Shown here piece by piece: positions 1 to 64,000 of a DNA stretch of 64,000 nucleotides. Source of the stretch: an uncultured Pirellulaceae bacterium (GTDB taxonomy: Bacteria > Planctomycetota > Planctomycetia > Pirellulales > Pirellulaceae). How positions within the stretch are numbered: the first letter of the stretch is position 1; each line of letters opens with the position of its first letter. The notes below the pieces were generated by a model, which saw only the letters and a program-made list of their open reading frames with translations, did no database searches and was not told the origin of the DNA. A program made the position numbers and the translations under genes. The stretch lies in the NCBI GenBank assembly GCA_937929805.1, contig CALFUT010000006.1, positions 113,487-177,486 of the forward strand, in the 5' to 3' direction.

Positions 1-1884
1 GGCGATTTTGTGTCGCTGACGCTACCAATTCAAACGCCTCACGCCGTCTGGGTTGCTGATTCGGAACGCACGCGCCTAGAAGATGTGACCGTCCATGCGA
101 GCACAAGTTTTGCGTTTTTTGAAACAGGCGGCGGTGCCAATGAGTACATCGGTTTGACGGTCGCCCCGGGATCGCGACCCGCCGGAGCCAGCGTCGATCG
201 ATTGTTGTCGAGTAATTACGATGCGTTTCATAGTAAAAACGCCAACGTTGGCCCACGCATTGAACGAGCCCATTTCTCAAGCATGGGAGATGATGGTGTC
301 GCAATCAACGGCGACTATCAATTACTTGTTCGCAACGATGGTAATTCGATTGTTGTGGCAAGGAAGTGGAACTTGTCGGTGTTTGAGGTCGGGGATCGAA
401 TCCGAGTCTTCAGTGAATCAACTGGACGCTACCACGAGTCTACGATCACAGGAGTTTCGGGGGCGGCGAACACCGGCATTAACTTCGGTGCCGCCCGAGA
501 TCAATGGTTGCCGGGATTGGCTGGTGCCCAAAATCAGTTTCGTGATGGGTTGAGATTGGAACTGTCGCAACCAATCCCCAACGCCGCTGGTGACCTTGTG
601 CAAAATCTTGACCGCAATGGAGCCGGTTTCCAAATTCTTGACTCCGTATTTGAAAACACACGAGCGCGAGGACTGGCTTTGAAGGCAGATGGCGGCACAG
701 TTGCCGGCAACACGATCCGTCACATCGCTACCACCGGGGTTTTAATAGCGCCGGAGTCCGAGTTTTTCGCTGAGGCCGGGTTTGCGAGTTCGGTGGTGGT
801 TGAAAATAATCACATTTCCGATGTTGGTTTTCAGCTTGACAGTCCGTACACACGGCACGGTGGAGGAATTTCGATCACGGCCGATCCGTCGACCAACTCC
901 CGTGGGCATGAAGATCTGCGAATCGAGAATAACTTGTTCGATCGAGTTATCGGAACCAACATTACGATTTCCAATGCGTCAGAAGTTAATGTGGCTGGCA
1001 ACCTGTTCCGTCGGTCTCATTTGGAAGATCGCGGCCATGGCGATGGACTTGGGGTCGATCGGCGTTCACTGGTCTGGGCAACGAATTCCGACAACCTTGT
1101 GTTCAGTGAAAACTTGGTTGATCGACCGGGTCCGTTCCTCCAGCGGAACGTCTCCCTAACTTCACCCGTTTCGAATGTCACGGGTCGGAATACCTTCCGC
1201 ACAATTAGCCAAGCAACGCAGGTCGTTGGGCGTGGGGTTGCTTATGGAGGGTCGGCCGAGTTTGGGGACACTGAAGTGGACTCCACCATCCAAGCATTGT
1301 TGCCGGGTGAAATTTCCGGGGCGAATAACTTGACCAATTATGATCGTGGGCTGAATCGAGTGGTGATCGATTTTGCTGATCTCCCGCGTGATGAATTATC
1401 CGTAGAAGATTTCGAATTCCGGGTGGGGAATTCGGGTGAGCCGGACGAGTGGTTACTCCTCGGTGCCGATTCCGACGTACCTCTTCCGTTGGTCAGAACG
1501 ATCAATGGTGGTTCTTCTAGTACAACACGCGTTGTGCTTGAATGGCCCGATCATGCGATCAAGAACCAGTGGCTGCAGGTGACCATTAGAGCAAATGGCA
1601 GCACCGGACTTGAGGCAGCCGATACTTTCTATTTTGGCAATCAAGTCGGTAACGTGGCCAACTTTAATTTGTCGCTCGGTAGGCCAGTGTTCGTCAACCT
1701 GTCGGACGTGCGAGGCGTGTTAAGGAACCGAACCCCCAACACGCAGGGAGACATCGGCAATCTGTACGATATCAATCGGGACGGGAAAGTTGATCGAGCG
1801 GACGTTGATATCGTTTTCGCCAACTACGCTCGACGGGGCGGTTTGATCAGTTTTCAAGCACCGATCCTGTCTCCGTTGTCTTGA
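1..1884 (+). CDS. Right-handed beta-helix repeat protein with C-terminal dockerin-like EF-hand (5' truncated by window edge)
   Basis: Frame open from base 1 (GDFVSLTLP...). Beta-helix style repeats (GDDGVAINGDYQLLV, ENNHISDVG, IENNLFDRV). C-terminus GDIGNLYDINRDGKVDRADVDIVFANY looks like a dockerin/EF-hand calcium loop. Confidence 0.7.
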   Translation, partial: GDFVSLTLPIQTPHAVWVADSERTRLEDVTVHASTSFAFFETGGGANEYIGLTVAPGSRPAGASVDRLLSSNYDAFHSKNANVGPRIERAHFSSMGDDGVAINGDYQLLVRNDGNSIVVARKWNLSVFEVGDRIRVFSESTGRYHESTITGVSGAANTGINFGAARDQWLPGLAGAQNQFRDGLRLELSQPIPNAAGDLVQNLDRNGAGFQILDSVFENTRARGLALKADGGTVAGNTIRHIATTGVLIAPESEFFAEAGFASSVVVENNHISDVGFQLDSPYTRHGGGISITADPSTNSRGHEDLRIENNLFDRVIGTNITISNASEVNVAGNLFRRSHLEDRGHGDGLGVDRRSLVWATNSDNLVFSENLVDRPGPFLQRNVSLTSPVSNVTGRNTFRTISQATQVVGRGVAYGGSAEFGDTEVDSTIQALLPGEISGANNLTNYDRGLNRVVIDFADLPRDELSVEDFEFRVGNSGEPDEWLLLGADSDVPLPLVRTINGGSSSTTRVVLEWPDHAIKNQWLQVTIRANGSTGLEAADTFYFGNQVGNVANFNLSLGRPVFVNLSDVRGVLRNRTPNTQGDIGNLYDINRDGKVDRADVDIVFANYARRGGLISFQAPILSPLS

Positions 1885-2194
1885 TTTGAATCGCTCTCGC
1901 ATTGGTTTGTCGTTGTCGAACGACGGCCGCGGCCAAAGTTTGCAGCGAGATCACCTTTGGAACCGGTCCTCGAAATCCATAATCGATCGGGTTGCTCACC
2001 GGGTTAAACCAATCTTATTTAGTTAGCTTAGCTTCCGTTAGGGCTGCCTAAAGGGAGATGAAGTTCCCGCGATGGTTGCGTGTCGGAAAAAGCCAACTGA
2101 AAGTCATGATTTTTGATAAGTTGGCAATCGTAAGCAGGATTCTCATTTTCTGTTTCGTCCACTTCCGAAAATCGTGAACAAGGAACTTTGATCG

Positions 2195-5100
2195 ATGCCT
2201 CTCCATCAGCACGAAACGCCTGAAGAACTTCAACGAGCACTCGGATGGAACCGCGAAGTTTCCAATGACCCGGTCGAACGTGAAAATTTGCGCAGCTACA
2301 TTTCGCTGCAACTATCGGCTGCCGGTCTGACGGCGCCGGAAGAAGAGCGTTCGCTGGCCAGATTTTCGCAGGGCATTCTCGAAAACTTGCGCGAGAAAAA
2401 CCGTTTACTCGATGGTCATCGCGCCCCGATCGACGCTCGAATTGAAGCGTTTCTGGGCAGCTATTTCGCCGACTTGAATTTGGAAACTCCGTTACGCGTG
2501 CCTTCGTCCAGTTTGGTGCTGGATCGACACGGGATGGCTCGCGAGTTAAGCCTGCCAGCGGACGGGTACGCGTTCACCAATAAGCTGGTTGACTCACGCA
2601 GGTTGCGAAATGGAGTATTAAACAACCCGGTTCATGATCGCCGCACCACTGCCGGCACCTTCCATATCGTTGAAGGCGGTCTACCGATCCCGGGCGACAA
2701 GCGTGCGGTGCCCAAGCAGACGTTCGCTCGTTTGATGCAGGCGGCACTCAAGCCACCCAAGGAAATGTTACTGTTGCCATACACGTCCGAATCGGCACGG
2801 CAGGCGTTCTCGTGGGTGTCTTTAATGCTGCGGCCACTGGTATGTCCCGAGGTGCCCGGCGTTTGTCCGGCTCAAACCATCGAGGTTCGTTTCTTTGCAC
2901 CGGCTAGTTTGGTCAGCAACCTAGATTTTGTTGAATCGATTTTTGGCAACGCGGGTGATCCGCTGGTGCCGACGAAAAACGCCGCTCTTGATGTGCACGG
3001 TTGGAGCGGCCACACAGGATGCGTGATTCTTGCTCCGCATTTGACTTCGATCCCCAAGAAGGATCTGGGTTTGCCTCACGTGAACGACGCGACCGAACGA
3101 CAGAAGCAAGACGGGATGTGCTGGTCGGAACCAGACGAATGCTACAACAACGGCACGGCATTCAAGTTGACCTGTCGCGATGAAACTGGAGTCGTTGTTA
3201 CGTTGATTGCGGACAACTATTACGGCTACTGCAAAAAAGAAGTCAAAACTCAGATCAGCTACGCTGCGAACTTGATGGGTGGCGTCGAAGAAGAACACGC
3301 GGGCGGTGCTTTGGCATTCGCGTCGTATTCGCTGGGCGATGAATTTCAGGTCAACAGCCGTCGCTACAACGGGCGGAGTTTCGAAGACGTGGCTCGTGAC
3401 TACGCGGCGTTTGTCGACGCCCGCCCGGACGGATATGGAGTCGATCGAAAGTTTCCCTCATTGATTTACATCCCGGAAAACGCACACGTTTCATTGAACA
3501 AACGCTGCGTGTCGTGGACTCGGTCCGATGGTAGTGAGCATCAGATTGCGCTTTCTCCAGAAAACGTCTACATCGCGCCAAGTGGCTACCAGATTCGGCT
3601 TGAGAAACATCCAGCGGCACCCTCTTGGCGGCTTGTCGGGACAGTGGGCGAGGGCGTGTTCTGTCACAAGCCGTGCACGGTCAGCGGCGGGGGAAAAAGC
3701 GAGATCAGTAAAAGCCTGAGAGACTACATGTTGTACGGTCCCATCTTCGTGGTCGACCAAGAAACGGATTTTGCAAAACTGGACGAGATTTTTGGCTACG
3801 ACTTTACAACACGTTGGCGATCTGACTACGGCGACAAACCAACTTATCAGGATGGCGTTCGACGCAAGTTCCTTGACCCGGCGCGGTCACTGGGTAGTTG
3901 CATCAAACTGTTGTCGCATTCGAACGACTTTAACGACGCGTACAACCAATGGCTGGACTCGATCCCGGCGCACATTTACGGGCTGGCGTTCATCATCAAG
4001 CGTTTCACTCGGCGAGGAATGGAAGGCGATTGGCGTGACCACTTTGGTGTCGACGTGGTCAATGGATCTCCGGGCCATGAATTGAAAGTGGGCGATCGCA
4101 GCCTAGTGGGAACTTACTTGCGAGTCGGCTTGTCCAATGGGCGTTGGCGTACGTTCAAAGTGCGTCAGGATTTTATCGCGGCTGCAAAGGTTCAGATGGA
4201 AGACGATATCAGCGCTAGCACGGTGGTGAACGCCGACTTAATTCAAGATGCGGGGGCCGCGGTCAAGAAGGCGGGAAGTTACAAATTTGTTCGCAACTGC
4301 GAGTTCCGACTGTTCCAAAGGCCGGATGATGCTGTGCACCGAGGTCTGGACGAGCAAACCGAATTTGATTTGGCTCGACCGGGCAATTTTATCAGTAACT
4401 TCGAACCGTTAACGTCCGACGAAGCGGCTGAATTGGTGGACGACGTGATTGGTTTCGACCAGTACACCCAGCCGATGCAGGACTTGTTGGTCGGAGCCAG
4501 CAAGCAAGAGGAAGGTTACGTCGTCAGCAGTGCTCATCCGCGTCTGATGAACGGCGTGCCGACCAAGAACCCGCGATACTTGCAGGATCGCCCCGACATG
4601 GTTCGCTCACGCGATACCTATCTGGCGCAGATTGGCGTGCGTTTGTTCCGAGCGATTCCTATGGATCAGCCGGTTCATGTTCCCGTCGGCGCGATTTTGA
4701 GTGGCCGTCGAAACAATCCTCCATCAGCCAAGGATGGGATTCGCTCGCTGGCGGTCTACAGTCCCTTGCACTATCAAGAGCTTCCCGAATTGATGATGGA
4801 CTACGTGTGTTCGTTGACCGGAAAAAGTCCAAGCACAACGGGAGCCGGCAGCGAAGGTGCGTTGACGAAGGGCCCATTCAATATGTTGATGACCACCGCG
4901 GATCTGAATGCCGCTTTGGTCGCGATGATCCTGACAGAGTTGGGTGGGTTCAGTACTCCGGCCGGTCACGTCGGGCCAGATTTTGAAGTCGGACACGACA
5001 TCAGTCTGTTGATCCCAGAAGTTTGGTGCCGCATGGGCCCAGACGAACGCGATCCGGCTAACTTAATTGAGAATCGAATGCTCGAGAAAATCGATGACTT

Positions 5101-5731
5101 CGATCACAACGGCGAGCGAATTCTGGCCAGTCGACTTGGCTATCGCATGACGCCTCGCTTTCTGACCCACTACCTGTCTCGCGTTTTTGACAATCCATCC
5201 AAGGTATTCACGGAAGAGATTCTTAATCCGGCTTTGCAAGATCATGACTCCTATGCCGACGGAATCAACTACATCATCGAGGCTCATCAACGTGTGGCCA
5301 GACAGTACCTCGAAGACGGCAGCTACAAGTTGGCTTGTCCGCCGTTGCAGGCGTTGCTGAGCATCATGGCCAACGGCAATTGGCATGGTCACGAGGTTAC
5401 CAGCCCGGAAGTTCGAAAAATGTTCACACGCGAATATTTATTGGCGAGTGATTGGTACCACGAGCGTTTGGCTCACAAGCAGCAGAACGATATCAAGCTT
5501 TGGACGCGGAAGTTGGAAGGCCTGCAAGCCTGTATCGACGAACCCAATCGAAAGGATTTGGTCAGCGAGCTTCAGCTGAAATCGCGTTTGGAGGAGGCGA
5601 CTGAAAAGTTGGCTCATGTGTCTTCGCCCGAATATTTGGACGAATTGGTTGGGACATTGGGTGCCGATCCGATGCGACCGATCGAGGTCTTGGTACCCTC
5701 TGAGGCGAATCTGGAAACGGTCGCGGTTTGA
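2195..5731 (+). CDS. Large conserved protein, candidate PPi-type phosphoenolpyruvate carboxykinase family
   Basis: 1178 aa ORF with conserved-looking blocks NYYGYCKKEVKTQISYAANLMGGVEEEHAGGA, TVSGGGKSEISKSL (P-loop-like) and CPPLQALLSIMANGNWHG...FTREYLLASDWYHERL. Size and motifs fit PPi-PEPCK from memory only. Confidence 0.5.
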   Translation: MPLHQHETPEELQRALGWNREVSNDPVERENLRSYISLQLSAAGLTAPEEERSLARFSQGILENLREKNRLLDGHRAPIDARIEAFLGSYFADLNLETPLRVPSSSLVLDRHGMARELSLPADGYAFTNKLVDSRRLRNGVLNNPVHDRRTTAGTFHIVEGGLPIPGDKRAVPKQTFARLMQAALKPPKEMLLLPYTSESARQAFSWVSLMLRPLVCPEVPGVCPAQTIEVRFFAPASLVSNLDFVESIFGNAGDPLVPTKNAALDVHGWSGHTGCVILAPHLTSIPKKDLGLPHVNDATERQKQDGMCWSEPDECYNNGTAFKLTCRDETGVVVTLIADNYYGYCKKEVKTQISYAANLMGGVEEEHAGGALAFASYSLGDEFQVNSRRYNGRSFEDVARDYAAFVDARPDGYGVDRKFPSLIYIPENAHVSLNKRCVSWTRSDGSEHQIALSPENVYIAPSGYQIRLEKHPAAPSWRLVGTVGEGVFCHKPCTVSGGGKSEISKSLRDYMLYGPIFVVDQETDFAKLDEIFGYDFTTRWRSDYGDKPTYQDGVRRKFLDPARSLGSCIKLLSHSNDFNDAYNQWLDSIPAHIYGLAFIIKRFTRRGMEGDWRDHFGVDVVNGSPGHELKVGDRSLVGTYLRVGLSNGRWRTFKVRQDFIAAAKVQMEDDISASTVVNADLIQDAGAAVKKAGSYKFVRNCEFRLFQRPDDAVHRGLDEQTEFDLARPGNFISNFEPLTSDEAAELVDDVIGFDQYTQPMQDLLVGASKQEEGYVVSSAHPRLMNGVPTKNPRYLQDRPDMVRSRDTYLAQIGVRLFRAIPMDQPVHVPVGAILSGRRNNPPSAKDGIRSLAVYSPLHYQELPELMMDYVCSLTGKSPSTTGAGSEGALTKGPFNMLMTTADLNAALVAMILTELGGFSTPAGHVGPDFEVGHDISLLIPEVWCRMGPDERDPANLIENRMLEKIDDFDHNGERILASRLGYRMTPRFLTHYLSRVFDNPSKVFTEEILNPALQDHDSYADGINYIIEAHQRVARQYLEDGSYKLACPPLQALLSIMANGNWHGHEVTSPEVRKMFTREYLLASDWYHERLAHKQQNDIKLWTRKLEGLQACIDEPNRKDLVSELQLKSRLEEATEKLAHVSSPEYLDELVGTLGADPMRPIEVLVPSEANLETVAV

Positions 5732-5766
5732 GCTGGTGCAGTGAAGGCAAATTCGACAGCCCTGTC

Positions 5767-5904
5767 ACGGCTGTGATTTTTTCGAGAGCAAGGTTCGTAG
5801 TAAATCCTTTAGGCTTTCGGTTGTCGTTTTCAAGCGACTGAAGCCGCTACGACGAACGGCGCGAACCACCTATTGGAACGCATGTCACAAAAAATCACAG
5901 CCTC
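5767..5904. repeat. MITE-like palindromic element, copy 1
   Basis: Terminal inverted repeats GGCTGTGATTTTTT / AAAAAATCACAGCC. Shares its interior with 55846-55972 (GAGAGCAAGGTTCGTAGTAAA, TGTCGTTTTCAAGCGACTGAAGCCGCTAC, AACGGCGCGAACCA). Confidence 0.8.
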
Positions 5905-5945
5905 TCCGCGGCCGTGATTTTATGGAAACATGGCCTATTAATACC

Positions 5946-6006
5946 AGCCGTTTGGGCGCTAGCCCCGGACAATGGTGGTTCGTCCGTGGCTAGCGCCAAA
6001 ACGGCT
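5946..6006. repeat. Long hairpin between convergent genes
   Basis: Arms AGCCGTTTGGGCGCTAGCC (5946-5964) and GGCTAGCGCCAAAACGGCT (5988-6006), one mismatch. Confidence 0.8.
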
Positions 6007-6126
6007 AGAAACAACACAGCCTCGTCCGGGGCGACGGAATGATTTTAACGTCACGGGTTCTCGGGGCTTCCGCCACCGAGCTACCGACGAGGACTCCTCC
6101 GGAGCCTGTGCCGTGTCGGTGTAAGA

Positions 6127-7641
6127 CTACCGCCGTCCTGTGGAGAGCAGCTTGCGGTCTTCGTTGAGCCGCTTTCGCACCTGTTCGGCTTGTTTCAGTT
6201 CGCCATTGAGTCCGCTCAAGGTTTTACGCTGGCGAGCCAATTGTTCGTCCTGTCTTTTTAGTCGCTCTTTCAAGTCGTTCATGATCTGACTTAGCTCGTC
6301 GCGGCGAATCTGTTCCGCTTCTAGCTTTCGTTCCATCTCGGCAACTCGGTTGGGAATGTTGCCCAGTCGTTCGGCGAGTTCTTCAAGTTCCAAGTCAATC
6401 TTGGAAATGGCTTCCTTGTTGACGATTTCAGGTGCCAGATTGCCAGTTTTTAATTCGGCAAGGATCGGCTCAATGGTGGAGACCGGCAGCGAGTAATTGG
6501 CGACTCGACCGGCTCGTGCGATGTTGATGCCAATGACCTTGCCGTCAATGTTGACGACGGGGCCACCACAGTTTCTTGCCGTCAACATGCTGTCGTGCTG
6601 GAACGCATCCGGAAACGCCTTTCTGCGTCGGCTTAACTTGCTGCCCATGCTATTCTGTTGATTGCTGCGTTGGTTTTGCGGACTGGCCTTGTCTTTTTCG
6701 GCCAAGGTCAGTTTGATTTTCTTTTCGGTATCACCTCGCATGATCGTCAACGTAATCCGTTCACCCGGGTCGTATTGTCCTAACGTTTCGCGAAGCGATT
6801 CAATGTCGGTGGTGTCGGTCGAATCGATTCGCGTGATCACATCATTGACCCACAATCCTGCTTCGTCGGCGGGTGACTTGCTGACGATGAACGTGATCCG
6901 GACACCATCGCGGTCCTCCAAATCAGTCATCGAGATTCCAATAAATGGCGTGGAAGGAGGGATTTCTCGTGTGTTGACGCTGACGATTCCAACGAGAGGG
7001 TCATTGTCTGGCAGTGGCGACGCGACCCACTGACCAATCTGCGGTGCGGGGTCGGTAGCGAACTGGACCACGTTCAAACTAGCTGCTTTGACTCGCAGCA
7101 TCGCTAGATCGGATTGAGCATGAATGCCGTACACTTCAGCCGGCAAGAGTTTTCCATTGGGCAACTGGCATTTGAGTTCCCCCTTTAGCTCGCTGGCCTT
7201 CGTCAGGATCAGACCGTCCGAGTCAACGATCAATCCCAGAGCCAACTGTCGGCCACCCGAGTAAATTTGCACGACTGACTTGCTGGCGGATTCGACGACT
7301 GGCTGAAAAAGGGCAACAAAATTGTTAGCTCGTTTGGAGTACTGTTCGACATTGCGTTTGCTTTGCGAGCGGCGTCGGCGATTGGGGCTTAGTTGGTACG
7401 GTTCGTCCGAGTCATCTTCTTGTTCTTCCGCTTCGTCTTCTTCAGCAGGGTCCTCGTCTTGCTCACCCAAGTCCTGCGAGTCGCTGTCTTGAACCAAAGC
7501 GGCAAAGGACGAGGTCGGGACGCAGATTGAGCTAGAGGTGATTGCGATCAGAATCAACAGCGAGAAGATGCTGTTGGCTCGGAGGGAAGAATTGTACAGG
7601 TTGAAAATCATACGGTTGTCAGGGCTAGTTGCTTTCGCCAA
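6127..7641 (-). CDS. HtrA-like trypsin/PDZ protein with degenerate catalytic triad and C-terminal coiled coil
   Basis: DGLILTKASELKG replaces the usual (N/A)HV motif. QSDLAMLRV retained. PDZ-like VSKSPADEAGLWVNDVITRIDS. Then RNCGGPVVNIDGKVIGINIAR (Ser to Cys). Coiled-coil tail. Confidence 0.8.
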   Translation of the reverse strand: MAKATSPDNRMIFNLYNSSLRANSIFSLLILIAITSSSICVPTSSFAALVQDSDSQDLGEQDEDPAEEDEAEEQEDDSDEPYQLSPNRRRRSQSKRNVEQYSKRANNFVALFQPVVESASKSVVQIYSGGRQLALGLIVDSDGLILTKASELKGELKCQLPNGKLLPAEVYGIHAQSDLAMLRVKAASLNVVQFATDPAPQIGQWVASPLPDNDPLVGIVSVNTREIPPSTPFIGISMTDLEDRDGVRITFIVSKSPADEAGLWVNDVITRIDSTDTTDIESLRETLGQYDPGERITLTIMRGDTEKKIKLTLAEKDKASPQNQRSNQQNSMGSKLSRRRKAFPDAFQHDSMLTARNCGGPVVNIDGKVIGINIARAGRVANYSLPVSTIEPILAELKTGNLAPEIVNKEAISKIDLELEELAERLGNIPNRVAEMERKLEAEQIRRDELSQIMNDLKERLKRQDEQLARQRKTLSGLNGELKQAEQVRKRLNEDRKLLSTGRR

Positions 7642-8905
7642 CGACGACTTCCAGAGACATTGTCTTGCTGCGTCGCTTGATCTTGAAGGTGGTTTTTTGA
7701 AAGGGCAAAAGCTTTGCGATTGCTAATTCCAATTCGTTATAGGTTGAAATCTTGATTCCATCGATTCCCACGATTCGATCCATCGGTTTAAGTCCAGCTT
7801 TGTCGGCCGGTCCTTTGTCTTTGACGTCGGTGATTCGGTTGGAGTTCGGTCGGACAGTGAAACCCATGTAGGGAGTTCCATCGATCACCAAGCCCCGATC
7901 CATTTTGTCCCAATTGTCCGAATAGACATCGATCGGCGCGTGTAGATTGTCCCAGAGCTTGGACCCGATGCGGCTATGGATTCCGATTACTTCTCCGTTC
8001 ATGTCGACCAATGGTCCACCTGAATCACCACCCACAAGCGTGCAGTCGGTTTGCAGTCGCGAGTGATGGTTGCTGATGATGCGGCCGGCTCGGAAGACCA
8101 GCCCTCGCTTTTCATCGATGCCACCAGGGTGCCCAACCGCCATGACCCATTGACCGGGTTGCAGTTCGGCCGACAGGCCGATTTCTAGGTGAGGAAAACG
8201 CTTGCCTTCCGTTTCGGCAATCTTCAACATTCCGTAATCAAGATTCCGGGCAAGCCCCAACGTGTTGGCTTCAACGATGCGACCGTCGGGAAAGGTCACA
8301 TTTGCAACACCGCCTGGGCGACCAATCACATGAGCTGCTGTCAGAATATAGCCATCGTCCGAAACAACGACGCCAGAACCTTGAGCCATTCCGATCTGAA
8401 TGTTGACGGTTGCTGGAGAGACCTGATCGGCAAGGGATGCAAAATGTTCCTCCATCGCTTTGAGTTCTTCTAACGTGGAAGGAGATTTTCCATCAAACAG
8501 AAAATCAAGCGAGGTGGCGGCTAGTTCAACATTGTCTTCTTGCGAAAGTGAATCGGTGTCCGATTTCGGGTCCGCTTTTGGATCGGGCGTCGACATGGCG
8601 GCCGAACTAGAATCTTCTTCATCTTCAGGTTTGGCAGCGTCGGGCGAATCGGATTCACTTCTCGGCGCAAGGTCCATTTCCTCAGGACGAGTCGGTCGAT
8701 CCAGCGGAATATCTAGGTCCAGCGGCAGGTCCAATTCGTCATCAAGCTCATCGTCATCGGCCGGAATCGTTTCTGGATCTTCGGTCACGACTTGGATCAT
8801 CGCGGCTGTCGCGCTCGCTTTCCAGCTGGGCGAATCGAATCCGAGCGTGATCACTAGGATCACCGGTAGCAGAGCGATCGAAGGTCGTGAAGTCGACAGC
8901 ATCAA
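7625..8905 (-). CDS. HtrA-like S1C serine protease with PDZ domain
   Basis: GYILTAAHVIG (His), NLDYGMLKI (Asp), VGGDSGGPLVDMNGEVIGIH (Ser), C-terminal PDZ (PADKAGLKPMDRIVGIDGIKI). Confidence 0.9.
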   Translation of the reverse strand: MMLSTSRPSIALLPVILVITLGFDSPSWKASATAAMIQVVTEDPETIPADDDELDDELDLPLDLDIPLDRPTRPEEMDLAPRSESDSPDAAKPEDEEDSSSAAMSTPDPKADPKSDTDSLSQEDNVELAATSLDFLFDGKSPSTLEELKAMEEHFASLADQVSPATVNIQIGMAQGSGVVVSDDGYILTAAHVIGRPGGVANVTFPDGRIVEANTLGLARNLDYGMLKIAETEGKRFPHLEIGLSAELQPGQWVMAVGHPGGIDEKRGLVFRAGRIISNHHSRLQTDCTLVGGDSGGPLVDMNGEVIGIHSRIGSKLWDNLHAPIDVYSDNWDKMDRGLVIDGTPYMGFTVRPNSNRITDVKDKGPADKAGLKPMDRIVGIDGIKISTYNELELAIAKLLPFQKTTFKIKRRSKTMSLEVVVGESN

Positions 8906-9152
8906 AACGGTTCCGAGAGTGAACAGGGAGTAACGATTTTTCAGGTATTTTGGCGTGAGCTACCTCGCCCGCCGTGTTGACCGCATAACTGTAGGTTAAA
9001 GTTATGGCAAATACAGGCGAAAATCGAGCCCGCCGAAAATACGCGAGAGCCTTCAGATGCCGGTTTTTACCGGGCAGGCTCATTTTAACCGCGGTTTTGA
9101 CAAATGGGAAACACACCGCAGTTGCCTGCAAGCACCTCCAAGCGACGCTGAA

Positions 9153-10052
9153 ATGAGCGACCTGATGACGATGAAACGAAGATTGGTGTTCGGCTGCGGC
9201 TATTTGGGAGCTCGCGTGGCTCGGTTGTGGAACAACGCCGGTGACGACGTAATTGCGGTGACTCGGTCGGATAACCGCCAGCAGGCGCTCTCTGAGGAAG
9301 GTTACTCGCCTTTTCTGGCGGACGTGACGCGTCCGGAAACACTCGTCAATCTACCGCAGGTCGATACCGTCCTGATCGCAGTGGGCATGGATCGATCGGT
9401 CTACTCAGACATTCGAAAAGTTTATGTCGAGGGCCTGAAAAACGTACTGGACGCTTTGCCAGAATCGATTCAGCACGTGATCTATGTCAGCTCCACCGGC
9501 GTGTACGGAAATTTTGATGGAGCTTGGATCGATGAGGAAGCTCGCACGGAACCAAAACGCGAGGGCGGCAAGGCGTGCCTTGAGGCTGAGCAATTGCTCA
9601 TGGAAAGTCGGTGGGGATCACGCGCGACGATTCTCCGGTTTGCCGGCATCTACGGGCCCGATCGTGTTCCAACTCGACAACAGATTTTGGACAAACAGTG
9701 GGATCGACTTTCACCTTTCGGCTATTTGAATCTGATTCAGGTGGATGACGGAGCCCGCATCGTGCAGCTGATTGCTCACAGTGTCGATGTGGATCCGGAC
9801 AATACCGATTCATTGGCTCAAACGTTTTTGGTTTCTGATGGCCGGCCGCCGTTGCGTCGAGATTATTACGATTGGATCGCGGATCGTTTTGGCGTTGGCC
9901 CAATTCCGTGGGAACCGGATGCAGTGGCGCCGCAGGAATCGCGTGCGTCAAGCAGTAAGCGGATCAGCAATCGGAAATTGCAGCAGCACTTCTCGATCGA
10001 TTTTTTGTACCCAGATTATCGAGCCGGGCTGACTCACGCGCTGGATGAATAA
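9153..10052 (+). CDS. NAD(P)-dependent epimerase/dehydratase (SDR family)
   Basis: MKRRLVFGCGYLGARVARLW Rossmann motif, YVSSTGVYG. ORF track starts at 9057; ATG 9153 fits the fold better. Confidence 0.85.
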   Translation: MSDLMTMKRRLVFGCGYLGARVARLWNNAGDDVIAVTRSDNRQQALSEEGYSPFLADVTRPETLVNLPQVDTVLIAVGMDRSVYSDIRKVYVEGLKNVLDALPESIQHVIYVSSTGVYGNFDGAWIDEEARTEPKREGGKACLEAEQLLMESRWGSRATILRFAGIYGPDRVPTRQQILDKQWDRLSPFGYLNLIQVDDGARIVQLIAHSVDVDPDNTDSLAQTFLVSDGRPPLRRDYYDWIADRFGVGPIPWEPDAVAPQESRASSSKRISNRKLQQHFSIDFLYPDYRAGLTHALDE

Positions 10053-10203
10053 TCCGCTAGCGATTCAAATGCACAGCAGCTTCGTTTGTTGGGATCGATC
10101 AGGGGACCACCGTGTGCAGGTTGAAGCGATCCGAGGTCGCTCTTAGAATCTAGTTCAGCCAGCCAGCCTCTTTTTGTCGCAAGCCAGCCACTCATCGGAC
10201 AAC

Positions 10204-10989
10204 ATGTTAGAACGCAAGCCCATCTTCCCGAACATCATCGAAGTCAATCATCAGGTTGGTCAGGTGCTTGGGTGCAACGTGTACCTGATTTTCGATGGCG
10301 ACCAATGGGTGATGATCGATATCGGTTATGAAGATGTGGTGGACGATATCGTGAAAATGATTCGCGAAATCGACATGCCATTCGCTGGTTGTCAGGGATT
10401 GATTGCGACTCATGCGGACGTCGATCACATTCAAGGACTGGCGAAAGCCAGGCAGATTCTACGTTGTCCGGTAATGGCTCATCCGTTAGCAGCCGAGCCC
10501 TTGCGAACAGGTGATCGGATCAAAACGTTCGCATTGATCGAAGCTCAAGGGATCGACATGGCCATGCCGCCGGTCGAGATCGAACGGTTGCTCAACGATG
10601 GAGACACCATTGAGGTCGGGGATCTGAAGCTGGAAGTTTGGCTGACTCAGGGGCACACGGACAGTCAGCTGTCGTTTCGCCTTGGCAAGTATCTGTTCAG
10701 TGGTGACAACATCTATCGGGACGGAGGCATCGGTGCGATTGATGCTCATCACGGTAGCGATCTGGAGTCATTCATTTCATCACTCAAGCGAATTCGAAAT
10801 AGTGATGTCGAGTGGCTGCTGCCCAGCCACGGCCCCATTTTTCGTAAGGATGACGCGTTGATCGATGCGGCAATCGCTCGGGTTGAGGGCTATTTGCACT
10901 TGTCTGACTTCGGAACGTGCGCGATCGACTGGCCGATGATGGACCAGTTTGAGGACGACATTGCCGCTGGAAAAATGCCGGAGGCGTAG
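10204..10989 (+). CDS. MBL-fold metallo-hydrolase
   Basis: ATHADVDHIQGLAKA (HxDxDH-like), LTQGHTDSQLSF, FSGDNIYRDGG, LPSHGP. Confidence 0.88.
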   Translation: MLERKPIFPNIIEVNHQVGQVLGCNVYLIFDGDQWVMIDIGYEDVVDDIVKMIREIDMPFAGCQGLIATHADVDHIQGLAKARQILRCPVMAHPLAAEPLRTGDRIKTFALIEAQGIDMAMPPVEIERLLNDGDTIEVGDLKLEVWLTQGHTDSQLSFRLGKYLFSGDNIYRDGGIGAIDAHHGSDLESFISSLKRIRNSDVEWLLPSHGPIFRKDDALIDAAIARVEGYLHLSDFGTCAIDWPMMDQFEDDIAAGKMPEA

Positions 10990-11086
10990 TCGAAAGTGTG
11001 CAGTTTTCAGGGGACAGGTGTGGGCGAACCTGCGGTGGACCAAGAGGAGGCTGCAAACTGCACCCTGTGAACTTTTGACTGTTATT
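10990..11086. repeat. Degenerate heptad-period tracts
   Basis: gtgtgca|gttttca|ggggaca|ggtgtgg near 10997, and gctgcaa|actgcac|cctgtga|acttttg|actgtta near 11053. Confidence 0.45.
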
Positions 11087-11190
11087 CGGAAGAATCGTTT
11101 AATTCTGGCAATGACGATTGCCGATGAATCGTGAGTCCCGGAAACCAACCCTGGTTCATCGCTGACGGTTCGTCGCGATTGAACGTACTC

Positions 11191-11203
11191 GGAGGAAACC
11201 TCC
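11191..11203 (+). promoter_or_regulatory. Shine-Dalgarno inside a perfect mini-hairpin
   Basis: GGAGG-AAA-CCTCC directly abuts the ATG at 11204. Confidence 0.5.
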
Positions 11204-11527
11204 ATGATTCTTCGTCTTGCGATCGCTTCACTTGCTGCCGTAGTCGTCATGCTGTCGGCTCAGTCGGTTGAAGCTCAAACCCACGCCTACGGCGCTACTT
11301 GGGGCGGCAACAACACGTCTCAAAACTACGATCGGTTTTACCACTATCCGTATGTGACTTACCCTCACAACTATTACGGCAACAACTACATGCGTAGCTC
11401 TGACAGCATGTACTACCGGTATCCCAAAGAGATGCGAATTCCTGTTTACAACAAGGCTTGGCACAACTACTACCCAAGCAGCCGCCGTTACCACTGGGGG
11501 CACCAGTTCGTCACCGATATTTTTTAA
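11204..11527 (+). CDS. Small secreted Tyr/His/Asn-rich protein of unknown function
   Basis: Signal peptide MILRLAIASLAAVVVMLSAQSVEAQ, then aromatic-rich mature part. Strong SD upstream and intrinsic terminator downstream. Confidence 0.75.
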   Translation: MILRLAIASLAAVVVMLSAQSVEAQTHAYGATWGGNNTSQNYDRFYHYPYVTYPHNYYGNNYMRSSDSMYYRYPKEMRIPVYNKAWHNYYPSSRRYHWGHQFVTDIF

Positions 11528-11555
11528 TCGGTTGATCTGAAAATACGAAAATCTT

Positions 11556-11590
11556 AAACGCAAGCGAACGTTCTGTTCGCTTGCGTTTTT
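11556..11590. terminator. Intrinsic terminator between convergent genes
   Basis: AAACGCAAGCGAAC-GTTCT-GTTCGCTTGCGTTTTT, perfect stem with T-run. Confidence 0.92.
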
Positions 11591-11653
11591 GCATGGGCAC
11601 GTTTGTACTGTTGGAGGTTCGGTGTTTTAAAGCTGGATTCGCCTCTTGTCCCG

Positions 11654-12289
11654 CTATTCCTCGTTGTTCTGATCGTAGACGGCTTGGAGGAGCGCCTCGA
11701 CATTTTTGAACTTCTTCTTGCTGGCGAGCGGAACGTCCAGCAAGCGACGCGCTTCGGTTTCGCTGTGGCCGAGTGACAAGAGAACTTGGAAGGTCTCGTC
11801 GGCGACGTTGTTGGTTGAAGATGACTCTCCTTGGCTGTTCATGTCGGCTGCGACCAGCAGCGCAAAGCGAGCCATCTTGCGACGAAGCTTGGCTACGATT
11901 CGCTCGGCTGTTGCCGCCCCGATTCCCGGCAGTGTGGTTAGAACCTTGATGTCTTGCTGCTCGATCGCCGATGCGATGTCTGGCACCGGACGCACCATGG
12001 CTCGAAGCGCTTTTTTGACCCCGACGCCATCGACGCTACAGAACATCTCAAAAAACTGGCGCTCGATGTCGCCGTTAAACCCGATCAGGCGAGGCGTCAT
12101 GCGACCGCCCTTCTGCACGTTGCCATCGATGTATTGAATGGTGAATAGGGTCACGGTTTCCTGAAGTTTCATTTGCAGGTGACGGCGAGTGAAATCGGGC
12201 ACCAGCACTTCGTATTCGAAGGGGTCGATGGCAAGCGTTGCCGCATCGTCAGTCAGTTCGACCAGCTGGCCGGTAATTTTGGTAATCAA
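11654..12289 (-). CDS. ruvA: Holliday junction branch migration protein RuvA
   Basis: [21 protein letters not shown]..., HhH regions [13 protein letters not shown] and [16 protein letters not shown]. Confidence 0.92.
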
Positions 12290-12780
12290 GTCAGGCTCGA
12301 TGGTTTCAGTGACAGGTAGTAGTGACAGATCGCGATCGCGAGGGCGTCGGCGACATCGGGCGGTTCGGGAATGTCGTCTAATGCCAGATGTCGGGCAACG
12401 GCCAATTGGACTTGGGTCTTGGGTGCCCGCCCGTTGCCGGTGAGCACTTTTTTAACTTGAGTTGCGGCATAGGAAACGAGCGGAAGTTCACGCTGCCCGG
12501 CGGCCAAGCAAATGACGCCTCTCGCGTGTCCCATGATGATGGCCGTTTGAGGCCGTTGGTAGTGGCTGTAAAGTTGTTCGAGCCCCATGCAGTCGGGTTT
12601 GAGCGAATCGATTACATCCAATAGGCCGTCGTGAATGGACTTGAGTCGCAAGGCCAGATCCTGCGAGCGAACGCTGCGGATGACACCGGCTTCGACCAGC
12701 TCCAGATCGTTACCGCGCACGGCCAGCACGCCGTAGCCCGTGATGTTTAGGCCCGGGTCAATGCCAAGGATTCGCGTTGT
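12286..12780 (-). CDS. ruvC: Crossover junction endodeoxyribonuclease RuvC (start codon unclear)
   Basis: Translation upstream of the tracked GTG restores TTRILGIDPGLNITGYGVLAVRG, including the catalytic GIDPG. LEQLYSHYQRPQTAIIMGHARG; PPDVADALAIAICH. Confidence 0.9.
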   Translation of the reverse strand, partial: TTRILGIDPGLNITGYGVLAVRGNDLELVEAGVIRSVRSQDLALRLKSIHDGLLDVIDSLKPDCMGLEQLYSHYQRPQTAIIMGHARGVICLAAGQRELPLVSYAATQVKKVLTGNGRAPKTQVQLAVARHLALDDIPEPPDVADALAIAICHYYLSLKPSSLT

Positions 12781-12781
12781 A

Positions 12782-12940
12782 GGTTCAGGGTTCAGGGTTC
12801 AGGGTTCAGGGTTCAGGGTTCAGGGTTCAGGGTTCAGGGTTCGGTGTTCGGTGTTCGGTGTTCGGTGTTCGGTGTTCGGTGTTCGGTGTTCGGTGTTCGG
12901 TGTTCGGTGTTCGGTGTTCGGTGTTCGGTGTTCGGTGTTT
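12782..12940. repeat. Heptanucleotide tandem repeat (GGTTCAG)8 - GGTTCGG - (TGTTCGG)13
   Basis: Counted directly in the sequence: eight GGTTCAG from 12782, one transition unit, thirteen TGTTCGG from 12845 to 12935. Confidence 0.97.
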
Positions 12941-12998
12941 TTATTTCCGCGAAAGTTAACTTTTCAGCTGGCGGTGAGCGTTTGCGTCAGATTCAATT

Positions 12999-13057
12999 TG
13001 TCATTTGAGATTTGAGATTTGGCACCTCCGGCCTCCGATTTCTGACCTCCAATTACG
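12999..13057. repeat. Second, degenerate heptad tract ending at the ispF stop codon
   Basis: gtcattt|gagattt|gagattt|ggcacct|ccggcct|ccgattt|ctgacct|ccaatta. Confidence 0.75.
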
Positions 13058-13570
13058 TCAGCTCTTTTGAAGCAGGGCCACGCATTGAGCCTGCATGATT
13101 TCTCCTTCGCCAACCGGGCCGACTCCTTCCCCAGTTTTGGCTTTGACGCCGATCTGATCTGGGGAAATCATCAGCACTTGCGCCATGCGGATTGCCATGG
13201 GGCGTTTGTAAATCGACAGCTTGGGCGCTTGAGCGAAAACGATGCAATCAAGGTTGACGATTGCAAAACCTGCCTCGCGAACTTGTTCGGCGGCAATGCT
13301 GAGCATTTCGGCCGAGTTGCGATTTTTGTTGGCTGCGTCCGTGTTGGGAAAGAGTTCTCCGATATCGCCAAGCGCGGCGGCTCCTAGCAAGGCGTCGGTG
13401 ACGGCGTGCAGTAAGACGTCGGCATCGCTGTGCCCGTCCAATGACTGGTCGTGATCGATTTCGACACCGCCCAGCCACAGCGGCCCGCCGGGTTTTAGCC
13501 GGTGGGTGTCATGACCGATGCCGATCCGTAGTGGCGATTGAAGGGGCGAGTTTTGTGGGTTCGATTCCAT
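13058..13570 (-). CDS. ispF: 2-C-methyl-D-erythritol 2,4-cyclodiphosphate synthase
   Basis: LRIGIGHDTHRLKPGGPLWLGGVEIDHDQSLDGHSDADVLLHAVTDALLGAAALGDIGELFPNTD. ATG 13570 chosen over 13717. Confidence 0.93.
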   Translation of the reverse strand: MESNPQNSPLQSPLRIGIGHDTHRLKPGGPLWLGGVEIDHDQSLDGHSDADVLLHAVTDALLGAAALGDIGELFPNTDAANKNRNSAEMLSIAAEQVREAGFAIVNLDCIVFAQAPKLSIYKRPMAIRMAQVLMISPDQIGVKAKTGEGVGPVGEGEIMQAQCVALLQKS

Positions 13571-13666
13571 GCTCGGAATCATAACGGGAAACCGCCTATT
13601 TGCAGAGATCATTCGATCGAGTGGTGCCGTCTGTCGATCGGCTGGAGCCGTCTCTATACTGGACCC

Positions 13667-14671
13667 ATGCCTGCGATTGAAATCAAAAATTTGTGCAAGT
13701 CCTATCGTGTTTACCAAAAACAGGAAGGGATTTTGGCGTCGGTTCGCGGGCTATTCCATCGCGAGTATCGTGAGGTTCACGCGGTTCGTGATATTGACCT
13801 AACCGTCGATCGGGGCGAGTTCGTAGCTTTTCTAGGGCCAAACGGAGCCGGCAAAACGACGACGCTAAAGCTGCTTTCGGGGGTCATCAATCCGGATTCG
13901 GGAACCTGCCAAGTTTTGGGGCACGTTCCGTGGGAGCGGGAGAATTCGTACCGGCGAAAATTCGCTCTGGTGATGGGCCAAAAGAATCAACTCTGGTGGG
14001 ACCTGCCGGCGGCCGAGTCGTTTCGATTGAATCAGCACATTTACGGCGTGCCGCGAGAGCAGTTTGATCGAACTCGGGATGAACTGACGGACATGCTGGA
14101 CGTGACTCGTTTGTTGGGCCAACCGGTGCGAGAGCTTTCGCTGGGCGAGCGGATGAAGATGGAGCTGATTGCGGCGTTGTTGCACCAGCCGGATGTCTTG
14201 TTTCTGGACGAGCCCACGATCGGACTGGACGTGGTGGCTCAACATAAGATCCAGCAGTTTTTGAAAGCGTACCAGCAAGAGCGTGGCACCACGATTCTTT
14301 TAACCAGTCATTACATGAAAGACATTCAGGCGCTGTGCAAGCGGGTTGTCATTATCGCCAACGGTGCGATTTATCATGACGGATCGTTGGAAGATATCGT
14401 GGATCGGTTTAGCGGCGAGAAAATCGTGACCTTGCAGATGGCCGACGATCGATCCATTGACTCGCTGAGCAGCTTGCCGGGGTTGATTGAGGTCGAAGCG
14501 CCGCGGATCAAGTTTCGAGTGAATCGGGATGACGTGGGTCAGACGCTTAGCGAAATTTTGGCCAGCCACAGCGTCGACGATATCGTGGTCGAGGAACCTC
14601 CGCTGGAAGAAGTGATTTCCAAAGTTTTCTCGGAGGCGGAACGTAAAGCTGAATTGAACCCTGAAAACTGA
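13667..14671 (+). CDS. ABC transporter ATP-binding protein (ABC-2 type exporter)
   Basis: Walker A GPNGAGKTTTLK, signature LSLGERMKMELIAALLHQPDVLFLDEPTIGLD. Confidence 0.92.
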   Translation: MPAIEIKNLCKSYRVYQKQEGILASVRGLFHREYREVHAVRDIDLTVDRGEFVAFLGPNGAGKTTTLKLLSGVINPDSGTCQVLGHVPWERENSYRRKFALVMGQKNQLWWDLPAAESFRLNQHIYGVPREQFDRTRDELTDMLDVTRLLGQPVRELSLGERMKMELIAALLHQPDVLFLDEPTIGLDVVAQHKIQQFLKAYQQERGTTILLTSHYMKDIQALCKRVVIIANGAIYHDGSLEDIVDRFSGEKIVTLQMADDRSIDSLSSLPGLIEVEAPRIKFRVNRDDVGQTLSEILASHSVDDIVVEEPPLEEVISKVFSEAERKAELNPEN

Positions 14672-14692
14672 AAACTGAAAACTGAAAACTGC
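14658..14692. repeat. Heptad tract (CTGAAAA)n across the ABC ATPase stop codon
   Basis: aaccctgaaaactgaaaactgaaaactgaaaactg; the TGA stop is part of a CTGAAAA unit. Confidence 0.9.
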
Positions 14693-14709
14693 CTCCCTCA
14701 CTTTTAAAC

Positions 14710-15582
14710 ATGTCCCTTGCTTCCGTCACAAATCGAACTTCCAGTTTTCTCACTTGGTGGACGTTCTTCAAGATCTCGATCAACGAGCGTCTGGTTTACC
14801 GTGGCGATTTCATGCTTGGGACGCTGATGCGTTTTTTGCCAACGCTAACGCAGATATTTCTTTGGTGGGCGATCTACGATGTTGTTTCGGACAATACAGC
14901 AGACGCCGCCGGAGGCCCTGACGGTCAGATCGCCGGTTATCGCTACGGCGATATGGTGGCGTACTACTTGCTGGTGATCATCAGCCGAGCCTTTTCCAGC
15001 ATGCCGGGGCTGACTCGAGGGATCGCGGATCAGATTCGCAGCGGTGAGGTCAAGAAATTTTTGATTCAGCCAGTTGATATGCTGGGTTGTTTGTTGACTC
15101 AACGAGTCGCTCACAAGCTGGTCTACTATTTGATTGCCACCTTGCCGTTCGCGCTCGTGTTCTGGATTTGCCGCAGCTATTTTGTGGATGGTTGGCCGCC
15201 GGCAGAGGTGATGGCGGTGTTCGTTGTCTCGCTGTTGGTTTCGTTTCTGTTGGGATTTTTTCTGGAAGCGTGTATCGGCTTGATCGGATTTTGGTTCCTC
15301 GAGGTCACCTCGTTGGGCTTTATCTATATGTTGTTAAACTTTTTGTTATCTGGCCACATGTTTCCACTGGAACTTTTACCCGGATCGATTGGCAGCTTTG
15401 TGAACTTTTTGCCGTTCAAGTATTTGGCTTATTTCCCGGCGGCAGTGTTCCTTGGTAAGATCCGCGGCACAGAAATGTATGTGGGCTTGGCCGTTGAAAT
15501 TGCTTGGGTGCTATTTTTCTTGGTCTTAGCAAGAGTTTTCTGGAATCGCGGTGTTAAACGCTACAGTGGGTTTGGTGGATAA
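14710..15582 (+). CDS. ABC-2 type transporter permease
   Basis: Multiple TM helices; typical ABC-2/DUF990-like permease; adjacent to the ATPase. Confidence 0.8.
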   Translation: MSLASVTNRTSSFLTWWTFFKISINERLVYRGDFMLGTLMRFLPTLTQIFLWWAIYDVVSDNTADAAGGPDGQIAGYRYGDMVAYYLLVIISRAFSSMPGLTRGIADQIRSGEVKKFLIQPVDMLGCLLTQRVAHKLVYYLIATLPFALVFWICRSYFVDGWPPAEVMAVFVVSLLVSFLLGFFLEACIGLIGFWFLEVTSLGFIYMLLNFLLSGHMFPLELLPGSIGSFVNFLPFKYLAYFPAAVFLGKIRGTEMYVGLAVEIAWVLFFLVLARVFWNRGVKRYSGFGG

Positions 15583-15821
15583 GGCAGAGGGCAAGTTTCA
15601 ATCTAGCACTCGCCAAGAAACAAATGACGGATTTGAACGGGCGGAACCAGAGAGTTTCATTGGCCAATCGCCAAACAAGTCGGTGGGTTATTGTTTCGCG
15701 AGTGCCGACCAATCAGGATGCCGAAACGTGCCAGATTCTCTCGCCATGCCGATCGGTTTTATTCTGCCACTTGTCTAACCTTCCCGTCATTTAGATTCGA
15801 TCCTTATCTGAAAGTCGCCTG

Positions 15822-17093
15822 ATGCAACGATGTATGTCCGTGCTAGTTCTTGTGTTCTTGTTCACTGTTGCGATCGATTCGGGAGCGGCTTTCGGGGAAA
15901 ACAATTGGCCTCAATGGCGTGGCCCGCATGGAAACGGGGTTGGGGCTGCGGGTGAGTATCCGATTACGTTTTCGAAATCGAAGAACGTGAAGTGGAAGTT
16001 TGAGTTGCCCGGGCGAGGTAGTTCGACCCCGGCGGTGTGGGGTGAATCGATTTTTGTCACCTGCGCGATCGATGGAGAAGACGGGATTATTTGCCTCGAT
16101 TTAGAAGGGCAGGAAAAATGGCGTCAGCGACTTGGCAAAGAAAAGGTGGGTAAGCACCGTAATGGTAGCGGTAGTAATGCTTCACCGGTTGTTACCGACC
16201 AACACGTGGTCGTGTATTACAAAAGTGGTACCGTCGCTAGCTTGACACACGCAGGGGAGGTTGTCTGGAAGAAAAACTTGATCGAAGAGTACGGGAAGGA
16301 CACGCTGTACTGGGATCGCGGGACGTCGCCTGTGCTGGCCGCTGGGAATGCTGTGATTGCGGTCATGCAGGAAGGTGGATCGTATCTGGTTGCTCTTGAT
16401 CTGACATCTGGTGATGTCGTTTGGAAATCCGAACGCGAATATAACGTCAATAAAGAATCGAATCACGCGTACACAACGCCAGTCGTGTTGGATTTGGATG
16501 GCCGGGAAACGATCGTTGTTTGGGGAGCCGATCATCTGGACGCTTGGGACGCGAAGTCTGGAGAAAAACTATGGCAGGCGGGCGATTTCAACCCAAAGAA
16601 TGAAAAGCATTGGCGAGCGATCGCTTCCGCTGTCGTTGATTCGGAAGTGGCGGTTGTGCCGTACGGGCGCGGGGATTTCCTGCGTGCCGTGAAGTTGGCC
16701 GATGCCGAGGGCGACGTCACCGACTCACACAAGCTGTGGGAAAAGTCTGACTTAGGAGCCGATGTGCCGACACCGGTTTTGCACGGTGATCAGGTGATCG
16801 TGCTGACGGACTACGGGACCGTCTTTTGCGTGGATAAGTTGACTGGTGAGGAAAAGTGGCAGGTGAAGTTGCCTAAAGCGAAAGCGAAATATTTCGCGTC
16901 GCCGGTGATGGCTGGCGAGTCGTTGTTCTTCACGCGGGAGGATGGAGTGATCATGGCCGCGAAAGTGAGCGAAGGCACATTGAAGATTTATGCGGAGAAC
17001 AAAATGGGCGAAGCCACGATCGCGACCCCCGTTCCAATTCGAAATCATTTGCTGGTCCGTGGTTTGAAGCACTTGTTTTTTATTGGCAACTGA
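15822..17093 (+). CDS. PQQ-like beta-propeller repeat protein, secreted
   Basis: Signal peptide, NNWPQWRGPHGNGV start typical of planctomycete PQQ-like proteins, repeats such as TSGDVVWKSE, LTGEEKWQVKL. Confidence 0.88.
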   Translation: MQRCMSVLVLVFLFTVAIDSGAAFGENNWPQWRGPHGNGVGAAGEYPITFSKSKNVKWKFELPGRGSSTPAVWGESIFVTCAIDGEDGIICLDLEGQEKWRQRLGKEKVGKHRNGSGSNASPVVTDQHVVVYYKSGTVASLTHAGEVVWKKNLIEEYGKDTLYWDRGTSPVLAAGNAVIAVMQEGGSYLVALDLTSGDVVWKSEREYNVNKESNHAYTTPVVLDLDGRETIVVWGADHLDAWDAKSGEKLWQAGDFNPKNEKHWRAIASAVVDSEVAVVPYGRGDFLRAVKLADAEGDVTDSHKLWEKSDLGADVPTPVLHGDQVIVLTDYGTVFCVDKLTGEEKWQVKLPKAKAKYFASPVMAGESLFFTREDGVIMAAKVSEGTLKIYAENKMGEATIATPVPIRNHLLVRGLKHLFFIGN

Positions 17094-17100
17094 CGTCTGC

Positions 17101-17142
17101 AAAACACAAAACACAAAACACCGAACACTGAAAACTAAACGC
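17101..17142. repeat. Heptad tract (AAAACAC)3-CGAACAC-TGAAAAC-TAAACGC
   Basis: Direct reading; six consecutive heptads in register. Confidence 0.85.
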
Positions 17143-17144
17143 TC

Positions 17145-17999
17145 GTGCACCCCTCTTATCTAAACGTACTACTGACCTTCGCTCGAAACTCGCTGGTGCG
17201 CGATATGTCATTTCGGATGAACTTCATCCTGCAATGCGTGTCGTCGGTCTCGTGGGCGGTAATGAATTTTGGTCTGTTCAAAATTATCTATCAGCACACG
17301 AACTCGATCGGTCGCGGGTCGGGATGGGGGGAGCATGAGTTTTTCATCTTTCTGGGCACCGTGTGGGTTGTTAACAGCTTGGTGCAGACTTTTTTTATGG
17401 CCAATGCGGAAGAATTCAGCGAGATGATTCGTACCGGGAATCTGGACTTTGCGTTACTCAAGCCGATCGATACTCAGTTTTTAATTTCGTTCCCCAGAAT
17501 CAATTGGGCTCAATTGCCCAACGGGATTCTTGGTGTCGGGTTAATCGCTTACTCGTTGGTCCAGTTGGCGAATGACCCGAACAAGAATTTGCAATGGTCT
17601 TTCGCCTACCTGCCGGTGTTTATCTTTTTTGTGCTCTGCGGAGCAACCATCATGTACAGCGTGATGATTGTGCTTTCGTCGACCAGCATCTGGTTGGGGC
17701 GGAACCAAAACCTCTACACGTTCTGGTTCTACATCACCAACTTCTATCGTTATCCGATGGAGATCTACCAACGCACAGGGATCGGCATGGCATTGTGGGG
17801 TACGTTTACGTTCGTCGTTCCCGTGCTGGTTGTTTCCAACATCCCTGCCCGGGTGTTGGCTCAGCCGCTGGGGACGCCATGGAAGACGTGGGAACTTCTG
17901 CTTGCCGGGTACACGGCATTGGCGGCGGTCTTGAGCCTGCTGGCCAGTCGCTGGGTCTTCAAACGCGCGTTGCTCAGTTACCGAAGCGCCAGCAGTTAA
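17145..17999 (+). CDS. ABC-2 type transporter permease, second subunit
   Basis: TM-rich, homologous in style to 14710-15582; same operon orientation. Confidence 0.8.
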   Translation: MHPSYLNVLLTFARNSLVRDMSFRMNFILQCVSSVSWAVMNFGLFKIIYQHTNSIGRGSGWGEHEFFIFLGTVWVVNSLVQTFFMANAEEFSEMIRTGNLDFALLKPIDTQFLISFPRINWAQLPNGILGVGLIAYSLVQLANDPNKNLQWSFAYLPVFIFFVLCGATIMYSVMIVLSSTSIWLGRNQNLYTFWFYITNFYRYPMEIYQRTGIGMALWGTFTFVVPVLVVSNIPARVLAQPLGTPWKTWELLLAGYTALAAVLSLLASRWVFKRALLSYRSASS

Positions 18000-18038
18000 G
18001 CGAATCAACAGCAGCTAAGCGAATCAACAGCAGTTGAG
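17992..18038. repeat. Imperfect 19-bp tandem repeat over the permease stop codon
   Basis: agcagttaagcgaatcaac / agcagctaagcgaatcaac / agcagttgagc. Confidence 0.8.
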
Positions 18039-18541
18039 CCCCCACGAATTGCCTGCCACCACCTTCGATCGGTGGGTACGTCAGCAGACGAGTTCACAGA
18101 TTGAGGCGGTAGCCGCGTTAAAAGGTTCCCATTATTCGGGTTATTCGGATGTCCGGTGGCAGGCTGTGAGCGCTATGCCTCAAACGCCTATGAATTAAGG
18201 GTTTAAACGCCGAACGTAAGGATTAAGCGAGTGTTTGGCTTGATTCACGGAATTTGCCTTTTAAACTTGGCTAACGAGTTAGGTTTGGGGGCGGAATTTT
18301 ACGCTTTTTCCAAGCTGAGCCATTCGCGGTTGCTGGGGCTCGGCTGGGGCAAGCTATAATTGGCTTACTGAACGATCTGGATCGCCGGAATTGACTTGCG
18401 GTCGATGTGAAAGTGATCTGAGAATTCGACTCTCCTGCCTTGCCTGCACAGTTCAACCTTGCCAAGCCAACCAGTGATGGTTGCAACCAAGCAAACTTGA
18501 TTTTCAATCATCCCGACCCGGATGACGGAGCGAAACTTACG

Positions 18542-20020
18542 ATGTCAAAACTTATCCCAATGGACGAAGCTGCCGGTATTCTTGGGATGACCGAGGACCA
18601 AGTTGCGGAACTTCGATCGAACAACGAAATTTTCGGTTACCGCGATGGGGCAACTTGGAAGTTCAAGATGTCGGAACTTGAACGAGTTGCCGACGAACTG
18701 GGGCTTTCGTTAAACGTTGGCGGATCAGCGATCGACGCGGTCAAAGGAAAGATTGACGATGCCGTTAGCGAGCTTGGGCTGTCGTTCGAGGATTCAAGCG
18801 ATGACTTGATACTGGATGAACCGGACTCGGTGGAGCTTCTTGAGGACTCTTCGATTGAGCTATTTTCTAGTTCGTCAGACGATGCAGCGTCGGCTTCGGA
18901 CTCGATGTCTGTTTCGGCCAGTTCGTTGAAGCTAGATGATTTGAAATTGCTCGACGAAGACGACGATGATGATTCGCTCAAGTTGGGCGAGAGTAGCGCG
19001 ATTTTGAAAAGCGATTCGGATAAGCCTGCAGCGGCTGCGACGCCGGCAGCGCCTGTAGAAAGTAAGAAAGCGGACGACAGCATCAACCTGTCCAGTTCCA
19101 GCATTTTCGATAGTGAAGAATCGCTTAGTTTCGGCAGCAGTTTGGAACTGGGCGACGATGCAGACGCCGGTGACGACGCCACTGATTTGGCGTTGGCTGA
19201 CGAGACCATGAGCTCGGCCGATAGCGGTTCGGGAACCGGGAAAGATCTTGACGTCGCCGCGTCGGACGATCTGCTGTTAGTTGATGACGGGGATGAACTT
19301 TCACTTGAGGATAGTGTTTCGTTCGAAGACAGCGCGGACTTGGGGCTTCAACTGGCTTCCAGCGGCGATGAACTGTCATTGGATGATAGCGACTCGAGCA
19401 TTGATCTGAAGCTTGAAACAGACGCAAGCGGCATCAACCTTGCCATTAGCGAAAGTGGGATTTCACTTTCTTCCGATGAACCACTTGAGCTTGGCGGCTC
19501 AGATATCGACGCGCTCCAGCTGGATGATGACGACGATGATGTCATCATGGTCGAGGAAGAAGCGGACCAAGACGATCCAACGTTGATGCAGGAAGACGAT
19601 TTCAACCTGACACCGTTGGAAGAGGCCGCACCCGTGGCCGACAGCACGTCTCAAGTCATCGCGATGGAGGACTCGGCCGTCTTCGCTGACGAATCAGCCG
19701 CCACTATCATGGGCGGAGATGATTTCGAGGCAGAAGTCGTTGACGACGCTGGGTTCGGAGACGGTTTTGGCGATGAAGGCTTGGGCGACGACGGCTTGTA
19801 CGAGGATTCGGCACTTGCCGGTGCCGGTGCTGCTGTCGCCATGGTGCCCGAAGTTTCATATTCCAAATGGCAGCTTATCAGTCTTGGCTTAGTGTCGACG
19901 CTGCTGCTTGCAGGCAGCTTGGTCGCCTATGATTTGGCTCGCAATTTGTGGATGCCGGACAATCAGACCGTCGGACGCGGCGTTCTGAAGTTTTTCTTGG
20001 GCTTGGTCAACATGGATTGA
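18542..20020 (+). CDS. HTH (excisionase/MerR-like) protein with Asp/Ser-rich region and C-terminal TM helix
   Basis: MSKLIPMDEAAGILGMTEDQVAELRSNNEIFGYRDGATWKFKMSELERVA; long acidic low-complexity region; LISLGLVSTLLLAGSLVAYDLA near the C-terminus. Confidence 0.8.
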   Translation: MSKLIPMDEAAGILGMTEDQVAELRSNNEIFGYRDGATWKFKMSELERVADELGLSLNVGGSAIDAVKGKIDDAVSELGLSFEDSSDDLILDEPDSVELLEDSSIELFSSSSDDAASASDSMSVSASSLKLDDLKLLDEDDDDDSLKLGESSAILKSDSDKPAAAATPAAPVESKKADDSINLSSSSIFDSEESLSFGSSLELGDDADAGDDATDLALADETMSSADSGSGTGKDLDVAASDDLLLVDDGDELSLEDSVSFEDSADLGLQLASSGDELSLDDSDSSIDLKLETDASGINLAISESGISLSSDEPLELGGSDIDALQLDDDDDDVIMVEEEADQDDPTLMQEDDFNLTPLEEAAPVADSTSQVIAMEDSAVFADESAATIMGGDDFEAEVVDDAGFGDGFGDEGLGDDGLYEDSALAGAGAAVAMVPEVSYSKWQLISLGLVSTLLLAGSLVAYDLARNLWMPDNQTVGRGVLKFFLGLVNMD

Positions 20021-20279
20021 TTGTCCTGCCTGCGTCTCGGCTGGAGTCAATTTTTCACTGCCTTGCTGAAGCACGCCGCTTAAAACGACACATGCTGCCG
20101 CATTCTGTGGATGCGGCTTTTTCATGCGCGAAATCGTTTCAGCGAATTTGGAACCAAGGTCGAAGTGTTCATTCGACCCGAGGGATGCGACAATTTGGCT
20201 GTCGCAACTTCGGTTTGTCCCGCGCCGTTGGTAACCAATCGAAGGAGATTTATACTAACACCTTACCGGTGCCCGCGCG

Positions 20280-21506
20280 ATGCCGCGTTTTCGACTGAAA
20301 AAGCCGAAACTCGGACGCTCGGTGCTGTGTTTAAAGGCTGGCGAGTGTCAGCCGCTCTCATGTTCTGTGGTTTCAAGGTACGTTCTGTTGAATCATCCGT
20401 TTCCGATATGTATCCGTCTGCCTTCACTTGGACTTCTGCTTTCATGCGTTGCCATGTTGGGATGTGCGGACGAGGAGAAGATCGTTCGGCATGAAATTCC
20501 GAAGGACCGCAGTGGCCTAGAGCACTTGCGAGATTCCACGGGACTGGGTGGCGACACATCCGCGCAGAAGATGCCTTCCGCCACTGAGAATGGTGAGAAA
20601 GACCGGATGGTGGTGGCGTTGGCGTCGCGAGACGATGCCACATGGTTTTTCAAACTGAACGGCCCGGTCAGTCGAATTGACGAAACGGAGGATCAGTGGC
20701 GTTCATTCCTTGAAAAAATTTCATTCGACGAATCTGGTAAGCCCGTTTGGAGGCTGCCCGAAGGGTGGACGACTGCCGGTCAAAAACCGATGCGTTTCGC
20801 AACGCTGGTTATCGATGCGAACACGCCACCGGTTGAGTTAGCGGTGTCCAGTCTCGCTGCCGGTCAGGACTTGTTGCTAAATGTGAATCGTTGGCGAGGC
20901 CAATTGGGACTCGATCCGGCGGACGAAACAGACTTGGAAGATTTGCTAACATCGATTCAGGCGGGTGAACAGGAACTGAAACTGTTCGACGCGACGGGAA
21001 AAATGTCGGGTGGGATGATGCCTCCGTTTGCTCGGATGGGCAATCGTATGGGAAGCTCAGACAGTTCGGCTCGACCGAAAAAGGCAAACGGCGACATCGT
21101 GTTTACTGCTCCTGAAGGTTGGGAACGTGGAGAGCCGTCGCCCTTTTTGAAAGCTCGGTTCAGTAAAACGGATGGAGACCAAACGGCTCAGATTTCCGTT
21201 TCGTCACTTCCCGCCGCCGCCAACAAATGGCTCCCTAACGCCGCACGATGGGCAGCGCAAGTTGGATTGGATCCTGCCAACGAGGCGAAACTCATTGAGC
21301 TGACCGAAGCCGTCACGGTTGACGGCGTGGATGGAAAGCTGATTCGATTGATTCCCGAAGATGAAGAGGGCGCCAAGGCAACGATTGCTGTGATGATCCC
21401 CAAAGGCCCCAACGCTTGGTTTTTGAAACTGACGGGCGATCGTGAACTGGTCAGTCGCAGCGATCAAGTGTTTGCTGAGTTTATGAAAACGGTCAAACTT
21501 CCGTGA
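20280..21506 (+). CDS. Putative lipoprotein of unknown function with two repeated domains
   Basis: Lipobox-like LLLSCVAMLGCADEE. Two copies of a W..P.GW...MRFA / ISVSSLP...NRWRGQLGLDP-type module. Confidence 0.7.
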   Translation: MPRFRLKKPKLGRSVLCLKAGECQPLSCSVVSRYVLLNHPFPICIRLPSLGLLLSCVAMLGCADEEKIVRHEIPKDRSGLEHLRDSTGLGGDTSAQKMPSATENGEKDRMVVALASRDDATWFFKLNGPVSRIDETEDQWRSFLEKISFDESGKPVWRLPEGWTTAGQKPMRFATLVIDANTPPVELAVSSLAAGQDLLLNVNRWRGQLGLDPADETDLEDLLTSIQAGEQELKLFDATGKMSGGMMPPFARMGNRMGSSDSSARPKKANGDIVFTAPEGWERGEPSPFLKARFSKTDGDQTAQISVSSLPAAANKWLPNAARWAAQVGLDPANEAKLIELTEAVTVDGVDGKLIRLIPEDEEGAKATIAVMIPKGPNAWFLKLTGDRELVSRSDQVFAEFMKTVKLP

Positions 21507-21596
21507 CCGACCGCTAAGATTGTTTGAAAAACCCAATTACAGAAGTCTGGTTGAACTTTCACGTTTGATCGGCTCACTCTGACTCTGAGAAACGTT

Positions 21597-24500
21597 ATGG
21601 CATCTGAATCAATTCCTGCTCCCGGCGAAATGGCAGCCAAGGCGACTCGTTCGGCAGCGGCCAGTTCAATTAGCCCGAAAGATGTTGCGGTCGCGGTTTT
21701 GACGCCCCTTTCGTCGTTGAAGCTGACCGTTTTTCTACTGGTTGCGGCGACCGTGGTGACTTGGATTGCGACGCTCGATCAGACACGAGCCGACATTTGG
21801 GAGGTCAAGAACAAGCACTTTCAAAACGTGTTGGTCGAGGTGCCGTTTCAAACATTTTTTGTTCCAGGCTGGTTCCCAGAATTGCAAAACGTGAAAGGAA
21901 GTTTTTACGTTCCCAGCGGCGTGACCATTCTGGTGACGATGTTGATCAACCTGATGGCGGCTCATCTTTTGCGATTCAAGTTGCAGGCCAAAGGATTGAA
22001 GCTGGTGGTGGGAATCCTTGCGGCGATCGGTGCCGCGGTAATCACTTGGGCAATTATTTTTAACGGTCAGAATCCCGACGGTTTCCAAGCGGAACCACCG
22101 CTGTCGTGGGACTTGATGTGGAGGATGCTGCAGGTGGGCGTGCTGGGAATCGGGATCGCTGCGGCTTACGGTGCGGCCACGATGGAACGGGATCGACGCA
22201 CCGAGCGAATTGTCTTGGGTGTCGGTGCGTTCGTGATTTTGTCGGCGCTGGGCGGCTCGTTTTTGCTGACGGCAGACACCTTCATTGGCGATTCCGCCAT
22301 GCGGATTCTATGGCAATTGCTCCAAGCGTCGGTGGCTGGAACGGCGGCGTTGGCGGCCTGCATGCTGTTGTTCAAACGGAAGGCGGGCATTGTGGTCGTC
22401 CACCTTGGGTTGGCTGGATTGATGATGAATGAGATTTACGTCACGGCGACCAACGAAGAACAGCGGATGATGATTGAAGAAGGCCAAACGGTCAGCACCG
22501 CGATCGACATTCGTGAAGTTGAATTCGTGGCGATCAATCAAGAGGATCCGGAAGTCGACGAGATCATCGTTGTGCCGGGAGAGAGGTTGCGTTCGGGCGA
22601 GTGGATTGCTCATCCGGATCTCCCGTTCCAAGTCAGGTGCGAATCGTATCTGCGAAACGCTCGCTTGATTCGCGACAACGGGTCAATGAAAAACGATGCC
22701 ACGATCGGTTTGGGAAGTGAATGGGTGGCGTCGGCAACGGATGCCGGAATTGGAACGGACATCAAACAAGTCGCCGATAGCGCGGCGGCGTATGTGGCTC
22801 TCAAGCGGGAAGATGGCGAAAGTCTGGGTACCTACATGGTGGCTCAAGTGACTTACAGCAGCGGCATGGTTGACTCGATTCAGGTCGATGACGAACAGTG
22901 GCAGATCGGCTTGCGTTTCAAAACGGCTTACAAGCCCTACTCGTTGACGCTTAATGATGTGCAGGCCGAGTACTATCTGTCGACCGATACTCCTCGTTGG
23001 TTCGCATCCGAAGTCACGCTCAGCGATTCCCGGACAGGGACCAAATCGGAACAGCGAATTTGGATGAACAATCCTCTTCGTTACGCGGATGAAACGTTTT
23101 ATCAGTCCAACTACGAACGCGATCTTTCGGGCAACGAGATCACGGTCCTTCAAGTCGTTCGCAACAAAGGTTGGATGATCCCTTATGTCTGTTGCATGTT
23201 CACCGTGATTGGGCTGGTGGCTCAGTTTGGCAGTTCATTGACGGCTCATCTGGAAAAGCAGCGGAAGAAAGCCGTATCATCCCAGAAATTGGCGGTCGAT
23301 TCCGATTCGAAATCAACCGGCCGGCCCTCATGGCGTTCCGCGTGGTTAGCGATCGGTTTGACGGCCTTTTTTGGAGCATACGTGGCGGGCCAATTTTCCA
23401 AAGCGGCTCGTGGCAAAGCGGATAAGAACGGATTTCGCTTAGATCAACTCGGCCAGATCCCGGTTTCGTTCAATGGTCGAGTCCAACCGCTCGACTCGTT
23501 GGCTCGCAACACCGCGCGGCAGCTAGGAAATCGTGAAACAGTCGTGGACAAAGACGGGAAGAAGCAACCGGCGATCGCGTGGTTGGCGGACACCGTCTTC
23601 GAAAAGCCCGGTTTTGATACCTACCGAATTCTACGGATTGAAGATCCGGCCGTGCGATCGGCACTCGGCTTGGAAGAAGGGCACGATCGGTTTTTGTATT
23701 CGCTGAATGATTTGGAAGGCGCCGAGCAAAAGATTCCGGAGTTGGTCAAAGATTCATTGGAGCGTTGGCCAGACCTTGGTGAGGACATGGACAAGTGGCC
23801 AATGTTGCATCAACGGTTGTGGAGTGTTGGCGGTAGCCTGAACAAGATTATTGGAATCCGGTCCGCCTTTGGTGATCCTGCTCAAAGAGTTGGCGACAGC
23901 GCGTTGGGGCGGATGAGTTTCGGGAATCGGATCGTGAAAGCGAAAGGACTGCCGCTGGCTGTTCCAACGGGTGATGATGATAGGGCGTGGATCTCGTTCG
24001 CCGAATCGCTGAACCGGCAATGGGTCGTCGACACGGCACGCGAACGTGGCGTAGATTCGATGGACGAACTGGTGGACGACATTGCTCAGACGGATGTGCT
24101 TGAGCCAATGCGAGAGGACATGATTCGCCGGCAGATGGTTAGTCGCATGGTCTCGGACGAGGACGTGTTGAATATGCTGAAGAAGCAGTCGGGCGTCGAC
24201 GATTCGCGGGAATTAGCCGATTTGTTGATGAAAAACTGGGACGCGTTTCCGAAGGAGGCTTATGCACCTTTGGAGAAAAGCGTTGCTCCTTTGGTCGATT
24301 CGATGATCGCGCCAAGGGCTGAGCAGATGACTGCCAATGTTCGGACGCAGCTTGAGCAAATTGCGGGGCCAGACGGGGTGAAGGGGAAGGCGTCGGCTTA
24401 CCCGCCGCTGGCGGCGACGCTGGCAAGCAGTTATGTCGATGGAAAGCCGGAGCAATTCAACAAAGCTTTGGATGACTATTTGGGGGCAGTTTCGGCGACT

Positions 24501-25475
24501 CCTCCAACTGGAATGCGTCCAACGGGGATTCGCTGGGAGCACGCTTACAATGTGATCTCGCCTTTCTATCTGGCGATGGTGATTTACTTGGCCGCGTTTG
24601 TGATCGCGGGGCTGGGTTGGCTAGGGTTCATGAAGCCGTTCCAACAGGCGGCAACATGGTTGTTGCTGCTTGGTTTGGCGTTGCAAGTGACCGGCTTGGT
24701 CATGCGAGTCGTTATTTCCGGACGACCGCCGGTTACTAATTTGTACTCGTCGGTGCTGTTCGTTTCTGCGGCCTATGTGTTGTTGATGTTGATTGTTGAA
24801 CGAGTCACCAAGATCGGCATGGGCAACGCGATGGCCGGGCTGGGCGGTTGCGTTGCGTTGTTGTGGGCGTGGTCGATGTCGATTGTCGATGGTGACACGT
24901 TTGCAGTCCTAGTTGCGGTTTTGGACACGCAGTTCTGGTTGTCGACTCATGTGATCATTATTTCGCTGGGTTACTCGGCGACCTTAGCTGCCGGATTTTT
25001 GGGATTGGCTTACATTGTGGCAGCGTTGGCGGTACCCGGTTTTGACGCTGAGAAACGCAAGCTCGTTGGCAATTTGATTTACGGGATCATTTGCTTCGGT
25101 TTGCTGGCCAGCTTTTTTGGCACGGTGCTCGGCGGCCTGTGGGGCGACGATTCTTGGGGCCGATTCTGGGGTTGGGATCCGAAAGAAAACGGCGCTCTGA
25201 TGATTGTGCTGTGGAACGCGGTGCTGCTTCACGCTCGTTGGGGCGGGATGATCAAAACTCGAGGCCTAGCAGCGCTGGCGATTATCGGAAACATCGTGAC
25301 GCTATGGTCGTGGAAAGGCGTAAACGCGATGGGTGTCGGGCTGCATGCCTACGCGGCGACGGAGGACACGACGATGAAGTACATCCTGATCGCGATCGCC
25401 GGCCATCTGCTGATTCTGCTGCTGGCGATGATTCCGACTCGGTTCTGGTTCAGTCACTCCGATGGGAAAGCTTGA
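21597..25475 (+). CDS. Fused ResB/CcsB - CcsA/ResC-like cytochrome c biogenesis protein
   Basis: N-terminal ResB-like region with TM helices; C-terminal multi-TM region with WGRFWGWDPKENGALMIVLWNAVLLHARWGG (heme-handling WWD-like motif). Confidence 0.88.
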   Translation: MASESIPAPGEMAAKATRSAAASSISPKDVAVAVLTPLSSLKLTVFLLVAATVVTWIATLDQTRADIWEVKNKHFQNVLVEVPFQTFFVPGWFPELQNVKGSFYVPSGVTILVTMLINLMAAHLLRFKLQAKGLKLVVGILAAIGAAVITWAIIFNGQNPDGFQAEPPLSWDLMWRMLQVGVLGIGIAAAYGAATMERDRRTERIVLGVGAFVILSALGGSFLLTADTFIGDSAMRILWQLLQASVAGTAALAACMLLFKRKAGIVVVHLGLAGLMMNEIYVTATNEEQRMMIEEGQTVSTAIDIREVEFVAINQEDPEVDEIIVVPGERLRSGEWIAHPDLPFQVRCESYLRNARLIRDNGSMKNDATIGLGSEWVASATDAGIGTDIKQVADSAAAYVALKREDGESLGTYMVAQVTYSSGMVDSIQVDDEQWQIGLRFKTAYKPYSLTLNDVQAEYYLSTDTPRWFASEVTLSDSRTGTKSEQRIWMNNPLRYADETFYQSNYERDLSGNEITVLQVVRNKGWMIPYVCCMFTVIGLVAQFGSSLTAHLEKQRKKAVSSQKLAVDSDSKSTGRPSWRSAWLAIGLTAFFGAYVAGQFSKAARGKADKNGFRLDQLGQIPVSFNGRVQPLDSLARNTARQLGNRETVVDKDGKKQPAIAWLADTVFEKPGFDTYRILRIEDPAVRSALGLEEGHDRFLYSLNDLEGAEQKIPELVKDSLERWPDLGEDMDKWPMLHQRLWSVGGSLNKIIGIRSAFGDPAQRVGDSALGRMSFGNRIVKAKGLPLAVPTGDDDRAWISFAESLNRQWVVDTARERGVDSMDELVDDIAQTDVLEPMREDMIRRQMVSRMVSDEDVLNMLKKQSGVDDSRELADLLMKNWDAFPKEAYAPLEKSVAPLVDSMIAPRAEQMTANVRTQLEQIAGPDGVKGKASAYPPLAATLASSYVDGKPEQFNKALDDYLGAVSATPPTGMRPTGIRWEHAYNVISPFYLAMVIYLAAFVIAGLGWLGFMKPFQQAATWLLLLGLALQVTGLVMRVVISGRPPVTNLYSSVLFVSAAYVLLMLIVERVTKIGMGNAMAGLGGCVALLWAWSMSIVDGDTFAVLVAVLDTQFWLSTHVIIISLGYSATLAAGFLGLAYIVAALAVPGFDAEKRKLVGNLIYGIICFGLLASFFGTVLGGLWGDDSWGRFWGWDPKENGALMIVLWNAVLLHARWGGMIKTRGLAALAIIGNIVTLWSWKGVNAMGVGLHAYAATEDTTMKYILIAIAGHLLILLLAMIPTRFWFSHSDGKA

Positions 25476-25479
25476 CACG

Positions 25480-25551
25480 AGGCTTTGTCCCAAAACCGTA
25501 GCCGGACTCGCCAGAGTTCGGTCGATTTCCTTGACTTTTGGGACAAAGCCT
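25480..25551. repeat. Nested palindrome between convergent genes
   Basis: Outer arms AGGCTTTGTCCCAAAA / TTTTGGGACAAAGCCT; inner CCGGACTC-GCCA-GAGTTCGG. Confidence 0.85.
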
Positions 25552-25639
25552 AGTGGTTTTTCGAAGCTGAATCGACCGAACTTATCAACTAGGTTGCCCG
25601 CCAACAGTTGAGTCGACCATGTGTCACCAATCAGTTAAT

Positions 25640-26764
25640 TCAGAATGGTTGAACCACAAGTCGCGTTTCTCTTGCCGGGTAAATGACTCGGCGGCGGATG
25701 ATATTCTCGGTTGCTTGGCGGTACTGTTGGAGAGCTGCGTTTCGAATATCCAATCCGATGTCAAAGGTCTCGCTGACCTCCAGCGTTTTTTCGATCCGAA
25801 CGGGCGGCGTTCTGGATCCGGGCGTTGAGAGGAAAGCGATATGTTGTACGTCTTCGCCTGCGAATTTGAATTGCTCCAGTTCAATCGAACTCCAGCGAGT
25901 TGAGTCGTTGTTGGCAAGCTGTTTGCCGGTCACTTGTTGCATGTCAACTTTGAAGAAATGACCTTCCGCTTGACCGTGCAAGTTGGGTGAACCAGTTTCA
26001 ATCTGGATGCCGCCCGAGAAAGCCACTTCCGTCCCAAGGTTTTGGATAATCTCGGGCAGCCACTCGCTGACTAGCCAGCAGGGTAGGGCATCGGATCCGG
26101 TGTTGAGCGTCACCCACTGCTCGGGCGTGCTGACTCCGGGAACCGTCGGTACGCGTTCGCGCTGAATGGAACAACTGATCACGTTCGGATTGCCGGCCGG
26201 CACGGGAGCATTCGGATCAACCAGTTGGAAGTCCGTCCGAGCGATCGTGTCGCTCGCGTTGGACTCGATGTCGATGACCAGATTTTTCAGGTTAAGTTCA
26301 CGCGGCAGCTGAGTACCGAAATGATCATCCATCACGACGCTAGATTCCACCACCGCCGAGTTGACCATCACGACCCAGCGGGGCTGCACGCTATGAGAAC
26401 GCACCAGTTGCTGGTTGGCTTGGTCCAAGATGTATTGAAGTCCGTTGCTGTCGAGCCGAACCGGATGGTCGATCCAGATTTGATTGACTTCCCCGAACCG
26501 GATTCTCAGCTCGGTCGCGATCAAGATTTTTTGCTTTTGTTCGGCGTCGAAGAACACAACCCCGCGTAAGATTGTTTCGTAGGGGCCGGGCGTTTCGACC
26601 GAATCGATGTGCGTGCGGACGCCCAGTTGAGCCTGAATGCGTTGCTCCCACTGGTCGGCCGTTTGAGGATGCAGGATCCGGTACACCGTGACCCCGGTTG
26701 GAACCGCGCACAGCAGCAGGAAAGCCAATCGGCAGAAGATGCGTTTCTGATTGTCGCTCCACAT
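25640..26764 (-). CDS. Conserved hypothetical protein with N-terminal membrane anchor
   Basis: 374 aa ORF; hydrophobic FCRLAFLLLCAVPTGVTVYRIL near N-terminus. Confidence 0.65.
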   Translation of the reverse strand: MWSDNQKRIFCRLAFLLLCAVPTGVTVYRILHPQTADQWEQRIQAQLGVRTHIDSVETPGPYETILRGVVFFDAEQKQKILIATELRIRFGEVNQIWIDHPVRLDSNGLQYILDQANQQLVRSHSVQPRWVVMVNSAVVESSVVMDDHFGTQLPRELNLKNLVIDIESNASDTIARTDFQLVDPNAPVPAGNPNVISCSIQRERVPTVPGVSTPEQWVTLNTGSDALPCWLVSEWLPEIIQNLGTEVAFSGGIQIETGSPNLHGQAEGHFFKVDMQQVTGKQLANNDSTRWSSIELEQFKFAGEDVQHIAFLSTPGSRTPPVRIEKTLEVSETFDIGLDIRNAALQQYRQATENIIRRRVIYPARETRLVVQPF

Positions 26765-27250
26765 GCTGACTTCCTTGTCAGGTTCCAGACCGCCACAACG
26801 ACCCCAATTCTAATGCCCGCGCGGGTGAATCTGAAAGAGAATCTGTAGTGCTATCACGGTCGGCTGATGGCTAAAACGCTTGGGTTTTATAAGATTCGTC
26901 GCCTTGTTTGGGCTCTGCGATCAAGTTATACAATGTGCAGTCTGACTTTGATCAATTTGATTCAAGCACCGGCGTCGCCTGGTGAAAACTGATGATCTTT
27001 TATTCATACAATCCGGTTCGATTTCGTGGGAGGGCCCAAGCTGCGTACTGGCCTGCCTGCGACGCGGGTTTGTAGCCGGTTTCTTTCGCTTCACCACGCT
27101 GGTGAAAGGCTCACGTCCCCGAATTGGATTGAGCAACCACTTCGATAGCGATTGCTGCTCCGATGTGTATGTTCTCTCTGGCTGGACAAACGGGTCCGCC
27201 TCCTTTCGCTCTTATTACCAACCACCGCAAAAGAACGACTCGATAGAACG

Positions 27251-28327
27251 ATGAAAGAATTACTGGACGAGAAACTGAAACGCTTCGAAGAGCTGGAAAT
27301 TCAGCTCATGGACCCTGAGGTTCAAGCCGAAGGTGCCCGGATGGCAGCTGTGGCTCGTGAACACGGTTCGTTGGCAAAAATGGCCACCAAGTATCGCCGC
27401 TTCAAGGAACTGCTTGGCGAAATTGCCGAAGTCCGCCAGATGGCTGAAAACGGTGATCAGGACGAACGTGAGATGGCGGATGAGGAGCTTCAGTCCTTAG
27501 TCCCCGAACGCGAACAATTGTGGGACGAGCTACTGGACATGACGATCGGTGGCGAAGACGCCAACCGGTCCAGCTGCGTGATGGAGATTCGTGCGGGCAC
27601 CGGTGGCGATGAAGCCGCCTTGTTCGCGAGAAATCTATACGAGATGTACCAAAAGCATTGCGAATCAAAAAAGTGGAAGTTCTCGCCGTTGGAATCGAGT
27701 GTGACCGAATTAGGTGGCTTCAAGGAAGTGACCGTTTCGATCGAAGGTGAAGGCTGTTACCGCGAGTTGCAATACGAAAGCGGCGGGCACCGAGTCCAGC
27801 GAGTTCCGGAAACCGAAACCAAAGGACGCACGCACACGTCTGCAGCAACGGTTGCGGTCTTGCCAGAGCCGGAAGATGTTGAGGTCGACCTGCAGCCTGC
27901 CGACTATTCCGTTGAACGTTACATCGCGGCCAGTGGCCCGGGTGGCCAGCACGTCAACAAAACGGCCTCGGCGGTTCGTATTACGCATCATGAAACGGGG
28001 ATGGTGGTCAAATGTTTCGAAGAGCGATCGCAGCACAAGAATTTGGCCAAAGGCCTGCGTCTGCTCAAGTCGAAACTGTACGATCACTTCCGACAGCTTG
28101 AGGACCAAAGCCGTTCGGATGAACGGAAAAGTCTGGTTGGTTCGGGCGATCGTAGCCAGCGAATTCGGACTTACAATTTTCCAGAGAACCGCATGACGGA
28201 CCACCGAGTCGGTTTGACACTATACAAACTGGACCAAATCATCGCGGGCTCTTTGCAGATGGTGACCGATCACTTGATTGATCACGACCGGCAGACGCTT
28301 CGCAGTGCGATGGGGTCATTGGACTAG
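27251..28327 (+). CDS. prfA: Peptide chain release factor 1
   Basis: [49 protein letters not shown] 27251 selected. Confidence 0.95.
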
Positions 28328-28330
28328 TTC

Positions 28331-29221
28331 ATGTCAAATTCAGACAACCAGACTGAGGCATGGAACATCCAGCGATTGTTGGAATGGACGACCGAGTATT
28401 TCCAGAAGGTGGATGCCGAAACGCCTCGGCTGGAAGCAGAAGTTTTGCTGGCCGAAGCCTTGGGCTGTCAACGGATCGAGCTGTACACTCGCTTTGCCGA
28501 AGTGCCCGAATCAGAGCCGGTGACCAAGTATCGGGATTGGGTCAAACGCCGCGCTGCGGGAGAACCCGTGGCCTACATCGTTGGCCATCGTGAGTTTTAC
28601 TCGTTGAAGTTCGCGGTCAATTCCAGCGTCTTGATTCCTCGTCCGGAAACCGAGCACGTCGTCGTCGCCGCGATCGAAGCCTGCCAGCAAGTGGAAGATC
28701 GCCCAATTCGAATCTTAGATGTCGGTACCGGCAGTGGTTGCATCGCGGTCACGTTGGCCAAGCATATCGAAAACGTGAAGATCGGAGCGATTGACCTTTC
28801 GCCCGACGCGATTGAAGTCGCTCGGCAAAACATCGATCAGCACGAAGTGGCCGATCGAGTCAAATGCTTTACGGGTGACTTGCTGCAAGCTTTGCCCGCC
28901 GGTAGCCAGCCGGTTCATGTGATCGTCAGTAATCCTCCCTACATCGGGTCCAACGAACAGGGAACGGTCGACCCTAACGTCGATCTGTTTGAGCCGGCGA
29001 TGGCACTCTACAGCGGCGCAGAAGGCACTGAAGTCATCGAGCGTCTGATCTCTCAGTCGATCGACTTTCTGCTGCCGGGTGGATTTCTGATCTTTGAAAC
29101 CAGCCCGATTATCATGGACGCTTGCATTGATTTGGTGAACGGCTGCAGCCAATTTGCGTCCTGTGATGTGGTGAAAGACTATGCCGGGCACCGCCGAGTC
29201 GTCGTGGCGAGGAAAGTTTAA
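28331..29221 (+). CDS. prmC: Release factor glutamine N5-methyltransferase
   Basis: ILDVGTGSGCIAVTLA SAM motif and VSNPPYIG; adjacent to prfA. Confidence 0.95.
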   Translation: MSNSDNQTEAWNIQRLLEWTTEYFQKVDAETPRLEAEVLLAEALGCQRIELYTRFAEVPESEPVTKYRDWVKRRAAGEPVAYIVGHREFYSLKFAVNSSVLIPRPETEHVVVAAIEACQQVEDRPIRILDVGTGSGCIAVTLAKHIENVKIGAIDLSPDAIEVARQNIDQHEVADRVKCFTGDLLQALPAGSQPVHVIVSNPPYIGSNEQGTVDPNVDLFEPAMALYSGAEGTEVIERLISQSIDFLLPGGFLIFETSPIIMDACIDLVNGCSQFASCDVVKDYAGHRRVVVARKV

Positions 29222-29397
29222 CGGTTGGCGCGGTTGATGCGGATTTCATCATCGTTCTGGTTGTTATCATCACTCTGGTTGTTATCGTTGCTCGGGTTCT
29301 GATCAGCGTAACGTTGAAACGGATGGTCGAAGGTCGATAGCTTCTGATGTGCTCTTAGCGAACCGGTTGAGAGGCAACAGACGGACGGGCTTCAACC

Positions 29398-30357
29398 ATG
29401 AGAAAAACTAAACTTGGCCTGCGAACATCCGATGGCAAGTCGGGTGCGGCAGCGATCAAGCCACCCAATGCCGACGAGCGTTGGGGCGAGGCGTTTATCG
29501 ACTACCTGCGCAGCGAGTGCCATCTATCGACGAACACGGTGATGGCTTACGGGCGCGATATCAAACGGTTTTTTGGCTGGGTCGGAAAACGAGATGTCCC
29601 GTCGCTGTCGGTGCAGGAGCTTTCTGACTTCGTGGGGTTCCTTGGTGAATTGCGGCTCGCGCCGGCGTCGATCGCTCGTGCCATCGTGGCGGTTAAGATG
29701 TTCTACCGCTATCTGCAACTGGAAGGAGTCATCGTTGACAACAAAGTTGAACTGCTGGGAAGTCAAAAGCTTTGGCAACGCATCCCCGAAGTGCTGTCAC
29801 CCAAGCAGGTCGACCGGTTCTTGAGGGCGCCAAAGAAGATCGAGATCTATCATTGGCGTGATCGGGCGCTGTTGGAAATGCTTTACGCGACCGGTTGTCG
29901 AGCGTCTGAGTTGTCAAACTTGCGCCTTAGAGATTTGCACTTGGAGGAGCGCTATTGCAAATGCCACGGAAAAGGTAACAAGCAGCGGATGGCACCGATT
30001 GGCGATGCAGCGATCGAGGCAGTGACGCAATATTTGCAAAGGCAAAGGCCACGTTTGGCCGCAATGAATATATCGGAAGCAGACTGGCTGTTTCTGTCGC
30101 GCGGCGGACGTCGCATGCGGCGCGAGGCGGTCTGGGAACTGGTTAAAAAGTACGCGTTGATTGCCGGAATTCCAGCTTCGATCAGTCCTCACACTATGCG
30201 GCACAGCTTTGCGACTCATTTGCTGGCTGGCGGAGCCGATCTGAGACAAGTTCAAGAAATGCTGGGCCACGCGAGCATCGCGACCACGCAGATTTATACT
30301 CACGTGGATCAATCACGGTTGAAGAAAGTCCACCAGCAGTTCCACCCTCGTGCATGA
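29398..30357 (+). CDS. xerD: Tyrosine recombinase XerC/XerD family
   Basis: TGCRASELSNL, HTMRHSFATHLL, LGHASIATTQIYTHVD catalytic residues; N-terminal SAM-like domain. C versus D assignment uncertain. Confidence 0.9.
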   Translation: MRKTKLGLRTSDGKSGAAAIKPPNADERWGEAFIDYLRSECHLSTNTVMAYGRDIKRFFGWVGKRDVPSLSVQELSDFVGFLGELRLAPASIARAIVAVKMFYRYLQLEGVIVDNKVELLGSQKLWQRIPEVLSPKQVDRFLRAPKKIEIYHWRDRALLEMLYATGCRASELSNLRLRDLHLEERYCKCHGKGNKQRMAPIGDAAIEAVTQYLQRQRPRLAAMNISEADWLFLSRGGRRMRREAVWELVKKYALIAGIPASISPHTMRHSFATHLLAGGADLRQVQEMLGHASIATTQIYTHVDQSRLKKVHQQFHPRA

Positions 30358-30364
30358 GCGTAGA

Positions 30365-30428
30365 AAGTAGTCATCACACTCCGTGTGATGGTCAGGCGCG
30401 GACATCACACGGAGTGTGATGACTACTT
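30365..30428. repeat. Perfect 26-bp-arm palindrome between convergent genes
   Basis: AAGTAGTCATCACACTCCGTGTGATG / CATCACACGGAGTGTGATGACTACTT. Confidence 0.95.
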
Positions 30429-30432
30429 AAAA

Positions 30433-30900
30433 TCAACGTTCCAAGGATTCCCAATGTTGGATCACGCTTGAGCGGTTGATCAGGTACGGCACGATCGGGT
30501 CGAGAATTTGCCCTTCTCGTGTGACTCCATCGCAAATGGCGACAGAATCAATCCAGCGAACGGATTTGTTTTCGCTGAGTTGTTCAAGGACTTTCGATCG
30601 GTACATTTCCACGTTGTAAAACGAAGCAATGATGTGAGATTTTTCTGCGTTCCCGGGTAGTCGATCGATAAACTCAAGATTGATTTGGGCCATGTTCGAG
30701 ACCAAGAAATCTCGTTTCCTGTCGAGTTCCAATTCCCAGCCAACTTCTCGTGTAACGGTTTCTCGAAAAGATTCGTTTTCCAATCGGTTACCGATGATCA
30801 AGTTCGGTTTCGATGTGTTGCCGATTTGTTTGACCAGCCATCGAGGCGTACCCGTGGCCGTGCTTCGAATCAGTGCGATTCCGAGTTCGATTTTCTTCAT
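30433..30900 (-). CDS. Divergent Nudix-like protein
   Basis: Nudix-box-like GNRLENESFRETVTREVGWEL, incomplete; start at MKKIELGIALI. Confidence 0.55.
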   Translation of the reverse strand: MKKIELGIALIRSTATGTPRWLVKQIGNTSKPNLIIGNRLENESFRETVTREVGWELELDRKRDFLVSNMAQINLEFIDRLPGNAEKSHIIASFYNVEMYRSKVLEQLSENKSVRWIDSVAICDGVTREGQILDPIVPYLINRSSVIQHWESLER

Positions 30901-31296
30901 TTCAATTCTGCCGGAAGGAGAAGAAGACGGTAATGCGACCAATGGAAGGAGTTTCGTTCAACCTTGAGCAACTCTTTACCATAAAAAGAGTACCGTAAAA
31001 TTGAAATTGGTGTAACGCCTATATGCTTCCAGATCCACCGGTGCGATGGGAACACGGATCTTCTCGATTGGCTCGTGACGGCACGGTGCCTCGTCAGCCC
31101 CTCAAGCCAGCAAGTGAAGCGGCAATCAGCGTAAACTGCGTTTTTATTTTCGACGCATTGCGGTTGTAACCGAGCGAACATCGTCGCTGATCAATGCGAC
31201 GCCCTTGAGCGTGTCGAAACCCCACCTTGTGGATTGGATTTCCTTGTTAGGTGCACTAAGCAAACGCGTGTGCATCGCCCAAGTCGGATAAAAATT

Positions 31297-31767
31297 ATGG
31301 CGGCAGGAATTTTTGGCAACCGAGTTACCGAGAAAGACATCCGAAATTGGTTGGACGAAAACGGTTTTTTTGGGAGGGCGGCCAGGATTTCCGATCTGGA
31401 GTTGCATGCGATAAAACGCCCCGGCTGGAAGCAGCTTTTTCGTTTTACTGCCCGCGTCAAGTTAAACTCGGAAGCACTAGAATCTAGAATAGAGAACGAA
31501 GAACTCAACAATCCCAGCGACGGCGGTGACGTGCCGCAGGTACGCTATGGCGTTGTTTTGGACGATCAACGGGAGCGGACGGAAGCTCAACAGACTCAAA
31601 TTTTTCTATTCGAAACGATTGACAAACGAGACGAATTACTTGAGGAGCTATCGGCCGATATGTTGACGTGTTCGACAGAGCACAATTGTGACTTGTACGT
31701 GTTGAGCATCGTGGTGATTGCGTTTCTGATTGTCTCGCTGGTGCTTGGAAGTTTGGTTGGAAATTGA
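31297..31767 (+). CDS. Hypothetical small protein with C-terminal TM helix
   Basis: C-terminus DLYVLSIVVIAFLIVSLVLGSLVGN; stop overlaps the next start. Confidence 0.55.
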   Translation: MAAGIFGNRVTEKDIRNWLDENGFFGRAARISDLELHAIKRPGWKQLFRFTARVKLNSEALESRIENEELNNPSDGGDVPQVRYGVVLDDQRERTEAQQTQIFLFETIDKRDELLEELSADMLTCSTEHNCDLYVLSIVVIAFLIVSLVLGSLVGN

Positions 31768-32252
31768 TGACTCGTAAGGTTGATGTTCGACGGTTAGCAA
31801 TTCGCTTTGGTTTTTTGATACTCTTAGCAATGGCAGGTTTGTTTGCAATGAGCTGGTCTTCTAATCCGCCCGTGTTTCCTGCGGAGAGAGGGGCGGAACA
31901 TTTTACCCCGTGCCCCGACAGCCCAAATTGTGTTTCAACTCAGGCGACATCCAGCGAACACCAGATGAAGCCGCTGCCATGGACAGGGGCGACTGACGAG
32001 GTTGTTAACCGAATCAAACGTGCGGTAGGCGATCAGTTCGCGCGTTCTAGGCTTGTCGTCGACAAGCCGAACTATCTGCGGTATGAGGTGACCAGTTTGA
32101 TCTTTCGATTCGTTGACGATGTTGAATTCATGATCGATCCGGAGACGCGGCTAGTCCATTTTCGTTCGGCTTCGAGAGTTGGCCACTCGGATTTGGGTGC
32201 CAACCGGCGTCGGATGGAACGATTTGTGGAAGCGTTTGAAAGTTCGCCTTAG
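31764..32252 (+). CDS. DUF1499 domain-containing protein
   Basis: TPCPDSPNCVSTQA...HQMKPLPW...FRSASRVGHSDLGANRRRMERF. Confidence 0.9.
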   Translation: MMTRKVDVRRLAIRFGFLILLAMAGLFAMSWSSNPPVFPAERGAEHFTPCPDSPNCVSTQATSSEHQMKPLPWTGATDEVVNRIKRAVGDQFARSRLVVDKPNYLRYEVTSLIFRFVDDVEFMIDPETRLVHFRSASRVGHSDLGANRRRMERFVEAFESSP

Positions 32253-32274
32253 GCAGCCGATTTGACATGACGTT

Positions 32275-32754
32275 TCACGCCAGAGTCACGGAATCACCAA
32301 GGCAAATTTTCCCGGGCTGCAGCACGTACGCCGTGATGCCTCCGTGGCCTCGCATGGCACAGTAGCCGCCGGGGCCAAGATTCTCTTCCATTCGGCTGCA
32401 CGGAGGGCAGTTCCCGGTGCCGAACAACACGGCTTCGCCGATCTTGAACTGCTGCTCTTTCAACGCCTGAAGATTGATGCCGGACACGACGATGTTGCGC
32501 CGCAACAAGCTGGGATCGATTTCTTGCTGCTTCAGAATCGATGCGATGGCGATCAAGTGTTCCTGTTGAATTAGCGTCACCTGTCGTTTTGCTTTTTCGC
32601 CACCAGAAAATCGATCCCCCATCAGGCCGTCCATTGCCGCATGAACTTCCGGCAATTTGGTCAGATTCTCTCGACGGGCAGGGCGAACCCCAATCCATTC
32701 CACGCATCCTGTCTGAGGGATCGAAGACAGCAATTCTCTCATTTCCAGACCCAA
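32275..32754 (-). CDS. MOSC domain-containing protein
   Basis: VEWIGVRPARRENLTKL...GLMGDRFSG...RRNIVVSGINLQAL...GTGNCPPCSRME. Confidence 0.88.
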   Translation of the reverse strand: MGLEMRELLSSIPQTGCVEWIGVRPARRENLTKLPEVHAAMDGLMGDRFSGGEKAKRQVTLIQQEHLIAIASILKQQEIDPSLLRRNIVVSGINLQALKEQQFKIGEAVLFGTGNCPPCSRMEENLGPGGYCAMRGHGGITAYVLQPGKICLGDSVTLA

Positions 32755-32909
32755 AATCCTGCTCCTTCGATTGAATGGTCGAATGCGATGTCGTCAACGG
32801 GCCGACATTCTACTAAACTCAGGATACTTTTTGAGTGAGGTCGAACCAATTGTGGGTTCCGCCGCTCCTATTTGCTCAATTATCGATCACGATCAGGCAA
32901 ACACACCGC

Positions 32910-33827
32910 ATGACCACGAGTAAGCTCATCTGGATAAATGGGGAAATGATTCCCTGGGAGAAAGCCACTGTTCACGTCATGGCTCACGCGCTGCATTATG
33001 GCTCCAGCGTGTTTGAGGGTCTGCGCTGTTATGAAACACCCAACGGCCCGGTGATTTTTCGTCTGAGCGCTCATACGCGTCGGTTGTACGACTCGGCCAA
33101 GCTGTATCGGTACGAAATTCCATTCACGCCTGATCAAATGGAGCAGGCGTGCATCGAGGCGATTCGTCAGAACGAATTGACCAATGCGTACATTCGCCCG
33201 CTCGTTTTTCTGGGAGCCGGTTCACTGGGAGTCGTTCCCAACGCGGACGTTCCGGTCGACGTGATGGTGGCCGCCATCGAGTGGGGTGCGTACTTAGGCG
33301 AAGACGGCATGAACAACGGCATTGACGTTTGCGTTTCGTCTTGGACGCGAACCACCAGCGCCGCATTGCCGGTGCTGGCCAAAGCCGGTGGCCACTATTT
33401 GAACGCTCAGTTGATCGGCGGCGAGGCTCGGCGGCACGGCTATGTCGAAGGCATTTCCGTAACAGCACGTGGCAACATCAGCGAAGGTTCGGCCGAGAAC
33501 CTGTTCATTGTTCGTGATGGTGAGATCTTTACGCCTCCACTGGCTGCATCGATCCTTGGCGGCATCACGCGTGACTCGGTCATGACGCTTGCCAGAGAGT
33601 TGGGTTACAAGGTGACCGAAATCGATTTACCTCGCGAGTTGCTTTACATCGCGGACGAGGTATTCCTTACCGGAACGGCTGCCGAGGTGACTCCGGTTCG
33701 CAGCGTCGATCAGATTAAGGTTGGCAACGGCTCACGCGGCCCGATCACCGAAGCATTGCAGTCTGCGTTCTTCGGCTTGTTTGATGGCAAAACCAAGGAC
33801 AAATGGAATTGGCTGACGAAGGTTTAG
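32910..33827 (+). CDS. ilvE: Branched-chain amino acid aminotransferase
   Basis: IWINGEMIPWEKATVHVMAHALHYGSSVFEGLRCYE...AKAGGHYLNAQLI...FLTGTAAEVTPV. Confidence 0.93.
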   Translation: MTTSKLIWINGEMIPWEKATVHVMAHALHYGSSVFEGLRCYETPNGPVIFRLSAHTRRLYDSAKLYRYEIPFTPDQMEQACIEAIRQNELTNAYIRPLVFLGAGSLGVVPNADVPVDVMVAAIEWGAYLGEDGMNNGIDVCVSSWTRTTSAALPVLAKAGGHYLNAQLIGGEARRHGYVEGISVTARGNISEGSAENLFIVRDGEIFTPPLAASILGGITRDSVMTLARELGYKVTEIDLPRELLYIADEVFLTGTAAEVTPVRSVDQIKVGNGSRGPITEALQSAFFGLFDGKTKDKWNWLTKV

Positions 33828-33833
33828 CGTGCA

Positions 33834-34046
33834 TTAATAATGTGGGGGCTTCTCGGCTTCAGGATCACGAGGCGTTTCAGGCTGTTGAGAATCCTTGAAC
33901 TGCTCGGTCAATTTGGCAAACGATTGCTGAAGCTGTTCGTGACGATTCGCCAGATCGATCACGACCTCGTTTAGTTGATCGTAATCCTTCTGCAGATGCA
34001 TCAGCGATAGCTCCAAGTTCTGCAAACGGTCTTCGTTGTTTGGCAT
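33834..34046 (-). CDS. slyX: SlyX-like protein
   Basis: Short coiled-coil protein ending EKPPHY. Confidence 0.85.
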   Translation of the reverse strand: MPNNEDRLQNLELSLMHLQKDYDQLNEVVIDLANRHEQLQQSFAKLTEQFKDSQQPETPRDPEAEKPPHY

Positions 34047-34091
34047 GATTTTGGTCACTTACTTGATAGAACAATGTTTCGGTGGAGGCAT

Positions 34092-35339
34092 TCAAGACTT
34101 GCGAACAGAAAAGCCTGCGTCGGCAATCGTTTGATGCAGCTCATGCACCAAAACGTCTCCTTGAACCGTTACCGTTTCCGCTGCAAGGTCGACTCGAACT
34201 GCCTCAATATTTGCAACGCGCTTCAGAGCTTTTTCCAGCCGTGCAACACAACTCTGGCAGTGCATTCCGTCCACGCCAATCTGGATCAGCGGCCCGTGCG
34301 ATTCCGACAATTGATTTTCTGACAGCTCTTTTTTTCCAAATTGTATCCAAGCACACCAACCAATCATCGTCAGCAGGATTAGTGCACACAACTGGCTGAA
34401 CCAGTTCACATGATGGTGGAGGTGGACGTGTCCGTCCGGTGTGCTCGCCGATAGCAGTTCGCTGAACAACCACGCTCCCAGCATGCTGCCAACGATCAGC
34501 GTGATCAAATAGGTCGCCGTCGTTCGATTTCCGAATCGAGTGCGTATCGCGCCGATCGTGGCGACGTTCGTGGCGGGGCCTGCCATCAGAAAAACTAGAG
34601 CCGTGGCAGGATCGAGTCCTCCCTGAACCAACGCTGCCGCGATGGGCACCGATGCGGTTGCACAGACGTACATCGGAATGGAAATGGCCAACATCAGCAG
34701 CATCGCAGGAAAAATCCCCAACCCCGAAATCCCGGCCAGCCACGAAGTCGGCACCCAGACATTGATGGCCGCCGATAGCAGCATCCCGATAACCAACCAG
34801 ATCCAGATCGATTGCAGAATCTCAAACCCGTGATCCCAGACTTTTTCCCACCAAGGGTCATTCGGCACCGCACGCGTTGTGTTTTGGTCGTTGATAACAT
34901 TTAAGGAATCAGCGGGTGTGCTGGTGAACTTGTCGGGCGAATCGGTGTCATGACGGGAGGGCAGATCGGCAAGGATTCCTCCCGCGACGCCCGTGATCGC
35001 GGCAAGGAACATCTTGAAAATGGCAAACGGCCAACCGAAAAACGAGGCGCTGACCAGAATCGAATCGATCCCCGTTTGAGGCGTGCTGATCAGAAACCCG
35101 ACCGAAGCTCCATCGCTGGCTCCTTGGTTTTTCAATCCGATGCCAGCTGGGACGACACCACAAGAGCACAGCGGCAATGGTACACCCAGCAGCACCGCTT
35201 TGACGGTTCCCGCGATACCTCGAAACTCGCGCCGGATGAAATTGGTAGGCAAAAACGCGTGCAGCAGACCTGAAAGCAGCATCCCCAGCAATAGCCAAGG
35301 AGCCAGCTCGCACAGGATTTGCCAGCTCGCTGAGATCAT
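34092..35339 (-). CDS. Permease (DUF318-like) with C-terminal HMA domain; candidate Cu/Zn efflux transporter
   Basis: Multi-TM permease (LLGVPLPLCSCGVVPAGIGLKNQGASDGASVGFLISTPQTG) fused to GVDGMHCQSCVARLEKALKRV. Confidence 0.85.
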   Translation of the reverse strand: MISASWQILCELAPWLLLGMLLSGLLHAFLPTNFIRREFRGIAGTVKAVLLGVPLPLCSCGVVPAGIGLKNQGASDGASVGFLISTPQTGIDSILVSASFFGWPFAIFKMFLAAITGVAGGILADLPSRHDTDSPDKFTSTPADSLNVINDQNTTRAVPNDPWWEKVWDHGFEILQSIWIWLVIGMLLSAAINVWVPTSWLAGISGLGIFPAMLLMLAISIPMYVCATASVPIAAALVQGGLDPATALVFLMAGPATNVATIGAIRTRFGNRTTATYLITLIVGSMLGAWLFSELLSASTPDGHVHLHHHVNWFSQLCALILLTMIGWCAWIQFGKKELSENQLSESHGPLIQIGVDGMHCQSCVARLEKALKRVANIEAVRVDLAAETVTVQGDVLVHELHQTIADAGFSVRKS

Positions 35340-35475
35340 AGTGGGCTCGGATAAGGCTCAAAGAATCGAAGATCGGTTGGGCGGAAACGATAAATCCGCC
35401 GTGCGTTATTTTGCCCGAACGGTTAAAATTTCGATAGTGCGACAAACCTGACAATGACTGGCATTCGAATTCCTG

Positions 35476-36474
35476 ATGGCCACTGAAGCGAAAAACAAAC
35501 CCACCAAGCTATGCGACTCGGTCAACGACGTGGCGGCAAAACTTGCCAGCACGGTTGGAATTGCACCCGGAGCCTGCCACGAAGCTTGCGTCCCGGACGT
35601 CAAACGGTTGATCCATACGGTGAAGCGGTTGAAGGCGATCGTGTTTCCCGGATTCCACTTTCACGATACGCCGCTTGCGTCATTGCCCGAACTGATCAAA
35701 AGTGAGTTGGCCCAAGTTCACGTTCGGCTGGCACGAGAAATCGGCAGCGCGATCGCAAGGAATAAGGAAGCTTGCGAAGACATGGGCAAGCCGTTGCTGG
35801 ACACTGACCATCAGCCCCCCAAAGAGCAGCTGCAAGAATACAGCGAGAACTTGGCGACCAAATTTCTGTGCGAGCTGCCTGAGATCCAGCGAACGCTCAA
35901 CACCGATGTTCAGGCCGCGTACTCGGGGGACCCGGCTTGCCGGAACTTAGACGAAGTAATTTTGTGCTACCCCGGTTTGCAGGCGATCGCCGTTTTTCGT
36001 TTGGCTAACGCTTTGCAAAAATTGCACATTCCTTTTCTGCCTCGGATGATGACCGAATGGGCTCACAACGAGACGGGAGTTGATATCCATCCGGGTGCGA
36101 CGATCGGCGATCACTTTTTCATTGACCACGGCACTGGCGTCGTGATTGGTGAGACGTGCAAGATCGGGCAGCACGTGAAAGTTTATCAAGGCGTGACGCT
36201 GGGGGCACTCAGTTTTGCTCAGGATGAATCGGGCAAATTGGTCCGAGGCACGAAACGGCATCCGACCATCGAAGATAATGTCGTGATCTACGCGAACGCG
36301 ACCGTGCTTGGTGGCCGGACGATCGTGGGGAAAGACTCGGTGATCGGCTCGAGTGTCTGGTTGACGCACAGTGTTGATCCATCGACCACCGTGATCATGG
36401 AAAAGCCTCGCCTGCGAATGCGCAACGAACGTGACAATGACGACTTGGCTCCTGTGATCGACTACCAAATTTAA
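35476..36474 (+). CDS. cysE: Serine O-acetyltransferase
   Basis: GVDIHPGATIGDHFFIDHGTGVVIGETCKIGQHVKVYQGVTLGAL hexapeptide repeats. Confidence 0.88.
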   Translation: MATEAKNKPTKLCDSVNDVAAKLASTVGIAPGACHEACVPDVKRLIHTVKRLKAIVFPGFHFHDTPLASLPELIKSELAQVHVRLAREIGSAIARNKEACEDMGKPLLDTDHQPPKEQLQEYSENLATKFLCELPEIQRTLNTDVQAAYSGDPACRNLDEVILCYPGLQAIAVFRLANALQKLHIPFLPRMMTEWAHNETGVDIHPGATIGDHFFIDHGTGVVIGETCKIGQHVKVYQGVTLGALSFAQDESGKLVRGTKRHPTIEDNVVIYANATVLGGRTIVGKDSVIGSSVWLTHSVDPSTTVIMEKPRLRMRNERDNDDLAPVIDYQI

Positions 36475-36482
36475 GGCAAATA

Positions 36483-37319
36483 TTGATGGACCAATCTAAC
36501 CTTGATGATCGAAGATCCGTCTGGCTGCACGTGCATGTGCCGAAAGCCGGCGGCTCCACGCTGCGTCAGCTGATGAACCGGAACTTCAGCCCCGGCTACT
36601 ACAATTCCAGCTCGCTTTTGGAAACGAAGCAGTACACCCGGAACGATGTCAGTGAAATCGTGCGTTGTCATCCTTGGGTGACGTGCCTAAGCGATCACAA
36701 GTTGTCGCTGGATCTTCCTTACGAACACGAACATGCCAACGTGCTGGCGCTGTGTTACGTCCGCGATCCGGTGGAGCGATTTATCTCGCGGTATTTCTTT
36801 CACCGCCACTTTGAAGAGGTCAACTGTATCGCGCAGCGAATGAGCTTTCGTGATTTCGCGGTTGCCGAGTTAGAGCACCAAGATGTATCGCCGCAAACGA
36901 ACAGCCAGATCTATTTCCTCAACGGCGGAGTCTCCAACACAGACATGACGGCGATCGAGTCGGCTGTTTCAACCGGTCGGGCGTTCTTGTTTCCGATCGA
37001 GCGGTTTGATGAATCGTGTATTGTGATGGAGCAGCGGTTTCCTGGTCACTTCAAAGATTTGTCCTACGTGCGAGCCAACGTGTCGAAGAAAGACTCGGAA
37101 ATTACGGAGGATGATCGAGCATTCGTTCGCGAACATCTGGTGGCGGACTTCTCCGTGTTCGATTTGGCTCACGACGAGCTAAACCGAAAGCTAGAGGAAA
37201 CGTTCCCCGACCAAAGTGCTCGGGCGACTCGCTTGGCCCAGTTTCAGGATCTCTGCGGTCGTCGGCATCACAACTTTCACCCGCCTCGCGAAAAGGGCGA
37301 ACCGGCTCAGGCCAGTTGA
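36483..37319 (+). CDS. Sulfotransferase family 2 domain protein
   Basis: VHVPKAGGSTLRQLMNRNF (PAPS-binding), CYVRDPVERFISRYFF. Confidence 0.85.
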   Translation: MMDQSNLDDRRSVWLHVHVPKAGGSTLRQLMNRNFSPGYYNSSSLLETKQYTRNDVSEIVRCHPWVTCLSDHKLSLDLPYEHEHANVLALCYVRDPVERFISRYFFHRHFEEVNCIAQRMSFRDFAVAELEHQDVSPQTNSQIYFLNGGVSNTDMTAIESAVSTGRAFLFPIERFDESCIVMEQRFPGHFKDLSYVRANVSKKDSEITEDDRAFVREHLVADFSVFDLAHDELNRKLEETFPDQSARATRLAQFQDLCGRRHHNFHPPREKGEPAQAS

Positions 37320-37348
37320 GTGACTTGCCGATATTTCTGTCCGAAAAA

Positions 37349-37425
37349 CTAGCCACGGATTTTCACAGATCCACACGGATGTTGTGCGTCCAGAATCCGT
37401 GTCGATCCGTGCAGATCTGTGGCTA
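37349..37425. repeat. Palindromic SCCACGGAT-family element between convergent genes
   Basis: CTAGCCACGGATTTTCACAGATCC...GGATCCG-rich centre...AGATCTGTGGCTAG; related to 40331-40364 and 56665-56740. Confidence 0.75.
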
Positions 37426-37430
37426 GAATT

Positions 37431-49925: not shown

Positions 49926-50549
49926 TCAGCCCGAAGTGAACTGTTCCAGTTTCTCGCGAATGATGTCGCCCGCCCGCTTGGTGGCTTGTGATTTAACTTG
50001 ATTCAACTGGCTGACGACGCTGCCGTCGTAAACCGTGTCACCAACTCGGACGACCATCCCGCCGATAATTTCCGGATCGACAACTCGTTCAAGGCGAACA
50101 GCTTTGCCGATTTGACCTGAAATTTTTTGCGCAACTCGTTCGACGACGTCGTCCGTCACCGGATCTGCTGTCGTCAGTGTCCCCGAGACTCGTCCTGCCA
50201 ATTCGTCGTTCAATCGCACTGCCGCTGCGCTCATCGCGCCTAAGCAGTCGAGTCTTCCCTTGGTGGCAGTCACTTTCAGAAAGTTCATTAGCGTCTTGCT
50301 GACCTTGTCGCCGAACGCTTTCTCAAGCAAATTCACTTTGGCTTCGGACGCGACTCGCGGAGATTCCAACGCCGCAGCCATTTTTGGTAGATCAGCAACG
50401 ACACTGGCTACGGATTGAAGTTCCTCAACCAGTTGATCGACCGAACCTGCCTTCACGCCAGCGGCCAGTAACGCTTTGGCGTATACGTCGCCAAGCTGCT
50501 GCTGGTCGGTGTCGAAAACCGTCGGCTGCTGTGAAGAGTCAGTCATCAA
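49926..50549 (-). CDS. atpH: F0F1 ATP synthase delta subunit
   Basis: VYAKALLAAGVKAGSVDQLVEEL...IGGMVVRVGDTVYDGSVVSQLNQVK. Confidence 0.92.
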   Translation of the reverse strand: MMTDSSQQPTVFDTDQQQLGDVYAKALLAAGVKAGSVDQLVEELQSVASVVADLPKMAAALESPRVASEAKVNLLEKAFGDKVSKTLMNFLKVTATKGRLDCLGAMSAAAVRLNDELAGRVSGTLTTADPVTDDVVERVAQKISGQIGKAVRLERVVDPEIIGGMVVRVGDTVYDGSVVSQLNQVKSQATKRAGDIIREKLEQFTSG

Positions 50550-50589
50550 ATCTTACTGATGCGAAGGGAATGAATTCAAAAAAGACGAA

Positions 50590-51162
50590 TCAGGCACCGG
50601 AACCGGAAAACCGATCAACGGCTTTATCGATCAGCGACGAATGATCATTTTTGTCCAAAGATCGTCCGACAATATTGCCAGCCAGCGAGACAGCGGTGTC
50701 TACCGATGACTCAGCCAACTCACGCACGGCGGCTGCTTTTGCGGCTTCGATGTCTGCCAGAGCACGGTCTTTGGTCCGCTGAGTTTCCTCGGCGGCTTCC
50801 GACTGCGCCTTTTCTTTGAGTGCCGCCGCATCGCTGCGAGCCTCTGCCAAAATCGCAGCAGCCTCGTCGTTCACCGACGCCAGTTTGGCTTCATACTGAG
50901 CCAGATTGTCCTTCGCCTTGTGGTTGGCGGCTTCTGCTTCGTCGATGTTTTTGGCGATTCCCAGCTCACGCTGATCCAACCCATCAATGATCGGGCGCCA
51001 CGCAAACTTGGTCAGCACGAACAGCAATCCCAAGAACACGACTAGCGTCCACAAACCGAGATCGACGTCAAACTTCAACGGGTTGGCACCCGCATCCGCA
51101 ACGAGAATTACGCCATGGGTCAAACCATGCAACATCATTGTTACTCCGACTATCGTCGACAA
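50590..51162 (-). CDS. atpF: F0F1 ATP synthase subunit b
   Basis: LWTLVVFLGLLFVLTKFAWRPIIDGLDQRELGIAKNIDEAEAA. Confidence 0.93.
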   Translation of the reverse strand: MSTIVGVTMMLHGLTHGVILVADAGANPLKFDVDLGLWTLVVFLGLLFVLTKFAWRPIIDGLDQRELGIAKNIDEAEAANHKAKDNLAQYEAKLASVNDEAAAILAEARSDAAALKEKAQSEAAEETQRTKDRALADIEAAKAAAVRELAESSVDTAVSLAGNIVGRSLDKNDHSSLIDKAVDRFSGSGA

Positions 51163-51231
51163 GCAAAGGAAAAATCTGGCAATCGAAAGTTGTTATCACC
51201 ACGCCGATGGTTGGCGCAGAACAACTACCAT

Positions 51232-51531
51232 CTAGCCAGTTACGAATGGAACGATCAATGCGAAGAAGGTCGCACCTTCAATCAGAGCCGCAGCGATGAT
51301 CATCGCGGTCTGAATGTTGCCGGCCATCTCAGGCTGACGAGCGATTCCTTCACAGGCAGCGGCTCCGATTTTTCCAATGCCCAAACCAGCACCCAAAATT
51401 GCGATCCCAGCACCGATGGCTGCGAAGCTTGGATAGCTCACCTGAGCAACGAGGCCTTCGCCTTGAGCAAAAGCAGGCGATGCAATAAGGCTCAACATGA
51501 AAACAGTCGCGAGCGTGTACCACTTAGACAT
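51232..51531 (-). CDS. atpE: F0F1 ATP synthase subunit c with N-terminal signal-like extension
   Basis: SFAAIGAGIAILGAGLGIGKIGAAACEGIARQPEMAGNIQTAMIIAAALIEGATFFALIVPFV; leading MSKWYTLATVFMLSLIASPAFAQ. Confidence 0.95.
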   Translation of the reverse strand: MSKWYTLATVFMLSLIASPAFAQGEGLVAQVSYPSFAAIGAGIAILGAGLGIGKIGAAACEGIARQPEMAGNIQTAMIIAAALIEGATFFALIVPFVTG

Positions 51532-51644
51532 TAAATCAGTCTCCGTCAAAAACTTGTAAACAAGGGTTTATTCAATTGACTGACCAACTTCAGGCCAATC
51601 CAAATCTTATCTTTTAAAATCAAACGTCTGTTAGCCCGCATCCA

Positions 51645-52769
51645 TTAGTGAGCGTGCTGAGCTGCTCCGATGAACAAAGACGCTAGGAATGTGAAAACGT
51701 AGGCTTGCAAAAACGCAACGCCGAACTCAAGCAGGCTGAACGCCAGCGAGGCCAACAGTCCAACCGGAGTCACTAGGTAGTACAGCCCCGAAACCGAAGC
51801 GACTCCAATGAACGCCATGAAGATCGCCAGCACCAAGTGACCGGCCAGCATATTCGCAAAAAGACGAATGGCCAGTACCGCATGCTTGACGAACAGTCCA
51901 AATATCTCGATGCACCAAATCGCGGGGACCAACACCATGCCCAGCGGGCCGGGTAAGTCCATCGAAGGTACTTGAGCTTTTAAAAATCCAGCGAATCCCA
52001 TTTTCTTAATACCGGAACCAACGGTCACGCCGAAGGTTGCCAACGCGAGCGCTGCCGTGACGGCCAATGCTCCGGTTGCTGAACCAAGGAACGGAATCAT
52101 TCCGAACAGGTTAAGCGTCAGAATGAAGAAAAACAAAGTCAGCAAAAATGGAAGGAAACGTTTCGCATCCTTGGCACCCATTGCAGGAACCGCGATTTCA
52201 TCGCGAATGAATGTAACGAAAAACTCGAGCAGATTCCAAATACGCCCACGAGGTTTCTTGCCGGTTTTGACTCGACTTGCCAACCAACCGAACACCAACG
52301 AAAGAACGATCGCTGCGATCAGGATCAGCCCCATAAATTTCGTAAACCCGCCTTTGCCGTACGGCAAGCCAGTCAGGTTTGGCACTTTTACACCAACGTG
52401 TTCATGGCCGTGGTCATCAGTAAACGTTTTGCCCATGAACTTAGGCAGTTCGATGTAGTTTGCATCTTGGACGTGAGCAAACAGATGGCCGGTATCTAAA
52501 AAGTGAGCCTTCGACTCGACCATCGTCACTGGCGCTGAATGATCCCCGTGGCCCGCGTGTTCGTGATGCCCAGCGTGGTCATGCGATTCACCCGCGTGGT
52601 GATCATGTTTACCGTCTGCATGATCGTGGCCGCCATGATCGTCATTCGCGTGGTCGTGATCATCCGCGCTGGCTTCCGCATGGACCTCTTGGTGGTCGTC
52701 AGTTTTGTCGCTTGTTTTTGTGTTGTCTTCAAACCGTGGCACGGCGGTTCTCAATCGAGTGGTTGACAA
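51645..52769 (-). CDS. atpB: F0F1 ATP synthase subunit a with His-rich N-terminal extension
   Basis: Conserved FALLS-type region ending FLQAYVFTFLASLFIGAAQHAH; N-terminal DDHDHANDDHGGHDHADGKHDHHAGESHDHAGHHEHAGHGDH. Confidence 0.95.
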   Translation of the reverse strand: MSTTRLRTAVPRFEDNTKTSDKTDDHQEVHAEASADDHDHANDDHGGHDHADGKHDHHAGESHDHAGHHEHAGHGDHSAPVTMVESKAHFLDTGHLFAHVQDANYIELPKFMGKTFTDDHGHEHVGVKVPNLTGLPYGKGGFTKFMGLILIAAIVLSLVFGWLASRVKTGKKPRGRIWNLLEFFVTFIRDEIAVPAMGAKDAKRFLPFLLTLFFFILTLNLFGMIPFLGSATGALAVTAALALATFGVTVGSGIKKMGFAGFLKAQVPSMDLPGPLGMVLVPAIWCIEIFGLFVKHAVLAIRLFANMLAGHLVLAIFMAFIGVASVSGLYYLVTPVGLLASLAFSLLEFGVAFLQAYVFTFLASLFIGAAQHAH

Positions 52770-52797
52770 GTTGGACGGAAAGTAAACGAAAAAAGTT

Positions 52798-53250
52798 TTA
52801 GCTAACGCTTGATCGGCTACTTGAGGGCGACTTGAGCGGCAAAGTGCTCAAAATCATACCGCCAAAATGACCGACTGCGTAGAAGACTACCGCCGCAAAA
52901 ATCGGCTGCACGGCTTCGTCGCACACAGAATACTTCGAGATCGCCACAACGACGAGGAGCGGAAGCCCTGTGCGACAAAATGTCGCCAGTCCCAGCCTTG
53001 TAAACGTGTGCTGATCACCGCTGGGAAGTTCGGTAAAAACGAGGCCCAGCATCATCGCTAAAACGATCCCTGCGAAGATAGCTAGTATCTCGGACGTGGG
53101 CACGTTAACCAAGCAGTACTCTTGCAAATGGCAGTACAAAACTACCGCCAAAGCAACGACCTCTAGCAATAGCAAAACGATTGCTCGACAGGTCAGCCCG
53201 ATCATTCCGCGACGTTGAAGCATCGATCGGCGAGGGGTTGGGTCGGGCAT
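52798..53250 (-). CDS. Small integral membrane protein in ATP synthase operon (subunit I-like position)
   Basis: Four predicted TM helices by eye; located between atpB and the AtpZ/AtpI-like gene. Confidence 0.6.
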   Translation of the reverse strand: MPDPTPRRSMLQRRGMIGLTCRAIVLLLLEVVALAVVLYCHLQEYCLVNVPTSEILAIFAGIVLAMMLGLVFTELPSGDQHTFTRLGLATFCRTGLPLLVVVAISKYSVCDEAVQPIFAAVVFYAVGHFGGMILSTLPLKSPSSSRSSVS

Positions 53251-53290
53251 GAGTAGTTAAAATCGGCAAGATAGGATTTGCGATTTCTAG

Positions 53291-53557
53291 TTAGTTATTC
53301 TTCGCTTGTAATGATGACACAAGTTTCATCAATTGCAGGCCCGCGATAAACATGCCCACCAATAGGCCGACCAGAAGGCACACCACACGATTGCCCAACC
53401 AACGGTCGCAGTAAAAGCCCGCGACAATCGGAATCACAAAAGAGAGACTGACAGACGTGACGCGATGAGCCAACTCGACCGCCTTGGCCGTCGAAGATCG
53501 CCCTTGTCGTTCGTTATCCGCGTTCGTCGATTGAGGGTGTTCGGTTGGGCCGCTCAT
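53291..53557 (-). CDS. AtpZ/AtpI-like F0F1 ATPase accessory protein
   Basis: SLSFVIPIVAGFYCDRWLGNRVVCLLVGLLVGMFIAGLQLMKLV; first gene of the atp operon. Confidence 0.8.
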   Translation of the reverse strand: MSGPTEHPQSTNADNERQGRSSTAKAVELAHRVTSVSLSFVIPIVAGFYCDRWLGNRVVCLLVGLLVGMFIAGLQLMKLVSSLQAKNN

Positions 53558-54161
53558 GGGTTCGCTCCGACAGTTGATTGGCCACGTTGTCCGAATGTGA
53601 GCAGGTCAATCTAAACCAGCCCTCGGCCCCCCGCAAGCCAGTTCTAGGCAGCAAAAGAATTCTCTTTTTGTATGACATAAGTTATTGTAAAGTAATGGTT
53701 TACGGCTTTTTTTGGGTGGTCGGAATCGCCCAAATTGTTTGCAAGATCTGAGCAGAACGATTATTCTCAAATCGGTGGAACCAGTGGGGTGGCAGGGTGA
53801 AGGCCGACGACCTTCAGTCCGTTTAGTGTAGCGATGGGGCTCTTTGGTCGATTTTTTGGCGGCCTACCGAAGGTGTGTGGCCAGCTAAGAACGGCCGACT
53901 GTTGAGGCAAATTTTTGGCAGTTCGTCCTCAATGAAATTGTTCTTGCGGCGAATGGCTTCTGGTCGACGGGCTCCTACTGAGTCACCAAGTCTACTCAAA
54001 CTACTCAGTGTCGATCCGGACGTCGGCAACTTTATATTTTCAGGCGGATCTGAATCGGACTTCTGATCAGCTGGCTCGGGCGGAAGATATTCTTCTTCTG
54101 GCTCGGTTATTGCCGAACGGTTTCCGACTTGTTGGACCGGTTCGGCTGGAGGCTCCTCATC

Positions 54162-55295
54162 ATGGTTACGGCATCCACACTTAAGTCTCGGACCTCCCGA
54201 GAACTGGCTCAAATCGCAAAATCCGAAGGCGTCCGAGGTTGGCACTCGATGCGAAAAGCGGAATTGGTTCAAGCGCTTCTGAAAAACTCGCGGCGAGACT
54301 CAGTTCAAGCGGCTCACTCAAAGACAACGGCTTCCGCGATGGACGCTTCGAAAAAGTCGCTCAAGTCTTCAAAGAGTCGATCGACGAATCCGGTCAATTC
54401 TGTCGATGCTCGTATTGCACGAAAGATCCGCTCTGAACGCGAGCGACAGGAGAAGCTGAAAGATTTATCGCTTTCGGTTGCTGCCGACGCAGGTTCGCGA
54501 GTGATCAAACGAGACCGTATGGTGCTGATCGTTCGGGATGCGTGGTGGTGCCAAGCGTATTGGGAAATCACAACCACTTCGGTTCAGCGGGCCCGCGTGG
54601 CAATCGGGCAGCATTGGCATTCCGCGAAACCTGCGATTCGGCTGTTTGAAGTCAGCAGCGATGGCAACACAAACTCGGTTGAACAACAAGTGTTGGATGT
54701 TCCCGTATGTGGCGATGCTAGGAATTGGTTTATCAATGTTCCGGACCCAACCAAATCGTATCGTGCCGGGATCGGGTACCTGTTGAAAGATGATCAGTTT
54801 CACATGCTGGCCAAAAGCAATGTGATCAACGTTCCCGAACCCAATGCGTGCGGCATTGATGATAACTGGGCTGACATTTCGGTCGATCCGCATCAGTTTT
54901 TCGTGCTTAGCGGAGGCAACGATCCCGCCGTTGAGTCGGGCGAATTGCAATCCATCATGCAGGAGCGTACTCGTCAGCCCATGTCTGCCTCGTTTGCCGA
55001 CCAGTCTCATTCGGCCGAGAGCTTTCATGCCTCGTTAAGCTGCAACGTGGATGCGGAGATGTTGGTCTATGGTTCAACTCATCCGTCTGCATCGGTTACC
55101 ATCGGAGGCCAGACCGCCCGCGTTCAATCGGATGGTTCATTTGCTCTGCGAGTCAATCTACCCGACCGGCGTCAGGTTCTTCCGGTGGTCGCTACCAATC
55201 GCGATGGAACTCAGCAGCAGACGACCATTCTTGCGATCGAGCGGAACACAAAGAAGCTTGACTTACTGCAACGTGAGCCTGACTGCTCGTCGTGA
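54162..55295 (+). CDS. Rho N-terminal-like plus DUF4912 domain protein
   Basis: LKSRTSRELAQIAKSEGVRGWHSMRKAELVQAL (Rho_N/SAP-like), VLIVRDAWWCQAYWEIT...WFINVPDPTKSYRAGIGYL (DUF4912). Confidence 0.82.
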   Translation: MVTASTLKSRTSRELAQIAKSEGVRGWHSMRKAELVQALLKNSRRDSVQAAHSKTTASAMDASKKSLKSSKSRSTNPVNSVDARIARKIRSERERQEKLKDLSLSVAADAGSRVIKRDRMVLIVRDAWWCQAYWEITTTSVQRARVAIGQHWHSAKPAIRLFEVSSDGNTNSVEQQVLDVPVCGDARNWFINVPDPTKSYRAGIGYLLKDDQFHMLAKSNVINVPEPNACGIDDNWADISVDPHQFFVLSGGNDPAVESGELQSIMQERTRQPMSASFADQSHSAESFHASLSCNVDAEMLVYGSTHPSASVTIGGQTARVQSDGSFALRVNLPDRRQVLPVVATNRDGTQQQTTILAIERNTKKLDLLQREPDCSS

Positions 55296-55655
55296 TGAAA
55301 GCCTGCCGTTGTTCCCTAGAAAGTAAATGAAAACGAATGCTGGAAAGTGGACCAACACGGCAATTCGAGGGCGTAGCGAACCAGACGTTCAATGCCCTTC
55401 CGGGTATCGTGTTTGCAGGAACGGTCGCAGACGACGAACGTGATGAAACGTACGAAAGCTAAAACTCGATCTGGCTCACAACGAGTCTGGCTTTCGTGTC
55501 GTTGGTGTTCTTCGTGGTCGACGCAAGGAGCGAGATTAATGGTCCGGGTGACGAGGTCGACGGTTCACGGTACTTATCGGTACCTGTGAAGTCCCCCTTC
55601 TTCATGAATTTGTTCTGGCAAGGAAGTGAACTCTTGCGCTCAAACTACTTCATCC

Positions 55656-55846
55656 CGAAGGGATATCAGCTTGTAGCCGGTGGTCGAGCGCAGCGAACAC
55701 CACCGGCAAGCGGTAGGAGTCATCGCATCCTGAAAGGATGCCAGAAGTCCACTCCATCGCTGGCATCCTTTCAGGATGCGTTGCCACGACTTGTACACCG
55801 GTGATGGCGCTTAGCTTATCACCGGCTACAAGCTCAAATCCCTTCG
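55656..55846. repeat. Nested palindromic element
   Basis: Outer CGAAGGGAT...TTGTAGCCGGTG / CACCGGCTACAA...ATCCCTTCG; inner perfect 21-bp arms CGCATCCTGAAAGGATGCCAG (55724) / CTGGCATCCTTTCAGGATGCG (55760). Confidence 0.92.
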
Positions 55847-55972
55847 AGGCCGTGATTTTTTAGAGAGCAAGGTTCGTAGTAAAACCTTGAGGCTTTTGGC
55901 TGTCGTTTTCAAGCGACTGAAGCCGCTACTACCAACGGCGCGAACCAGCTGTCGCAAAAAATCACAGCCTCT
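55846..55972. repeat. MITE-like palindromic element, copy 2
   Basis: GAGGCCGTGATTTTTT ... AAAAAATCACAGCCTC; interior matches 5767-5904. Confidence 0.85.
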
Positions 55973-56049
55973 TCGGGATAGCACTCGGACACAGGAGCTC
56001 AGTGCGACTTTCGATGGTTCAAGTCCGACGCTTATTTTCGCACGGCCCT

Positions 56050-56601
56050 TTACCCGCCCGAGCGGTCGCGGAACTTGATCTTGCTGATCAGTTTCTTCAC
56101 GCTGCCATCAGGTAGCTTGCGACCCGATACCGATTCGATTGCCTTGACCGTGTAGAGATACTTCACGCCGTAAGCGATATCGAACTCGACTTCCGTTTCA
56201 ACCGGTTCATCCGGATTCGTCTCGCCCGCCAGTTGTCGCTCAACGTATTCGGTCAAGGACGCGAAGGCTTGATCGTTGGGAACAACTTCTGCCGTTCCGT
56301 CCTTTTCGACCGTGCCAAAAAATGGCCCTTCGATCGCCTGAGCACCACCTCCGTTGTCCACCGAGATCGAGGCTAGGTTGCCAGCGGCATCGGCCTCTAG
56401 TGAAACTTGAATCAAGTCGGGCAGTAAGTCGTCAATCGATTGACCGTCCGCTGCCGCCAGTGGCATCTTAATGTTGAAATCACCTTCCATCGCAACGATC
56501 TTAAAGGTCATCACGAAGAAAACCAGCAACTGAAACACGATGTCAATCATCGCGGTCATGTTCAGTTTGATTTCCTCAGGTTCAGAGGTTTCAAGCAACA
56601 T
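56050..56601 (-). CDS. ExbD/TolR family biopolymer transport protein
   Basis: IKLNMTAMIDIVFQLLVFFVMTFKI N-terminal TM. Confidence 0.85.
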   Translation of the reverse strand: MLLETSEPEEIKLNMTAMIDIVFQLLVFFVMTFKIVAMEGDFNIKMPLAAADGQSIDDLLPDLIQVSLEADAAGNLASISVDNGGGAQAIEGPFFGTVEKDGTAEVVPNDQAFASLTEYVERQLAGETNPDEPVETEVEFDIAYGVKYLYTVKAIESVSGRKLPDGSVKKLISKIKFRDRSGG

Positions 56602-56664
56602 CGCGAACCTCCTTCGCGATGGCCATTTGAAACGGCATTGCTGCGAGTGCGTAGCTCGCAAAAA

Positions 56665-56740
56665 CCAGCCACGGATATTCACGGATGGACACAGACGACA
56701 TGCGCGGCAATCTGTGTGTATCCGTGTGAATCCGTGGCTG
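56665..56740. repeat. Palindromic SCCACGGAT-family element between exbD genes
   Basis: CAGCCACGGATATTCACGGATGGACACAGA ... ATCTGTGTGTATCCGTGTGAATCCGTGGCTG. Confidence 0.85.
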
Positions 56741-56766
56741 AAATTTTGCGACTTGGTTCGACATGG

Positions 56767-57216
56767 TTAGTACGGCGTATCCTTGACTCGTAAGCTGAAG
56801 TTTTCCAGTTCGGATTCTTGGCACTTCGAGATCAATTTCTGGACCAAGCCGGTGGCAGTGTCTCGATGAGAACGAATCACGACGGCGATATCGCTAGGGT
56901 TGGTGACTCCTTCGCGCCGCGCGAAATCGATCTCCTGACGGAAGATTACATTCATGAAATCAATTTTTTCCACTTCTTGGCCAGCAAACGTGACGGTCCC
57001 ATCAGGCCGCAGGTTCAAAATGATTTGATAGTCGGGCCGAGTTTCGGGGGCGATGGCAAGCGTGCTGACAGGGAGCATTAAGTCTTCTGCACGATCGACT
57101 TCCGAAAAATTGATCAGCAACATGAAAAACGCAATCAGCTGAAACACCATGTCGATCATGGGTGTCAGATCGCCCTCGAGGACTTCGTTGGATTGATTTT
57201 TCTTGTTGAATCTCAT
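56767..57216 (-). CDS. ExbD/TolR family biopolymer transport protein
   Basis: GDLTPMIDMVFQLIAFFMLLINFSE. Confidence 0.88.
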   Translation of the reverse strand: MRFNKKNQSNEVLEGDLTPMIDMVFQLIAFFMLLINFSEVDRAEDLMLPVSTLAIAPETRPDYQIILNLRPDGTVTFAGQEVEKIDFMNVIFRQEIDFARREGVTNPSDIAVVIRSHRDTATGLVQKLISKCQESELENFSLRVKDTPY

Positions 57217-57225
57217 TTGAACGTA

Positions 57226-57261
57226 GGGTTCAGGTTCCAGATTTCAGGGTTCAGACTAAAT
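57226..57261. repeat. Heptad tract between exbD and exbB/motA-like genes
   Basis: GGGTTCA|GGTTCCA|GATTTCA|GGGTTCA|GACTAAA. Confidence 0.85.
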
Positions 57262-57327
57262 ATTTACCCACGCAGCAAAACGACTTCACGGGCTCATCAC
57301 TCCGCTCTGCACACGGCACACTTTTTC

Positions 57328-58149
57328 TTACTTCTTCCCTACCTTTTCGAATCGCCCCATCAAGTTCTCGCTGGTGGTTCCAACTTCCATCACCAGCCGC
57401 TGCACACGATTTTTCAAGATGTTGTATCCAGCGATTGCCGGAATCGCGATCCCGAGTCCCATCAGCGTCGTTAGGAGCGCGGTGGAGATGCCGCCCGCAA
57501 GTTTACTTGGGTCCGGTGTCGCGCCGGCGGTGGCGATCGTGAAGAATGAGCTAATCATTCCGTGGACGGTTCCAAAAAGCCCAATCATGGGAGTGATGGT
57601 TCCAATCAAGGCAAGATAGCTCAGCTGGTGCTCCAGTTTCATCTGTTCTTCTGAACCAACCTCTTGCATCGCTCCAACCGCATGCTCGTAACTGGTTGAC
57701 AGTTTTGCCAAACCGCTTGAAAGCACATTGCCAAGGAATGACTCGTCCGTTTTTGAAAGCTCGTATGCTTCTTGGTATTGCTTTTGATCTAAATGAGCTT
57801 CAAAGCCTTCGATCAGCTCGGCGGGGCAGACGGAATTCCGCCGCAGCGAAAGAATGTTCATGATGAACAACGCCACCAAGATGAAGGACAGTGCGACGAA
57901 GACTAAGATGTAACCAAGCCCCAACGCCTCGACCAACCACGCCAGCAAGTTCGTGTCACTCTCAACGGCATCTGCGGCATCTTGAGCCATCACGCAGGCG
58001 GGCATCGTCAACGTCGCAAAAACCGCGAACGCCACCATCAGTTTGGCGGGCGATAATGCCAACAGAAAAGAGGTCGCCAAAGGTTTGCGAATGTTGATCG
58101 CATGCAAAAATCGTGATTGCTTCATTTGCCATCGTCCGTTTTTAAACAT
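57328..58149 (-). CDS. MotA/TolQ/ExbB proton channel family protein
   Basis: LSYLALIGTITPMIGLFGTVHGMISSFFTIA...LAGGISTALLTTLMGLGIAIPAIAGYNIL. Confidence 0.9.
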   Translation of the reverse strand: MFKNGRWQMKQSRFLHAINIRKPLATSFLLALSPAKLMVAFAVFATLTMPACVMAQDAADAVESDTNLLAWLVEALGLGYILVFVALSFILVALFIMNILSLRRNSVCPAELIEGFEAHLDQKQYQEAYELSKTDESFLGNVLSSGLAKLSTSYEHAVGAMQEVGSEEQMKLEHQLSYLALIGTITPMIGLFGTVHGMISSFFTIATAGATPDPSKLAGGISTALLTTLMGLGIAIPAIAGYNILKNRVQRLVMEVGTTSENLMGRFEKVGKK

Positions 58150-58228
58150 CGTTATCTGTCGTGTTTCTTGAATCGGATTGTATCGCCACCGAATGGGCTC
58201 GAATAGCGTCTGAGCGTTAGCGTTTTAT

Positions 58229-59305
58229 TCAATTACGCGTCGCCCACCAAGAGTTAGGGTACAGATTCTTGAGCGTTTCCCTTGCGCTAATGGCTCGATC
58301 GTTCTCGTTCAGCTGTGCCCATATCTTCGTTAAGTGATAAAGTGCTTCGGCATGTTCATTGACCGCAGTCGGGTAAAGAAGTTCTGTTTTTAGGAATTCG
58401 GTGCGAGCTTCTTTGAGCTGGTTTTGCTTCAAGTAAAGGCTGCCCAGCGAGTTAAAGGCGGTCGCAAACAGAATCGCGTTGTCCGGGTTCTGCTCTTTGA
58501 TGATTTTTTTCAGTGCAGCCACGCCGGCGTCTGTGTTTCCGGACTCACCCTGACAGCGAGCAACTTGGCATGCCGCCATCTGTCGCCAAGTTTCTAGTTC
58601 CGGATCGTCGGACTGAATCAAGTTGATCTGCTGGAACAAGCTGATCGCTTTGTCGAAGTTGCCTTGTTCGCGTTCGGAAACACCTTGCCAGTAGGGTCCA
58701 ATGCGTTGGTATTTGGGCCAGCCTGCCTGAGTCAATTGGTCGAAGCTTTGACTGGCGTTCTTCATGCGGCCGAATGCGAACAGCAGTTTGCCAAGCCGCT
58801 CCATGGCCGGAAACTTTAGGTGGCTTTCCGGATGAGTGACCAGAAACTGATTGACCCGTTGACCCGCCTCCTGTGCGGTCACGTTTCCGCCCGAAAGCGA
58901 AAGCTCGGCGTTGGCGACGGCTCGCAGGTAGTCGACTTCCAATTGCCATTTCTGCCCGGCCGGGTCATCCTTGATTTTGTCCAGTTCCTCGACGCACTCA
59001 GAAAAACGAGCATCCTCAAAACGTTCGCTGGCTCGCGTGAGTGCGGATGGTTGTCCTTCGAAAACGACGCGAACGATTTGGTCTGCGGCAATGTTTTTCG
59101 TTTCGGTGTCAGTCTCGATCGCAACATTTTGGGGACTGATTTGTTGGATCGTGCCACGGATGCGAGCGGGGTTTTTACCTTCACGGAATTGATAAACGAT
59201 ATCCTGAGCGATCGTTTGGCTGGGCGATATGCATAGCAGCAAAATCGTTGCGATGGCAACGCCGGTGATTTGCCCAATCGTCAAGTTTTTGATGTGTTTG
59301 TTCAT
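58229..59305 (-). CDS. Tetratricopeptide repeat protein
   Basis: TPR-like helical repeats; ATG at 59305 (MNKHIKNLTIG) removes most of the overlap with the upstream gene. Confidence 0.75.
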   Translation of the reverse strand: MNKHIKNLTIGQITGVAIATILLLCISPSQTIAQDIVYQFREGKNPARIRGTIQQISPQNVAIETDTETKNIAADQIVRVVFEGQPSALTRASERFEDARFSECVEELDKIKDDPAGQKWQLEVDYLRAVANAELSLSGGNVTAQEAGQRVNQFLVTHPESHLKFPAMERLGKLLFAFGRMKNASQSFDQLTQAGWPKYQRIGPYWQGVSEREQGNFDKAISLFQQINLIQSDDPELETWRQMAACQVARCQGESGNTDAGVAALKKIIKEQNPDNAILFATAFNSLGSLYLKQNQLKEARTEFLKTELLYPTAVNEHAEALYHLTKIWAQLNENDRAISARETLKNLYPNSWWATRN

Positions 59306-59309
59306 GATG

Positions 59310-64000: not shown

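Follow-up and report, generated by a model that had tools for sequence, protein, structure and literature searches.

The window, a 64,000-nucleotide stretch of DNA from an uncultured Pirellulaceae bacterium, encodes a pseudoprotease that derives from HtrA and whose internal architecture is new, hereafter pseudo-HtrA. Because it is always found with an intact HtrA of one particular subfamily, we regard it as probably an exported, dead HtrA-fold subunit that would act as a dedicated regulator of the HtrA encoded immediately upstream. A sequence-only reading had offered, as one possibility, a scaffold or regulator in place of a peptidase, a proposal that the present analysis supports and that the family's pairing with an active HtrA sharpens. 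Active/dead protease pairs are known in few cases, and a phylum-wide pair with a PDZ inside the dead catalytic fold appears undescribed in the open-access literature, where we found no description of the pseudo-HtrA family. A survey of microbial PDZ proteins reports many copies in planctomycetes, and a term search of it found no mention of an interrupted trypsin domain (PMC6411480). The family is widely distributed, and automatic annotation would probably label its members serine proteases.

The ATG at 7611 is the likelier start of the gene, favored over an alternative TTG at 7641 (ORF 6127–7641, minus strand) that overlaps the upstream gene; residue numbers are counted from this ATG. The N-terminal hydrophobic segment is probably a Sec signal, as judged from its sequence. 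The features of the gene and its predicted product are as follows.

6127..7611, minus strand: pseudo-HtrA gene, 494 aa from ATG 7611, stop at 6127
7501..7611, minus strand: N-terminal hydrophobic segment, candidate Sec signal (LLILIAITSSSICVPTSSFA-A), from sequence
6946..7338, minus strand: trypsin N-lobe and first strand(s) of barrel 2, residues 92–222; TKAS replaces TAAH, Asp168 is kept, ends GIVSVNTREIP
7192..7194, minus strand: Ser140 codon, catalytic His position (alignment of 148 homologues)
7108..7110, minus strand: Asp168 codon, catalytic Asp position (kept in 94/94 of the homologues collected with no motif selection)
6694..6942, minus strand: PDZ, residues 224–306, inserted between strands of barrel 2 where HtrA has loop L3 (Pfam, AlphaFold2, homologue domain map)
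6436..6633, minus strand: trypsin C-lobe, residues 327–392, LSRRRKAFPDAFQHD...RNCGGPVVNIDGKVIGINIARAGR (phmmer, AlphaFold2)
6568..6570, minus strand: Cys348 codon (TGT), catalytic Ser position (sequence, homologue alignment)
6142..6417, minus strand: C-terminal long helix or coiled coil, residues 399–490 (AlphaFold2; present in the genus, variable elsewhere)

The protease domain is split by the PDZ. Pfam matched only the N-terminal part of Trypsin_2 (profile positions 3–85 of 144), followed by PDZ_2 at residues 231–312 (E 1.4e-15). In phmmer comparisons with solved HtrA proteins, the sequence up to GIVSVNTR matched the G-I-V-S-A-x-G-R strand found in HhoA and in DegP-like proteins, FQHDSMLTARNCGGPVVNIDGKVIGINIA aligned with the FIQTDAAINPGNSGGPL region, and the last part aligned with the nucleophile loop of DegP, HhoA and HTRA1, with the PDZ sitting between the two aligned parts. 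An AlphaFold2 model built from a 40-row alignment (pLDDT 85 overall, >95 over the core) displayed the same arrangement: a strand (206–217), the PDZ (226–309), a helix (311–320), a second strand (333–339) and the remainder of barrel 2, followed on the C-terminal side by a helix (377–388) and a single helix spanning 399–490. The best Foldseek matches of this model in the PDB were all HtrA proteins, with low TM-scores, as expected because the order of parts differs. Pfam, phmmer, AlphaFold2 and Foldseek together identify a two-barrel trypsin-like fold related to DegP. This fold and an HtrA-type PDZ are shared with the Deg/HtrA family S1C (DegP, DegS, HhoA, HTRA1), in which the PDZ follows an uninterrupted protease domain; in pseudo-HtrA it lies inside that domain, which has lost the catalytic His and Ser and the oxyanion Gly. 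C-terminal processing proteases (Prc/CtpA/CtpB, S41) also carry a PDZ inserted in the protease chain, where it regulates the protease, but they have an unrelated fold with a catalytic Ser-Lys dyad and are active.

The collinear order of N-lobe, PDZ and C-lobe recurred in every one of the 27 further genomes of the genus that were searched (two of these gave only a paralogue-type copy) and in many other genera, and is therefore neither chance nor an assembly artefact; a frameshift was likewise ruled out by the collinear homologues in other genera and the confident models. The earlier proposal of a PDZ within the protease fold is thus borne out by sequence, by the AlphaFold2 model and by more than 140 homologues, and its suggestion of an order differing from canonical HtrA held up in structure prediction, which placed the PDZ between barrel-2 strands and gave no linear trypsin-PDZ order. 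The coiled coil that it had also described is real in the window protein, as the 399–490 helix, but is not shared by the family, whose members have between 19 and 278 residues beyond Arg369; this helix is a lineage extra. As for the origin of the inserted PDZ, a tree of 89 columns gave no resolved placement.

An intact HtrA gene, which the sequence-only reading had not mentioned, lies directly upstream on the same strand, and the window's genome holds three such HtrA/pseudo-HtrA pairs, on C6 (the window), C7 and C12.

7625..8902, minus strand: partner gene, intact HtrA with His191, Asp222, Ser294 in GDSGGP and a C-terminal PDZ; its end is separated from ATG 7611 by 13 bp
G000:C7:54839-57090: second pair
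G000:C12:188652-190780: third pair

Among 138 distinct copies of pseudo-HtrA, the directly upstream same-strand neighbor was an intact HtrA in 109, where the median gap was 42 bp and many of the genes overlapped; a further 15 were fused in one ORF, 10 had no adjacent partner and 4 left no room to tell. From this spacing, the two genes are likely to form one operon. Around the pair no conserved third gene was found, only local synteny, chiefly with an NAD-epimerase-like gene. In the partner, Cys287 (TDCTLVGGDSGGP), seven residues before the catalytic Ser, is nearly invariant.

The pairing extends across the phylum. Pseudo-HtrA was present in 50 of 294 Planctomycetota genomes. The partner subfamily scored above 200 bits in 31 of the 294, and all 31 also have pseudo-HtrA; the best partner-profile score in a genome lacking pseudo-HtrA was 181.6 bits. 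The other 19 pseudo-HtrA-positive genomes (the f43 family, G105, G238 and G340) encode pseudo-HtrA and an active protease in one long ORF, as read in detail for seven and judged by ORF length and co-located matches for the rest. Three genomes of family f21 (G211, G274, G341) have neither pseudo-HtrA nor partner. In six genomes containing pseudo-HtrA copies without an adjacent partner, the partner is encoded elsewhere, so strict co-expression is not general. The 148 distinct homologues all come from Planctomycetota where named, and a motif scan confirmed 539 relatives, the best 80 of which are planctomycete-titled except one labelled only 'bacterium'.

Trees of pseudo-HtrA and of the partner agreed (Mantel r 0.70, 0/2000 permutations), and both paralogous pair types tested formed matching clades in the two trees. 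Partners were aligned over their protease domains alone. Vertical descent by itself would be expected to produce most such agreement, and co-occurrence, joint absence and fusions constitute the stronger evidence. Adjacency, co-occurrence over the 294 genomes and the trees all indicate that pseudo-HtrA is constantly paired, genetically, with an active HtrA. In an N-lobe tree made by a quick method from few columns, the pseudo-HtrA and partner sets each fell on one side of a starred branch, a split that suggests a single ancient pair.

The fused forms vary in architecture. Most family members have one PDZ at the interlobe site, two are present in the f43 proteins L187 and L188, and four in L190 (G238:C18, ORF 1253-4684, plus strand, 1143 aa), which joins an active HtrA domain to a pseudo-HtrA with all four PDZs between its dead lobes. 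L187, L188, L189 and L192 are fused proteins of ~950 aa with two PDZs between the lobes, an architecture domain-mapped for L187 and L188 and assigned to L189 and L192 by matching pattern only, and they have Met or Gln where most members have Cys. In the fusions L042, L156, L184 and L204, no PDZ was detected in the active half, and the only PDZ is the inserted one. AlphaFold2 modelled the natural fusion L042 as a normal active barrel and an interrupted barrel in one chain, with confident domains, an overall pTM of 0.66 and no confident docking between the two protease barrels. Plant Deg7 resembles these fused forms in combining active and degenerate HtrA domains with several PDZs in one polypeptide; to our knowledge, its degenerate domain is not split by a PDZ, unlike that of pseudo-HtrA.

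The catalytic site is degenerate throughout the family. In place of the His-Asp-Ser triad of S1C, the window protein has Ser140, Asp168 and Cys348, so that the sequence-only reading was correct for this protein in describing a lost His and a Ser-to-Cys exchange, and the intact triad that it had named as a possible refutation was not seen; the oxyanion Gly is lost as well. Across the 148 distinct homologues, the His position is occupied by Ser in 143, Asn in 3, Asp in 2 and His in none, and the oxyanion-hole Gly, two residues before the nucleophile position, is Gly in 0/148, while all 36 aligned partner HtrAs keep His, Asp, Ser and this Gly. In a set of 94 homologues collected with no motif filter, Lys138, Asp168 and Asp340 are invariant (94/94 each), and Ser140 (93/94) and His339 (91/94) nearly so. 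Because this non-catalytic pocket is conserved, the fold is under selection; its strong conservation would fit a pseudoenzyme with a job. On these residues, pseudo-HtrA is predicted not to be an active protease. Of the CGGP motif, whose conservation the sequence-only reading had named as a check, Cys348 is kept in 84/94 and replaced by Met, Gln, Thr or Ile in 10 (six or more changes across the tree). A disulfide was considered as a role for Cys348 and found not to be general: some members without the other frequent Cys (ELKCQL) still have Cys348.

Three other readings of the family were weighed. A cysteine peptidase, with Cys348 as nucleophile and another residue, such as His339 in QHD, replacing the lost His, would be consistent with the frequency of Cys348 and His339 in homologues not picked by motif (84/94 and 91/94) and with the retained Asp168. 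We consider it highly improbable: the ten homologues with Met, Gln, Thr or Ile still keep Lys138, Ser140, Asp168 and His339, the oxyanion-hole Gly is missing in 148/148, and His339 stands nine residues ahead of the nucleophile position, on the strand that runs up to it and off the base position. A Cys-nucleophile trypsin-like peptidase combines a Cys nucleophile, a His base and an oxyanion hole, a combination absent here, and the earlier suggestion of a Cys-nucleophile variant is not supported, as no homologue has a His at the base position. Since the Cys is replaced in ten members, a thiol nucleophile is not what unites the family. The near-perfect conservation of Lys138, Ser140, Asp168 and His339, which persists in Cys-less members and accompanies the loss of the ancestral residues, could alternatively mean that a new site, catalytic or ligand-binding, has replaced that of the protease; we hold this to be very unlikely, as the conserved residues may be structural and occupy the space vacated by His.

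Pseudo-HtrA might instead be a self-standing periplasmic PDZ scaffold or chaperone, or a redox sensor through Cys348, sharing an operon with HtrA for common stress control without contacting it. The variable number of inserted PDZs (1, 2 or 4), as expected of a binding scaffold, the long extra helix of the window protein and the wide separation of the two genes in some genomes lend this reading some weight. The fusions in many lineages, the joint absence in f21 genomes and the co-occurrence over 294 genomes nevertheless speak for joint function, leaving an independent scaffold a rather doubtful, if appreciable, prospect.

For a dedicated regulator of the upstream HtrA, the nearest working model, by analogy, would be MamO-MamE. 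MamO is a dead HtrA-like protease that activates proteolysis by MamE, and the pairing of active with inactive HtrA copies arose several times (PMC4794232). MamO and inactive MamE copies likewise have a dead HtrA-like fold genetically paired with an active HtrA, MamO has a non-glycine residue at the oxyanion position, as in pseudo-HtrA, and we found no mention there of a PDZ within the MamO protease domain, such as pseudo-HtrA has (PMC4794232). The two differ in phylum, residues and sequence. MamO proper forms its own clade and carries a metal-binding di-histidine, and the NCBIfam MamO model scored 19 bits on pseudo-HtrA against a cut-off of 800 bits.

HtrA regulation is usually described as running from the PDZ through loop L3 to the active site. 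In ordinary HtrA proteins, a separate C-terminal PDZ contacts L3, and in DegS the loop between the strands corresponding to those that flank the inserted PDZ is L3 (residues 176–189), through which the signal from the PDZ reaches the active site (PMC11642142). DegS Arg178 belongs to the activation cluster (PMC11642142); its equivalent, Arg215, which lines up with the Gly-Arg conserved in HtrA proteins, is kept in only 73/94 homologues, a conservation that would permit PDZ-to-site signalling and is no proof of it. In the mechanism that we propose for the regulator, the two protease folds would pair in a mixed oligomer, peptides would be sensed through the PDZ built into the dead subunit, and peptide binding there would pass directly into the barrel and the neighboring active subunit, which pseudo-HtrA may switch on or provide with substrate, inhibition being another possible direction of control. 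More tentatively, pseudo-HtrA could be a hard-wired allosteric subunit, HtrA having been split into sensing-only and cutting subunits, with the PDZ in the L3 of the dead copy and the number of PDZs inserted there (1, 2 or 4) adjustable. With PDZ and L3 forming one covalent unit in a non-cutting subunit, the pair would represent a natural split of sensing from catalysis that is directly testable.

Elsewhere in the window, an ORF at 2195-5731 (plus strand, 1178 aa) lies downstream of and convergent with pseudo-HtrA and has no Pfam match at E 0.001. Short tandem arrays of seven-base repeats (GGTTCAG x8.7, GTTCGGT x14.4, CTGAAAA x4.4 and AGTTTTC x4.6) occur at 12782-12939, 14661-14691 and 47246-47277, some of which yield spurious repetitive ORFs.
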